This document shows positions 1-64,000 of a stretch of 64,000 nucleotides of DNA, piece by piece; position 1 is the stretch's first letter, and every line of letters begins with the position of its first letter. A program made the position numbers and the translations under genes. Origin of the DNA: Siderastrea radians (Eukaryota; Cnidaria; Anthozoa; Scleractinia; Rhizangiidae); the NCBI GenBank assembly GCA_964017195.1, contig OZ024890.1, positions 22,443,201-22,507,200 of the forward strand, given 5' to 3'. Under the pieces are notes generated by a model. It saw only the letters and a program-made list of their open reading frames with translations, did not search any database and was not told the origin of the DNA.

Positions 1-2718
1 TAACAAACTATAGATCACGGGAAGGTATTGGTACTCCCAAGATGGTGCTGCAGACAGGATAAGTGGCAACGCTCTAGGAACCGTTTTGCAGTAATATCGG
101 TGCTCCCACAACAGTTCACTCTCCTCCGGTTTTAATTCATTGAAAAGATCTTTTTCCAAAATGTGCTTGTACACGTCGGCAGTCGTAGCTTGGGGCTCAC
201 AGCGATCAGTTTCATCGTAAACTAACCAGCCGTTGCTTTCAAAATCCGGAAACACAATGTCAGCCAAATAGCGCTCGAATTCGACCTGCAGAATGACACT
301 GGCAGGATGCAAAATGTTCGATGTACAGGTGCCGACAGGATTGGCAGGTTCTTCGGGCCACAACCCAAGGAGATGCGTTCCCGACACCAACACGCCCTTG
401 AAGTCGAAGAGAGGCACTGCTACCCAGCCCAGTGGTGTTCTGGTGGTGTTCAGCGAGTTTCCCTTGCTGGTTGGGGCAATCCCGTAAAGGGTGAGACACA
501 GCCGTGCTTCACGTGGAAGCTGGCGTACCTGGATCTTGAACTGCAGCCACTCATCCCAACGCAGTTGGTCGAAGAAATGCCTTGTAATCTTTTGCTGTTG
601 TGTTACTTCAGGAGGACAGGGCAAACGTCCTCCATAGTAAATGCCACACTGAACTTCAAAACGATCAAATTCCTGATTCCACTGCACAGGAAGCCTGTTG
701 GCGAACGCCACATTGATGCGAAAGTTGTCAGTCATGGCAGTCACCTCTATGGATCCAGCCAGTTTGGGTCTTTCCACCCTGGTAGGTACAAACGTAGTAT
801 CGAAGGCGTTGCAGTACATTTCAATCAGAAGCAAAACGGCTGACTGCAGCTTTGAAAGGGCATCATAGAACAATGCCAAGTCAGGAACTATTCCCCGGTG
901 TATGTCAGCATTCTGGAGATTTTTCAAGTTACAGACTGAGCTAATTACTTGTTCAGTTTCCAAGGTAGCCAGCGTTGCACAGATCGCCTTTACAGATTGG
1001 ATTACCCGGCTTGGCTCAAAGCGTGGGTTGCTCTGGTTGGTTGTCTCTTCCACCAACTTTATAAGCTCATCATTAAATGCTTCCAACAGCACAGTCAGCC
1101 CATATTCTGAGACAGCAGTACTGAACGGGCAATCAAAGAACTCCTTGTAGTTCCGTGGGACACTCTCATCCAAGTCATCTTCCTCAGTTCTAACAAGCTG
1201 TCTGGAGATTTGCCAGTTCTCCAGAAGTACAAGTTCAACTTCACGTCCAAATTTGATGCTTTCCTGCACATAACCATATTGGATCAAAATGCTGTTTGGT
1301 TGGAGGTACTCAGAACGCCCACAAACTTTGAGTACGTAAGCTGAAGCTAAACTCAGATTTATTAGCTTACTGTCATCAGATAAACAACTCAAGGCGAGTT
1401 CGATAATTTTGCTAATGTGGCTGTGAGCACTGAAAGTGAACTTCAGTGTGTCCTGTCGTCCCTCAGTGTAGATAGCAATACATGCTTCTGTGTCGTGAGG
1501 AAAGGTCTCATAGTCATAAGGTATTGTGGGACTTATCACGTGACCAGGGTTAGTCTCATCATCCCACCGAAAGTTTGATCTGAGTTCAGTCATCATGGCA
1601 CTGAAGGCAGTAGCCTCCTCATTTCTCTCTTTGGCAACATCAAAAAGTCCATCTCCATAGAAAAGAAATTTAGAATTGCGATCACCTGAGATTGATGCAC
1701 CTGGTGATTTTTTGTCAGGAAATGAGGTTGAAAAAGGACGATTCTGAGAAGCAGGTGGACGAGGGGGAGGAACAGATTTCCTGCAGGATGCAGTCTCCTG
1801 TTGTGTCTTCAAAGACTGTCTGCCAGTCTCTTCAGCTGGAAGCTGAACTTTCAAAGGTCTCATATTTCTAGACTTACTTGTAAATTTGTCAGCACTCTCA
1901 GTCATCTCCAATGGAAAGACGCTGTGATCTGTTGGACCTTTTTCAGAGGAAAGAATTTCTTCGTTGCTTCCTCTTATTGATAACTCTCCTTTAAGCTTTA
2001 GTGTGATTGCACCATACGGGTGTTCACTGCTGGAATTTGATGATGCAGTGCTTGCAGTCGATTGGTTTGTACTTTGAATGCACAGGTCACTATGCTGATT
2101 GTTTAATTGTACAAACAGACTAGAGGTGTAAGACTGAGGGCTGTTAGAGTTCTTCAGCCCTTCACAGGCATTGTAATTAGCTGTTCCTTCAGAGTCCAGT
2201 AACTCAGAAGGAGGCCTGAATGCTGTATGATAATTAGTAAATCCACCTCGAGGAAATTGAGGAATATTATTTGTTTTTTTCACAGGGCTCCTAGGCGGCG
2301 ATAACTCATCCCAAGAACGAGATGCTCTCACCTTATACTCTTGATTAAACAAATTACTGTCACGAGCTGTGTCAATGTCACTTGAGAAATCGAACCACTT
2401 TAAGTCATCTCCATTAACGGGAAGGCTTGGCTGAGTGGATCGTGTTTCCATTTGAACAGCTTGTGCACGGTGGCCAGTATAGTTAATATCGCTTCGAACG
2501 TTGGCTGACCGTTGTGGTTTGGACTGATGCCTGTCAGAAACACAAAAATTCGGTGACAACGAGCGTGTGCTATCAGTTCCAGAACGACTTCTCGGCTCAG
2601 CATTGAATTCTGACGACAAAATCGTCGACCAAGACACGTCGGATCTTATGCCCACATTATCTTCTTCGTCGGATGAAAAGGACATCAGGTCATCCAGATT
2701 CGCCATCTTTTTCGCCAT
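1..2718 (-). CDS. PIK3C2: Class II phosphatidylinositol 3-kinase (C2-PI3K), 5' coding exon, partial
   Basis: One reading frame stays open from the ATG at 2718 to base 1 (906 codons) and leaves the window. An in-frame TGA lies about 60 bases upstream and no other in-frame ATG intervenes; a second ATG follows four codons later. The N-terminal ~370 residues are Ser/Thr- and Pro-rich with a PPPRPP stretch near residue 320, as in the clathrin-binding N-termini of class II enzymes. A Ras-binding-like domain follows at about 385-475, then a PI3K-type C2 domain at about 655-800 (RINVAFANRLPVQWNQEF at 667-684), and the start of the helical (PIK) domain at about 870-906, ending in APSWEYQYLPVIYSLL. The kinase, PX and C-terminal C2 domains should lie to the left. 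The family makes PI3P and PI(3,4)P2 at endocytic membranes. Alpha or beta type cannot be decided. A large intron-free first coding exon is unremarkable. Confidence 0.88.
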   Translation of the reverse strand, partial: MAKKMANLDDLMSFSSDEEDNVGIRSDVSWSTILSSEFNAEPRSRSGTDSTRSLSPNFCVSDRHQSKPQRSANVRSDINYTGHRAQAVQMETRSTQPSLPVNGDDLKWFDFSSDIDTARDSNLFNQEYKVRASRSWDELSPPRSPVKKTNNIPQFPRGGFTNYHTAFRPPSELLDSEGTANYNACEGLKNSNSPQSYTSSLFVQLNNQHSDLCIQSTNQSTASTASSNSSSEHPYGAITLKLKGELSIRGSNEEILSSEKGPTDHSVFPLEMTESADKFTSKSRNMRPLKVQLPAEETGRQSLKTQQETASCRKSVPPPRPPASQNRPFSTSFPDKKSPGASISGDRNSKFLFYGDGLFDVAKERNEEATAFSAMMTELRSNFRWDDETNPGHVISPTIPYDYETFPHDTEACIAIYTEGRQDTLKFTFSAHSHISKIIELALSCLSDDSKLINLSLASAYVLKVCGRSEYLQPNSILIQYGYVQESIKFGREVELVLLENWQISRQLVRTEEDDLDESVPRNYKEFFDCPFSTAVSEYGLTVLLEAFNDELIKLVEETTNQSNPRFEPSRVIQSVKAICATLATLETEQVISSVCNLKNLQNADIHRGIVPDLALFYDALSKLQSAVLLLIEMYCNAFDTTFVPTRVERPKLAGSIEVTAMTDNFRINVAFANRLPVQWNQEFDRFEVQCGIYYGGRLPCPPEVTQQQKITRHFFDQLRWDEWLQFKIQVRQLPREARLCLTLYGIAPTSKGNSLNTTRTPLGWVAVPLFDFKGVLVSGTHLLGLWPEEPANPVGTCTSNILHPASVILQVEFERYLADIVFPDFESNGWLVYDETDRCEPQATTADVYKHILEKDLFNELKPEESELLWEHRYYCKTVPRALPLILSAAPSWEYQYLPVIYSLL

Positions 2719-3317
2719 ATTAAATGCAAATTGGCTAAAAATCGATCCAAAATGTCCATTCAAATCAATTCATAAATTGATGTTCACATCTTTCCACTGG
2801 ACGTGCCGTCTCCTTGGTTAAAAATGCCATTCATTTACATTTTTACAAGTTGATGTGCCTTTGCATTAATCTTCGAGGAGGCTATAATAGCAATGATTAT
2901 CCTAGAATTGTAGAATTACCTTGAAAGCGGAAAACACCGAGCTACTCAATACATGTATGAGTACACGCGTGTTGAGGAACATTCAAAATGTCAAAACCAG
3001 TCGCTTCTTGTCGCTCTTACAGCCCAAACTTCCGTGCATGGCACAAATGACCAAAACATCCACATCCTGTTTCGCTCATCGACAGTTTTTGAGCACCATC
3101 AAAGCGGTAGACCGTTCTAAATAAGCGTATTTTCAATTGCAATTTCAAAATACTGAAATATAAACAAGTCTATTTTTGTTTCAAGAGGTTTGATACGGCA
3201 TTGCGCATATTATTTGCACCGCTGCCGCTGTCCAGGAAGGCTTAACACAAACATGACGGACAAAATAGCAATAGTTGTAGCTGGTTTTGACGAAGTGCAG
3301 CTTTGTTTCTGCTTATA
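2719..3317. promoter_or_regulatory. Divergent intergenic promoter region between PIK3C2 and the RRM-GYF gene
   Basis: About 600 bases separate two start codons that point away from each other, so both promoters must lie here. I see no clear TATA box at a useful distance from either ATG, and no repeat element. The interval is ordinary mixed-composition DNA. Its promoter role is inferred from gene orientation alone. Confidence 0.5.
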
Positions 3318-3318
3318 A
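3253..3318 (+). other. Upstream ORF (21 codons) whose stop overlaps the RRM-GYF start (TAATG)
   Basis: An ATG at 3253 opens a 21-codon frame that ends in TAA at 3316-3318. The last A of the stop is the first base of the ATG at 3318. The downstream ATG has A at -3 and G at +4, a good eukaryotic start context. If the transcript begins upstream of 3253, this overlap would favour reinitiation or leaky scanning. The transcript start is unknown, so a function is not shown. Confidence 0.4.
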
Positions 3319-6300
3319 TGGCCACATTTGGCTGGAGCTACAAGTCAAATGCAAGTGAAAGTAAACGGCCTCATGAACAAGCGAGAAAATTAGAGGAATG
3401 GCAGAAGAACCGTCCTGATACAACTGCGAAGCCACTTCATCCGCAGTCACACACTGCTGAAACTTTGAACGCTGGGACACCGCAAAGGAAGAGGAAATGT
3501 GAGTTGTGAGATAGGATTATTACAAACGTGAGGAAAATGGGGATGTAAAGGAGAAGGGGGTATCTTTATGTTTTTCATAGAAAATTTACTGAGTGATCAA
3601 TCAAATTATCAGTCAATTTAAATCAATCAATCAATTTGAATCAATCAACCAATCAATCTTCAGTCAATCAATTTGAATCAATCAATAAATCAATCAGTCA
3701 GATTTTTTATTGTATTTAGAATTCGAACTCAATTTGCAAATTGAACCTACATATTAAGTACCCTCTAAAGGTGCAATAAATTACATACAAGAAAGTGAGA
3801 GCAAAGTGCTGTTACAAAAAATTACAATTAAAGTGATTACAACCTGAACGTTTTGTATAACAAACCACGACACAAAAGGTGCAATTGTTATTCACTAGAA
3901 TGCAGATGAGTGATCTCGTATATGCAATTGAATCTGCTTGCATTTTTTTCAAGTCTGCACAGTAAAGTTACACGCAGGCCTCTCCCTCCCCCACAGAGGC
4001 TCCTATTAGTAAACAACAGGAAAGAGAAAACTGGTGGCGCAGTGAACGGGAGCCCGAGGAACGATAGGAAGAGGGAAAAAGCGGGAGCCCCCCTTCTCTC
4101 TTTCCCCTTCCCAGAGTGCCTTCCCGCATGCTTTATTTTTCCCTCTATCCAGCCTCTGCGCACTTTTTCTTAAGCGTGCGTGCAGTCAAGACGTGACTGT
4201 AGGAGGCCTCTGCGGAGGTGAGAGCGCAGGCCTCATGTTTTTCTGTGGCATGAAGCAACCAGGATTACTACATAATTATGTAATACTAAACCCCTGGATG
4301 GGATGCTAGTCCATTGCTGGGTTACCCCCAGAATTTCGTTGCAGTTCCTTAATAGTACTAGACACGGTGTTGAGTGAAATAGTACTAGAGATAGAGTGGA
4401 GTAAAGCTTCTGCATGAAAGTCGAACACAACCACTACACCATGTACAGTGCCTCTGGTTTATTACCCGGGGGGGGGGGGTACTCCCATATTTAAGGTTTA
4501 TAGTTATTTGCTATGGAAAAGGGTATGGTTTTTAACATCCTCAGTCTGAAAAAAAGGTGTCCATTTTGCCCTTTTTGGAATTGTGATCCCAGTGTGATCC
4601 TTAGATAGGGTTCCTTTTTAGTGTTAAATAAAATAATTTTATTGCAGTACGTAAACTATGGTTATGATAGCGTATTTATATAAACTAGGCTTAGTCTAGT
4701 ATTCTATGCCTTATGCTAATCTTCCCATGTTACAGAAAAGAAATAAAATCATCCTGTTTATGCAATTATTAGTGATTGTTTTCCCTTGAATACGGGTGTC
4801 ATTTTATCAGGTTTGGGCCTTAAAAAGGGTATCAATTTTCAATTTCCTCTCCTTAAGGTGGCTCCCTAGAGTTTCTACAAAAGTGACTATACGAACTGGC
4901 AAGACTTGCAAAAGAAGCCCTAGTTCTGTTGTCTTGCAATCTTTGTTCCTGAATTTTACCAGTAAGGTTACCAACATAATTACCCTTATTTTTCAGGTTT
5001 TGCTTCTTAGGTATAGGCCGTTGTCATGGCAACAAAGCAACTAAAAGATGACAGATATTTGCCATTAATTCGTCTTTTTTCTTAAATATTTTCATTTTCC
5101 CTCGGTGAAATTTTTTTAAACTTTCCTATTTTGTGAAAATGATTCTGACTAACATTTTGCAGGGGAAAAAATATGGGGTCGTTCAGACGGATTCACCGAT
5201 ATCACGTGATTTCTTATTTTTAACCATTAAACTGGATTGCTCTGACAGAATTTTTCCAAAAAATAATATGTGAAAGGTAGCGTTAGTATCTCAAAATGTG
5301 CAAAATTTAAAAAAAATTCACCGAAGGAAACGCGAGAAAATTTACTGTTAACTTTGCTTTTTTTGGCTATGCTGACGTCATAAAAATCAGGAAAACCTAC
5401 GATTTTATGTGAGCGCGCGCAGATTACTACAGCTCGCATCATCAGCGCGCGCGTGGTCATAAAACTATAGGGAGCCACCTTAAATGCGGTCAGGGTTTAA
5501 GAACCTTTGCAGCACACATCTATCCTAAATTGATGGGAGTACCTCCCCCCCCCCCCCTGTCAATTGAAGTGGCTTGGTAGCCTCAGCATCTTGGTGATTG
5601 TCACTGGACTTATCGCTTTATAGAAAAGCTTGTAAAATCAATATAACTGAAAAAGTGTCCCTGTTCTTTAGTTTTGCCATTTTCATAACAAGAGTCACAA
5701 CAAGAGCTTTGATCATCGTTATTGGTAAAATGTTAATAAAATGGTAATTGACATAATATCTTTTTTTTCCATTTCCCTGTAAACTAAGATGATCCAAGAG
5801 CCAAGATATTTGTTGGGAACCTTGACTGGAAGACAAAAGAAGGTAATGAGATTTAATTTTACGAGTAAACAAGTAAATCCTTGTTTACAAACAAAGGTGA
5901 TCATTGCAGATATAAAATCTTGAGGTTGCAGTTAATCAAAGCCCTGACTTACCATTACCTTTCCTCTGTCGAGACCAGAAGTGGTCAAAGGGATGGAGTC
6001 ATAACCAGCTTTATGTGATGACTTTTGTTTTGTTTATTTTATGTTTGTTTGTTTGTTTTTGGATTCTTTGCATACGTTAACCTTGATTACCAGTATAACT
6101 GTCTTGAGTCTGGCTATTCCTTTAGATACAAACAACACAGAGATATTTAAATTTCCTGTTTTATTATCATGTTAGTTGTTAACACAGGTAATTGTAAAAT
6201 CTATTGAATTTTCCCTCTCTTCTTCTTCACATGCCTGTTACTGACTTTGGAGTTCACATTGAATTTGACTGTGCAATATTTGTTGATAAGTTATCTTTAG

Positions 6301-9300
6301 TCATTAACAATATTTTATAGACAGTATGTCCAATCTGATTTTTGCAGTAACCCTTGCTGAATATTTTTCCACTTTTGGGGAAATTGAAGCTGTTAAGGTA
6401 ATAAATAATCACTGAAGTTGTCATTGCTGAAAGCAGTAGACAGTTTCATTTTTATTACTGATTAATTAAAAATGCAATTAATACTCAATTGAGGCGAGTC
6501 TTCTTATTTCACAATACATGTCAGTAATTCATTTTATTCATTGAAAGGTGTGGTAACCTCCACCCGAAGTGTGACATAAGCACCTTGTGGACATTTCTAT
6601 TTCATTTGTGAAACATCCCCAAATATGAAAAGTAATGACTGATACCACACCTGTGTTTACATAATTAAGGAAAGTTTAAGTCCATTAATCTATACCCACC
6701 GAAATAAAGTGGCCATAATAACTTGGTGACCAAATAATATTAACAAGATGGCCATAAGGCAGTGGTTCCACTCTAGCCTTAGGTATGTTAGATACGTCAC
6801 TAGCAGAGTGCATTTTATTAGAATTAAGTCATATTTTATTGATTTCAAATCTGAGCAATTTAATTTCTTACCATGTGTATGCATGTGTAGGTTGTCAAGG
6901 ATCATGAAACTGGTACTTCAAGAGGTTTTGCCTTTATTACATTTTCTGAAGCTGATTCGGGTGAGACAAGAGTTTACTGATAAAAAATGTGATTATAAAA
7001 TATAACGCTCACAATTTAGTTTATTTTAACAATATTGTTATTGATTAACCAGTTAATCAGTTGATTAAAATGTTTAATTGTTGTTAAAACTTTGGGAAAA
7101 ATAGATTGTGTTACCAATTTGTATTTCTCATATTTTTACTTTTAGCTGCAAAGTGTAAATCTTGGTGTGCATACAATGAACTGGTAGGTGATGAATGCAT
7201 TATTGCAGATACTTGCATGATATTTAAAGTAAGGAAGGGTTTCATGTATTAACATAAATCCATTCATCCTTGCCAGAAAATTGATGACCGAAAGATTACT
7301 GTCAGAACAGCTGAGCGCAGACAGGTGACTGAAGTAAATTTGCACAGTTTCCTATTAACTTTTAATGGTCTGTATGCCATGTCTTCATGCCCGATGTTGT
7401 CCCATCTGCACCCTGAAGACAGATAATACTATGAACAGCATTGATAAACTAAAGAACTAAGGTACAGGGGTTTCATTAAAATTTGCAGACACCGTCGGTG
7501 CTTATTGAAAGCACTGGAGGTAAAAGCTAGGTTCCTTCATTTTAACAGTGGAATGGAAAATTCACTTTGTGAACTATGTAAATATCAGTGCTTCATTTAA
7601 AATCTTCCTATACCATACAACAAAATATAACAGACTGATGGTTTCCTTGAGGGTTGTGTGAGGAACAGTCTACCTAAGATTAAAGCTTTTACTGCATATT
7701 ATGTGTAATTCTCAAGTTACCTACAAAGTTCACATGTAGCAACTCTTTTTCCTCCAACAATGCCACATTATTTATTTTGAGTCTGCTGCCTTTATCAAGA
7801 ATGAAAATAAACAACTTTCAATTCTAAGACAATGGATGTTTTTTCCAGACTCAACATTCTGAGGTTGAAAAAAAAAGGAAAGGTGTCGATGACAACAACC
7901 CAACTCTTTACTGGGAGTATAAATGGACTGAAGACGGTGAAGCAGAGGTATTGTTTTGAAATGTTTTTGTTAAAAGAGGTTGGCTGAATTAATAAAAATA
8001 TAATTATTTTTTTAATATCATTTTGATCTTTTTGCATCCAGTTTCAAACATAAAGTTCCCTCAAAATGTTCCTCAGCTATACCAGATCAATATTCTCATC
8101 TCCAGCTCGAAAACCTGTAAGGTATACCACTAATTCAATTAATATTGTCAGATTTTAAAGCTTCAAGGTTTATGCAACAGGACTGAAAGGTGTTATGCAT
8201 GGTTATAGATCATAGTTTTGGAGTTGTCATTAAGTGCCAGGATTAAAAAAGTACCATAAATTGATGTGATAAATGGTTGGCTTCAAGCTTTTTGTTCTAT
8301 TGAAGGAAAGTTTTGCTGATGATGAAATTTTAATCATTAAGGGAAGTGGTCAAAACTATCATACAGGCTCGGGACCCACCTTTCGGAGGGGAGTTAGGGG
8401 AAGATGCCATGGGTCTCTGATGGTAGGTGGGGGAAGGGTCAGGAAAGACATTATGGGTCTCTGATGGTAGGTGGGGGGTCGGGAAAGACACCATGGGTCT
8501 CCGAGTGTAGGTGAGGGGGGGTGTCGGCAAAGACATCATGGGTCTCTAATGGTAGGTGGGAGGGCCGGGAAAGACACCATGGGTCGCCGATGGTAGGTGG
8601 TGGGGGGGTCGGGAAAGACACCATAGATCTCTGATGGTAGAGTGGGGGGTGGGTGGGTGGGTAAGATACATGGGTCTCTGAGTGTGGGGGGAGGGGGTTG
8701 GTAAGACATCATGGGTCTTCCATGTTAGGTGGGGGGTTGGGTAAGACATCATGGGTCTCTGATGGTAGTGGCCTTAAGACTTTTGGGAAGAACGAAGGTG
8801 CAACATATTGTTTTAAAAGGTGTTGACAGGCAAACACGACTCCTGTACAGTTCGTACCTGGTATTTTCTAAGCCTAAATATAGTTTAGCTCTAACTAGAA
8901 ATATGTCTTTGAGAGATTTCCCTCTTCTGTACAATAAGAGAGGAGGCTCCTTGACAATTTCTTTTAACCGTGGGTGTTTTTTTTAAAGGTTCCATTTCTC
9001 TCTTAGTATCTGTTTGAGACCAGATAGTGCTGGGCAGTATTGCGTTACAAACGGCAATATATGAGAAAGGCAAGTCTCAAGCTGTGATGTGTTTGGAGGG
9101 TTAAATAGACATTCTTAGAGCCGTTTTTAGTGCCATCGTGGATCTTAGGGCAAGGGTAGGGGGTTATAAGTAGAGGCAGTCACCTTTCATCATTAAGGTG
9201 GGTCCCAAGCTTGTATAGTAGTTTTGACCACTAACCCTAAAAGCCCATATCACCTTGCAGTCTTTGCGTGTACATGCAGATTTGAAGTTTCAACAACAAT

Positions 9301-10867
9301 GTTAATTGAAATAGCTGAAAACACCAGTATGAAAATTTATATAAACGGGGTATGATTTTTCATTTCATAAGTTGCATTTAGTCTTAACCATTCATTGGTT
9401 AATTAAAATGCAGTATATGACTTTTCATCTTGCGCTGGGAGGAAAGTCATACAGGGATGACTGTGTAAACACCCGCTAATGAAAGGAAGCAGTTTTCTAT
9501 TTCTTTTAGAAAAATAAATGAGAAATGTACAATGTTCTGTTAATAAATTACTTTGAGCAAGCATCAATTCCTTCTCGTCTTCATAGCAACATGTAAGAAA
9601 TTAAAGCTTTTCTATTTGATGAGCTGTGAGGTTTTTCTTGAAGTATATTTTTTTTCAGGTGATAATGAAACTGTTCATGTCAAGAGAATGTTATGTTCAG
9701 TAGCCATCTAGGCATCCAGGCAGAGCTTTTTAAAGCTGTTACAGACCGGTACATAGTCCTTATACATGAGTGAAATGGAAATAATTTATTATTCGTTTTT
9801 GCAGGTGTATGGACCTTATGAGACCAGCTTGATGTTACAATGGTCCAAAGCTGTGAGTACTTCTTGTTTGTTTGTTTCCTTTGATTTTTCTCCTTTTATG
9901 ATATCCCACCCACGGCAGGGAATAACCCCCCCCCCCTTTCGAAAACACTAAGATTACGTTCTGAAAAGAATTTACAGCAAGAATACTGACAAACTGACTG
10001 CCAGTTGATGGTTTGTCGTTGTTGTGTTGTATCCTGAAGAAAACTCTATCCTTGACTTTCAAGCCCCATTGTCAAGAAACATTCTTACTAGATCACACAC
10101 TCCACCTTAATGCATTATTATGAGATGATAAGGATTGACATTATTAGTCAAACATGATTAGTTACATGTTTGATCTTGTGTACGAATCGATCTTGTGCAA
10201 TAAATGCTATTGTTAGTTTAAAATCCCATGTAAGCAGGACAATACTTGTGCATGTTTTGTCACCAGTTCAAAGTTCACCTCCAAGCCTCGTTTGTACAAA
10301 CTTCTTTGCAAACTGTAACATTTGGAAACTCGGCTCTGTTTTAGAACGAGTCATTTTTTTAAATTTTGTTGCTTTGGGGATTCGTTGGTAATAAATTTCA
10401 CAGGTTCACACTTTTTTTTTTCACAGTTCTAAAACGAGGCCTAAGGGTAGTATTAGTCTCATAAACATGCATTAGGGCCATTTCCCTAGTTGTGAAATTG
10501 TTACAATGTTCAATACTTATGAGTCATTTAAACATTTAAAGATACTCATTTTTTAATGATTATTTTCTTTTTATTTCTTTATTTATTTGTTTGTTTCTGT
10601 GTTTGTATAAAATTTACTTATTTTTGTATTCGTTCTATTACTTATTTATACCTTTCATCTTAGGGTTATTTTGATGCAGGTTGCTGGGTTCGACAAAGCG
10701 AAACCAAGCAAATTCCTGTGGACAAAAGTGAACCTAAGAGGGGAAGACTAGTGGATCAGTGCTACTCGGACTCGAGCGACTCAGATGATGACACTGCATC
10801 TGTGGGGGACCCACAAGAGAATGACTTTGTACATGTGTCTGAGATTGATTTCTCTATGTTTCCTTGA
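3318..10867 (+). CDS. RRM plus GYF-domain protein, nine exons
   Basis: I assembled this from splice sites with consistent phase. Exons: 3318-3498, 5789-5842, 6348-6397, 6891-6960, 7146-7183, 7277-7324, 7849-7947, 9805-9852, 10664-10867 (792 nt, 263 aa plus stop). All introns are GT-AG. Exon 1 gives a basic, Lys/Arg-rich N-terminus. Exons 2-6 encode one RRM: RNP2 is KIFVGNL, RNP1 is RGFAFITF, and the last strand is RKITVRTAERR. Exons 7-9 encode a GYF domain matching the family signature (WEYKW, then GPY, M, W, GYF), followed by an acidic Ser/Asp stretch and the end IDFSMFP, which resembles the end of CD2BP2. GYF domains bind Pro-rich peptides of spliceosomal proteins and RRMs bind RNA, so a role in mRNA processing is a reasonable inference. 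CD2BP2 itself has no RRM. The acceptor of exon 5 is the least certain boundary. A polyadenylation signal AATAAA lies at 11425. Confidence 0.8.
3590..3705. repeat. Degenerate (AATC)n simple repeat in intron 1 of the RRM-GYF gene
   Basis: The stretch is mostly repeats of AATC interrupted by TTTGA. It lies in an intron and has no coding potential. Confidence 0.75.
4233..4445 (-). mobile_element. Decayed SINE-like copy, same family as 36185-36465
   Basis: It shares CTGGATGGGATGCTAGTCCA and the flanking 'gcatgaagcaac' with the copy at 36 kb. The far end (4415-4440) has a degenerate 'aaccactacacca' block, equivalent to the RNA polymerase III A box on the minus strand. The copy is shorter and more diverged than the one at 36 kb. 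Confidence 0.5.
4467..5556. mobile_element. Non-autonomous repeat with poly-G/poly-C ends, split by a nested TTAA element
   Basis: The left end reads poly-G then TACTCCCAT and the right end reads ATGGGAGTACC then poly-C, forming an inverted terminal pair about 1.09 kb apart. The interior has no ORF of note. About 630 bases of the interior belong to a second element (4857-5479). Insertion into intron 1 of the RRM-GYF gene appears harmless because no exon is touched. Confidence 0.55.
4853..5483. mobile_element. TTAA-flanked MITE nested in the preceding repeat
   Basis: GGTGGCTCCCTAGAG at 4857 faces CTATAGGGAGCCACC ending at 5479, 14 of 15 bases complementary, and both sides carry TTAA (4853-4856 and 5480-5483). 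TTAA duplications are typical of piggyBac and Kolobok elements. There is no transposase, so it is non-autonomous. Confidence 0.7.
8400..8770. repeat. G-rich minisatellite, about nine copies of a 40-47 bp unit
   Basis: The core ATGGGTCTC recurs at about 8409, 8453, 8493, 8538, 8579, 8623 (variant), 8670, 8711 and 8751, each followed by a G-rich block. It sits in the intron between exons 7 and 8 of the RRM-GYF gene. Short ORFs on both strands here are products of the repeat. Confidence 0.85.
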
Positions 10868-11934
10868 GCGCATATGGACTGGCCAAAAAGGTGATACATC
10901 ACTTGAACACGTCTGAAGCCATGCCACAAAAGGGAAGAAATCAGTTGCACCGAAAGTGGGGATCGGGAATGACAGAGAGAGATGGAAGGGAAAGAATTAC
11001 ATTAGGCAATCTTTCAAACGCTGTCTGGTGTTTAAAAAGCGTAAGGGAACCTGTCACACTGAACTGCGACAAAGCCTGTGTACGACTCGTGCAGTAAATT
11101 CGCGATGCTATTTTGAAACTTCATGGCGATGGCCGAGGCTAACTCGAAGCTCAGCGACGTAGTTCCTTCGGTTGAAATTTCTCAGAGTGAGACCCTGTTT
11201 TACTTGTCATTCCGGACTGGTCGTTTACGAAAAAAAATACGCAAGCAAAATGTTATGAAGTACAGTCTGGAACGTGAGATGTATCTTAGTTGGATAACGT
11301 AAAGTAAAACAGTTTATACAAACTTAATAAGTAAGACTGTTTATTTCTATAGAAAATCTTTGATTCGTTTGGATTTGGTTTCTTTTTTGTCTGTCAATCG
11401 AGATGAACCGAAGTCTGACTATTAAATAAACGTACGTGTTACTTAAGTGAACGTCTGTGGAAACTGTCCGGACTTTTGAGAGCTAAAACAGTTTAGCTCT
11501 GCAATTACTAATGCCAGATACTCAGTATTTTAATATATGCACTCAGTGGAGCTACTGAGCCGTAAAATAATAAACCAAGTCGCTTTCTAACTTTGCTTTA
11601 TTGGGACTACTTGGGTACGCGCCTGTATGCTCGTCCTTAATTTTTCAGTCTTCTTTTGCGAAATCTTTTGGGTGTCTAAAGAATTATTTCGACAGTGCTT
11701 GAGGAGAAGTTGGAAGGCAAACTTACTCACCGGAAATTGTTTTTAAATTAGTGAACGAGAAAATTTGCCTGTGCTAGTGATTATTTTTATCCCGGTCTTT
11801 TTGTTTAACCATTGTAACCAATGATATGCCCCACAAACAGTTGATATGTCTTGTTATAGTGATCAAAGTTCAGTTCTCTTTTATCGGCAATTAGAGTAAG
11901 TTCTTTCTCCGAAAGAGAGCTTCGTAGTCTGAAA
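10868..11934. other. 3' UTR of RRM-GYF and upstream region of SCC1
   Basis: The interval holds a polyadenylation signal AATAAA at 11425-11430, after the RRM-GYF stop. I find no further exon and no clear repeat. The 500 bases before 11935 presumably hold the SCC1 promoter, but I see no definite TATA box. Confidence 0.4.
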
Positions 11935-14618
11935 ATGGACCGTAAACCTGCCGCACAGCACAACACAGAGAAGTGTTTCCCAACTTTGCGCTCCGCAACG
12001 CTCGTTACCTTGGGTATTGGCCTAGCGTTCGCGGTGACTGCTACGTTTTTGTTTGTGAGCGACTTCTGCATAAATCAACGCATTTCTGCTCTCGAAAATG
12101 CGATAGCAGGTTTGCGTCGAGAACAAAGTCTCACTGTGAGTACAAATACATCGCAGACTACATCGCATGCTCCAGCGACTGGACTGGGAGTCAGAGAGAA
12201 AAGATCAGTGTCGCAGAATGCGAGTCCAGATACTTCGGACTTGGAAAAACGACTGCTAGCTCTCGAAAAAAGGTACGAAAAAGTCCAGTTCCATAATTTT
12301 TAATGGTCCTATCACAAGGTGGTCAGTTTAGTCTCTTCAATGGGTCTTTTCAATGATTTAATAACGCGTTTATAATACAGATCTGTAACATTTCGATTGG
12401 ACTGCTTTGGGGAAAAAAACATCAGCTGACTGGAAGTGATTTTTTAAAAAACTTTTCAAATGCTTTTTCCCTCTGAATTTTAGACGGCGATCAGTTTACA
12501 GTTTCTTCAAGAGATCCTTCCAATGAATTCGCTGATAACACCAGTAACATTTCGATTTGAATATACTTTTAAATAAAACATTTTTTCATCGGAAGTGATA
12601 TTTTTCTCCAGCCGGGACCGTTGAGGGCCGGGCACTTAGTCGCGATTTTGCTTTGAGATATTCGAGGAAAACAGCTTAAATTGAACCAATCTTAGCTTTT
12701 ACAGAAAGTTTCCAAATTTTCTCTTTGCAGATTTGAAGGAGCCAACCGATCTGTTCTGACTTCTGCCCAGCCAAATGATTGGTGGTTTCTCGCCTTGCTC
12801 CGAGGTTTGTTGCTTTGAATCATTGAAAAAAATGCATGTCTTTTTTGTGTATGCAATGTTGCTGATCATTTTCTCAACTTTTTTCCTCAGGACGGGACGG
12901 CCGAGATGGAAGGGAAGGCCCCATGGGACCTCCTGGAAAGCCCGGTAACCCTGGAACGTCCGGAAAACCGGGTGCGAAAGGTTAGTCACCATTCACGCTG
13001 TCCACAAAAGCGTGACATATTGGTCCCACAAATTCGCGTATTTCGTTCTAAAAACGTGAACGGTGACATAGTTGGTGTGGGCGCGTAAGGTACGTCATTA
13101 TCCACTCTACGTTTTTTTCATATACTCGGAAGTTGTAATCACCTTTTACAGTAAAATAAAGAGCTCTACAGGAAAGTACTTCTCGATCTTTCATTTTAGT
13201 GGTCTCATTTTACTAAGAATTCTCAGTTATAAGTTAGAACCACCTTAACCACAGGAAAGTGCTGCTCAATGGCTTTCATTTCAGTGGTCACCATATTATT
13301 TACCATTTCATCCACAGATTCGTACATCGTACTAAAACGACCAAGGGCAAAAACTGCTCGCGATTACGAATACATAACGAATTAACCTGGCTCGAATGTT
13401 CAGAGTAGGGGGAAAGGGTTGAAATACAATGACATACCTTCTTTGCGATTTCAAGGTAAACGCTTTGGTAAGTTACAAGCAGAACGTATAAATGTTTTAG
13501 TAAGTATAGCACAACTTCGTCCACTATAGCTTGTACAATGTAACAACGAAACTTAACAACAACAAAAAACATTTAATAGGTGAACCAGGTAAGCCTGGTA
13601 GTAGTATTTCTGCTCCAGGCCTTCCTGGGCCTAAAGGGGACCAGGGAGCTGTTGGGAGGACTGGAGACAAGGGAGATCAGGGAGCTAAAGGCGAAAAGGG
13701 ACAAGAAGGAGCGGGCAAGTCTGGTGTCAAGTACGTTCACTGGGGAAGAACCACATGTCCTAGTGGTGCTGAAACAGTTTACAAAGGTAAATCCAAATGA
13801 CTGGATCCCCAAAGCGTTATTTGAAAGTGCTTTCAGTGTAGGCCTTATCACGTAATAGAGATAAAGCCTAAACTGTAAAAAGCAGTGTTAAACTTCCTTC
13901 AGCGAGAACTTTACCATGAATGATCCACGAAATTGAAAAACAACCCGAGAACTTTTCTCGTGAGACACAAGAAGACTCGTGTGCAAGAATTTGGGAGGTC
14001 GACAAGCGGGCCCCGCTTGTCTTGATGGCCCACACGATTTCTTTATCACACAGAACGTGCATTTGTTAGGCAGGAAGGAAAAATTACTATTACTAGCTAG
14101 ATTTGTTTGTTAATAAAAGTGCATTTAATTTATGCTTAGGTTTTGTTGCAAGTAGCCACTATAGCCATTACGGTGGTGGCAGTCAATTCCTTTGCCTGCC
14201 AAACACTCCAAAATACGACAAGTACACAGACGGAAATCAGCATGGATCATACATTTATGGCACCGAGTACGAGATTAGTTCTTCTTATACCCCATTCAAG
14301 AGCAACCTTCATGATCACGATGTCCCGTGCACCGTTTGTTACGTTAAGTCACGTGCATCTCAGCTGATGATGCCTGCAAGGAATGACTGTCCTTCTGGTT
14401 GGGCCAAGGAATATCATGGGTACCTCATGTCATGGCACTACAGCCACAAGAAATCCGGCGATTTCATCTGCGTTGCCGCAGACGCGGAATTTGTCCATGG
14501 CAGCCACGCAAACCATAATGGCGCCCTGTTGTACCTTGTGGAAGGACAGTGCGGTTCCTTACCATGCCTACCGTACGTTAGTGGCCGAGAGCTGACATGT
14601 GCTGTGTGCACCAAGTGA
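11935..14618 (+). CDS. Short-chain collagen C4-like protein 1 (SCC1), membrane-anchored, intact
   Basis: Five exons with consistent GT-AG sites and phases: 11935-12272, 12731-12804, 12891-12980, 13580-13786 and 14140-14618 (1188 nt, 395 aa). A short cytoplasmic N-terminus is followed by one hydrophobic segment at about residues 22-46, a type II signal anchor. A coiled-coil-like stretch comes next, then the furin-type site REKR/S at about 86-89 and a second coiled-coil-like stretch. Exon 3 and most of exon 4 are Gly-X-Y repeats starting GRDGRDGREGP, with one imperfect stretch. The rest of exon 4 and all of exon 5 encode a Cys-rich globular domain of about 180 residues (WGRTTC, LCLPNTPKYDKY, ARNDCPSGW, CGSLPCLPYV, LTCAVCTK). 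This domain layout matches sponge and cnidarian short-chain collagens. Extracellular matrix or shed-ligand function is inferred. A polyadenylation signal AATAAA lies at about 14750. Confidence 0.88.
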
Positions 14619-15636
14619 AACGAAACGGGCCAAGATTGTCACTTAAGCTTAATATAGAAAAAGAAGGGCCTTTTGCATGTAGTTTTTTTTTTCGGTTTTC
14701 ATTAAGGTTTGCCCTGGGCACTAAAGAAAATCGTTTGTTGTAGAAATCAATAAAACTCTTAAAGCCTGACTGCATGGTGACTTTTTTCCGAGAATAGCTC
14801 TATTACAGCAAAAATTACGGGGTTTAAAAAACCACCCTACCCGCTGCCCATTTTCATTATCAGGGCTTGCTTAAGTCTGGTGTGTTGTTGTTCTTCTTGG
14901 GATTCAAAAGAAAGGCGATTCAAGAGTCAATGTTGAGGGATAAATACTTCTCGTTACTTAGACTCTTTTCTTGAACTTTGACGGAAATAAAGGCTTACTG
15001 GGTGTTTTGCGGTAAGGGATACCCTGATTTGTCGGTTGAAGTTTGCTCTCCTTTTGAGGAAGCTTTTTAAAATCCCTGCCCCTTAAAATTAATTGAAATA
15101 ATCACCTCCCCAGCTGCTACAGTGCTCTGTAGGAGTCAAGTACGGGCATAAAAGCAAACATGCCGTAAAAGTTATTACGAAAAAGAAAAGTAAACTACTG
15201 CTGCGTGCTTATAATCGAGGGAAATTTTGCACCTTTTCATGCGGTATAAATAAGAGCACATACAGCAACAGGGCTTAGTTGTTCATCTGAGCAGGAATAA
15301 GTTAATCCATTATTAGCGAACGCGTGAAATCTGAATTTTTAACTCGCCTATGGGGATTGCCATGCATTCTTTGTGTAGTTCATTTTGTCTTTGACTCCTT
15401 TCAATCTGTAACTTACGATTATCAGTGAAAACGCTTAAAAACACGATAGCCACAACTTATGTTGACGTTTAATCAAAACGTCGTGGTCAGTCAAGTCACA
15501 GGCGACAACCATAAACCACCTCGCAGATTTTCTAAATTTGGCTCTTGGATCGGACAAGAAAGCCCGCTGACTGATAACACTGGAATGAGCACCCTAGAAT
15601 TAATTAAATCTGTGAATTTGAGCATTGTATCTTGCC
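14619..15636. other. 3' region of SCC1 and intergenic DNA
   Basis: It contains the SCC1 polyadenylation signal at about 14750. I see no gene, RNA or clear repeat in the remainder. Confidence 0.4.
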
Positions 15637-17236
15637 TAGATGGAGGGTCCACAATATGTTTAGCGGGATTCGGGATTTGGCTAATTTTTGTGGCGATATT
15701 CAGGAGCGGGAAGCGGGAATTTCAATTGAGAGCGGGAGCGGGATTTTGTGTTTTGAAGGGGTCGGGATGCGAGAATCGCAAGACAGTTAGTGTGATACGG
15801 TATATTGGGTTTTTACGAGACTGCATGATTTGACTAGCGTAGGCTGATAGAAATGGATCGTTTGTGAATGAAGTGTGTCGGCTTTCAAGTGATGAATGGA
15901 TCAAGGAAGAGTAGCCTGCATGCCAAGCTATCATTATGAGTCCTTTTGTGATGTTTTCTGTTGATTTCGGAAAGAGGGTATCAAGTCACATGTCGTGTTG
16001 CATTTCTTGGCCTTGTCTGCGTTCTTAACTTTTCCGACCCTTTCCACTGAGCGTTTGTTGGAGCAGCTATGATCAGCTTTGGTTAGTCTAGCCAGTATGG
16101 CAACACCGGCGGACGGTAATGTAACGGCGGTCGCCAAAAACGAGGTATTCGGCTTCATAATTTGTTGTTCATACTTAAGAAAAGAGTAGGAGCAGGAATG
16201 CTTTCGAAAAAAAAATTTCGAGCACAAATTTCCTGAAAGCAAGTAATATAATGACGCTGAACGCTCATTCTCGGAGACCCAGAGGCAGATAGTCGGGGCG
16301 AGAGGCAGATAAAACGGGTGAAATAGGTGCGAGCTGAAGCCTGGTGCGAGCGAAAGTTTACAAGACGAGAGGGAACAGCCCCTGGGAGGATACCTTTAAC
16401 GGACTAGTTCAAGAGCCCATCTGCCTTCTTGCTTCTGATTGAGCACAAATTTTGTGACATTGTATTTTTTGTGCCCAATCAGCGATCAGTTTATTTCATC
16501 GTTCCTTTCGTGACGTCTTATACAGGGTGTAACTTTGCTAAATCTTGCTCCTATTGTCACTCGTGCGTACTGAAATCACTGTAAGTACTGTAAGTTAGGT
16601 GAGTCCACTTTTATAAATCTTATGTTACATTTCATTTTTGCATACCTCATAACTGGGCCGATCTTGCGTGACCTTTGTGCCCCTAGCCTTGTCTAAGGAC
16701 ACAACCCATTTATATACCGCTGAGTGTAGAGAAACAATGTGGAGAAAACGTTTGAGTCTAAGGAAACGCCGACCTTCAGATCAAACCCAAGTCGCGCTTA
16801 CCACCCCACAACTTGAACAACCATCCTTTCATTTCCATACTCGGTAGCTTATCTTTCAAAAAAAGCAGGAGCGAAAATATCGTAGCAAACTATCTGTGTC
16901 AATTTTTACCTTTCACTTATACCTGAACAAGAAAAACACAATAACACAACAGCAACACACACAAACAATAACACAAAGGAAACACTTGTTACGGTCATTA
17001 GTGGCAATATTTTTATATGATATCGAGACCATCGACCATAAAAACGTGATTACTTGTCTTCTATCCATTGTACAAAGGTATGTGAGGTTTTCATCATGAA
17101 AGTAGAAAACTATTTAAAACTTTAGGCGGGATCGGGATTTCGACTTATTAAGAAGGACGGGATGGATGGCGGGATTAACAGAAAAAAATAGGCGGGATGG
17201 CGGGATCTGAGAACCCTATTGTGGACCCTCTAGATG
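15637..17236. mobile_element. Non-autonomous DNA transposon, 14-bp perfect TIR and 6-bp TSD
   Basis: GAGGGTCCACAATA at 15643-15656 is exactly complementary to TATTGTGGACCCTC at 17217-17230, and both sides carry TAGATG (15637-15642 and 17231-17236). Sub-terminal regions on both sides are rich in 'gcggga' motifs. The interior has no intact transposase; its ORFs of about 100 codons look random. A 6-bp duplication is unusual among common cut-and-paste families and is the size made by Polinton integrases, but the TIR is far too short for a Polinton. The superfamily is unknown. Confidence 0.8.
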
Positions 17237-18900
17237 AGAATATGTTACTTTATTTCCTTTCACGTCATTTATTTATTTGTTTGTTTATTTTTGGTTTTGC
17301 CGACGTTTTTTAATGCCAAAATCACATCACATTAATTAATGACATTTACAAGAGTAAGTAGTCTAAAAGTCGATTACCTAATTGCATCGACTGAATGAGT
17401 TAGTTACAACAACGTACGATATTACACAGCTAGACACGTCTTTCTGAATAACAATCTAACGACTGAAAATACTAAGGCTGGCAATAACAAATAGTAATCG
17501 TAATCGTGCTTCGGCAAAGAATCGAATGCAGTTAACTACAACGGCAGCTTCAGGAATAGTGTTGAGACACATCCCATTGGGAAGTTTTCAACTTCAGAAA
17601 TCTTTGTTTTGCGTTTTGCAAATCCTTATGAAATATCTAGCAAGTGAAAAGTTATGATACCACTATCGAAGTTCAGGAGGTTGATCATCAGATAAGAAGA
17701 TATAGGCCACTGAATTTTTAGACGTTTGCGTGACAGTAGAACTGTCTTACATACTCGGCAGGCAAGAAAGTATACTACTGCTATAGAAAGGTTATTATAA
17801 ATTTCGAAATTCGCTGCTGCTCTATACCTTCCCTTTAAGGCAAGATATAACAATTACATTCAATGTTCTGCTGTGGTATCGATGTCTTTTTCTGTCGTAG
17901 CTACATTGATCATGATGAACGCTGTTTCGACTTCTTGTTTTTCTTACAGTGGTGATTGTTTTTAATTGTATGACTATACAAATCAACTTAATATGCAAAT
18001 CTGAAGGGGAAAATGCAGTGTAGCATATGACACGTACCCAAATTTTTATTTTTCTTCAAGGATAGTAAAGCGCGCGATGGGAAAGTGATAGGGCGCGACC
18101 AGTGAGCGGCGAGCACAGAATTTAGAGTATTTTTTCCACTTAAGGGCTCTTTTTCTGTTCCAGTGACTTTGTCGCACAAACGTTTGTTCCGTAATTTGAA
18201 TTTAACTGTCAATTACTCTCCTAAGACGGCTCGACAGCTAAGTGAAATGGTGTCTTCAAGTATATAATTTTTGAGGTTTTCGGTTATTGTAGACAACTGG
18301 CCTTGGCTTCTAAAATAAAGAATACGTTCTGTCGAGATTTTTAAAGATGATATGTGAGACAAATATTTTGGAATCTCTGTGACATTCAGGCCACTAAGTG
18401 TATGAAAACTGTATGAAATAATTAAGCTGGTGATGTGCATAATTACGTTCAGTTGGCAAATAGTGTAATATTTTTTGACTCGGCACTGATGGTCTTGTAA
18501 ATACAGTATATTATACAAAGTAACCATCGATAATTAAGGTGCTTACCTGTACGCAGTGGTACCTTTCAAGAAGAATGAACTTAAAATGCTCGTGATATGT
18601 AATCAAATTTAGCAAACTCACTTCCAACTGCAATTTCGAACAGTTTACGTCACATCAGCTGACAATTAATCACTGAAGCAAAGTGTCGCTCCATCATTGT
18701 TTATAGCGCTGTTGGAAATAATTCTCGTCCAAAATGGTCAACACCAGCGGGGGAAAGCAACTTCCCATATAGTCCGTGAGCTAGTAGGGTTGGTGGGTAT
18801 CATCTAAGGTGAATAAGGTTTATGGTGATTTTCTGGTAGTTTAGACCACAAATAATGGAAAAAAGCATGATAGCAACGATTTGATGGTAGCTTGTGGATA
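17237..18900. other. Intergenic DNA with no recognised feature
   Basis: AT-rich sequence with only short, unsupported ORFs on the minus strand. None has a motif I recognise, and composition does not change in a way that suggests coding. Confidence 0.35.
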
Positions 18901-18909
18901 ACAGCACTC

Positions 18910-19245
18910 TTTAAAGTATGGCTTCGGCATGAAAACGAGGCTGAAGCTAATTTGACAAATATAAATGTCTATTGTCCACCAAAATCTACAAAACACCGAC
19001 AGAAACAAAACATTTAACGAAAATTGAATATTTCGTATTACATGATGTTCATTTCATAGGACATGTGACCAACAGCTCTCTTTTAAGTATGGCTTAGGCA
19101 TGAAAACGAGGCTGGAGCTGATTTGACAAATATAAATGTCTATTGTCCACCAAAATCTACAAAACACCGACATAACAGTAACATTTAACAAAAATTGTTC
19201 CTTTCTTATTACATGATGTTCATTTCATAGGTCACGTGACCAGAG
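18910..19245. repeat. Two tandem copies of a unit of about 165 bp
   Basis: Copies start near 18914 ('aaagtatggcttcggcatg') and near 19083 ('aagtatggcttaggcatg') and are about 90% alike. Each ends in 'catttcatagg' followed by a CAYGTGACC block. A further GGGTCACGTGACC lies at about 19408-19420. Confidence 0.8.
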
Positions 19246-19546
19246 CCTTAATAAGGGTCCGTACTACTATATTACACTGATTGAAGTGCCAGATTGCAAA
19301 AACAGACAATCCAAGCCGTGTTTATTTAAGTTTCTCTTTTCAATGTTATTGACATTGTTTCTGATTCTCCTTTAGTGTAGCTATAAATCAAACTATTAAA
19401 ACAAATGGGTCACGTGACCTAAATCCTTCATTTATCCTTTCGATAATTACTAGAAACTGATCGCACTGTACGTATTTGGTTTAAACTGAAACTAAATGAA
19501 AGAGCGTGTTATTCTTGACATGTACGAGCCCGCGTAAACGTGTAGT

Positions 19547-22164
19547 CTAATACTCCTCGTCACTGTCCACTCCGTGCTCATCATCTTCGTCGGTGCTCTG
19601 AACCTCCTGAAGAGAAGCTTGGTTGTCACATTCTGTAAGTCTGCACGTATCAGTGCATCTTAGTCCATTTGTGATACAGACACAATTAGGGGAGACGCAT
19701 TTTCTAGTGCAGTTACCTGCTAGGAGTTCTAGGATGGCCTCTGGTGCTGGTTTTAAATCCATCCAATCTACAACTAACTTGGCAACACCATCTTCATGCT
19801 CCGTTTTCCATCCCCGTCCAACAGGACTCGGCACCTGTGGGTCTTGCTGCAGACACCGTTTCCATATGGCTACCTGATAGTTTGCTCTCTTTGCGTGCTT
19901 CACAAGGCAATCTCTGCAAGGAGGAAGCTGGTGGCTTTCTATCTTCCCTCTTCTTGAACAAAACAGCTGGTACCTCAGATTATTAACTTTTGTGGTGACT
20001 GTGTTAGTAGAGTAGAGGAGACATGTGAATTCCTCTAACTTATCCATCAATTCAGGAGGCAGGTCCCACTCTTGCCCTAGCTCTGTTAACGCTTCTTGGC
20101 TGCTTGTGCTCTTGTTTAGTAACTTCAACGCTGGGGCCTTTCCCCTTCCTGCAAAAGCACTCACAGGGTCGCATCCAGTGAACGCATGCATCCCGAGAAC
20201 ACCTTTGCACACTTCGGAACCAAGCGAGGCAGCAACTTTTGTGATGTCAACTACCTTTGTCCTCGTGCGACTTCCAGATTTCAAGGACAGAGAAGCTCCT
20301 ATCTCATTGCTAAATGCCAAGAACGAAATAAATACATCAGTGTCCTCTGAACAGACCAGAACAGAATTGTAGCCCTCATTAGCTGCGTGAGTAGCGTGAA
20401 GCAGTAGGCGTCCGTCGGCCTCTTCTTGTTGACACTGTAGTGCCGGAACCTCCTCGCTACTTTCTGATGTGATTCTGTAGCATTTGTCATCAACATTGGC
20501 ATACAGCACTTTCTCCTCCAACTTCTCTCTGCATGCTTCCTTTCTCCACTCACTGACGATAAAGGTAATAAGACTCGTCTTATTGGTCACTCTTGTCAGG
20601 AAATTCCTCCACTGCCTAACTAGCTAGTGATGTTGCATAGCTGGTGCCCTGATTCTTCACCTCGTAGAAGCTGCTCACTGTTCTTGATAGATAGTTCTTT
20701 GTAGGTGTCAAACACGACATCTATTCTGTTACACCGCACTCCTTCTTTCATTGCCATGGATAGGACAATAATGGCGACATCTCCAAATGTCAATTGATCT
20801 CCCTTTACTCTTTGCACCAGGGACATGCCATCAATTACTGCAGAAGAGTTTGCAGGGACTTCCTCAGTGGCTTGTACGTTCTTCTGCAGCAACGATGCCA
20901 GTGAAGCCTTGTTTGTCTTTCGCAGAAGGCCATCTGCAGATGATAATGCCCAGGGTAGTGGTCCAAGCGGATGTGACAGGATGTAATCTATCTGTAAGCT
21001 TCGCTCTTGTGCAATCACTATGATTCTGCCAAACAGCGACCTGTCAGCCTTTAAAATGATCGAACGTTCATTGGTCTTCACTTTGTTTGTCTTCAGTTTG
21101 TTTGTCGTCAGAGGGTCGTGGAATTTCTTGACTTGAGGGATCTTCTCCATCCTCTCTTCCTTGAAGGTTGTGTAGCTCTTCTCACCAACCTCGTGTGCTA
21201 TCTTCAGGTCTGTGGCAACCTCTCTGGGAGCTTTCTTTGCAGTGGAAATGCTGATCAGGTCTTGACTCTCGGAGAAAGGATTGACCCAACCTTGGATGAG
21301 GTCAACTATGGACGAAACTGCCTGCTCATCTTTCTTTATTCTTGATCGTTGAAGCTCCGTATGCTGAGTTTCTGGGTCGGATCCTTGTACCATGCTTCGA
21401 AGCTGTCCAAGAAATGCATTCCGGTACTCCGCTGTAAGGTAGTAGCGCTGCACAGTTGCAGGTTTCAAGCTAAAGCGGGTTATTCCACCAGGATTCTGGG
21501 TATCTTTATTCACTGTGACCTCAGTCGTCTGGTCTACTGGGATCCGACCAAAGGGATTGTTGCTGGACAACTGTACGGAAAAACCGCCTGTCTTGAACGC
21601 CCTCTGCACTTCAGGATTCGTCTGATCGAGATTTGTCATCTGAGCAAAATATGGTGTGAGATATCGTGCATAATTCACCTTATCATAGGCAAATCACCAG
21701 GGGATCATCATTCTTACGGAATGAAGATGTAAATCCCAATTGCCTTCACAAGATGCCCGCAACAGACCAAGCACTATACCTTCGACCATATCCACGTACG
21801 ACATCCAGAATGCCGACAGTTCCCCGTTATTATGACGAAGGTAATTCAGGAACTCTTTCCACATAGTCATCACTTGAGGTAGAACTTGGCCTTGCAACAG
21901 CTGATCAAAGCCCTCTTGCTTCAAGTTACTTGCAAATGTATCCACCTGCTCAAGAAAGGACACCACTGTGATGTGATGATCAGGATCACCGGTCTCAAGC
22001 CACGGCATGAACTCCGCCCATGCTAACCTCGTCAGTGCTTCATACAGGTACTTGTGCGCCCTCACACCACGGTTGTAATGCTTGCCATCAATGACACGAC
22101 TAATTGAGCCCTCAGTAACTATCTGCGATTCAATGAAGATGTCCTTCAAACCACTATTTCCTCC
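19547..22164 (-). pseudogene. Broken copy of a multi-copy FEN/XPG-like (PIN-fold) nuclease-family gene
   Basis: Three minus-strand segments read as one protein of about 870 residues: 22164-21694, 21693-20620 and about 20625-19547. The first break is an in-frame TGA at 21694-21696; the second is a frameshift near 20622. The middle segment carries VIDGMSLVQRV and later VFDTYKELSIKN, which resemble the acidic N-region of FEN/XPG nucleases. The last carries QEEADGRLLLHA, CSEDTDVF and HAFTGCDPVSAFAGRGKAPA, which resemble the I-region acidic residues and the following helix-turn-helix. The C-terminus has a Cys-rich cluster (CTRKCVSPNCVC). This multi-copy family is familiar from cnidarian genomes and is probably mobile. 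The FEN assignment is my inference from motif order. The upstream end abuts a collagen exon directly at about 22165. Confidence 0.6.
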
Positions 22165-23816
22165 TGGTCCCCCTGGTCTTCCCGGAGCACCTGGGAAACA
22201 GGGAATCCCTGGACCATCGGGAAAACAGGGTACCCAGGGGCTTGAAGGTAGTGTGTATGTGTAGTATAATTATTGAATCTTACAGTTAATTTCATAGTAT
22301 CTTTCGTGCAAAACTATATGTACTATGTACTGTACTGTTAGTATAAAAACTGGAGATTCTACTCTGTGGTCGAAATTTTTCACAACGAAATTATGAAAAT
22401 GTCCTCAATGCATTCATTCACGGTTCTTAGGCTACTGGTTTGGCCAGAAGTAGCTGTTTATTTCGTAGTATAGCGTTTTGCGTCTTTTGGAAACTAACAA
22501 GCACGCTATTCTCTCAACGAACGTTCTGGGCAGGAGGTTGACATAATTAATAGGTGTAGAAGTTCGGAATATTAAATGTTATTGCATTTTAGGGGAGGCC
22601 GGAAAGCCCGGAACCAACAAGCCTTATCCAGGCCCTACAGGTACTAAAGGAGACCGTGAAGCTGTTGGGAAGACTGGAGCCAAGGGAGATCAGGGAGCTA
22701 AAGGCGAAAAAAGACAAGAGGAGCTGGGAAGTCTGGGGTGAAGTATGTGCGCTAGGGAAGAACCACATGCCCTGGTGGCTCTCAGATTGTTTACAAAGGT
22801 AAAGCGTTATTTCAAACGTTTTCTCTTAGAACTTTCTTTGGTAATAAACTTGTAAGCTCAGTAAGGAATAACGATCAATGAACTAAAAGGTAGTATTAAA
22901 GTTTTCTTCCATGATAACTTTTAAATTATGCTGAACGGTTCGCCAAAAAGGAAATATGAATTTTTTCTCGAGGTACTATGAATCAAAGTTCTGAAATCTA
23001 TGATTTCTTTGCAGGACATTTAATTTAATAATATGACAGCTTATTGTAATTTTTCCAGTTTCATACAACATTTTGCAGTTGGACATCGCATTTTAGTGAC
23101 TGTACTTAAGCGTTCTACACATCCATAAGAGCAACGATGATTGCAAACTTTTCTGGACATCATCCGCGAAGGAGACTCGCAACACTGAACTGGAAAAATC
23201 AACTAGGGAATATCGCCCTAATGCGCCATAAAACATGCACTTAAAATGAACTGACAATTTTTCATTTAATTAAAGAACTTTTTGAAGGGAAACGTTTGGC
23301 GCTTTTTTAGTGCATTTTTTGTTTTGTTCAGGTTTTGTTGGAAGTGGTTTCTACAACCATCATGGCGGTGGTGGTCAGTACCTTTGCCTGCCTAACACCC
23401 CAAAGTACGACAAGTACAAGGACGGGTTTCAGCATGGATCATACATGTATGGCACCGAATATGAGATCAGTTATTCTGCTAGTCCATTCAAGAGCAACCT
23501 GCACGATCACGATGTGCCATGCGCCGTGTGTTACGTCAGGTCACGTGCATCTCAGCTTATGATGCCCGCAAGGAATGACTGTACTTCCGGTTGGAGCGAA
23601 GAGTGTCATGGGTACTTGATGTCATGGAACCAAGGCCACAAGAAATCCGGTGATTTCGTTTGCATTGACGCAGACGCGGAGTTTGTTCATGGCAGCCACG
23701 CAGGAAGGGTCGGCGCTCTGTTGTACCTTGTGGAAGGACAGTGCGGCGCGTTACCATGCCTACCGTAAGTTAGTGGACGAGAGCTGACATGCGCTGTGTG
23801 CGTGTGCACCAAGTGA
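22165..23816 (+). pseudogene. Short-chain collagen C4-like 2 (SCC2), 5'-truncated pseudogene
   Basis: Three exons align with SCC1: a Gly-X-Y exon from about 22165 to 22247 (PPGPPGLPGAPGKQG), 22593-22798 and 23332-23816. The first has no acceptor, because the nuclease-like pseudogene begins directly at its left edge, and no membrane-anchor exon is found upstream. The second exon has lost one base in the GEKGQEGAGKSG region relative to SCC1 and its Trp codon before GRTTC is TAG. The last exon is well conserved (LCLPNTPKYDKYKDG, ARNDCTSGW, CGALPCLP), but the next codon is TAA where SCC1 has TAC, and six bases are duplicated near the end (CVCTK). A polyadenylation signal AATAAA remains at about 23934. 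The locus is dead as a full collagen. Confidence 0.85.
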
Positions 23817-26391
23817 AACAAAGGCCAAGAATAATCACCTAGTTTTAGTGCAGAAAAAGGCACTTTGCAGTTTAAGTGCAGAAACAGGCACTTTGCTTGT
23901 AGCTGTAATGGTGTTTTTCAGGTTTTATAAGTCAATAAAACTCTTGAAGCCTGACTTCGATGTGAATTTATTCTGGTAATAGGGAACTGAAGCAGTCACC
24001 ATAAGGTGATGGCAATTAAAACGACAATGCCACAATAAAGTTCTGGGTTTAGTGAGCACAACAATAGCTCTGCACCTGCGTTATACCTTTTGGCAAGTTC
24101 TTAGTCATCCGTGAAATGACTTATTTCAATTTTCTATAAATAGCGATATCAACACGTCGGTGAATTTCCCCCGAACGATTTTCGAGCAGAAACAAGAAAA
24201 AATAGCGGTCATTATTACACGGTAGGTTGGAGTGTATTACTTACGCTGTCACAGTAACTACTTTTGAAAGCTTCATTCAAGCTAGACTAACGCTGCCATT
24301 TAGAAGGCATGGAGGGCCCCGTATTAATTCAGTTTACGGCGTCAGGGTGCTTTTTGTTTGTTTTGTTTTCTGATTTTTGTTTCATTTGTTTGTTTGTTTG
24401 TTTGTTTGTACTCAGATATAGAAAATGCCAAACCCACTTAAGGAACCTTCAGCACATAAATACACTTTTCTTCAGTTTTACACTTTTAAAAAGAGCGAGG
24501 AAAGGCCTTAAGCTTTCCCAAATACTCGTATGTTATATGTTAAACCCGTGAAGGGGAGTGTGATGCATGAACCTTAGTAACGTTTACTGTTTACGTACTC
24601 GAGCTAAGGATTCGTGAGATAAAGGATATTGCTCGATAGTTCATCTGTGCAGCCAGCGCTTCCACAGAGTCTGTAAATCAAGTACACCTGATTGTTGTCA
24701 GCGCGGATCGATGGCCCTGGATTTAAGCAATCGCGTATAGTCTGGTTGGTTTTCTTCTACTAGCTATAGGTGTCCAGCTCATATCCTTATAGTAGGGACT
24801 TTTACTTAGTTGTGGGGGAGGGGGGAGGGGGGCTAAAGAAAAAGGTTCGTGCGGGGATGCTCCGCCTCAAAGTTCAAAACCTTACCCTTTAAACTATATA
24901 CTGAATTTTGTGGAAATGATGCTCCTTTCACATTCCCAGAACACACTACCTTTTTATACCTCAAAAATTAGCCGAAACCAGTAGATTATTGCGGGATTTT
25001 AGTCTCTCGTACGCTCCAAGCTCTCGTGTATTTTTGTGTTATATTTTTGACCAAATTTCTAAAACGTCTTATATGGTCTCCTCCATAGTCAACTCTATAT
25101 AAAAAAACCGCAAAAAGGCCACGCCGAAAGTTGTCGAAAAGTCACAAAAAAGGCCGCAAGTGAGGCGAGTGCCGAAGGCGCGAGAGCTGCTACCTCTTTC
25201 AGCCTTGTTAAGGTAAATTTCGGGGACCCTTTTACACCCTAAAACAGCAAATTTTGCTACCTAGTTTCGTAGTCGTATTTGGTAATCGCCAAAAAGGCTC
25301 CCCATTTTGGCGGAGCCCTTCGGGGAAGGGGGGTGGGGGGGGGTTGGTACAAATAAAGTATGTGGAAATGAATATAGCTAACCTTCAAGTGGAGAGTGTT
25401 ATATGGTGTAACATTCAACCCTAACTGAGAAGATTCAATACGGACGTAAATGTCGTCTTTATTGCTGCTCAGCAATGAATAACAAACAAAGCAGCAATTC
25501 ACACAGAGGGAAATATTGATTTTTGTCGCTTTGCTTCCATTCAACACAGCTAGGGCCTTGCATGAAATCGAGAACAACAAGAAAATCTCGCTTTTCGCCT
25601 TTGAACCGAAGGACGAGAATTTCTTCCTCTCGCGGCACTCTTCCCACACGCGAAAGGCTGCTTTGGTAAGCTGTTGATTTAAGTCAATTAACTGATTTAA
25701 CAATATTTGGTTATATCAATCAAATTTTTGCTGTACTAGTCTATACTTCAACTTCAGTTGTGGATAAAATATATCAGCCCCCGCACAAGCTTTAGACAAA
25801 GCAGCAATCACTCTCTACTTACAGTCTAATTATTAAAAAGTTCAGTGGTAATTTGTTTGAACATCGTGATTAAATTCGAGACCCAACTATGACATAAGGC
25901 CTATGACACTAGTTTACAAAATTAGTGCAGCTCTGTCTACTTTAGGAAACAAGTATATATCTAGAAACCATACAAACTCAAGATTTCCTGTGTGGTCTCT
26001 TATTTCAACGTGTCATTGAGAAAAAAAATTTACCGTTATTTCTTATTAATAAGTATAATTGTACTAATCCTTCTCGCGCCTCCTATTACTGTTAAGACTA
26101 CATAGTTATACATTATCGATAATATTACTTTCTGTAAAACGGCAAAATTACACGTATATCTAGCCTTGAGGAGACAAAAAACACCAAAGAATTAAAGTAC
26201 GAGATTCCTGCCTCTGGTAGAGTGGTGACACTTCAATGCAAGGCGTTGTGACACAAGTTTTCGGTCAAAAATGTCGCCTTCAACATGTTCAATAGTTATG
26301 TTCAATACTGATCATTTCTTTTTTTAAAACAGTTGTTCCCCAAGGCATGTCTTTTGAAGTCACCACTTCGCACCCGCCCAATAAGCTTTTA
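23817..26391. other. Intergenic DNA between convergent SCC2 and SCC3, repeat-derived in part
   Basis: From about 25080 to 25340 the sequence has the 'gccgaaggcgcgag' block also present at about 45685-45705, and a G-rich tract, so part is a dispersed repeat. A 148-codon minus ORF at 25257-25703 has no family resemblance and runs through this repeat. No gene is supported. Confidence 0.4.
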
Positions 26392-29300
26392 TCACTTGGT
26401 GCACACAGCGCAAGTCAACTCCCAAGCATGAACGTATGGAAGACACGGAAGTGAACCACACCTTCCTTCAACAGGGTACAGCAAGGCACCATTCTGGTTG
26501 GCACCGCTACCGGGAACGTACTCTGCATCCTTATCAACACAGATAAAATCACGTTGTTTCTCGTGGTTGTGATATCCAGTCATCAAATACCCTTGATACT
26601 CCTCGGTCCATCCAGACGGACAATCATTCCTTGCGGGCGTCATCAGCATTGAACCACGTGACTTGACGTAGCAGACAACGCAAGGTGCCTCGTGGTTGTG
26701 GAGATTTGTTTTAAAGGGGTTGAACTGTAATTCATATTCAGTGCTGTATACGTATCCTGAGTCCTGATCACCGTCGTTGTGTCTATCATACTTTGGCTTG
26801 TGTGGCAGGCAAAGGTAGTTGACTCCACCGCCTTGATGAGAGTAATGTTCTCCACCGATTATACCTAAAATAAGCAAAAAATTAACGTAATAAAAAAAGT
26901 TCCACATTATGAGTTTTTCAATATAGACATCCCGCTCATTTTCACACTCACACACCTCCCAAAAAGACTAAAGAATTAAGCTCGTTATATCAGACATTAG
27001 TAATAAAGGCCAAGAGCCTAGCTTTTGGCAGATGAAGCTATTTGGTGGTACTGTACGTTACCATGATTCTACCTTTTCGCACCTGTTCTATTTAATTCCA
27101 CTTACCGCTGGACACCATAGTAGCGTCTCCAGAGCAGTTGGTTCGTCCCCACCGAACGTAGTTCACACCTGACAACCCCTGTCCTTGTGGTCCCTTCTCT
27201 CCTGTAGGCCCAGGAGGACCCTGAGGTCCAGCACTTCCAGTCTTGCCAACTTCTCCTACATAATTTTGGAAGAAATAAAAAGGACAGGCACGTTTTAAGT
27301 TACATTATTAGAAGATCTGAGCAAGTACTGTAATTAACTAACCATAATCAGTATCACGGTGCAATGTGTCATATAAACTTTTGTTCTTAGGCCATCGTAG
27401 CTTGATTAAGAATAAAACACAAACAGCGGTGATAAACATGGTAAATCAACGCATTTTGATAAACTTGACGTTTCGTATGCTAGACAACATACATTTTCTA
27501 AAGTAACCGTCACAGTGTTTGAAAACTGTTTATCTAGTTTACAATAAGGGCCTGGAACCGAGATAAAGAAAAACGATCTTAACGTTAACGTTAACGTCAG
27601 CAGTGAGAAGCTGATGCTCGACCTATTAAATTACTGTTAAGACCGTTTTTCTTAATCTCGGTTCCAGACTCCTTATTGTAAACTACCTTATTATAGGAAA
27701 TTTACGCTTGTGTTAATTAAGGTATTTGAAATTAACGCGACTTAAATTAACGCGAATTGAAGGGAAAATTACTCCCCAGTAAAGGAAATTAACGCGAAAG
27801 AGGGCGTAAAATTTCAAAACGAGGGGAATTAATATTAACGCGACTGACACAAAGAAACACCTTTCGGTCACAACTGAAACAAATTTATTTCTAACTGAAT
27901 ATAAAAATCACGAACAAAACAGGTCTACAGGTGTGTGAGGCAATTTCTTTACAGACAATTTGCGTTAAATCCTGCCGAAATGTAGGAAAGCGATCGTTTT
28001 TTGGGTGACAAGAATGTCAGAAAACTATCCAGAATATGGGATTAAAATAATGGAAATTAAGGTCGCCGAAATTAACGCCCCACTTAATTAACATCGCGGA
28101 AATTAACGCTCACAAAAATAAACGCGACTTAAATTAACGCGAATTTTTACAATTCGCGTTAATTTCATGGAGCGTTATTTCCTATAATAAAGTATATACT
28201 CCAGTTTTCAAACACTGTAACGGTTACTTTTGAAAATGTATGTTGCCTGGGCGGTGATAAGGAACGTCAAGTTTATCAAAATGCGTCTGTATTTACCATG
28301 TTTATCACCGCTGTTTGTGTTTTATTCTTACGGTGCAATGTGATTTTTTTGTCGCAAAGCCCAATGCAAAAAGAAGATAGCGAGGGAATACAAAGCTAGG
28401 GGGAAACACTGAAGGGAATTATTGGCAATGCATCTTGGCCTCTCTGAGTCAATTTTTGGCACAAAACATAAAAAATACTTAAAGTGCACCTAACCCCTAA
28501 AATTTTTTTCGGCTAAATGAATTCTGTTATCATCTGGAACATTTCTTTGCAAAAATTTTTTGCTTTGGTTAAATTTTCGATTTTCTGTGCCCTGTTAAAT
28601 TCAAGAAAAATTTGATTCACGTCCAAGTAAGAGGAAGTTGGTAGAGCGACGGTGATCTAATCCGGAGGTCGTGGGTTCGAATCCCGCCGGGGTCAAAGAT
28701 TTTTCTTTGATCCTGGTAATCATTTCTAATTTCTTCTTTCAGGCCGAATGGCCGGGGGGAAATTATGTAGGGCAGTATAATTGCTCTAGCACTCTTACAC
28801 ACACTTTAATGTTTGCTATTCCATTACAGAGTGCTACGCGGTACATCACATTACTTACGATATTAAGAGGAACCTGGGGCGAGCCGTAGTTGTGACGTCA
28901 GATCAAGAAGCAAGAATTCCACGCCGCATAGTTTTAGCTGTGTTTCTCTGACTTTATTTGTTCATCGAAGCCTTCTGACCTTCTAGCTAATTCGAACAAA
29001 GTCATAGTATGACTAAAATTCCAGTGTTGTAATCCAAAGCAGATACTGAGACGAGCTACGCGGATTCTGCTGATTTGTAGATGAATTTTAGCTCTGAATA
29101 CGAGATAGATGCGGAACACGAAGTTGACAGTACACCGCCAAAGGATGAAGAAAGTGCCGTCCTGCCCATATCTGCTAAAAAGCTGCTAACCAACGAAGAA
29201 TGAATTGCTCAATGCAAAAAGGAAATAAAGGCAAACTGAGAACTGGAACAGCAAATAAAGTAACTTACGATTGGCCTTGGAGGGCCGCGAAGAAACCGGA

Positions 29301-31041
29301 ATGCTGAGCTTCGCCCGTGATTCTTTACATTTTATTTCGCACGCTATTGGTCTTCACGTTTGGTCTTGGTTTTCCTGCTCTCGGCTTCTCGCATTTGAGA
29401 TTTAATTTATATTCAAGCTGAGGGAACCTCTTATAGAAATGGAGATTTTAATAAAGCATTCCTTTCTTCATTTATTTATTTTACATAGAAGTAAATGTGG
29501 AAACTGCGATATTACTTACGTCTTGTCCATTTCTGTAACCAGCATTAACAATAACAACAATTTATAACACTAGTGAATCAGGAAGGCAATTATTTTCTAG
29601 AGGACATTGACGAGAATTATAAGCACGAGAGTTTGTTAGCATCGGTTCGACTGAGATTATCTTACCAATCATTTTTCTCGCGTCAACGTGCAATCAGTTT
29701 CATTAGATCCCAGCGAGAGCGGAAATGTACAAATTATGTAAATCAACCGGCCCTCGCTTAACTCGCGACTCGACGCTTCGCTGCTCATCGCTCACACTTC
29801 GATCTTCTTGCGGCCTTTTTTCGCACAAAAAATGGTAATAAAAGAATTAAGAAAGAGACTGTTTGTCCTCTACTTCAACGGAGGATATGAAGAAGGGATC
29901 TCTGCACAGTAATGTTTTGTTATGCTCGAGTGATTTGATATGACTCAAGATAAAATTCTCATAGCGAGGCACTTTCATAGACTAGAATAAGGAACAATGG
30001 CAATGGCTTGTTATTGTGGAGAAAGCGCGGCCGGTTCTCCTGAAGGAGGACTTTCTATAAATACGGTCTTTAATTTTAAACCTTTCGCTGTTTTGGACAC
30101 CGCTTACATGTAATTATTTAGCGCTTACCGTGTAGCCAACTTGAATAATTCGCAAAGGTAATAATTTTCTACGTACCGTGTATCGAGTGAGGTGCGGGAT
30201 TGCGGAAAATTAATTCAGAGTTTAAAAGAACGAGGCATATAACAAATGTACTGTTTTGTTATTCTTTTGTTATTCAATGAGATGCAAATGAGTGTACGGC
30301 GTTTTTCTGCAATCCCGCACCTTAGAGCGTGTATCGCGGGTATTCTGTGGTTAATCGGCCGTTGAATCATTGGAAATACACAAAACCTATCGTTTGATCG
30401 GGTACTAAAGTTGTTCATTCATTCATACCTTCTTCTGCGACAACAAATCTTTGCTTAAAATGTATCGAGCGTAGTATCAAGTGCTTGGAAGGCTGCCGCT
30501 TTGCTCGCTATTGCTTTACAAAATCCACTCATTTCGTCCCTTCTCCTCTGGTCGCTCGTCGTCAAAAAATGCTGTGTTTTTGTAGTGATACGTCTTGTGA
30601 TTCGCTTCTTTGGTTACTATGTCTCGGAGCAATACGAACGGTCGACAGTCTTCTGTACACCCAGAGCTCAAGAGAAATATAGTTCCGAGAGAGATAGCAC
30701 GAGACTGCGGGTTCTTGATTTGACGTCACAAGGTGACTAGTCCCATGCCCTCACTGCTCGACCCTAAACCAAAATGGTGTCTATTTTCGGCCGATTTTCC
30801 GTACTTCAACCGCACACAGAAAATCAGGGATTAAACCAAATCAAAAACTTTTTGCGACGAAATGCTCCAAATGACAACAGGATTTATTTGATGGGGAAAA
30901 AATTTTTAGGGTTAGGTGCAGCCTTTTACTGTCGTTAAAAAACCTTTCTTGGCAGCCAAAAGATATACCTCTAGGTCCCGTAAGTCCTCGAAGTCCTGGG
31001 GGACCCTCTCTGCCATCCCTACCATCCCTACCTGGAAGTAA

Positions 31042-31089
<48 letters not shown>

Positions 31090-34000
31090 AAAAGGAAAGA
31101 AAAGACAATAAAATGAAAGAACAGGAACAAAGAATTCACGCTCATCAATGTACTATTAAGTAAGGTGGTGTAAGTACATTATGTTTGCTTAGCAGCTGTC
31201 TTGGTGGTTATCACCCACTGTAAAATACAATGAATTGAACTATTGGCACGTGAACTAATGGCACAACCCAACACAATCAACTTACCTGGCGGGCCTGGTT
31301 GCCCAGCTGGCCCAGGAGGCCCTGGTCTCCCATCTCTACTATCTCGACCTGAAATAACGGGCAATACTATTCTATGAACTGTAGTCTCACGTCAATATAT
31401 TTAAGGCGTGACCACTCAATTTTATTAATAAGCGGCCACTATACTCTTTTTAGCGGCTTAGATGGCTTTGTAACGAGTTAATTTTCGACAGTTTTTATTT
31501 TTATTTTTTGATTAAATCGTCAAATTTAGCGAATTGAATTGAACTAAGAGCACGTGAACTTATGGCACAACCCAACACAATCAACTTACCTGGGGGGCCT
31601 GGTTGCCCAGCTGGCCCAGCTGGCCCAGGTGGCCCTGGTCTCCCATCTCTACCATCTCGACCTGAAATAACCAGCAAAACTATACAGTGAACTGTAATCT
31701 CAAAAAATGGGTCAATATCATTTAGGGCGTGACCACTCAATTTTATTAATAAGCGGCTACTATACTCTTTTTTAGCCATGTAGATGGCCCTGTAACGAGT
31801 TAAATTTTAAGTTTTTTTATCTTTTAAAGAAATCGTAAAATTTAGCGAGTATAGCTTATCTAGCAAATATAAATCATGTCGCTAAAATCACAAAATTAAT
31901 TAAGTTGTACTGTCCATGTCATGGTTTGACACCTTGTAACTTCATGAAGATGGGATGAGGTGTTATTTTAATTAGTTGTGTGCTGTAAAAGATGACAATG
32001 CTGAGTAACATTTATTACAATTCATTGCGGATAAAAATAATTTGGCTTCTTGGTCACTTCGTTTAGTAGCCTGCGTGGCTGGCGGTATTTTTCCTCACGA
32101 AGGCAAAAACGAGCGCGAACAATATCGCAACCTATGCTTACTAATTTATAGGCTAAGCTGGTTATAATGATTTACGACAGAGCCATGGTTTCCAAAAACA
32201 TTTATTTTATTTCTTCAGGGTATTGTTTGCCTTTCTCCAGCACCAAATACTACAAGCTTAGGCTTTAATAGGCGAGATGACACGAGACATCGCGCATTTA
32301 AGCCAGTTATTATCTCTCGATCGCTTTTGATTGCTGCAACGACAGAATAAGCCAAATGTTATGCATTCTGCTTCCAGGGATCTGCTACCCAGGGAAGACA
32401 GAATAAAGCTAAAGCGCGATGTTAGACATTCCGCTTCCAGGTATCTGCTACCCAAGGAAGACGGAATAAGCTAAAGCGCGATGTTAGGCATTCCGCTTTC
32501 AGGTATCTGCTACCCAAGGAAGACAGAATAGAGAATAAGCTAAGGCGCTATGTTAGGCATTCCTCTTCCAGGTATCTGCTACCCAAGGAAGACAGAATAA
32601 GCTAAAAAGCGACGTTAGACATTCCGCTTCCAGGTATGTGCTACCCAAGGAAGACAGAATAAGATTAAGCGCGATGTTAAACTTAACGCTTCCAGTTATA
32701 TTCTACCCAAGGAAAACAGAATAAGCTAAGGCGCAGTGACAGCGATCAAGTTTCCAGGTACAGCATATTCTCTAAGGAAATCAGAATAAAGAGCGCGATC
32801 CTAATATTTCGTCTCCAGGTATATACAAAATCGTAATTGTGATTGCTACTTACCAAAGGCCTCTTGTCTCTTTTTGTCTCGATTCCATAGCATCGTACAT
32901 CGGTCACGTCGTTAAGACGCGTGCGATTTTCAAAACCTCGCCAGCATGGGTGACCCGAAAACACTGACCCCCGGTCCGTGGACCAGTCCAACGGACCAGG
33001 TCCACGGACCACCTCACGGACCAGTCCATGGACCACCTATACGGACCACCCCTACTGACCCCCTCAAAAATTCAATAAAAAATAAAGAAATAAAAAATAT
33101 ATATAAATGAAACTATAAATTCTTACCCATAGTCGATCCTTAATCGTGGTGCGCGCGGTGAGGTCGCGAACTGCCACGAGTCCACTCTATATTGTACATT
33201 GTCAGTATTGCACCAATTTAGCAGGCTTAAGCAAATCCAAACTGTCAGTTCATCTGTAGTACGAAATGCGAACAGGAAGAAAATAAAGACAAATGGAGAA
33301 GCTTTGCTGTTTTGTCAGTGTTTCTTCCCTCCGCCATTTTGTTCGGCCCATTCTCCCACGGGTCCAAGATCCACATAAGCCCCAGGCTTCAGAAAGGAAA
33401 ATCCCATTGTGAAAATTGTCATTGCATTTTTTTTTTTGAAAAATTACTGCCAGGTTGTATGGTTGGCCAACAGTTTTGTTTTCCACCATATTCCCTTATT
33501 GTCGCCCTTGGCTACAGGCCATTTATGTACCGGTCAAATTGAAGCTTCAACATCCCCCCGGGCAAACTATTTGACTGTGCATCGTGCCCGGGAAGGGGGG
33601 AATTTGAACGTTGCCTTGGAAGGGTGGGAAATTTGAACCAGATTTATCTCTAGTTCTAGCGTAATATGCCCGTGAGTTTTTTCGGTTTTTGCAGGGTTTG
33701 ACGGATTTCCAAGGTCGAATTTCGCCTTTGTTAGTGAATAACGCACTCAAAACGGTCTTTAAATGAAGTTTGAAGGTGTCATTACGTATATCTCTCTCTG
33801 ACAAGCGTGAACAGTGTTCGATTGAAGACGAAATTTGTCTTTGAGGAGTGGTATTTCAGTAACAATGGGTGGGGCATTTGAATGGCTTTTTTGCCCCGAG
33901 GGGAGGGAATTTGAACAAGCCAATCTTCAAAAGTTCAAATGCCCGGGGGGTTGCCCGGGGGGGATGTTGAAGCTTCAATTTGACTGGTCATCATATTTTA

Positions 34001-37000
34001 ACAACAGACGTCCTGTCTGAGATGAGTAGGGCAAAGGTTGGTGGTAGAATTAGGCAATTTTTTTGCCCCCACCCCCCTCCTGGTCCCCACCATATCCCAA
34101 GGTAAACAGTTATAAAAACCGAATCAACTCGACAAGCGTGTGAAGTTCATGGCCTGGGGCTAATGTGGATCTTGGACTCGTGGGAGAATGGGCCGAACAA
34201 AATGGCGGTGGCAAGAAACACCGACAAAACAGCAAAACTTCTCCATTTGTCTTTATTTTCCTCCTGTTCGCATTTCGTACAACAGATGAACGACAGTTTG
34301 GATTTGCTTAAGCCTGCTAAATTGGTGCAATACCGACAATGTACAATTATATAGAGTGGACTCGTGGCAGTTCGCGATCTCACCGCGCGAAACCCGATTG
34401 AGGATCGACTATGGGTAAGAATTTATATTTTCATTTTTATTTATTTTTTATTCATATTTTTTTTTGAGGGGGTCAGTAGGGGTGGTCCGTATAGGTTGTC
34501 CATGGACCGGTCCGTGAGGTGGTCCGTGGACCCGGCCCGTTGGACTGGTCGGGGGTCAGTGTTTTCGGGTCACCCCGCCAGCATTGTGTTACACGCAAAA
34601 CACAAATGCAATCTGTGCAATATCATGTTTTAAAGAAAACCTGGTATTACCCAAGGTGTCGCTACAATATTTAGGTTGAAAACATTCTATACTTGAAATA
34701 CAGTAAGTAAAATATCAAAAGGAAAAGTCAATAAAGCTGGGGAATGTTAATACATGATACCATTGTAGCTCGAATAAATTATAATCGAAGTCATGAAAGC
34801 GCCACGTCCCACGCGTCCTCTAACATATATTTCTTCACATAAAATCAATAACCTTAGCCTAAAAATTGATCGATGTCGGGTCCTTGCTCGACCTACATAC
34901 AAATCAATGCAACTTAGTAAAAAAAAATTAATATGCGCAGCTTTCTAACAGGCATTGATGAGAATTTGCAGGCTTACGTAAATAAATACTAAATTCCTGC
35001 CAGATAATTCTCACACAAAATTACGATTGTTTTGACAGCCACCCAGGAAGATCTACTAATATCACCCAGTTTTGATTGTCACAAAGGACTATGGTGGCAG
35101 TCTAGCAAAGAAAATATATCATAAAACTGAAACGACGAACATCATTACAAACGGCGTGACAAGACTGAATAATTCTCTGGTCCTATTTTGGGTCTCTTTT
35201 CCTGGCGTATGGTGACAAATCGTGCAACGTAAACCCTTTTTGTTGTTAGCATTCGACAGAGCCAAAAGGAGGTTAACCGAAAATCAGACTTACTGACCTT
35301 AAAATTCCCGCACTTGCACTGAGCGCGCTCGTTCTTTCCTGTAATAATTTTTGCTTCACGACGTGATCGCTTTCCTCATTATCTTATGTATGTCACGCTG
35401 TTAAATAACGGCACGGACACATGCCGACCGCGCGTGTTGATATAATTCTTTGCATTGCTGACTGAAATGATTCGCGTAAAATAACGCTTTTAATGAATAC
35501 ATGCTGCGAATTTTTTTCATGGCCTAAGTCCCTCATGGGTAGAAATGGTAAACTTTCGGTATAGAGAGAAATAGATAACAGACTTACATTTCCGGACCGA
35601 GAGGTTTACCGTGGCACAAATGATCCGGAAAATAAGTGACCTGACGTTTTTATCCACAGAGAAAGAGTACTATGACTTATTATCCAACTGTATCAGTTAT
35701 TAGCTAGTTCTTGTACAGAAAGCGCACGAAACGAGCACAAATATCACATGATATTGTACAGTTGGTTATTGTACAGTACCCTGCGCGCGCTCATCCTGTT
35801 ACACTTGACGTTTTCTTTCAAGTTACTGAAAAAGGTTGAAAAAGGTTAAGTTGGATAATACTCGTTGTTTGCATTTTGACTCGCCCTGCGGCCTCGTCAA
35901 AATACAGCACAAATCGTAAAAATATGCGGCCTTTCTTCACACCGAAACATCTAATAAGATATACTAACTTACCGATAACGATCCGCTACTTTGTTTTTAC
36001 TCACCTCGCAAAAACGTTTTCAAGAGCAATTCGTCTGCAAAAGTTTTGTTGCATTGGCGTATCCTGAAGAAAAAAGAAAGCTTTCCCATCCTATTTCCGC
36101 CATTTAGAGGCTATGGTAGGGTAGGTGGGTAAAGTCGCACACGAGCCAAGGAGCCCCACACGGCCGGAGCTTAACCCAGTTTCTGTAGCATGAAGCAACT
36201 GAGAGTATTCAGTAGTAACCCCCTGGATGGGATGCTAGTCCATCGTAGGGCTTACCCCTTAGCAGTATGTCACCAGCTCCCATTTATACATCTGGGAGGA
36301 TAGAGACAATGTCAACCTGGGACAATGTCAACCTTGGGAACGAGGTTGAGACAATGTGGGGTCAAGTTTCTTGTCTAAGGAAACAACACGATGGCATGGA
36401 CTGGACTTCGAACCACCGACCTGAAGTTCAATGCGGTAACCACTACACCACCGCGCCCCCCCACAATTAAGAGGCCACATTCACCGGCACTGCTTTGATA
36501 AGAGTTTTACGTGCCTGAAGGTCAAAAAGGTTAATATTTTAATCAGCGAGAATAGTGAAAATCTCATCCGCATATAAATTTACAGATAACGAAGTTTTGA
36601 GCATAGACCTTTCCTGTGTAAAATTTAATGTGGTCAAACATTTTTATGAGCCTTGGTTATGCTGCCGTCAAGTTTCCCTTAGTAGCTGTTTGAGTCCTGT
36701 TAAATCTACACCTACATACCCAACAGCGTTAGTTGTTGGTGGAATCGAACCCACGCACGTACTGCAAAGGGAATAGGGATTCTCGCGGATGAGTAGCGCT
36801 TAGGCACAGTTTTTCGTGTCTCCTTCACGCGAGCACGAATTAATGCTGCCATGCATGCAGACTCTCTGAGCCAAATTTGGGTCTTTATGTACGGAGTTTT
36901 CTTTTTTCGGTTTCTTTTGTTGCGTTAATCGCTTAAAAGGTCGTCGTACTCTTGCTGCTAGTACAAAAAGTAATAAAAACAAACAGACAAATTATTAATG

Positions 37001-37517
37001 ACTGTCATCACGAAAGAGTGAGGCAAGAGGGAGGCATAGTAATCTATGAGCCCAAGATCCTAATTCACCGCTCATCCTCTAACCCCTCCAACCCCCCAAT
37101 AAATCCCTAATAGACACATGCACCCTTCTGTGACTTTGTTTAGGTTATCTTTTTGACTTGAAGGTTAGAGCATCGTTACCTGCTATCTATCACGTTTACT
37201 CTCTTAGCCAAACTTTGCAGATTAGTGGCCTTTTGTAGCGCGGATCTTCTTTCTCTCACGTCAGTGACATCTTTGTTTTGGATGAAACGTGCTTTATTCG
37301 CAGCAGCTTTGGGGAGCTCTTCAGCAATGATTTTATCCACACTGCGTTCCACTTGATCCAAACGCTTCTCAATCGCTAGCAATTTGTGATAATTGTACAC
37401 ACAAACAGAAAACTGAAAAGCGATGCACAGCAACAGGCATATCACCGTCACGAAATTTACCAAAGATGGAAACCGCTCGGGCCTACTAGAAGAGGATGGG
37501 ATCGATTCTTGCCCCAT
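26392..37517 (-). CDS. Short-chain collagen C4-like protein 3 (SCC3), one exon unresolved
   Basis: Exons on the minus strand: 37517-37180 (start), 31661-31590, 31348-31286, 31031-30969, 27255-27106 and 26864-26392 (stop). Exon 1 is 338 nt, exactly as in SCC1, and again encodes a short N-terminus, a type II anchor (FVTVICLLLCIAFQFSVCV), a coiled-coil-like stretch and a furin-type site RERR/S. The next three found are pure Gly-X-Y (GRDGRDGRPGPP). The next adds GEVGKTGSAGPQGPP, then YVRWGRTNCSGD. The last is the Cys-rich domain (YLCLPHKPKYDRH, ARNDCPSGW, LTCAVCTK). Exon 1 ends in phase 2 and the first Gly-X-Y exon needs phase 1, so a connecting exon of 3n+2 bases is missing; I could not identify a clean one. 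A single Gly-to-Ser change (GRDSRDG) breaks the repeat at 31340. Whether the gene is functional is uncertain. Confidence 0.72.
27398..28340. mobile_element. Foldback-type element with nested MITE in an SCC3 intron
   Basis: Arms at about 27400-27545 and 28196-28340 are reverse complements; the shared text includes the block around 'aacacaaacagcggtgataaa'. Between them lie a second hairpin (27537-27682, arms around 'ggaaccgagat') and a MITE. Confidence 0.7.
27688..28193. mobile_element. MITE with TTATTATAGGAAA ends
   Basis: TTATTATAGGAAA at 27688 faces TTTCCTATAATAA at 28177-28190. The interior is dominated by 'aattaacgcg' motifs, and no ORF is present. Confidence 0.65.
28605..28870 (+). mobile_element. 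tRNA-derived SINE
   Basis: GTTGGTAGAGCG (A-box-like, about 28637) and GGTTCGAATCCC (B box, about 28674) are spaced as in a tRNA, followed by a non-tRNA body. The tRNA-like part lacks a convincing acceptor stem, so this is a SINE head and not a tRNA gene. Confidence 0.6.
28870..30968. other. SCC3 intron sequence with no recognised feature
   Basis: No exon, RNA gene or well-defined repeat was found between the SINE and the SCC3 exon at 30969. Short ORFs here have no family resemblance. Confidence 0.35.
31038..31090. repeat. (AAAT)n microsatellite
   Basis: About a dozen uninterrupted AAAT units lie just upstream, on the minus strand, of the SCC3 exon at 31031. Confidence 0.95.
32325..32825. 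repeat. Minisatellite, about seven copies of a 62-69 bp unit
   Basis: The core 'ctacccaaggaagacagaat' recurs at about 32385, 32448, 32510, 32579, 32640 and 32703, with a degenerate last copy. The unit includes 'gcgcgatgttaggcattccgc'-type sequence. Confidence 0.85.
32939..34584. mobile_element. MULE-like non-autonomous element with long TIRs and 9-bp TSD
   Basis: Both sides carry CGCCAGCAT (32939-32947 and 34576-34584). The element starts GGGTGACCCGAAAACACTGA and ends in its complement, and inverted homology extends about 430 bases inward on each side, with repeated GGTCCGTGGACC-type blocks. Long TIRs with a 9-bp duplication are characteristic of Mutator-like elements. No transposase is present. 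Confidence 0.75.
33528..33992. mobile_element. Inverted-repeat element nested in the MULE-like element
   Basis: 'tcaaattgaagcttcaacat' at about 33535 is complementary to the sequence ending at about 33985, with C-rich/G-rich sub-terminal tracts. It occupies the central spacer of the outer element. Confidence 0.65.
34585..37179. other. SCC3 intron with a tRNA-derived SINE and no clear exon
   Basis: The only feature I can support is the SINE at 36185-36465; a second tRNA-like B-box block lies near 36750 on the minus strand. The missing SCC3 connecting exon should lie between 31662 and 37179. Confidence 0.4.
36185..36465 (-). mobile_element. tRNA-derived SINE (minus strand)
   Basis: Read on the minus strand, it starts GGCGCGGTGGTGTAGTGGTT (A box) and has GGTTCGAAGTCC (B box), followed by a body ending in the 'ctggatgggatgctagtcc' block shared with 4233-4445. 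Confidence 0.7.
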
Positions 37518-38727
37518 TTTCAGACACTAAGATCTCGCCTTGCTACGTTTTTTGACGCATGGGTGCAAAATATTAGTCACGTCAATCCAGATCCACAATG
37601 AACTGAGTTTGTAATCGATTTATATAGCTTTTATTATGTTTACGTCACAGATGATTCAAGATGTAACTTGAATAATTGACTTCCCATACCGACAAGGTGT
37701 CCTGAATGACGGGCCCCTGGGCATGCTCACTTATATCTTAACCCTTTAAGCCTCAAGAGTGATCAACATCAAATTTCTCCTTATCATATCAGTGTACAAT
37801 AACACACACAGGGCAAGAGAATTGAGGAAATGATCACCAAAGATGAAACGCCGTGGTGTTTTAGCAAATTCTCCCAGCTAATGCCATAAGAAATATGTGG
37901 AGAACAGTGAGGAGAATCTGCATGAGCTACAACCCTCGATGTTACAGGAAAGCACCTCATATTAGACTGACTGTCTTTAGCTGTGTTTTAGTTACTTTAT
38001 TGCAACTGGCCTTGTCGAACTCAATACAATAATTAGAAGAAAATATTCAACCAGAAAGAAACTCTCTCGAGAGACATTTTGCCAGCCTCGTTCCCAGGCA
38101 GGAAATCAAATATGACGTCGCCCGTCGAACTCAGCGAAGGATTAGCCTGCACTGAACGGACGTTTATTTACACAACGTAAGACATAAGACCTATGCTGTG
38201 ACACTGGTTTACCAGAATTAATAAGTGCAGTTTTACTGCTTTGAAAAACAAGTGATATTTAAAATCCATACAAAGATTTCCTGTGTAGTCTCTTATTTCT
38301 ACGGTGAAGGTCACTGACATGGATATCAATTTCGCGGTTATTGTTTTCAAGCCTAATTGCAGTCGCCTCCTATAACGATTTTTATGCTTCCTGTCACGGC
38401 TACACTGATAAAGTACCCATAATACTGCCGTCATAAACGGCCGAATGTGCATGTAACAATATTTAGCCTTGCGGAGTAAAACATAGAGTAGCAACACAGA
38501 GTAAAACGTCAAAGAATTATAGAACGAAATTTCTGCTTCTGGTAGAAGTGGTGACACTTCAAGACACTGTGACATTAAAATCTGCGTTCAAGATACCGCC
38601 TTAACTTGCTGTTGTTGGTTCTTTTGTTCAATGCTTATTGACCCATATTTTTTTCATTAAAACAGTTATTTCCCATAGCATGTCTATTGAAGCCACCACT
38701 TCACACCCGCCTGACGCATAACTTTTA
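37518..38727. other. Intergenic DNA between the SCC3 start and the SCC4 3' end
   Basis: It should contain the SCC3 promoter and SCC4 3' sequence. I see no ORF with support and no defined repeat. Confidence 0.35.
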
Positions 38728-41060
38728 TCACTTGGTGCACACAGCACAAGTCAACTCTCGTCCATCAACATATGGAAGACAAGGGAGTGCACCACATCGT
38801 CCTTCAACAGGGTACAGCAAGGCACCATTCTGGTTGGCTCCGCTACCGGGAACATACTCTGCATCCTCATCAACACAGATGAAGTCACGCTGCTTCTTGT
38901 GATTATAATACTCAGTCATCAGGTACCCATGATACTCCTCGGTCCATCCAGATGGACAGTCATTCCTTGCGGGCATCATTAGCATTGAACCACGTGACTT
39001 GACGTAGCAGACAACGCAAGGTGCCTCGTAGTCAGCAATATTGCTCTTAAGGGCCCATTAAAGTATCTCGTTGCTATGATACGCGGTTGCCATGCACGTG
39101 CAATTTTACTTCCGGTCGTCCGCAAATTTTTCGCGCGCTTCCTGGCCTCCCGGCGCCGGCCCGTCGCCGGTTCAAGTCGCCGATAATTTTTTATTTCGTT
39201 GCGACAAACACAAAAGAAACTTTTTTGTTTACTTTTTAAATTGATTTTAATTTTCTGCTTTACGTTTACAACATGTGAGTTGTGCCTTTATTTCTTAAAC
39301 TGGGTGTTTCAGTTGAAAATGAGCTCGAAGCTATCCACGTACGGACGTAAACAGAAAGCGCAGCGATGGCTGCAAGTCGATGGGGAAATGCAGATCGCAA
39401 AAAGCCGACATTCAAAGATTTTCAGTGTCAGGTCGGGGATAGAAATGTCAGTGATGCGGAGGCAAACCGAAATAAGTACTGTGCCATCATCCCGAACCCA
39501 GAAAGAAATCCCTGCCTGTGTCCACGGCCGTGACTTCGACTGCTCCCAAACCACCTGACGTCGCTTGCTAGAAAACTGTAATCGATGTGCGAACCTGTGA
39601 ACTGTCCTTCCGAACCCGAGCAACTCCAGTGTTTAGACAGCTCTTGAAGAAACGAAGCTCTCGAGGCCACTGACTTGCAGCCACTGTCGCAAGACAGCGT
39701 GGAGCAGCATACAGCAAGAAAGGAAGCTTGTAAATTGTCCTTGAAAGCAGCTCTATCGCGCGAATCTCATGCCCACATTGACAATGCTATTATTAAAGCA
39801 CACGATAGAATACCTGACAAATAATGGTGAGCTCGATACATCTGATGGGCAACGCCTGCTATCAACATCACTTGAGAAATTAGCAAAAAGTAATTTAAGC
39901 GATCTAAAAGACTGTGACTGTAGAAAGGACTGAGAAATACGAATTTTGTTCGGTAAAACAAAACACAGTTGAAGAGTTTGAGTTCGAGTGCAGTCGATGT
40001 GGACAGAAATTCAGCTTGAAGAGTGATACCTCTGTCGTGAAAGCCACAACTCGTCCAAGGTCTGCAATACGTAACGTCATCGTGCTCTTTCATTCCTTGT
40101 GAGTATTTCAAAGATTATCATAAAATTCTCTGGACTCTAAGTCTGGACCAAGTCAATTCGACTCGGTGGATCCACACTGTTGAATGGCTTGCGCCGTTCG
40201 TAAAACAGATCGCCGACTGGAGCGTGAAAGAAGCGAGAACTGAAGCAATCCAACGGAAAAAACCAATCATCATTACACATCCAGTTCGACGGCTTTTATC
40301 TGACTCGCGGCCATTATTCCAACAACAACTCAGCTCAGCTAAGCTACCGTCCACGATGCTAAGAATGGGAAAATTATCGCCTTAGCGACCTAGCCATTTA
40401 ACGCTTAGGCACCTGGCCATTGAAAAAAGTAGCGTCACTTCCGGTGCCGCGAAAAATGTACTTTTCTCGTCGAGAAGTAAACGTAGCTGCTACATTTTAA
40501 AAGAAATCAAAAAAACATCTTTTTTCCTCGAAATTTAAGCATCCTTTTTGCGAAAAAACAGAAAACAAAAAAATTATACCCAAAAGAGTAGTCAAAGAAG
40601 CACATTTTTCATTCTTATTTGTTTATTTTTCTTCGTAAACCAAAACGCATGCTTAAATTTCCTCAAGACGGCTTATGAAATGGTACGGTACAAGAAATTA
40701 TGGACAAAAAGGTAAGTCTTGAAGTAAAAACGCATTTTTCTGTTTCTGATCACGTGACATGGGGCGTGGTCCGATGACGTCATAAACTGAACCATACTTG
40801 CCCTCAATGAATGTTGTCCAAATTTGGTCCAATGAAAGCATACATGTGTTCAGTTACAGCAAACTCATTTTTCCCTAGCAACGGCCTAAAAAGATACTGT
40901 AATGGGCCCTTAAAGATGTGGTTGACTTCATACTCAGTCCCGAACATGTACCCTGCGCTCTGGCGGCCATCGCTGTACTTGTCATACTTTGGCTTGTGTG
41001 GCAGACAAAGGTAGTTTACTCCACCACCTTGATTGGTGTAATGTTCTCCACCCACTATAC
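38728..41060 (-). pseudogene. Short-chain collagen C4-like 4 (SCC4), last exon split by a transposon
   Basis: The C-terminal exon is in two pieces: 41060-40914 and 39050-38728. Removing the insert and one TTAA gives 470 nt, exactly the length of the SCC5 last exon, and the frame is intact across the join (EVNHIF then KSNIADYEAPC). The Cys-rich domain is otherwise undamaged (YLCLPHKPKYDKY, ARNDCPSGW, CGALPCLPYV, LTCAVCTK), with a normal acceptor at 41061-41062. No Gly-X-Y or anchor exons were found between 41061 and 47683, a region filled with transposons. It is an orphan, interrupted exon. Confidence 0.85.
39047..40913. mobile_element. Kolobok-like transposon inserted in SCC4 at TTAA
   Basis: TTAA duplications lie at 39047-39050 and 40910-40913. 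The ends GGGCCCATTAAAGTATCT and its near complement (AGATACTGTAATGGGCCC) form the TIR. On the + strand are decayed protein pieces, including QFDGFYLTRGHYSNN at about 40281-40325 and FECSRCGQKFSL at about 39983-40018, which resemble transposase remnants of a TTAA-targeting family. Frames are broken, so it is not autonomous. Kolobok rather than piggyBac is my inference from these remnants. Confidence 0.75.
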
Positions 41061-41129
41061 CTTAAATAAGAAAAAACAATTTAAATCACATTAAGAACTG
41101 CCTGTCGATATCAGATACATAAACCTTAG

Positions 41130-41658
41130 TTCATACCGCTTTCATCACTACTAAACTTGACAATTGCAATTCGCCACTATATGGACCCCCACAACATTTA
41201 CTTGATAGATTGCAAACTGTTCAGAACTCTACAGCTCGCCTCATAGCTAGCAGCAATATAAAATATGACCATGTAACACCGACCCTTAAAAAAGCTACAT
41301 TGGTTACCAGTTAGGAAGAGAATATCATTTAAACTGCTACTTTCAGCATACAAGGCCTCAAATGAATTAGCTCCAGGTTATGTTACAGACATGCTACAGC
41401 TATATAGACTCCTTTAGACCACTCTGCTCATCGATCCAGCAGCTCCTACGAGTTCCACCAGCAAAATCATCGCGCTATGGTGAACGCTCCTTCTAGCATA
41501 TTGCTGCACCAAAACTTTGAAATTCCCTGCCTGACCATTCCGACCTATCTATTTAACCAGGCTTATGATTGTGGCTTATCCAATTTATTTTAATTTTAGT
41601 CAGTTAGGATACCTGATTGTAAGGCGCCATTGGGCTAAACGGAAATGGCCCTATATCA

Positions 41659-41695
<37 letters not shown>

Positions 41696-41700
41696 GCACA
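41130..41700 (+). mobile_element. LINE (CR1/L2-type) 3' fragment with (ATT)n tail
   Basis: The + strand encodes broken pieces of the RT C-terminal region (LQTVQNSTARLI, YDHVTPTL, HWLPV) followed by the 3' UTR and (ATT)n at 41662-41697. The same motifs occur in the better-preserved minus copy at 43-44 kb. It is 5'-truncated and dead. Confidence 0.7.
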
Positions 41701-42014
41701 ACTTATAAATGCATAGAAAATTAGCCACAAAGCAAAGCGTAACCTATGTTGCTCTACAGGAATTCAACACTGAAAAAGTTGATAATATCCTAAACCTTTT
41801 ACTCTTTCCCGTCAAGAGTCGTGTTTTCGAGTCGTTTTAGACCCGAGACATTGAACCACTAGTGACGTCATCATTTTTGACGTCACCAGATTATTTTGAT
41901 AAGCAGCTAACACAGCAAGGACAGATCTATCCATACGTGTGTCCATTTTGAATATCGACCAAATTCTGGCATAGCTATACCAGAAAAAAGGTGTCCAATT
42001 TTGGGTTTAAGGAG

Positions 42015-42912
42015 GCTCGCAACAGTTTTTTTGGCCTTGGAGTGTACATTTTGAAATCAAAATTTCGCATAGAAGATAAACTTCGATTTCCTTGATACTA
42101 CACTACCTTTTCAACATATGACCAAAGTTTATTTCTTCATTGGTCTCCTAGCAACAACTGTCACCATAGCAACGGTAATGGACAACCTCTCATTTTAAAT
42201 AATGTCGAATATCTCGATAACTAGTCAGACACTTAATGACGAAACTTGAATTATTTGAACTACTCAACCTACACAACGTGTATGCGAAATTAGAGAAAAA
42301 TCTGTAAGAGCGTTTTTAAGTAAATCGTGATTCATTTTTTGCGGGCTGATTTTGGTCATTCCTGCAATTTTCTCCAATATTTCAAGAAAGATAAAACTTA
42401 ACACTTTCTCTTTTCAGTTGAAAGATCTTTTATGACAGCAAAACATTCTTAATGTACATTGAGCTTCCTAGGTGGCTACGATTTTAAGATATTTATATTT
42501 AAAAACTGCTAAAATGCAGCACAAATCAGTCAAAAAGTTCGTAATTTGCATTAATAGAAATATTTCTAAACTGCCCTTACAGATTTTTCTCTTAAATTGA
42601 TTGCCGTTAGAATAATAATTCTTTTTGATGTTCCAGCAAGTTTTAGACTGAATAAACATTTCGTTTATTAGATAAGAAGGCTGAATCTCGGTCAGGTTTC
42701 AGTCGTTATTAACTTTCAACGAGCAACAGTTTTATTTTCTTTTTCCTGGTCTATTTCACGGTTATTCACGTGCAATGAATATTTATACACGCTGCGCTTG
42801 TGTCCTCTCGTGCATTTATAATTCCTTCTCATAATAATAAAATTTTTCGTCTTCTGAGCTTCTTCCTGGAGACTCTTTTCCATTATTCTTTAAATACTGA
42901 CTGACGTTTTAG

Positions 42913-42967
<55 letters not shown>

Positions 42968-45035
42968 TTTATTACTTAATATTGCGCAAATTAACATAAA
43001 TACATGATCAAATGCGCATTACAAATATAACGAAAAAGAAATGTATATGTTTCTTGCATTAAAATTAATTAAAAAGAGAGTAACATTTACGTACACCTAT
43101 ATAGAGTTAAAAATTATATGCAAGTCTAAAATAGTGAGTCTTCAACTGTCCCTTAAAAATATTGTAATTGTCCTGCATTCTAATGTCCTCCTGTAAAATG
43201 TTCCAGATTTTGGGTGCTGCTGTTTTAAAAGCCCTGTCTCCTAGTGTCTTCTTTGATCGTGCACTGTAGTCCTCTAGTAACAAACCCCCGTTCGATCTAA
43301 GATTATATCTGGATGTCCTCTTAACTTTGACTAGTCCTTTAAGGTACTCAGGCGCATTGCCATAGATACACTTATGAGCGAGCATTGCTATCTTGAAAAT
43401 GACCCTAAACCGTACTGGGAGCCAATGTAGCCTAACAAGTGTAGGAGTAATGTGATCATACTTTGCAACATTGCTAACAAGGCGAGCTGCTGCATTTTGT
43501 AAACGTTGTAGCTTACTTAGCTGGACGGCTGGAACACCAACCAAGAGGCTATTGCAGTAATCTATCCGTGACATTATAACTGCTTGAACTATGGATTTCC
43601 TGTCATCGTAACTCAAATCCTTTCTAATACGTCCAATATTATGCAGACGATAAATAACAGATTGGCACGTTTTATTTATATGCGCAGACATTGTAAGATT
43701 TGCATCCAACCACGCCCCGAGGTTCCTAACAGTCGTTACAGACGGTACTTTTGCATGGCCGACTACGATTTCAAATACATTAACCTTATCTAGCTGAGCG
43801 CGCGTGCCTATAATTATAAATTCCGTCTTATCATCGTTCAGTTTTAGCTTATCTGCAGTCATCCAACTCCTAATATCTGTGATGCAATCTTGAAGAGCAG
43901 CGATAGCATCCTGCTCCCCTGCCGCGGAATCCGGCCTGAACGATAAATATATCTGGGTGTCATCTGCATAAGCGTGGACTTCTGGAAGATGACTCTTGAC
44001 AACCTCGAAGAGTTTACTTGCGTACATCGTGATAATAGAGGGCCTAGACAAGAGCCTTGAGGTCATCAGAAGTCATCAGAGTATGTCTGATTTATGTACA
44101 CTCGTTGGGTCCTGCCAGTCAAATAACGGATTGCATATATGTTAACGCCCACGATGGCATTACACTGGGGCCGAAAAATAACGAGAAACAAGCTCAGAAG
44201 ACGAATAGTTTTTTATTATTATGAGAAGGAATTATAAACGCACGAGAGGACACAAGCGCAGCGTGTATAAATATTCATTGCACGTAAATAACCGTGAAAT
44301 AGACCAGGAAAAAGAAAATAAAACTGTTGCTCGTTGAAAGTTAATAACGACTGAAACTTGACCGAGATTCAGCCTTCTTATCTAACGACAGAAATGTTTA
44401 TTTAGCCTAAAACTCACTGGGACATCAAAAAGAATTATTATTCTAACGGCAATCAATTTAAGAGAAAAATCTGTAAGGGCAGTTTAGAAATATTTCTATT
44501 TATGCAAATTACGAACTTTTTGACTGATTTGTGCTGTATTTTAGCAGTTTTTAAATATAAATATCTTAAAATCGCAGCCACCTAGGAAGCTCAATGCACA
44601 TTAAGAATGTTTTGATATCATAAAAGATCTTTCGACTGAAAAGAGAAAGTGTTAAGTTTTACTTTTTTTAAATATTGGAGAAAATTGCAGAAATGACCAA
44701 AATCAGCCCGTAAAAAATGATTTATGATTTACTTGAAAACGCTCTTACAGATTTTTCCCTGATTTCGCATACAACTTGTGTAGGTTGAGTAGTTCAAATA
44801 GTTTACGTTTCGTCATAAAGTGTCTGACTAGTTTTCGAGATATTCGACATTATTTAAAATGAGGGGTTGTCCATTACCGTTGCTATGGTGACAGCTGTTG
44901 CTAGGAAACCAGTGAGAAAATAAACTTTGATTATATGTTGAAAAGGTGGTGTAGAATCAAGGAAATCGAAGTTTACCTTCTATGCGAAATTTTGATTTCA
45001 AAAGATACACTCCAAGGCCAAAAAAACTGATTTAA
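42015..45035. mobile_element. Large foldback element, arms of about 850 bp, LINE at its apex
   Basis: The left arm (about 42015-42870) and the right arm (about 44180-45035) are reverse complements with scattered differences, for example 'ggccttggagtgtac' at 42041 against its complement near 45010. The space between them is filled by a LINE. Neither arm encodes a protein I recognise. Confidence 0.75.
42905..44170 (-). mobile_element. 5'-truncated LINE (CR1/L2-type), reverse transcriptase C-terminal half
   Basis: A 319-codon frame (44066-43107) has the RT catalytic YADDTQIY motif, the following thumb-like region (DDKTEFIIIG, LGAWLDANL) and the typical C-terminus (RIDYCNSLLVG, LQRLQNAAARL, HWLPV). 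Upstream, pieces such as YLTGRTQRVYIN and PQGSCLGPLL lie in other frames, so at least two frameshifts are present. The 3' end is the (ATT)n tract at 42913-42968, read on this strand. There is no endonuclease domain. Confidence 0.82.
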
Positions 45036-47683
45036 GTTAGTGGTAAAATAAGCCAAGTCAGATAGTTGATCAATGTTCGATTTCCAGGGTTTTAGAAGGG
45101 CTGAGGCCAAAACTTTTCCAGTGGATAGAAAGGGGATAAAGGGAAGAAGATAAAGAGAAAAGAAAGGGAGAGAAAAAGGAAAGCAAAAGAAGCGAGAAAA
45201 ATTGGAAATGAATCAGCCAAAAAACAACAAATTTCGGTTTATGCGCATGCGTGAAAGCAAAATATTGTACAATTTACAACAGAAGCTGACTCAAAATCTA
45301 GCTAAATTGTAAGAAAACGCTTTTGTAGCAAAGTTTAGTGGCATTTGGCAACATAGCACTTAAAAAACCGCTTTAACGGTAAAAAATGCGGTTTTTTAAG
45401 GAAAAAAGGCTGACGGGAAAGGGTTAACTAGTACCAGCTTAAGAATCCTATAAAAAGAATCCTAAAACTTATGCAAGCCTAAAATTTATATCACACCGGG
45501 CCAGCATGAGGCCTGAAGCGGCACTCTAGGAATAACTTTTGTGTTTTTAATCCAGTGGAGCTCAAACTTTGCAACGTAACAGAGTTCTCAATTGCAAACA
45601 ATCGTATGATTTTTGTTTTTCGATTTTAACGGTTTTTGGCGGGAAAATGACGTCATACAAATGACGTGATAACCGAGGCAATTGCGAAAGCGCCGAAGGC
45701 GCGAGCTTTTAGGGGGGGAAATTTCGAAATCTAGACGCTCGGAATGCCATTTTTAGCGTTTTCCTGGTGGTATTTTCCCCCATTGGTGCCAATAAAGTAG
45801 ATCTGTTTTAATATATAACAGAGGCATTCCTTTCCTACTGCATGACAGATAGGAAAATGTTAAATAATCAGCCAGCTCAGAGATCAAAGCACCTGGAGTT
45901 GATATTTTCCCAGTTTAATTCCAGTGTAAGCAAGTATAAATGTTTGAACTCTAATAGGCTAGGTCTTCTACCAGTTTTCCAGTTTGTGAAAAAGAGTGAA
46001 AAAAGTAATGCTCCCCTCCCCTGTATGTATTAAATTTTACATCCAACCCCCCCTCTCTCTAGTTGTGATTTTCCCCTATGTCCCCCCTCTGGTTTCCCAA
46101 CCCCCCCCCCCTCCAGGTAATAATTGCACAGTTCCTTACTAGTTGACGTGCTCAAGAAAGAATCACATGAAGCTTTTAAAGTTGTTTCGTCTTTTTTGTC
46201 TTCACCATTTCAGCTCATTTTCAAAGGGATGATTAACTACTAGACGGGCATTTTAGAGCACTTTTAATTAACAATTACGGTACATTTGTATGCAAAGAAA
46301 CTGCTCACACTGAACGCCCTTCATCGTTTGACTAGGCTGGTCAGTGAAAAGGGATTTTCCCAAACATTCTGCCCCAGTCCAATTTGTGATGTTTTCTGAA
46401 ATAGGTGTCACTTTTTGGCTGAAGTCAAGTTAAAGAAATTGCCATGCAGTTAAACACGCAGTTTTGCCGTTTTTTATAGCTTATATAAAGCATACCATTT
46501 TCAGCCATTTGAAGAGCAGGCAGTCGAGCAATCTGCATTGTAAATTATTTTCAGTAGCTTCATTTTTATTCTTATAAATTCCCCTGCTTTATTGGTGGAA
46601 AGGAAAAGAGAAAAATATAAATTCAAGGTTTAAAAGTTGGCACACGGAGTCATCTCGAGGGTGAAGATAGAAAACAATGGACCAAAATTTGAGTCCTCTA
46701 GGCCTTATTTTAATTTCTTGATACAAAAAAGGTACTAAGCTCCCAGTCAATCCTTTATACTGGCATACATGACGTATAAGGAGAGAAGGCAGTTTGGTGC
46801 GGTGGATTTGTCAAAAAATCAGAAAAGCCATTCGCGCTACTTTGCCGGTTAAGATTCTAGCTTTCGCAGCCCAGTCGTTGAATTGTAAGAAACTCTTTGC
46901 AAGCTGGAAATCAATAAATTAGAACAGAAGATCTTCAAATAAGCTGGCTGGGGCACATGATATAGAGTTTGGATAGATTATTTAAAAAAAGGAAAACTTA
47001 AAATTAGAGGCTGCTTAGTTGGGATCAGGCACGAGAAAACGATCGGTAGAATCTTGGTTAAACGTAATGCTCCGCGAGCAGCGTTTGAGATGTTTGTTGG
47101 AGGGGGGGGGGGGTAAAAATTGTGGCGAGGAACATACTGTCCCAGCAAAAACTGACCTTCTAAGAGGCTCGTTCATGGGGCTTCTCTGTTTACCTGGAGA
47201 AATCCCATAGCCGAAAATTGGGAAATTTATCCAAGACAATGACCCATCTAGCCCATGCTGCGTCATACGTATAAGAACATCATGTACCCGATCAGGTGCT
47301 CGTTGTATGGAAGTTACAATCCGACGTAGCCGCCAAACGACTAGCTTGCATGTTATGATTATGAGTAACACCAGGAGCCCATGGTAACACCAATACCAAC
47401 AATGAGCTTGATAAATGATATTTTTGTAAGTATCAAAAAAAGAAAAACAAAACGTTTTTTCAATGATTCCACGTTACATTTTATTATTGCTTATCCCTAA
47501 ATTAGCAGATATCGTCTACACTGTAGCAACTGAAGGTTCCCGTTCACTTGTTTAACTAACTTAATTCAAAATGGTGTATTCCATCTAGTTTACGTCTAGT
47601 CTTAGAGCAAATTACGACAGTTTGTTAAATCACTCTACTTTTTTGTGGTCGGTCGTGTACAGCAACTGTGGTGAGTCTTCTTG
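45036..47683. other. Intergenic DNA between SCC4 and SCC5, repeat-rich
   Basis: It contains the 'gccgaaggcgcgag' repeat block at about 45685, several C- or G-rich tracts (46045-46115, 47100-47113) and unremarkable AT-rich DNA. No collagen exon and no other gene is supported. Confidence 0.35.
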
Positions 47684-48223
47684 TCACTTGGTGCACACAG
47701 CGCAAGTCAACTCTCGACCAGAGACATATGGACCGCACGGCAGTGAGCCACACTGTCCTTCAGCCGGATACAGCAAGGCACCATTCTTGTTGGCTCCGCT
47801 ACCGGAAACATACTCTGCATCCTCATCAACACAGATGAAATCTTTCTGGTTCTTGTGGCTGTAATGTGCAGTCATCAGGTACCCATGATACTCCTCGGTC
47901 CATCCAGATGGACAGTCATTCCGTGCTGGCATCATTAGCATTGATCCACGTGACTCAACAAAACAAACAACGCAAAGTGCATCATGGTCAGCAATATTTT
48001 TCTTAAAAATGTGGTTGACTTCATACTCAGTGCCGTACATGTACCCTGCGCTCTGGTGGCCAGTTTTGTACTTGTCATACTTTGGGTTGCTAGGAAGACA
48101 AAGGTAGTTTGCACCGCCACCTTGATGATCATAATATTCTCCACCCATTATACCTGATTATAATAAGTAGAAAACAAGCATTAGTGCACCCGTTAAAAAT
48201 TATCCAAAAAACGTTATTGCGTG

Positions 48224-48273
<50 letters not shown>

Positions 48274-49934
48274 GTTTCTCAATATAAACACCTCGTTCAT
48301 TTTCACACATAACCAAAACGGGCTTAAGAATTTAGGTCTTCATCTCCTCCTACATAAATACATAATGGCCAAGAGCCTTTTGAGGGTAGAGCACGTTACC
48401 AATACTGTTCAACCTCTTCGCACCTTTCCTATATTCCACTTACCGCTGTACACCACAGTAGCGTCTCCAGAGCAGTTTGTTCGTCCCCAGCGAACGTAGT
48501 TCGCACTTGACAGCCCCTGTCCTTGTGGTGCCTTCTCTCCTGTAGGTCCAGGAGGGCCCTGAGGTCCAATACTTCCAATCTTGCCAACTTCTCCTACATA
48601 TTTATGGAAGAAATAAAAAGGACACGTACGTTTAAAAACTTTTATTAGAATATTAAGTTATATTATTAGACGATTTGAGCAAGTACTGCAGTTAATAAAT
48701 CGCAGTCAGTATCACGGTACAATAAGATTTTTGTCGTAAACAGTATCGCGGACGTTTCCACCATTTACTTTTCAACACAACTTGCAGACTTTTTTTAGTG
48801 TACCTTGAAATCTTTTCAAAATGTGAAAAGAAGAAGAAAATAGAAAGATGCAAGGGGATGGGAATTATTGGCAATGTATCTTGGCCTCGTTCAGTTAGTT
48901 TTTGGCAGAAAGCATCAAGTAATACTAAAGGTTTTACTGTCGTAAAAAACTTTCCTCGCAGCCAACGATATACCTCTAGGTCCCGTAAGTCCTCCAGGTC
49001 CCGGGGGACCATCTCTGCCATCCCTACCGTCCCTTCCTGGAAGTAAAAAATAAATTTAATGAATAAATAATAATAAATGGAAATAAAGCACAAGAAAATG
49101 AGAGAAAAGAAAAAAGAATAGAAAATACGCTCGTTATTTTTTCGAATTTTGCAGCATTTTACTGTACGGGTTTCGTACCGTAACCATTCAAGTTTGACAG
49201 GTTTCCCGCGAAGATCGTCAATCATTGTATCATTAAATATGATGGTATAAGTACATTATGTTTCCTCAGAAGCTGTCTTGGTAGTTTCACCCACTGTAAA
49301 ATACAATCAACTAATCGCACATAATGCTACTACTTGTTCGATATTTTGTGGCTTTTTATAAATTTTCACCAACAATATGGTCTTACAGAGATCTTCTCTG
49401 TAAAAGAACGGGAGCATGATCTTCTTGCTACCGAAAATGATATCATTGCCGGCATCGTTACAGCCTTTTGGCTTTTCTTTTTTGGCATTACATAATTGTG
49501 GTCTTAGGCATTTATCACGCTAATTTAAACTTATGCACAGAAGTCGAAAAGAGTTGATGGGTGCACCAAATATATGAGGAATTACAACTTTTGAAAGTTT
49601 TTTTGTCCGTTTTTCATCAAATTTCTGTCAAGGCCAAACCTTTCTTTAGTTAGTGTTGTGGTTTATATAATACACGGATCAAAACTTTTCAAATGTGGTT
49701 AGTAGCAAAAGGGTTAAACAAAACGTAAGCGTTAAAGAAAGAACCGATCCCATGGGCAGTTTGTTGGGGCGGGATGGAGTAAACCAGGCAAACATTTCTC
49801 CTGACCATCCCTCACCGACTAACTACCCATGGGTCTCCGAGGATCGTAAACGCCCAACACAATCAACTTACCTGACGGACCTGGTTGCCCAGCTGGCCCA
49901 GGAGGCCCTGGTCTCCCATCTCTACCATCTCGAC
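47684..49934 (-). CDS. Short-chain collagen C4-like protein 5 (SCC5), 3' four exons
   Basis: Exons on the minus strand: 49934-49872, 49036-48974, 48593-48444 and 48153-47684, all with good splice sites and matching phases. The first two are Gly-X-Y (GRDGRDGRPGPPGPAG and GRDGRDGRDGPPGPGG). The third continues the repeat, with one Gly-to-Ala change (GEKAPQG), into YVRWGRTNCSGD. The last is the Cys-rich domain (YLCLPSNPKYDKY, ARNDCPSGW, CGSLPCGPYV, LTCAVCTK). Exon sizes 63, 63, 150 and 470 match SCC3, and flanking intron sequence is also similar, so the two arose by segmental duplication. Upstream of 49934 the intron runs into the Polinton at about 50180. Any membrane-anchor exon must lie beyond the right edge of the window. 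Expression then depends on splicing across an insertion of more than 13.8 kb. Confidence 0.8.
48226..48273. repeat. (ATT)n microsatellite in an SCC5 intron
   Basis: About 16 uninterrupted ATT units lie between the last two SCC5 exons. Confidence 0.95.
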
Positions 49935-50179
49935 CTGAAATAACGAGCAAAGCTATACCATGAACTGTAATCTCAAGAAATAGGCCAATGTATTTAAGGC
50001 ATGACTACTCAATATAGCGGCTACAAATTCTAGCGATGTAGATGGCCTTGCAGCGAGTTAAATTTTCAGTGCTGCTTTTCAATTTTACCTTTCGAATAAA
50101 TTAATAAATTTTGCAAGTATAGCTCATCTAACAGGTAACACATAACAAATTTCCATTCCTAGAGATTCACTACAGCAGA

Positions 50180-50245
50180 AGTAGTTATAGAGTTGGCGGT
50201 ACCAGATCAGAAATGATCTGTTACCGAACCAACTCTATAACTACT
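50180..50245. repeat. Terminal hairpin of the Polinton (17-bp perfect stem)
   Basis: AGTAGTTATAGAGTTGG (50180-50196) pairs exactly with 50229-50245. Inside, 50197-50209 pairs with 50214-50226 at 12 of 13 positions around the loop GAAA, leaving a two-base bulge. It starts with AG, as Polinton ends often do. Confidence 0.75.
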
Positions 50246-50282
50246 ATCCATCAGATGGAGATCATTTTTTATTTCACATGTC

Positions 50283-50396
50283 GGTAAGGAGCCGAGCAGG
50301 CTCGGGAAGTCGTCAGGACTTGTCCTGACGAGTGAGGCTCCTTCCGGCCTACAGTGGGTAGAGAGGTACGTTGTACCTCTCGTAGGGCACTGTAGG
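50283..50396. repeat. Branched hairpin cluster in the terminal region
   Basis: An outer stem (about 50283-50293 with 50336-50345) encloses two arms: CCGAGC/GCTCGG (50292-50305) and CGTCAGGA/TCCTGACG (50311-50330). Next to it, CCTACAGTG (50348-50356) pairs with CACTGTAGG (50388-50396) and encloses GAGAGGTAC/GTACCTCTC (50361-50381). Confidence 0.75.
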
Positions 50397-50867
50397 CAAA
50401 ATGGTACCGAACGCATTTTTCCATTTGATGAAACCTATATGTTTTTATTTCATGTGGTACCGAATGCATTTTCCGTCACGTGACTCCGTCATGGCAATAG
50501 AATCCTCGGCATGACAAAGTATTTGATTGGCTTGCGTAGCAAGACATTCAAAGACGAAGTCACGGGGATGGAGGATTCGTCATTGCAAAAGGCGCCTAGG
50601 TGGGAAGAGCTCGAAGAGCGATGGGCGCCTATTATGTGATGGTATTATGTGATGGTATTATTTTATGGAAATCTATATGTTTTATCCAACGCATTATTCC
50701 GTCACGTGACGCCAGACTGCAGGAAGTTTAAAATTCTCGGAAAACAGGAAGTCATACCGAGAAACAAGTCTGGACATGTCTGGTGAAAACAGGAAGTTTA
50801 TGATGAAATGGGACTTTCCCGATGAGTCATCAGATTGTCATGTAATATCAGATGAACTTGTATTTGA

Positions 50868-50970
50868 AGTAAAGTTTGTCAGTAAAGTTTGTCAGTAAAG
50901 TTTGTCAGTAAAGTTTGTCAGTAAAGTTTGTCAGTAAAGTTTGTCAGTAAAGTTTGTCAGTAAAGTTTGT
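50868..50970. repeat. 13-bp tandem repeat AGTAAAGTTTGTC, seven full copies plus one of 12 bp
   Basis: Seven identical, uninterrupted units run from 50868 to 50958, followed by a 12-base partial unit. It lies between the terminal hairpins and the polymerase gene. Confidence 0.95.
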
Positions 50971-51013
50971 AGTAAACAGAAAAGTAGACTGTGCTTACGG
51001 AACTTGTATGGAG

Positions 51014-51198
51014 ACCGACACAGCTGTGGCGTGACGTCATCACTGATAGCTATTGTGTCAATGGGTTTAAATAATATTAAGCCACAAAACGCCACAGCTG
51101 TGGCGTGACGTCATTACTAATAGCTATTGTGTCAATGACATGAGACTATCGTATGATCTCGGTCAACCGCAAAACGCCACAGCTGTGGCGTGACGTCA
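51014..51198. promoter_or_regulatory. Three copies of palindrome CGCCACAGCTGTGGCG joined to TGACGTCA
   Basis: The palindrome is complete at 51090-51105 and 51175-51190 and has one altered half at about 51016-51031. Each copy is followed directly by TGACGTCA (51032, 51106 and 51191), the CREB/ATF site; the first two are followed by a shared 'atagctattgtgtcaatg' block. The spacing is 74 and 85 bases. It could be an origin, enhancer or binding array. The role is inferred from position and symmetry only. Confidence 0.75.
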
Positions 51199-51367
51199 CA
51201 TCTTCAGATTGCATAATGTCCGTAAGAGAAACTGTTGATTCCATCGTTTGCTATATATCGTTTATCGTCGAAACAGCTGAGTGACACTTTGTTTATTTCA
51301 TAACTTCCAAGTTGATGTTTGCTGCTTCGAATAGTTTTCATAGTATGATGTATTTGTTTGTTATTAA

Positions 51368-54300
51368 TTAATACATTTTTATAATTTCATGTTTGATATT
51401 GTTCTTTATTATGTTCTTCTTGATTCCCTTGGCTGTTTTCCCTACTTTCTTGTTGTCTTTTATGTAGCTATACATTTTTGATCGCAAACCGACGAATTCT
51501 GTTATTGGAATTCCAGCTGCTTCATCTTTGAATTTGCCAATTACCTTTTTATTTGTCTTATCGAAATACGGAGAGCTTTCTGGATAGTCGCTGTTGTCAA
51601 ATCGATCTTTGTCATTCCAAAAGTCTTGGTACACATCTTCAGCTTCAATCTCATATGTTAATGAGTCTGTGTCTGTGAATAATAATTTGGCTTTGTTACC
51701 ATACTTTTCTTTTATGTAGTTATAATGAAAATCATACATCAATGTCTTGCTCAGATCTAGAATACACATTCCTACATATGCCGGCCTGTTTAAAGTGAGC
51801 GTTTCCTTTATTTTATGTACAGCAACTAGATTTTCGTTGAATATCTTACTGCTTACATAAGTAGGTTTAGAAGCCATCTTCAATAGTTTCTTTTCATCAG
51901 TCACAAGTCTGACATCAACTCTCTTTCTTATGTTTTCCATAGTTTTACCAAATACTGAGTTATTCATAAGTTTGAAGAAATCTTTTTCGAATGAATTTTT
52001 CGCTTGAGTACGTTTCAGTGTATTGAATTGAATGTATTGTTTGAGCCAAGGTGACTGATTGAATTCTAACACTCGATGGACTTTATTCACTTTCAATCCA
52101 AGATCAAGATACAACTGCAGGTTTCTGTAATGCAGAACATATTTTTCTTTATTGCTTAATGTAGGGATCAGTTTGTGTACTAGTCCTGTCGATATATTGT
52201 ATTTTGTAGCTATTGTTTTACAATACTCAGACAGCATATCTTTATTAACACAAACTCTCTCGGCGGCTAATGGGTAGTCATTATGAAGGTCATGCAACTC
52301 TTTCGGGTATTCTAAATCGACTTCTATTAACAATCCTTTATTACTGTCTTCATTATACTGAGCTAAATTGATTTTATTAATCTGCTTTTCCGTCAACCAT
52401 TTGAAACCGCCAGTAGGGAGATATTGGCTCATAGCCCAACCGTATAAATTATTAGCATCAAGATACATAATGTACTTTGACGGCTCTTTCTCATCATATT
52501 CACTCATGTACTTGTTATTCGCTTTTCCATATCGATTGGCAATATAACTGATCCCACCACGCATGCCTTTTTCAATGAATTGAAACATATCTATGTCTGT
52601 CATTAGTTCCAATTGAATATTAGTCATCTTCATCATGGCGTCCCAACTCAAACCAGGGCTAGTGAAATAGTGGCATGGGTCTAATTTGTAATACTGAAGA
52701 CATGTTTTGCGAAAGTTTTCAAACACGTCGGCTAATAAAAGGATATCAGACTTAAGATATAAATTATGGTATTCACCCATTGTTTGTAATTGAAATGTAT
52801 TCCACACTTTCTGAGCATGACAATAATCTTCATCTGAAATATGCTCATTATTCATATTACTATAAAAGTCTTCTTTTGTTGGCAGTTTTTCATTGAATTT
52901 ATCGAAACTGTCCATGTAGTCGTAAGGGTATACTCCTTTTCTTGCCATCAGATCCAGCTTTTTACCTTTGAACTTTTTGGAGGTATATATTAGATTATCA
53001 TAATTTGGTGTTATACATGCTTTAACACTATTTTTACAATTTATACATTCACCACATGGGAAGCTTGTTTTATGTTGTATTATACGACCTTCACTATTGA
53101 TACTTCGTTTTATACACTTACCGGGGTTACACGTATCACATTTCCCACATTTCGTCATATTCTTAACGAGGTTTTCCAAACTAGAGCTCATGAATTGGAA
53201 ACTATCAATGAAGGTAAGATGATTACCAAGCATAAAAGCCATATACTTCTCCATATTGTTTGGAATTGCATTTATGTCCATTTTAATCTCTTTTTCGTTT
53301 TTGGTGTATGTATTATTCTTAACAATAGCTCCAATTTCTTGCATAATGAAATGACTGTCATAACCTCTCAAATTATGGAATATAACAGGAATTTTTATTT
53401 CTTTTGGATTTATTCTGAGTTTCAGATTACATTCTTGGTGAGCTGAGCCTCTGTATTGACCAGTAATATGACAATGATCTCTGACTCGAATGTCTTTCTC
53501 AGTGTATTTTTTATCGCATATATGACATTCTTTTGCTTTTTCAAATTCCTGTTCATTCTCTTTTGTCATTCTCAATGGTTTATTGAAATGTTTTTTCATT
53601 ACTTTTTTGCAGTATTTAACTTCTTCTAAAATATTTTCCATGAATTTATAAACAGCCTTTTCACCCCTATATATTTGTATTGGTTTTGTATATTTGTCGT
53701 CATAACAACAAACCACTTTATAACCATATCCACAGTCTGTATGCCTTTGGTAAGCTTCGGTGTATGATTTATTACCGTCTTGTTGACATCCATGAATCTT
53801 CTCTGTTATAGCCTCAAAATCAGCATAAATGACAAATGGCACAGGTTGCTGTTTATGGAAGTTGTTGAATTTCAGTATGTTATTGTCTTTGTCAGGCATT
53901 TTTATTGCTTGAGTACCGTTCACTTGAATGCAATTGTCTTTATGATTATTTAATACCCTGTCGGAACTGAAACATTGCAGGCAGTGCATACAAAAGTGTT
54001 TCCTATGTTCGTGTTTTGTTTGGTTATACATGAATTTGTTGAAATCCTTTATCAGAACATAATGCTTGTTTTCATTTTTAGTTACCAGAAGTAGTTCCAT
54101 ATGATCTTCATACTTTTCTTTGGAAACATAGATGGGATATGGCTCTTTGTTTTCGTATCCGAATACGCTTATATTGATACTGTTTTGCTTCTCAATTTTG
54201 TTATAATGTTTGACACTTACTGGAAAATCAATGTTTGAATAATCTAACTTTTCAACGTATTGTTTGTCTGTCTTTTTTATTCTTTGAGGATATTTCTCTT

Positions 54301-55141
54301 GTGGGTTTAAGTGCCGGATATGACACCATCTGAAACATTCATTATCTTCATTTTTCATGTTAATTAGTCCCTTAGCACTATTTCGCAGTTCAGAAGGCAG
54401 TTGGATATATGAGGATCCTTTCATGGGCTTGTATTTGACAATGTTGAGGTAATGGCTATCAACAGATTGGACTGTCCATCCTGAACCTTCTGATATCCAC
54501 TGGGAGATCTGGTTTAAGATATTTTGTTTAGACATTTGTAATGCTTCATTGATTTCTGTATAGTTAATAATTGTTTGAGGTTTACTATTGAAATATGCTG
54601 ACTTTTCAACTATTTCACCATCAGAAATTTTGCTAAATGTGACTTTCAATGTTTCAACGTATTTCAAGCCTTTCATTTCATTCAACAAAGTTATTACACG
54701 ATGTTCTATAGCGTTTCTTGTGTTTTGCATTTGGGTTAAGGGGTCTTTATTGTTTTTGATGCTGATTTCATAAGACTTAGTGTAACCTTTTAAGGCTTTG
54801 TCTGTTTGTTCTATTTTGGTTCTTGGTGTTGGAACCGGTTTTTTAACTGCATGTTGTTTAGTTCTTGGTGCTGGAACTGGTTTATAATTATCTCTGAATT
54901 CTGGAGGTGGAAGAATGATGTTTTCTTCATATTCTTTAGCCATCTGTTTGACACTCTTGCGAGGTGTTGGTACAGGTGGTCTTGGTTTATAAGTCCTTTG
55001 TGTTGAAACTGGTTTGGTATCATCTGCTATGATGATTTCAGGCTTCCTTTTCTTTTGATTCAGAAGCAATTTGATAAGCTGTGATTTGCTGAGTTTCTTC
55101 AAACTAGCTTTGTTCATATTTATATGATTATATTTTTCCAT
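51368..55141 (-). CDS. Protein-primed DNA polymerase B (Polinton type)
   Basis: The frame is 1257 codons from the ATG at 55141, which follows a TATATATATATA run; a further 14 codons upstream are open but lack an ATG. In order: a Pro-rich N-terminus with three PVPxPR motifs (about 56-61, 88-93, 102-107), a C2H2-like finger (384-404), exonuclease motif I YADFEAI (D441, E443), an endonuclease-VII-like Cys/His cluster (539-571), exonuclease II NLRGYDSHF (about 590-598), a Cys cluster (665-709), exonuclease III YLKSDILLLAD (about 795-805), palm motif A DANNLYGW (D895), motif B KLMNNSVFGKT (about 1057-1067) and motif C DTDS (1157-1160). All catalytic acidic residues are present, so it appears functional. 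The family copies linear DNA using a terminal protein primer. The usual length is 1000-1300 residues. Confidence 0.93.
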   Translation of the reverse strand: MEKYNHINMNKASLKKLSKSQLIKLLLNQKKRKPEIIIADDTKPVSTQRTYKPRPPVPTPRKSVKQMAKEYEENIILPPPEFRDNYKPVPAPRTKQHAVKKPVPTPRTKIEQTDKALKGYTKSYEISIKNNKDPLTQMQNTRNAIEHRVITLLNEMKGLKYVETLKVTFSKISDGEIVEKSAYFNSKPQTIINYTEINEALQMSKQNILNQISQWISEGSGWTVQSVDSHYLNIVKYKPMKGSSYIQLPSELRNSAKGLINMKNEDNECFRWCHIRHLNPQEKYPQRIKKTDKQYVEKLDYSNIDFPVSVKHYNKIEKQNSINISVFGYENKEPYPIYVSKEKYEDHMELLLVTKNENKHYVLIKDFNKFMYNQTKHEHRKHFCMHCLQCFSSDRVLNNHKDNCIQVNGTQAIKMPDKDNNILKFNNFHKQQPVPFVIYADFEAITEKIHGCQQDGNKSYTEAYQRHTDCGYGYKVVCCYDDKYTKPIQIYRGEKAVYKFMENILEEVKYCKKVMKKHFNKPLRMTKENEQEFEKAKECHICDKKYTEKDIRVRDHCHITGQYRGSAHQECNLKLRINPKEIKIPVIFHNLRGYDSHFIMQEIGAIVKNNTYTKNEKEIKMDINAIPNNMEKYMAFMLGNHLTFIDSFQFMSSSLENLVKNMTKCGKCDTCNPGKCIKRSINSEGRIIQHKTSFPCGECINCKNSVKACITPNYDNLIYTSKKFKGKKLDLMARKGVYPYDYMDSFDKFNEKLPTKEDFYSNMNNEHISDEDYCHAQKVWNTFQLQTMGEYHNLYLKSDILLLADVFENFRKTCLQYYKLDPCHYFTSPGLSWDAMMKMTNIQLELMTDIDMFQFIEKGMRGGISYIANRYGKANNKYMSEYDEKEPSKYIMYLDANNLYGWAMSQYLPTGGFKWLTEKQINKINLAQYNEDSNKGLLIEVDLEYPKELHDLHNDYPLAAERVCVNKDMLSEYCKTIATKYNISTGLVHKLIPTLSNKEKYVLHYRNLQLYLDLGLKVNKVHRVLEFNQSPWLKQYIQFNTLKRTQAKNSFEKDFFKLMNNSVFGKTMENIRKRVDVRLVTDEKKLLKMASKPTYVSSKIFNENLVAVHKIKETLTLNRPAYVGMCILDLSKTLMYDFHYNYIKEKYGNKAKLLFTDTDSLTYEIEAEDVYQDFWNDKDRFDNSDYPESSPYFDKTNKKVIGKFKDEAAGIPITEFVGLRSKMYSYIKDNKKVGKTAKGIKKNIIKNNIKHEIIKMY

Positions 55142-55259
55142 TCTATATATATATACTATAGATATTCTTTTAAGTGTTTTCAATTAGTCCGTTTAAATAT
55201 TGCCAATAATTCAAATGATCCAAAACATAGGATCCCTTGAACTATATGAAAAAAGATTA

Positions 55260-55505
55260 TCATGGATTTAGTATCCGTGTTATTTCATTCCTTACCTCTT
55301 TAATATTGATTTCATGGACATTTTTAATGTGCTTTTTTGTTTTCAAATGACAGGATTTTCCAGCTAGCGTGTAGTTACGTCCCGTCTTACATATATCACA
55401 ATACCACTCTTTATTTAGCATGTACGTTGTTTTGTGGTTTTTTCTTTCCTCAGCGGTGAATACTTTAGGTCTACCTCGACCTCTCTTAACATTCTGATTC
55501 TCCAT
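55260..55505 (-). CDS. Small AT-hook/zinc-finger protein (81 aa)
   Basis: The N-terminus carries an AT-hook-like RGRGRPK (about residues 8-14), followed by a Cys2/His2-type element CDIC...H...H (C35, C38, then His at about 53 and 59). Small proteins of this pattern occur in large DNA viruses and related elements and probably bind DNA; the function here is inferred. The ATG at 55505 is preceded by a TATATA stretch. The gene sits between the polymerase and the BRO-N gene, on the same strand. Confidence 0.7.
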   Translation of the reverse strand: MENQNVKRGRGRPKVFTAEERKNHKTTYMLNKEWYCDICKTGRNYTLAGKSCHLKTKKHIKNVHEINIKEVRNEITRILNP

Positions 55506-55521
55506 ATATAATCTATATATA

Positions 55522-56331
55522 TTATTTTCTCTTTATATGTATGTAATTCGAATGATTCTTTAATGTTTCTGTTGACTTGAATTTTCTGGAACAATGATTG
55601 CATTTTATCCTAACTCCATCAAAATAATGGATAATTTCTTTTATAATCTCATCATAATCATTACTAACCAACACTTTGAAATTGTTATTTCCACATTCTT
55701 GTAACATTATTTGTTGTTCATCTGATAATTTTCCATTTCCAGATGGAGATTTAAATTCAATCGCGAAACCTGAATACCTCATATGTAAATTCTGTATGAT
55801 TAGATCAGGAGATCCTTTTTGATAACCCATATTATAAGATCTTAATCTCATATTACTATTTATTTGGTTTTCACCTAATGTTGCATTTAAAAGTGCTTTT
55901 GGATAATTGTTTCTTATAAAGTTAACCACTTTTTTATGTAAGTCATACTCTGACTGTATATTAAAAGTTAACATTTTAAAGGGTTTGTGGTTATATTCAT
56001 ACCGTCCATTTTTTCTGATTGATGGTAAAACATCTTTTGTGACCCATCGTTTGAATTCCTTTGCTTTATCCATATCAGATCTCAAAATGAGGCTATACAG
56101 TCCGGATTCATTTATATAAATCACATGGTTATTTTTTAGGGGGAACGATTCGTTCCCCCAAGATTTGAGGTCGTTTAATGTAATTTTATCTTCCAAATCA
56201 ACATGATCACGAATAGCTTTACGAGTATTTGTATACTTTAAGATGTTAGCAACAATCTTAGCACGAAACCAAATATCATCATCCTTTTTGATAATATTCA
56301 GTTTTTTTCCTTCATAAATGAAATTTTCCAT
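55522..56331 (-). CDS. BRO-N / VRR-NUC / C2H2 fusion protein (269 aa)
   Basis: Residues 1-112 resemble BRO-N, a DNA-binding domain common in insect viruses and phages (WFRAKIVANILKYTN, ESGLYSLILRSDMDKAKEFKRWVTKDVLPSIRKNG). Residues about 130-235 carry the PD-(D/E)xK nuclease pattern of VRR-NUC: SPDLII (D176), FAIEFKSPSG (E192, K194) and a conserved Gln in DEQQ (206). Residues 244-265 are a C2H2 finger (CNHCSRKF...H...H). The expected activity is DNA cleavage, perhaps Holliday-junction or repair type, but this is inferred. BRO-N with various nuclease partners is known in large DNA viruses; within a Polinton I consider it accessory. The ATG at 56331 follows an AT-rich TATA-like stretch. Confidence 0.78.
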   Translation of the reverse strand: MENFIYEGKKLNIIKKDDDIWFRAKIVANILKYTNTRKAIRDHVDLEDKITLNDLKSWGNESFPLKNNHVIYINESGLYSLILRSDMDKAKEFKRWVTKDVLPSIRKNGRYEYNHKPFKMLTFNIQSEYDLHKKVVNFIRNNYPKALLNATLGENQINSNMRLRSYNMGYQKGSPDLIIQNLHMRYSGFAIEFKSPSGNGKLSDEQQIMLQECGNNNFKVLVSNDYDEIIKEIIHYFDGVRIKCNHCSRKFKSTETLKNHSNYIHIKRK

Positions 56332-56464
56332 ATTATATACTATATTATTTTATGTTTAAATAAGATCGCCAGAAACAATTATATTTTTGGCTACCAAAAG
56401 CAAAAGACAGTATATACTGTATCGATTGATATAATATATATTAGATAATTCTCTTTAAACCATT

Positions 56465-57505
56465 TTATATATCCTTCAAGTCCTTGAACGGTATCCAACT
56501 GTTAAATTCATCACTATACCCCTTCCACTTCACCAAAGCTTGCTTCTTTTTATAATCTCTCCGAATGACTTTATCAATTCTGAATACCTCTTGTTTTGCT
56601 TTTAATAATTCAGGTTCATAGAAACTCCCTTGAATGTCTTCATCTCTGAGATCCTTTAGTTTGTATGTGATTGGATTTGTATGTTGTATTTCATTAACTG
56701 TGAAAATTTCCTCAGACCAATTTGGGGTATATCCTTTATCAAACACATTCCGTTTGTACTTGCTTATCCTAACCTTATCACCAACTTTGAACTTTGGTTT
56801 TTGTCTTGATGTTTCCATATCACCATACAGATTAAAGTAGACAGTTCCTTCATTCTTCTTTTTGCTTGCTTCTGCAGGTGTCATCTTTATGCTGGAATGT
56901 CTGGTATTGTTATACTGTTTCACTAATTTAGGTAACATGTCAAGATACTGTGTATTACCTTGAACAGTAAACTGTTTCCACATTTTGGTTTTGATTGTTC
57001 TGTTCCATCTTTCACAAACGGACGACTTTTCCTCATTTTCGGTTGAGTACAATGTTATTTTATTCTTATCAAGTAGTTCCTTAACATGTTTGTTGTAATA
57101 CTCTTTGCCTTTGTCTGTCCAAAGATATTGTGGTTTACGCCCCTCTTTGAATATTGTTTTGAAAGCATTCATAACGGTTTCACCCTTTTTATCTTTTAAT
57201 GGGACGATCCAACCGTATTTAGAGAATACATCTAAAACCATAAGAAGATATCTGTAGCCAGCGTTCCATCGACTGAATTTTTGCATCTCAACGATATCTG
57301 AACGCCATGTCTCGTCAATATGGTTTACAATTACCCGCCGCCGGGTGAAGTTACGCTTTATCGGTTTATGTAATTCATCAGCTAATTTTTCTTGCCAGTT
57401 TTCTTCACTCGACGGCCTTTCCCGTTTTTTGTCTTCCTTTGTTTTGTTACACCAAGACCTAGTTTCTGCTTTGTGTTGATTAGAAATCGTGCTGTTTGCC
57501 CCCAT
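56465..57505 (-). CDS. Integrase (rve/DDE) with C-terminal chromodomain
   Basis: The frame is 346 codons from an ATG at 57505. The RNase-H-fold core has D70 (SDIVEM), D131 (WTDKGKEY) and E165 (VCERWNRT). An SH3-like segment (KFKVGDKVRISKYK) follows at about 238-251, and a chromodomain at about 306-346 (IDKVIRR, ALVKWKGYSDEFNSWIP). The enzyme inserts the linear element into chromatin, making 6-bp duplications in this family. The first ~30 residues overlap the PLA2-like gene in another frame and look unlike conserved integrase sequence. The HHCC zinc domain is absent from this frame. The slippery heptamer at 57424-57430 would connect the PLA2 frame to this one by -1 shift, so translation may start upstream and not at 57505. 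Confidence 0.9.
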   Translation of the reverse strand: MGANSTISNQHKAETRSWCNKTKEDKKRERPSSEENWQEKLADELHKPIKRNFTRRRVIVNHIDETWRSDIVEMQKFSRWNAGYRYLLMVLDVFSKYGWIVPLKDKKGETVMNAFKTIFKEGRKPQYLWTDKGKEYYNKHVKELLDKNKITLYSTENEEKSSVCERWNRTIKTKMWKQFTVQGNTQYLDMLPKLVKQYNNTRHSSIKMTPAEASKKKNEGTVYFNLYGDMETSRQKPKFKVGDKVRISKYKRNVFDKGYTPNWSEEIFTVNEIQHTNPITYKLKDLRDEDIQGSFYEPELLKAKQEVFRIDKVIRRDYKKKQALVKWKGYSDEFNSWIPFKDLKDI

Positions 57506-58080
57506 TTTGGCATCTGTCCATAAGGTATTTCATGCAATGACTTGACCATTTGTTTGTCACATTCAACCTTGTTTTTCCCCATGTCATAACAAATATCATG
57601 ATGAGCTGCTATTTCATCGACCTTGTTGAGAGGTTTTACATTCCATTTGGTTACCTTGCCAGTATTTTTATCGTACTGAAGCTGCTCTTCCAGCGGATTA
57701 TACGGACCTAAATATTTATACTTACCTGGAGTGAATCCAGCTTTTGGTCTTGGTAATTTACCAATCAGTTTATGTATATCAACACCAGCGCCATCAAGAT
57801 CCTTTCTGTCGGTTTTATACTTTCTATTTGGTCTGATTTTAGTAGATAATTGATGAAGAGCTTGACTTCCGACATTTTGAATCATTGGATTCAACTTATC
57901 CAGAGCATAATCGATAGCCTTTTTCTGCAGTTTTGGGTTTCTCAAGGCTTCTGATCCATAATATCTCCCCATTTCAACAGCCTTTTTTCCCAGCCAAGGA
58001 ATACCGTGGTGAATCAATAAATCAGTACCAGTCGATGCTACTGTATCTAGTAAGCCCGCCCCTTTCGACGGGCTGACCCG
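57382..58080 (-). CDS. Phospholipase A2-like protein (parvovirus VP1-type fold), no own upstream ATG
   Basis: The frame is open from 58104 to the TAG at 57382-57384. The PLA2 signature is YLGPYNP (calcium loop), then HHDICYD (catalytic His-Asp) and a downstream Asp in ECDKQM, as in virion-borne PLA2 domains of parvoviruses, which help breach endosomal membranes. The first ATG lies well inside the conserved N-terminal linker (VEMGRYYG). Before it the frame overlaps the zinc-ribbon ORF at 58047-58235, with a slippery heptamer at the overlap. Expression as a -1 frameshift extension of that ORF is therefore likely. The C-terminus is very basic (KNGKGRRVKKTGKK). Confidence 0.8.
   Translation of the reverse strand, partial: RVSPSKGAGLLDTVASTGTDLLIHHGIPWLGKKAVEMGRYYGSEALRNPKLQKKAIDYALDKLNPMIQNVGSQALHQLSTKIRPNRKYKTDRKDLDGAGVDIHKLIGKLPRPKAGFTPGKYKYLGPYNPLEEQLQYDKNTGKVTKWNVKPLNKVDEIAAHHDICYDMGKNKVECDKQMVKSLHEIPYGQMPKWGQTARFLINTKQKLGLGVTKQRKTKNGKGRRVKKTGKKN
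57424..57430 (-). promoter_or_regulatory. Candidate -1 frameshift site A AAA AAC between PLA2 and integrase
   Basis: In the PLA2 frame the codons read ACA AAA AAC GGG, so A_AAA_AAC is in the canonical phase (X_XXY_YYZ). A -1 shift leads directly into the integrase frame. The PLA2 frame ends 42 bases downstream of it. I see no strong hairpin 5-9 bases downstream; a short ACCCG/CGGGT hairpin lies about 80 bases away. Confidence 0.6.
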
Positions 58081-58235
58081 TTTCCCTGGTTTTGTTTCAC
58101 AAATTTAGTTTTGGTGATTCCACATTGAGAGCATTTACATTTAAGCATAAGCCTCCCATTTTTAGCCTTTTCATATCGTTCACTCCCAGGTACACATTCT
58201 GTTACCTTTTTCTGTTTCACGCAATATGATCTCAT
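58047..58235 (-). CDS. Zinc-ribbon-like small protein (62 aa), upstream partner of PLA2
   Basis: The N-terminal ~45 residues carry SYCVKQKKVTECVPG and then CKCSQCGITKTKFV, a Cys pattern like the DUF5679-type zinc ribbons of large DNA viruses. The same domain, about 80% alike, starts the gene at 58648. The short tail ends at TAG (58047-58049). The slippery site at 58086-58080 lies in the tail, so the unshifted product is a free zinc-ribbon protein and the shifted product carries the PLA2 domain. The ATG at 58235 follows a TCTAA...ATATAT upstream motif. Confidence 0.75.
   Translation of the reverse strand: MRSYCVKQKKVTECVPGSERYEKAKNGRLMLKCKCSQCGITKTKFVKQNQGNGSARRKGRAY
58053..58086 (-). promoter_or_regulatory. 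Candidate -1 frameshift signal: G GGA AAC plus GC-rich hairpin
   Basis: In the 62-codon ORF the codons read CAG GGA AAC, so G_GGA_AAC (58086-58080) is in canonical phase. A -1 shift enters the PLA2 frame. After a 5-base spacer, AGCCCG (58074-58069) can pair with CGGGCT (58058-58053) around a 10-base loop. This GC-rich stem stands out in AT-rich surroundings. The arrangement matches known retroviral frameshift signals. Confidence 0.7.
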
Positions 58236-58246
58236 ATATAATATGA

Positions 58247-58648
58247 TTAGATTAGATTATATACGTTCTCATATTTACCAGTTTTTGGATTTTTCACCAA
58301 ACGCATGACAGTACCCTTCTTTGGTTTAGTCCAGAATTTCTTGCTTGTTATACCAGTTTGTCCTGTGAAAGCACCTTTCAATATATCACCAGACCAATAT
58401 CTGTCAAATACATGGTTGGCTGATGGAATTACTTTGCGAGTTATTTGTTCGGCTATTTTGGCTGCCTCGAAAGCTTTACCTAATGGATTTTCACCTCCCT
58501 TTTGGCTTTTGACGAATTTCGTCTTAGTAATACCACATTCACCACAAATACATTTCATCATAAGTCTGTTATTTTTGGCTCTCACATATCGTTCACTCCC
58601 AGGTACACATTCTGTGACCTTCTTTTGTTTCACGCAATAAGATTTCAT
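58247..58648 (-). CDS. Zinc-ribbon head protein with separate C-terminal domain (133 aa)
   Basis: Residues 1-47 repeat the zinc-ribbon domain of the 62-aa gene (SYCVKQKKVTECVPGSERY, CGECGITKTKFV). The rest (about 50-133) is a different basic domain with FDRYWSGDILKGAF and a Lys-rich end; I do not recognise it. The domain repetition suggests the zinc ribbon is a module that brings different cargo to the same place, possibly the virion, which is inference. The ATG at 58648 is preceded by ATATATAT. Confidence 0.7.
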   Translation of the reverse strand: MKSYCVKQKKVTECVPGSERYVRAKNNRLMMKCICGECGITKTKFVKSQKGGENPLGKAFEAAKIAEQITRKVIPSANHVFDRYWSGDILKGAFTGQTGITSKKFWTKPKKGTVMRLVKNPKTGKYENVYNLI

Positions 58649-58661
58649 ATATATAACTTGA

Positions 58662-59203
58662 TTACATATTTTTGAAATACTGTTCTAAGAATTTCTCATT
58701 CTTCGTCGTATCATATATATCAAATACCTGAAGCAGATCAAAATATGATTTACCCTTATTCATCTCATTCAAAAAGTACAAACAGAAGTAACCGCATGTT
58801 GTCGTCAGTAAATTTTGTATTTGATTGTTCTGATGAAGCAATGTTAAATTCTTTTTTCTCGCATGATTGACAATTTCTTGGAAGGGAGGCAAACCAAATG
58901 AATCAAAGTAATTGACGACGTTATCTTTCACATACGTGGATACCCAATGGCTACCGCTCATATATGATGGTTCAAGATTGTAAATGAATAGAGCCTGTCT
59001 ATGATCGTGAGGGACGTTTTCATCTCTTGACAATACATCATTAATTGGGATATTCAGATATTTACACCATTTTATTAAATCATAATTGCTTAATGGGACA
59101 TTCTTATGGAATTTCGGTTTTACAATAGAATGTTTAGAAGAGGGACGTTTTTGAATGGTGAGTTCTTGCCCAATAGTAGACCGTCGCCCTTTTTGGGAGC
59201 TTT
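58662..59203 (-). CDS. Adenain-like cysteine protease, no own ATG
   Basis: The frame is open from 59207 to the stop at 58662. It contains LSNYDLIKWCKYLNIP, then SGSHWVSTY (catalytic His), YFDSFG (Asp) and TTCGYFCLYFL (Cys), the order of the adenovirus-type maturation proteases of the C48/C5 group. No ATG occurs before SYMSGSHW, within the catalytic region, so independent initiation would remove essential sequence. The N-terminal part overlaps the 3' end of the 280-aa gene in the -1 frame, and a run of nine A lies where the frame opens. I infer synthesis as a frameshift extension of that upstream protein. The enzyme is expected to process capsid precursors. Confidence 0.82.
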
Positions 59204-59962
59204 TTTTTTAGTCCCCATACCGATTGTACCATTCGGCCAATTTCCATAAAAAGGTGGAGTTCTATACATTGGGACTAACAAACCACCATCTTGATTATTA
59301 TTGGTTAGTTGTGATATAGATCTGGGAGATCTTTGTTTCGGTTGACCCATCTGAGGGGCACCTTTACCAGTCATCTTCTTTATTGCCTCAATAGCTAAAG
59401 GGACTCCAATTGATGCAAGAAGAGTACCTAAGAAACCACCTGTTTGTACTTTAGTCGGTTTTATATGAACACCAGAGCCTGTTTGTAGAGCATTTAATAT
59501 ATCCTTCTTTTGTTTGGTTGTCAAAAGATGTTTATATGCTATCAACTGATCGATTTTATTTTGTGGTATGAGAAACCCACCAGTTTGAACACCTTTTCCA
59601 GATATCTTCTTAACAATCTGAGATGCTCCTTCACTAGCTGCTCCAGCTAAAGCCGACAATCCAAGAGTCTTAGCAATCGTTGGAGCAAAAGTTCTTCCAA
59701 GTGTTAGAACTGTAGACAGAAGAGATCCACCTAATTGCTTTCGAATGTTTGTTTTAGAAAGTTTAATGTCCATTCCCTTTTTCAATTTTCTATTTTTTTC
59801 CAGTCGCTTAACTATATTCTGAGGTACATACAGAGTATCATTCCCAGATAGAGAGTCCTTCGTGAGCCTTAGAACTATTGTTTCTCTTTTATGATACGCG
59901 TTACTAAGATTCTTTTTCTGGTTTGGTGATAAACTGACTTTAATTTCGTATAGTTGTGTCAT
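59120..59962 (-). CDS. Conserved Polinton virion-type protein with Gly-Gly motifs (280 aa)
   Basis: The N-terminal 75 residues form a basic domain (YEIKVSLSPNQKKNL). Two hydrophobic/amphipathic stretches follow (about 79-115 and 176-193), each after a Gly-Gly (QLGGS, QTGGF); further GG sites are at 128 and 226. The C-terminus is conserved in form (KKGDGLLLGKNSPFKNVPLL). I recognise this as a protein carried by many animal Polintons, located next to the protease, and comparable in style to adenovirus minor core or membrane-active proteins. The GG sites do not fit the strict adenain consensus. The ATG at 59962 has the TCTAA...ATATAT upstream motif. Confidence 0.7.
   Translation of the reverse strand: MTQLYEIKVSLSPNQKKNLSNAYHKRETIVLRLTKDSLSGNDTLYVPQNIVKRLEKNRKLKKGMDIKLSKTNIRKQLGGSLLSTVLTLGRTFAPTIAKTLGLSALAGAASEGASQIVKKISGKGVQTGGFLIPQNKIDQLIAYKHLLTTKQKKDILNALQTGSGVHIKPTKVQTGGFLGTLLASIGVPLAIEAIKKMTGKGAPQMGQPKQRSPRSISQLTNNNQDGGLLVPMYRTPPFYGNWPNGTIGMGTKKKAPKKGDGLLLGKNSPFKNVPLLNILL
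59201..59209 (-). promoter_or_regulatory. Candidate -1 slippage site (A9) between the GG-rich virion protein and protease
   Basis: In the upstream frame the codons are ACT AAA AAA AAA GCT. A stop (TAA) in the protease frame lies directly at the start of this run, and the frame is open from there on. A_AAA_AAA allows -1 slippage of ribosomes; RNA polymerase slippage on A9 is also possible. The downstream CCC AAAAA GGG hairpin is weak. Confidence 0.5.
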
Positions 59963-60036
59963 ATAATATATGTTAGATAAATTCTCTTTTAAAAAACATA
60001 TTCATTTAAATTTTCATCGATGTAAAGCTTATTTAT

Positions 60037-61326
60037 TTAAACTATCATCAATTCGTTTCCAACTGTCTTTACTACAACCTCACTCTCGTAAAATACGATG
60101 CTATGTGCTCGGACGTTTGCTGTCGGGGCTACATTGAGACGATAATGGAGAATCAACTGTTTAGGATCTCTCGTCACTACCTCTTTCTGATATGACAAAT
60201 CGAAATACAATAATCCATACAAACTAGTGAAATTGGATACATTAAGCTGTGTTCCTGAATTGTAATCGTTCTTACGAAATGCATATGACATGAGATCATT
60301 GAATATCCTGATTTTTGAATCCGCATCATATTCCAGCTCTGGGTAAAATGTATTGTTACCATACTCTAAACGACAGCTTGATAGAGAGCTATTAGCGTCA
60401 GCAGCATTCAACTTGAAAGTGTCAAACAAATACGGAGACCTTTCAGCTTCATCATTATTTGCTCCGTCTGTCCGCTGGAGATATATAAAAACGTGTTTAA
60501 CGTTGTCGATAGCTGGACTGATTTGAAACATATTCTGAATAGCTCTGGTATTTGCTGACTGATTGTAGAGATCTCGCATATATGTCCAGGTTGTTGGCTT
60601 AAGAAACTCTGAAACGAAATTACTATACATGCTGTCTTTTGGGATTAATCTAGGGAGCCAAAGATACAATCTCTTTACTACAACACGACCACCGTCTGTG
60701 CCATTTGCCATGTGAATCAGTTCACTGTCTTCGTTAAATGTAAGTTCAATTGTGAGCTGCATCGGAGGCAACATTTTTCTTTCTAGCTCTTGAAAAAAGC
60801 TGTATCTGTTTAAGGGAATCATTTCGTTAATACTCTTAGCTCCTCCACCACCGTTGTTTTGTGCTGCTTGGGTTAAAATACGACGGGCTTCGAAACCTGT
60901 GTTTGTATTTGCTGTTGTATCATCAGTATCAAGATACCAGAACGAATTCTTCCCAACAGATCTACTAAAATCATCACTGTATTCAAGGAGATTTTTAACA
61001 TTCGTTATTCGATGCAAATTATCACTCTCATACACAATTTTGCCTGAAGATTTGATAACCATATGTCTGATTAGACTATGAGATCCGTTTATCATAGTTA
61101 TGCGATCTGCTGCAGCATATCCAGTACCATCTGCCTTTTTTTGAAGCTCTTTAGTTACTTCGAAATACCTATTAAAAAAATCGAACATAGTCGACCTATC
61201 GTTGATTGTGAATCTGTAACCTGTCTTTTTCTGGCTTTGATTGTTAGCAGGTTGCTCAATGACATTATCCAAATGGAAACGAACGTATTCATATCTTTGT
61301 AAATTATCACTTGTTCTGAAACTCAT
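60037..61326 (-). CDS. Candidate major capsid protein (double jelly-roll/hexon type), 429 aa
   Basis: A single open frame whose predicted character is beta-rich, with alternating hydrophobic stretches (KHVFIYLQR, GLLYFDLSYQKEVV, LILHYRLNVAP) and a C-terminal strand ending VVVKTVGNELMIV. It lacks transmembrane segments. In size, position next to the penton-like and minor genes, and strand-rich C-terminus it fits the adintovirus hexon-type capsid protein. No short diagnostic motif exists for this fold, so the call rests on context and general form. The ATG at 61326 is preceded by TCTAAAC...ATATAA. Confidence 0.65.
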   Translation of the reverse strand: MSFRTSDNLQRYEYVRFHLDNVIEQPANNQSQKKTGYRFTINDRSTMFDFFNRYFEVTKELQKKADGTGYAAADRITMINGSHSLIRHMVIKSSGKIVYESDNLHRITNVKNLLEYSDDFSRSVGKNSFWYLDTDDTTANTNTGFEARRILTQAAQNNGGGGAKSINEMIPLNRYSFFQELERKMLPPMQLTIELTFNEDSELIHMANGTDGGRVVVKRLYLWLPRLIPKDSMYSNFVSEFLKPTTWTYMRDLYNQSANTRAIQNMFQISPAIDNVKHVFIYLQRTDGANNDEAERSPYLFDTFKLNAADANSSLSSCRLEYGNNTFYPELEYDADSKIRIFNDLMSYAFRKNDYNSGTQLNVSNFTSLYGLLYFDLSYQKEVVTRDPKQLILHYRLNVAPTANVRAHSIVFYESEVVVKTVGNELMIV

Positions 61327-61357
61327 TTATATGAGTAGTTTAGATAAAATTCACTTT

Positions 61358-61720
61358 TTAATAACCAGTACCAGATATAAGTCTATTCAGAATCATGTTG
61401 TAGTCTTCTTGTTTTGGTTTAGTAGGTTTGGTTGGTTTCATGGTTTTATTCATTGATTGTTTAGTTGAACCGTGTAATTTTCTCATAATAAGCTCTCCGC
61501 TTTTTTCAGCTGCTTTTTTTCCCAGTTTGTCTCCAGCATGTGAAATACCAGATTCAAGCGCCTTTTTAGCAAAAGGTTTTAAAACCTTTTCTGGAACTTT
61601 ACTTAACACCCTTCCAACTGGTTTGAAAATGTTATCAACAATGATCCCAGATCCTTTATGTTCATAAACAAATCGTCCAAGTTTTGGATGATAAATTCGC
61701 TTGTATTCATACGACGACAT
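61358..61720 (-). CDS. Small basic virion-type protein (120 aa)
   Basis: The N-terminus is YEYKRIYHPKLGRF, followed by KGSGIIVDNIFKPVG, an amphipathic-helix region rich in Lys and Ala, a Lys/Pro/Thr stretch (KPTKPTKP) and an end NRLISGTGY. Its length, charge and place between the hexon- and penton-like genes suggest a pVI- or core-like minor capsid protein; this is inference. The ATG at 61720 has the TCTAAC...ATAT upstream motif. Confidence 0.65.
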   Translation of the reverse strand: MSSYEYKRIYHPKLGRFVYEHKGSGIIVDNIFKPVGRVLSKVPEKVLKPFAKKALESGISHAGDKLGKKAAEKSGELIMRKLHGSTKQSMNKTMKPTKPTKPKQEDYNMILNRLISGTGY

Positions 61721-61738
61721 ATATAACTATTAGTTAGA

Positions 61739-62500
61739 TTAATCTCTCTTCTCTCTTAAAATCAAACTGAATGAAGTGTCACTATGATTAAGATCTATAA
61801 TTCTTTGTTTGCCATCTGTTATATATATCCGAATTTTATTGATCGTATTTTTATTACACGGGTTGTACTGAACTCGCCGAGGCTCTTGTGTGAAACTATA
61901 ACTCGGGGTGAGAGTTGAGGTACTGAAACTATATATAATATCTGAATCTTCACCATCGACAAGACTGTCACTTATCAAATCACAATGAACATTCAATATT
62001 TCTCTGTCTTGTGAGAGATTAGGAATGTAATCTCCAACATTTACACTACTTGTTAGAATCTTTTTATTGAAACCAATAAGATCATTAAAATTACTTTGAG
62101 TAAGATCTAATCTGTAATTTGAGGCTAGTGTTATTATTGTCCTGAATACAGTATCGTTAAACTCCAGAGTGATTGGATATTGAGGGTTTGATGAGGTTCC
62201 TGTTTTTGTTTTTTCTTTGATTAAATTGTCAAAATCAATGTAATTCCATACCCCTGGGTTGAATATAATTTCCGTCCAATTAGTACCACTATCAGACGAA
62301 TATCTGATTTTCTGATTATCAAGTTCCCTTGTCACATTAAACCAAGTGAATGACATCGAAATGATTCGGTCTAGGCCGATTTCATATTGTCTGTTTGAAT
62401 CTAGTATTATCGGATTACTGTATTTGATTGTGAAATCCGATGGTTTATTACCATTTTGGGTTTTTACTGTATGACTGGATAATACAAGTTGTCTATTCAT
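61739..62500 (-). CDS. Candidate penton-like minor capsid protein (single jelly-roll), 253 aa
   Basis: The product starts NRQLVLSSHTVKTQNG and has the pattern SDFTIKYSNPIILDSNRQYEIGLDRI that I associate with Polinton penton-like proteins. It is beta-rich, without membrane segments or Cys clusters. It sits upstream of the candidate major capsid gene, as in related elements. The assignment is by sequence style and context. The ATG at 62500 is preceded by TCTAAAC...ATATAA. Confidence 0.7.
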   Translation of the reverse strand: MNRQLVLSSHTVKTQNGNKPSDFTIKYSNPIILDSNRQYEIGLDRIISMSFTWFNVTRELDNQKIRYSSDSGTNWTEIIFNPGVWNYIDFDNLIKEKTKTGTSSNPQYPITLEFNDTVFRTIITLASNYRLDLTQSNFNDLIGFNKKILTSSVNVGDYIPNLSQDREILNVHCDLISDSLVDGEDSDIIYSFSTSTLTPSYSFTQEPRRVQYNPCNKNTINKIRIYITDGKQRIIDLNHSDTSFSLILREKRD

Positions 62501-62508
62501 TTATATGA

Positions 62509-63504
62509 TTAGTTTAGACTAAAATAGTTTTTGTATATTTTGTTGTATTGTGACTTATTGAGTATTGAATTTCTCAACAAGATGTCGAGAAGAGCGACAC
62601 CTGTGTTTCTTAGCTCTATGCTATTATTACCAGCAACCTTTGATCCGATAATCAGTTCAAGTTTTTTAATCATTTCTGTCGGATTATTGAAAAACATTAC
62701 CTGTCCACCTCTTTTTGTTTTTTTCTTCAAACCAGACCCTTTAATATTTGTTAATTTTTGATTATTGTAATTTATATAATCATTAAGAACCTTTCTTGTA
62801 TCTTGAATAATTTTTCTTCGATATTGAGCCTCAGCTTCAGTCATTAAACCACTATTTAATTTTTTAGTGATATCAGCCCAATAACCATTCAGTTGTTGCC
62901 GTTTCTCTTTAGCCATCTTCAGGGTCTTGGTAAGATAAGATTTCCTCTTTTTGTTATTCATATCTTCTTGTTGAAGTCGTAATTCAATATCATCATAATT
63001 CGGTATTTGAAGTTCATCCAAAACTTGATTTATTCTATCCTCCTCAAGGATTTCGTAATCAGGTGTTTCTTCTTCTTCGTATTCAGGTGGAAGATCTTCT
63101 GGTTCATACATGTATTCTGGATCTAGATACATTTGTTTTTTACCTGATGCTAAATCCTCAAGGACATCTTCATAAGATGGAGGTTTTGGAACTATCTGTT
63201 TCTCGTTTTCAGGTAAAACAGGTTGATCAAACAAATCGTCCAATCCATAATCAGGCACTTCATCATCAATAGCTATTCCATAATCTGGAACAGGTCGCTT
63301 TTTCTTTGGTAATCTTCTCAACGGTGCTTTTGGGGCTGTAAGTTCCTTTAACTCAGATGTTATAGGTTTGAAAAGTTTCTCTGCCTCAACTTCACCCATT
63401 TGATCAGATATCGTTTTTTGTTTTATTGTCTCTCTTACTGTGTTAATCTTTTTACCAAGCTCGGATCGTTTCTCAGCCATTTCTTTCCATTTTAGTAAAC
63501 TCAT
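62509..63504 (-). CDS. Conserved Polinton protein with PPxY motifs (331 aa)
   Basis: The first ~60 residues are predicted helical and charged. The middle has a Lys/Arg-Pro stretch, two PDYG repeats, PPSYEDV (PPSY at about 108-111) and PPEYEEE (about 139-142) in acidic surroundings. The region about 190-250 is helical and basic. The last ~65 residues form a conserved C-terminal domain (MFFNNPTEMIKKLELIIG, LLDILLRNSILNKSQY). PPxY motifs bind WW domains of NEDD4-family ubiquitin ligases and act as late-budding motifs in several viruses. That they do so here is inferred. It is the first gene of the minus-strand block, divergent from the ATPase. Confidence 0.72.
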   Translation of the reverse strand: MSLLKWKEMAEKRSELGKKINTVRETIKQKTISDQMGEVEAEKLFKPITSELKELTAPKAPLRRLPKKKRPVPDYGIAIDDEVPDYGLDDLFDQPVLPENEKQIVPKPPSYEDVLEDLASGKKQMYLDPEYMYEPEDLPPEYEEEETPDYEILEEDRINQVLDELQIPNYDDIELRLQQEDMNNKKRKSYLTKTLKMAKEKRQQLNGYWADITKKLNSGLMTEAEAQYRRKIIQDTRKVLNDYINYNNQKLTNIKGSGLKKKTKRGGQVMFFNNPTEMIKKLELIIGSKVAGNNSIELRNTGVALLDILLRNSILNKSQYNKIYKNYFSLN

Positions 63505-63632
63505 TATATCATTTGTTTACATAAAATTTCGTATTTTGTTCGGAAAAATTAGGGTTATCATATATAAAAACGCTCGCATAGCGTGTCGCATAGCGTGTCA
63601 CCATGCGATAAAATTGTCTAACATAATATCAT
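63505..63632. promoter_or_regulatory. Divergent promoter between the PPxY gene and the ATPase
   Basis: The 128-base gap contains TATATAAAA at about 63561, a 12-bp direct repeat CGCATAGCGTGT at 63575 and 63587, and TCTAACATAATATCAT directly before the ATPase ATG. The last fits the upstream motif of the minus-strand genes. The TATA-like block can serve the + direction. Confidence 0.6.
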
Positions 63633-64000
63633 ATGAAGATTCAAAATTACGACATTCAAGATGATGAAAATAACGATTTTGTTCAATTAAAGAGTTTCAT
63701 GCCAAACCGATGTTTCAGGATGCTTATTTGTGCTCCCTCTGGTGGTGGCAAGACTAACCTTTTGCTTGATATGATATATAGGCTTCTCTATTTTGATAAG
63801 ATATACCTTTATGCTCGCAATCTCCAACAAAGCAAATATAAGCATCTGTTGAAATCTCTTGAACCAATATCAAAATCAAAAGAGGTCGGTTATGACGTGA
63901 TAGAAGCAAGTAACGATGAAATCATCCCTCTGACAGATTTGTCTGATGAAAACCAAAAATTAATCATATTTGATGACTATTTGAATACAGGTAAGAAAAA
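63633..64000 (+). CDS. A32-type DNA-packaging ATPase (FtsK/HerA), 5' part
   Basis: The frame from the ATG at 63633 is open to the window edge (122 codons). It has a Walker A motif APSGGGKTNLL at about residues 34-44 and a Walker B motif KLIIFDDY at about 109-116, with the spacing of poxvirus A32-like ATPases found in Polintons and adintoviruses. This enzyme pumps the genome into capsids. It is the only + strand gene of the element in the window. Its start fits the element's upstream motif (TCTAAC...ATATCAT). The rest lies outside. Confidence 0.88.
   Translation, partial: MKIQNYDIQDDENNDFVQLKSFMPNRCFRMLICAPSGGGKTNLLLDMIYRLLYFDKIYLYARNLQQSKYKHLLKSLEPISKSKEVGYDVIEASNDEIIPLTDLSDENQKLIIFDDYLNTGKK

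What the first reader, a model, noticed from the sequence alone, without database searches (positions are those of the whole stretch)
56465..58235. Retrovirus-like serial -1 frameshifting predicted in a Polinton: zinc ribbon, PLA2, integrase
Three consecutive minus-strand frames each shift by -1 into the next. At the first overlap the zinc-ribbon frame reads CAG GGA AAC, placing G_GGA_AAC in canonical phase, with a GC-rich 6-bp hairpin 5 bases downstream. At the second, the PLA2 frame reads ACA AAA AAC, placing A_AAA_AAC in phase. Both heptamers are classic retroviral gag-pro types. The PLA2 frame has no ATG before its conserved linker. One mRNA could then yield zinc ribbon alone, zinc ribbon-PLA2 and, rarely, zinc ribbon-PLA2-integrase, which would load enzymes into particles in limited amounts. 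I know of no description of this in Polintons, but could not search.
Basis: partly seen in the sequence, partly recalled or inferred. Interest (0 to 1): 0.88.

Follow-up and report, generated by a model that had tools for sequence, protein, structure and literature searches.

The report
Two frameshift signals in coral-type Polinton
A virus-like DNA transposon in what is probably a stony coral's genome appears to make three proteins from one message by letting ribosomes slip back one base at two successive signals, a trick known from retroviruses and not described, in the papers searched, for these genes of such DNA elements.

Summary
Zinc-ribbon (ZnR), PLA2 and integrase (INT) frames lie in successive -1 registers, with G_GGA_AAC and A_AAA_AAC in phase. 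This is not a lesion of one copy: of 81 copies from the same genome (window included), 74 have the first -1 overlap (73 with GGGAAAC in phase) and 73 the second (70 with AAAAAAC); 8 further copies agree. All three frames evolve under purifying selection (pooled dN/dS 0.13-0.18), including stretches upstream of any AUG. Behind site 1 lies a GC-rich hairpin, mostly 7-8 bp and 5-6 nt away. Behind site 2 is an unreported 14-pair stem, 7 nt away, with 13 or 14 pairs formed in 78 of 80 copies. Canonical splicing has no usable sites of 40 nt or more at site 1 and looks implausible at site 2. Against a strict requirement: in-frame ZnR-PLA2 copies exist, and some relatives encode ZnR-PLA2-INT in one frame. 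A third junction (capsid-like protein to protease) slides over a variable poly-A tract. No product was seen; frameshifting remains inferred. The closest paper found predicts hypothetical -1 sites in other genes of related viruses.

The parts
58047..58235 (-). Zinc-ribbon (DUF5679-like) frame, 62 aa, upstream (zero) frame of site 1
   Evidence: Pfam DUF5679 E 1.6e-4, 22.2 bits, below the curated cut-off 27
58080..58086 (-). Slippery heptamer 1, G_GGA_AAC, in ZnR phase
   Evidence: in phase in 73 of the 74 overlapping copies
58053..58074 (-). Hairpin 5 nt downstream of heptamer 1, 8 bp, GC-rich
   Evidence: (z -4.5 on 40 nt of the window)
57382..58104 (-). PLA2 frame (240 aa stop to stop), -1 of the ZnR frame; first ATG 57972
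   Evidence: Pfam Phospholip_A2_4 E 1.1e-6
57424..57430 (-). Slippery heptamer 2, A_AAA_AAC, in PLA2 phase
   Evidence: in phase in 70 of the 73 overlapping copies
57403..57416 (-). 5' arm of the long stem downstream of heptamer 2 (7-nt spacer 57423-57417)
   Evidence: identical in 79 of 80 copies
57337..57350 (-). 3' arm of the same stem, 52 nt after the 5' arm; the PLA2 stop codon lies in the loop
   Evidence: 13 or 14 of 14 pairs in 78 of 80 copies
56465..57529 (-). Retrovirus-type integrase with chromodomain (354 aa stop to stop), -1 of the PLA2 frame
   Evidence: Pfam rve 5.7e-11, Chromo 3e-7; profile of ten relatives matches PFV and other integrase chains
58247..58648 (-). Upstream paralogue of the zinc ribbon, 133 aa, with a different C-terminal part
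   Evidence: in four example copies the ZnR query matches twice, 78% identity in the upstream one
59120..59962 (-). 280-aa protein with Gly-Gly motifs, possible capsid-interior protein (inferred), upstream frame of a third junction
58662..59207 (-). Adenain-like protease frame (181 aa), -1 of the 280-aa frame in this copy; first ATG at 58961
   Evidence: Peptidase_C5 weak, E 0.0083 for the shorter ORF and 0.029 for the whole frame, both below the cut-off
59201..59209 (-). Run of nine A at the third junction

Best explanation
A Polinton family with many copies in an animal genome (probably a stony coral; inferred) expresses ZnR, PLA2 and integrase from one mRNA through two serial programmed -1 ribosomal frameshifts. 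Most ribosomes end at the ZnR stop. Some slip back at G_GGA_AAC, held by a GC-rich hairpin 5-6 nt ahead, and make ZnR-PLA2. A few of these slip again at A_AAA_AAC, held by a 14-pair stem 7 nt ahead, and make ZnR-PLA2-integrase. Shown: frames, heptamers, structures that fold in silico, their conservation within the genome, selection on all three frames and on parts lying upstream of any AUG. Inferred: one shared mRNA, that slippage occurs, its efficiency, and that the fusions place enzymes in the particle in graded amounts.
For: Both -1 overlaps with both in-phase heptamers in 63 of 81 copies; site 1 in 74 of 81 (73 with heptamer), site 2 in 73 of 81 (70 with heptamer); 8 of 8 later copies, PLA2 identity 86-89%, have both overlaps, both heptamers and 13-14 pairs of stem 2. 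dN/dS 0.18, 0.15, 0.13 for ZnR (75 copies), PLA2 (70), INT (68) at pS 0.43, 0.24, 0.35; PLA2 residues 20-44, in copies whose first ATG is at residue 44 or later, 0.084 (53 copies); INT residues 50-79 in copies whose first ATG is at residue 76 or later (plus the window) 0.08 (40). In the ZnR frame (56 copies) the lowest synonymous diversity is at heptamer and hairpin (0.07 for the lowest 7-codon window against a mean of 0.39). Site 1: z -4.5 on the 40 nt behind the window's heptamer; a different sequence forms a hairpin at the same place in L022, L062 and L111. Site 2: 14 pairs in 38, 13 in 40, 12 in 2 of 80 copies; sliding the 3' arm by 1-4 nt leaves 3.9-7.5 on average against 13.45; third bases of the two Arg codons in the stem are G 67/A 13 and G 80, all pair-keeping, while the next Arg codon, outside, is G 41/T 36/A 3. 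Of the 120 ZnR relatives listed (of 275 found), 111 carry Gly-Asn, as GGA AAC would give, near a C-terminus whose preceding residues vary. Of 92 listed proteins with a readable PLA2 N-terminus, 10 are ZnR-PLA2 in frame, 34 start later or otherwise, and 48 read as the ZnR codons in the -1 frame: 42 with GK[R/L/W], 5 with KKL, 1 with RKL. Of 16 integrase relatives with an N-terminus that I read as the -1 reading of the PLA2 end, 10 have KK[R/L] (my count).
Against: No RNA, protein or reporter data. Copies in one ZnR-PLA2 frame exist: 4 of 81, 4 of 150 by frame length (plus one 547-aa frame), and 13 stop-free long frames among 142 places scored with an in-frame query, which favours them; at least two share the same form at distant loci (L019, L042), so the in-frame state has been copied and is not lethal, at least with help in trans. 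Some relatives have ZnR-PLA2-INT in one frame (P0124, P0185, P0188, P0159). Copies are related and look mosaic, so counts are not independent. At site 2 the heptamer codons are no more conserved than half of the other Lys and Asn codons of PLA2 (19 of 36 and 5 of 10 are as low), and other PLA2 stretches are as invariant. Within the overlaps the downstream frame shows no purifying signal (dN/dS 1.4 for PLA2 at site 1, 2.0 for INT at site 2) while the upstream frame does (0.26 and 0.07). In 12 of 75 copies the site 1 fold has a stem under 6 contiguous bp. DNA of other species was not obtained; the wider evidence is protein sequence back-read. 31 of 81 copies, the window among them, have an ATG ahead of the conserved integrase part. 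Site 2 has GT..AG pairs that could join the frames in 73 of 73 copies.
Confidence: 0.84

Rival explanations
1. Inherited lesions: the frames were broken in an ancestor and copies simply inherit the breaks; the heptamers are passengers.
For: Copies are related, and zero-shift copies and relatives exist.
Against: Purifying selection on the downstream frames, including parts ahead of any AUG, with pS 0.24-0.43 for whole frames; fixed register and heptamers in the great majority; conserved structures with pair-keeping changes; -1 register also suggested for diverged relatives.
Confidence: 0.04
2. Small introns join the frames (perhaps in part of the transcripts).
For: GT..AG pairs of 40 nt or more that would join the frames exist at site 2 in 73 of 73 copies.
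Against: At site 1 none of 74 copies has such a pair of 40 nt or more that keeps the conserved residues, and only 10 of 74 one of 20 nt or more. At site 2 the window's four candidates have weak donors (my judgement) and only 4-5 pyrimidines in the 18 bases before the acceptor AG, and would remove the conserved PLA2 end.
Confidence: 0.04
3. Separate initiation: leaky scanning, reinitiation or an internal entry site starts PLA2 and integrase on their own.
For: In many relatives the PLA2 frame as predicted opens at an ATG within the ZnR codons; in 31 of 81 copies integrase has an ATG ahead of its conserved part.
Against: 59 of 81 copies have no PLA2 ATG before residue 44 and 47 of 81 no integrase ATG before residue 76, yet the residues ahead of these are conserved. 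The ATG in relatives overlaps what I read as a zinc-ribbon Cys codon. It does not explain heptamers and stems.
Confidence: 0.05
4. Polymerase slippage on A runs gives mixed mRNAs (relevant to site 2 and to the third junction).
For: The third junction has long A runs whose copies fall into all three registers.
Against: The site 1 heptamer holds only three A. Site 2 has six A, the same length in all copies whose heptamer is in phase, followed by a conserved stem.
Confidence: 0.03

Closest known systems
Retroviral gag-pro(-pol) -1 frameshifting with two sites (MMTV and Mason-Pfizer type; recalled, not tested)
   Same: Two serial -1 sites, heptamers of the same types (G_GGA_AAC, A_AAA_AAC; recalled), a short zinc-binding product upstream and a retrovirus-type integrase last
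   Different: A DNA transposon/virus in which I saw no reverse transcriptase (not searched for by name); PLA2 takes the middle place; no homology between the upstream products was tested
Hypothetical -1 sites in adintovirus Penton and Hexon-Adenain genes (PMC11071296, section 16 read)
   Same: Related virus group; KnotInFrame-predicted -1 sites; [quoted passage not shown]
   Different: Other genes; no zinc ribbon, PLA2 or integrase junction is mentioned in that section; no conservation test is given there
Bacterial IS elements with -1 frameshifting ahead of the transposase domain (recalled; a PMC8310308 passage says recoding is widely used by IS elements)
   Same: Frameshifting meters the DDE-type recombinase of a DNA element
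   Different: Prokaryotic, one site, no PLA2 and no capsid genes (recalled)
Relatives with ZnR-PLA2-integrase in one frame (P0124, P0185; P0188 from Oculina patagonica)
   Same: Same three domains in the same order (the DUF5679 match of P0188 is partial and weak, E 0.0058)
   Different: No frameshift; a single continuous polyprotein

Membership tests
Programmed -1 ribosomal frameshift signal | Slippery X_XXY_YYZ in zero-frame phase inside the overlap of -1 frames | tested here: met
Programmed -1 ribosomal frameshift signal | Downstream RNA structure at about 5-9 nt | tested here: met
   Site 1: 5-7 nt in 74 of the 75 copies folded, though in 12 the fold has a shorter or rearranged stem (under 6 contiguous bp); site 2: 7 nt, 13-14 of 14 pairs in 78 of 80
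Programmed -1 ribosomal frameshift signal | Evolutionary conservation of site and register | tested here: met
   within one genome at DNA level, beyond it at protein level only; at site 2 heptamer conservation is not exceptional among Lys and Asn codons
Programmed -1 ribosomal frameshift signal | Trans-frame product demonstrated | not testable with these tools
   Needs reporter assay or mass spectrometry
Polinton/Maverick (Eupolintoviridae) | Retrovirus-type (RVE) integrase | tested here: met
Polinton/Maverick (Eupolintoviridae) | Protein-primed DNA polymerase B | tested here: inconclusive
   1271-aa ORF at 51368-55183; profile searches gave an endonuclease VII zinc finger and no polymerase family, no PDB polymerase; polymerase motifs seen by eye only (recalled)
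Polinton/Maverick (Eupolintoviridae) | A32/FtsK-type packaging ATPase | tested here: inconclusive
   63633-63998(+), cut by the window end; Pox_A32 E 7.8e-5, 22.7 bits against a cut-off of 22.8
Polinton/Maverick (Eupolintoviridae) | Adenain/Ulp1-type protease | tested here: inconclusive
   Peptidase_C5 E 0.0083, 16.3 bits, below the cut-off 21.3
[quoted passage not shown]
   The 429-aa ORF gave no Pfam, PHROG or PDB sequence match; no fold was predicted
Polinton/Maverick (Eupolintoviridae) | Long terminal inverted repeats and target duplication | not tested
   The ATPase frame runs off the window end, so the window appears to end inside the element

The most novel reading that the evidence does not exclude
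A whole lineage of animal Polintons uses serial, structure-stimulated -1 frameshifting (G_GGA_AAC plus hairpin, then A_AAA_AAC plus long-range stem) to make ZnR, ZnR-PLA2 and ZnR-PLA2-integrase in graded amounts, a DNA-virus counterpart of the retroviral Gag/Gag-Pro/Gag-Pro-Pol scheme, with a third, poly-A-based junction between a capsid-interior protein and the protease; relatives have repeatedly switched between frameshifted and one-frame forms.
Probability: 0.72. Interest if true: 0.87.

Novelty: new variant of a known kind. Interest (0 to 1): 0.82.

Why it matters
[quoted passage not shown] A conserved double site in a family with many copies would add a case with many natural variants, show how a DNA transposon could meter its integrase and a membrane-active enzyme, suggest that the integrase enters the particle as a fusion, and explain why gene prediction splits these genes. 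It is directly testable with short junction reporters.

Tried and rejected
Single-copy lesion or assembly error: rejected by 80 other copies. First suspicion from P0001 (in-frame ZnR-PLA2, 147 members) that the frame is normally continuous: rejected for this family, because most listed relatives with a readable N-terminus or ZnR tail fit the -1 register (48 against 10; 111 of 120). Local hairpin directly behind site 2: none significant on 40-80 nt; the stem appears in the 95-nt and 110-nt folds. DNA of relatives elsewhere: viral contigs and genome contigs gave no relative. Pooled dN/dS counts all pairs, so it is a summary and not a test. Site 2 heptamer conservation on its own is not exceptional.

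Left out of counts: L002-L008 repeat L009-L015 and were dropped for sites 1 and 2 (used for the third junction, with L001 and L069-L088: 28 examined, 27 with a protease match). L107 lacked the 5' arm of stem 2, so n = 80 there. Codon tables hold only copies with near-full-length frames (75, 70, 68 of 81). The script filed P0148 as separate although it reads as continuous, so 30 continuous PLA2-INT proteins should be 31. The site 1 folds (75) are the copies with GGGAAAC in phase, two zero-frame copies included.
Full report
What is there. On the minus strand a short zinc-ribbon frame (58235-58047), a PLA2 frame (58104-57382) and a retrovirus-type integrase frame with a chromodomain (57529-56465) follow each other, each in the -1 register of the one before. 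G_GGA_AAC lies in ZnR phase at 58086 and A_AAA_AAC in PLA2 phase at 57430. In-phase classic heptamers occur at 15 of 3498 codons of the element's other coding stretches, so 0.08 and 0.21 would be expected in overlaps of these lengths. The neighbourhood fits a Polinton: a long ORF taken as PolB (no profile match to a polymerase), an A32-like ATPase start, a weak adenovirus-protease match and a Bro-N/VRR-NUC protein.

It is a family trait. The window lies in an 805-Mb assembly of 439 contigs, C1 to C14 being 38-75 Mb long in the lengths seen; 150 PLA2 copies were scored from 2277 candidates. I examined the window plus 80 of them. Site 1 is a -1 overlap in 74 of 81 copies, 73 of these with GGGAAAC in phase; site 2 in 73 of 81, 70 of these with AAAAAAC; 63 of 81 have both with both heptamers. 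Exceptions at site 1: four copies with ZnR and PLA2 in one frame and three whose PLA2 frame is broken before the overlap. Exceptions at site 2: eight, six with shortened integrase frames, one with a shortened PLA2 frame (L020) and one a single PLA2-INT frame (L017) that has also lost heptamer 1. Site 2 overlaps without an in-phase heptamer are L011 (PLA2 stops early), L015 and L050 (heptamer altered). Eight further copies, mostly from the weaker end of the list (86-89% PLA2 identity), were fetched afterwards, and all eight show both overlaps, both heptamers and stem 2.

The frames are translated. Pooled dN/dS is 0.18 for ZnR (75 copies), 0.15 for PLA2 (70) and 0.13 for integrase (68), with pS 0.43, 0.24 and 0.35. 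PLA2 residues 20-44, in copies whose first ATG comes at residue 44 or later, give 0.084 (53 copies); integrase residues 50-79, in copies whose first ATG is at residue 76 or later (plus the window as reference), give 0.08 (40). So protein that lies ahead of any AUG is under selection and must be reached from upstream. In 59 of 81 copies PLA2 has no ATG before residue 44, and in 47 of 81 integrase has none before residue 76. Inside the overlaps it is the upstream frame that is constrained (0.26 for ZnR, 0.07 for PLA2) and not the downstream one (1.4 for PLA2, 2.0 for integrase) (51-56 copies).

RNA structures. Behind heptamer 1 a hairpin starts 5-6 nt away in 71 of the 75 copies folded; the 40 nt behind the window's heptamer fold with z -4.5. 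In 12 of the 75 the minimum-energy fold has a rearranged or shorter contiguous stem, mostly of one sequence type. Three copies (L022, L062, L111) carry a different sequence at this place that again forms a hairpin, with the ZnR stop directly after the heptamer; L036, whose PLA2 frame is broken, has the L022 sequence as well (not folded). Behind heptamer 2 nothing significant folds within 80 nt, but 7 nt away a 14-nt arm (57416-57403) pairs with 57350-57337. Of 80 copies 38 form 14 pairs, 40 form 13 and 2 form 12; sliding the 3' arm by up to 4 nt leaves 3.9-7.5 against 13.45. The z-score of the window's 110-nt fold as a whole is only -1.2. The 5' arm is identical in 79 of 80. The 3' arm, read by the integrase frame alone, varies in 12 forms: third bases stay pair-compatible in the two Arg codons within the stem (G 67/A 13; G 80) and vary in the next Arg codon outside it (G 41/T 36/A 3). 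The commonest changes are transitions, which keep pairs easily, so this is good but not overwhelming support.

Beyond this genome. Among the 120 best of 275 ZnR relatives, 111 carry Gly-Asn near a C-terminus whose preceding residues vary; 14 end directly on it or one residue later. Of 92 listed proteins with a readable PLA2 N-terminus, 10 are ZnR-PLA2 in frame, 34 start later or otherwise, and 48 read as the ZnR codons in the -1 register: 42 with GK[R/L/W], 5 with KKL, 1 with RKL (the script picks by this motif, and my reading of the list gave the same 48), as XXX_YYY_Z in the -1 frame would give for G_GGA_AAC, G_GGA_AAU or A_AAA_AAC. This is back-reading, so consistent with, not proof of. By my count, 16 integrase relatives carry an N-terminus that I read as the -1 reading of the PLA2 end: 10 with KK[R/L], two (P0165, P0169) with FKL, four with neither. 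Other relatives are continuous: 31 PLA2-INT (30 as filed by the script, and P0148), and ZnR-PLA2-INT in P0124, P0185, P0159 and P0188. P0188 is named as from Oculina patagonica, which I recall as a stony coral; the host of the window was not identified. Some of the unnamed proteins may come from the window's own species, and how many species they stand for is unknown; the best match of P0043 in this genome is 64%, so that one is probably from elsewhere.

Rivals. Canonical splicing cannot join the frames at site 1 with an intron of 40 nt or more in any of 74 copies without losing conserved residues; at site 2 possible GT..AG pairs exist in 73 of 73, but the window's candidates have purine-rich acceptors and would remove conserved PLA2 residues. 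Separate initiation does not explain selection ahead of the first AUG, nor the heptamers and stems. Inherited lesions do not explain selection downstream. The in-frame copies (4 of 81; 13 stop-free places among 142 scored with an in-frame query) show that a one-frame product is tolerated.

A third junction. The 280-aa protein (59962-59120) and the protease frame (open from 59207) overlap in the -1 register here, at a run of nine A. Of 28 copies examined (the window and three near-identical ones among them) 17 are -1, 6 are 0, 4 are +1 and one had no protease match; the A tract varies in length. The protease frame has its first ATG only inside the domain in this copy. This looks like a homopolymer junction in which register is not fixed, unlike sites 1 and 2.

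What is known. Seven searches with frameshift terms (the last found no paper) and one with Polinton, cnidarian and PLA2 terms listed no title or abstract start that describes these junctions; apart from the five papers named next I saw listings only. The closest is PMC11071296 (passages and section 16 read), which predicts hypothetical -1 sites in some adintovirus Penton genes and notes a similar relationship for a potential Hexon-Adenain fusion. PMC8310308 (passages; [quoted passage not shown] In PMC4028283 and PMC11071308 (term search and passages) the words frameshift and phospholipase do not occur. PMC12567637 (passages) reports no such case in Polintons in the passages seen. Starrett 2021 was not held. 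The library holds open-licence papers only. The retroviral attribution of the heptamers is recalled.

Verdict. Slippage itself, its efficiency and the purpose remain inferred.

Noticed in passing
window 59201-59209, frames 59120-59962 and 58662-59207 (-); L001-L008, L069-L088: A capsid-interior-like protein and the adenain-like protease overlap in the -1 register at a poly-A run; across 28 copies the register is -1 in 17, 0 in 6, +1 in 4 and one had no protease match, with variable A-run length. L006, L080, L083 and L084 carry a diverged version (protease identity 35-41%).
   Followed up: partly
window 58247-58648 and 58047-58235 (-): Tandem zinc ribbons: the upstream paralogue has its own C-terminal part. 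P0001 looks like the upstream ribbon fused in frame to PLA2.
   Followed up: partly
G000: Thousands of first-look candidate PLA2 places (2277 and 2949) in one 805-Mb animal genome, many of the scored ones with open frames: a large, diverse and mosaic Polinton population.
   Followed up: partly
P0003, P0006: Public proteins in which the 280-aa protein or the start of the 429-aa protein runs into PLA2, suggesting internally deleted or recombined copies.
   Followed up: no
window 55522-56331 (-): Bro-N domain fused to a VRR-NUC nuclease domain with a weak C2H2-like end, next to the integrase.
   Followed up: no
window 51368-55183 (-): The 1271-aa ORF taken as PolB matches an endonuclease VII-type zinc finger and no polymerase family in profile searches.
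   Followed up: partly
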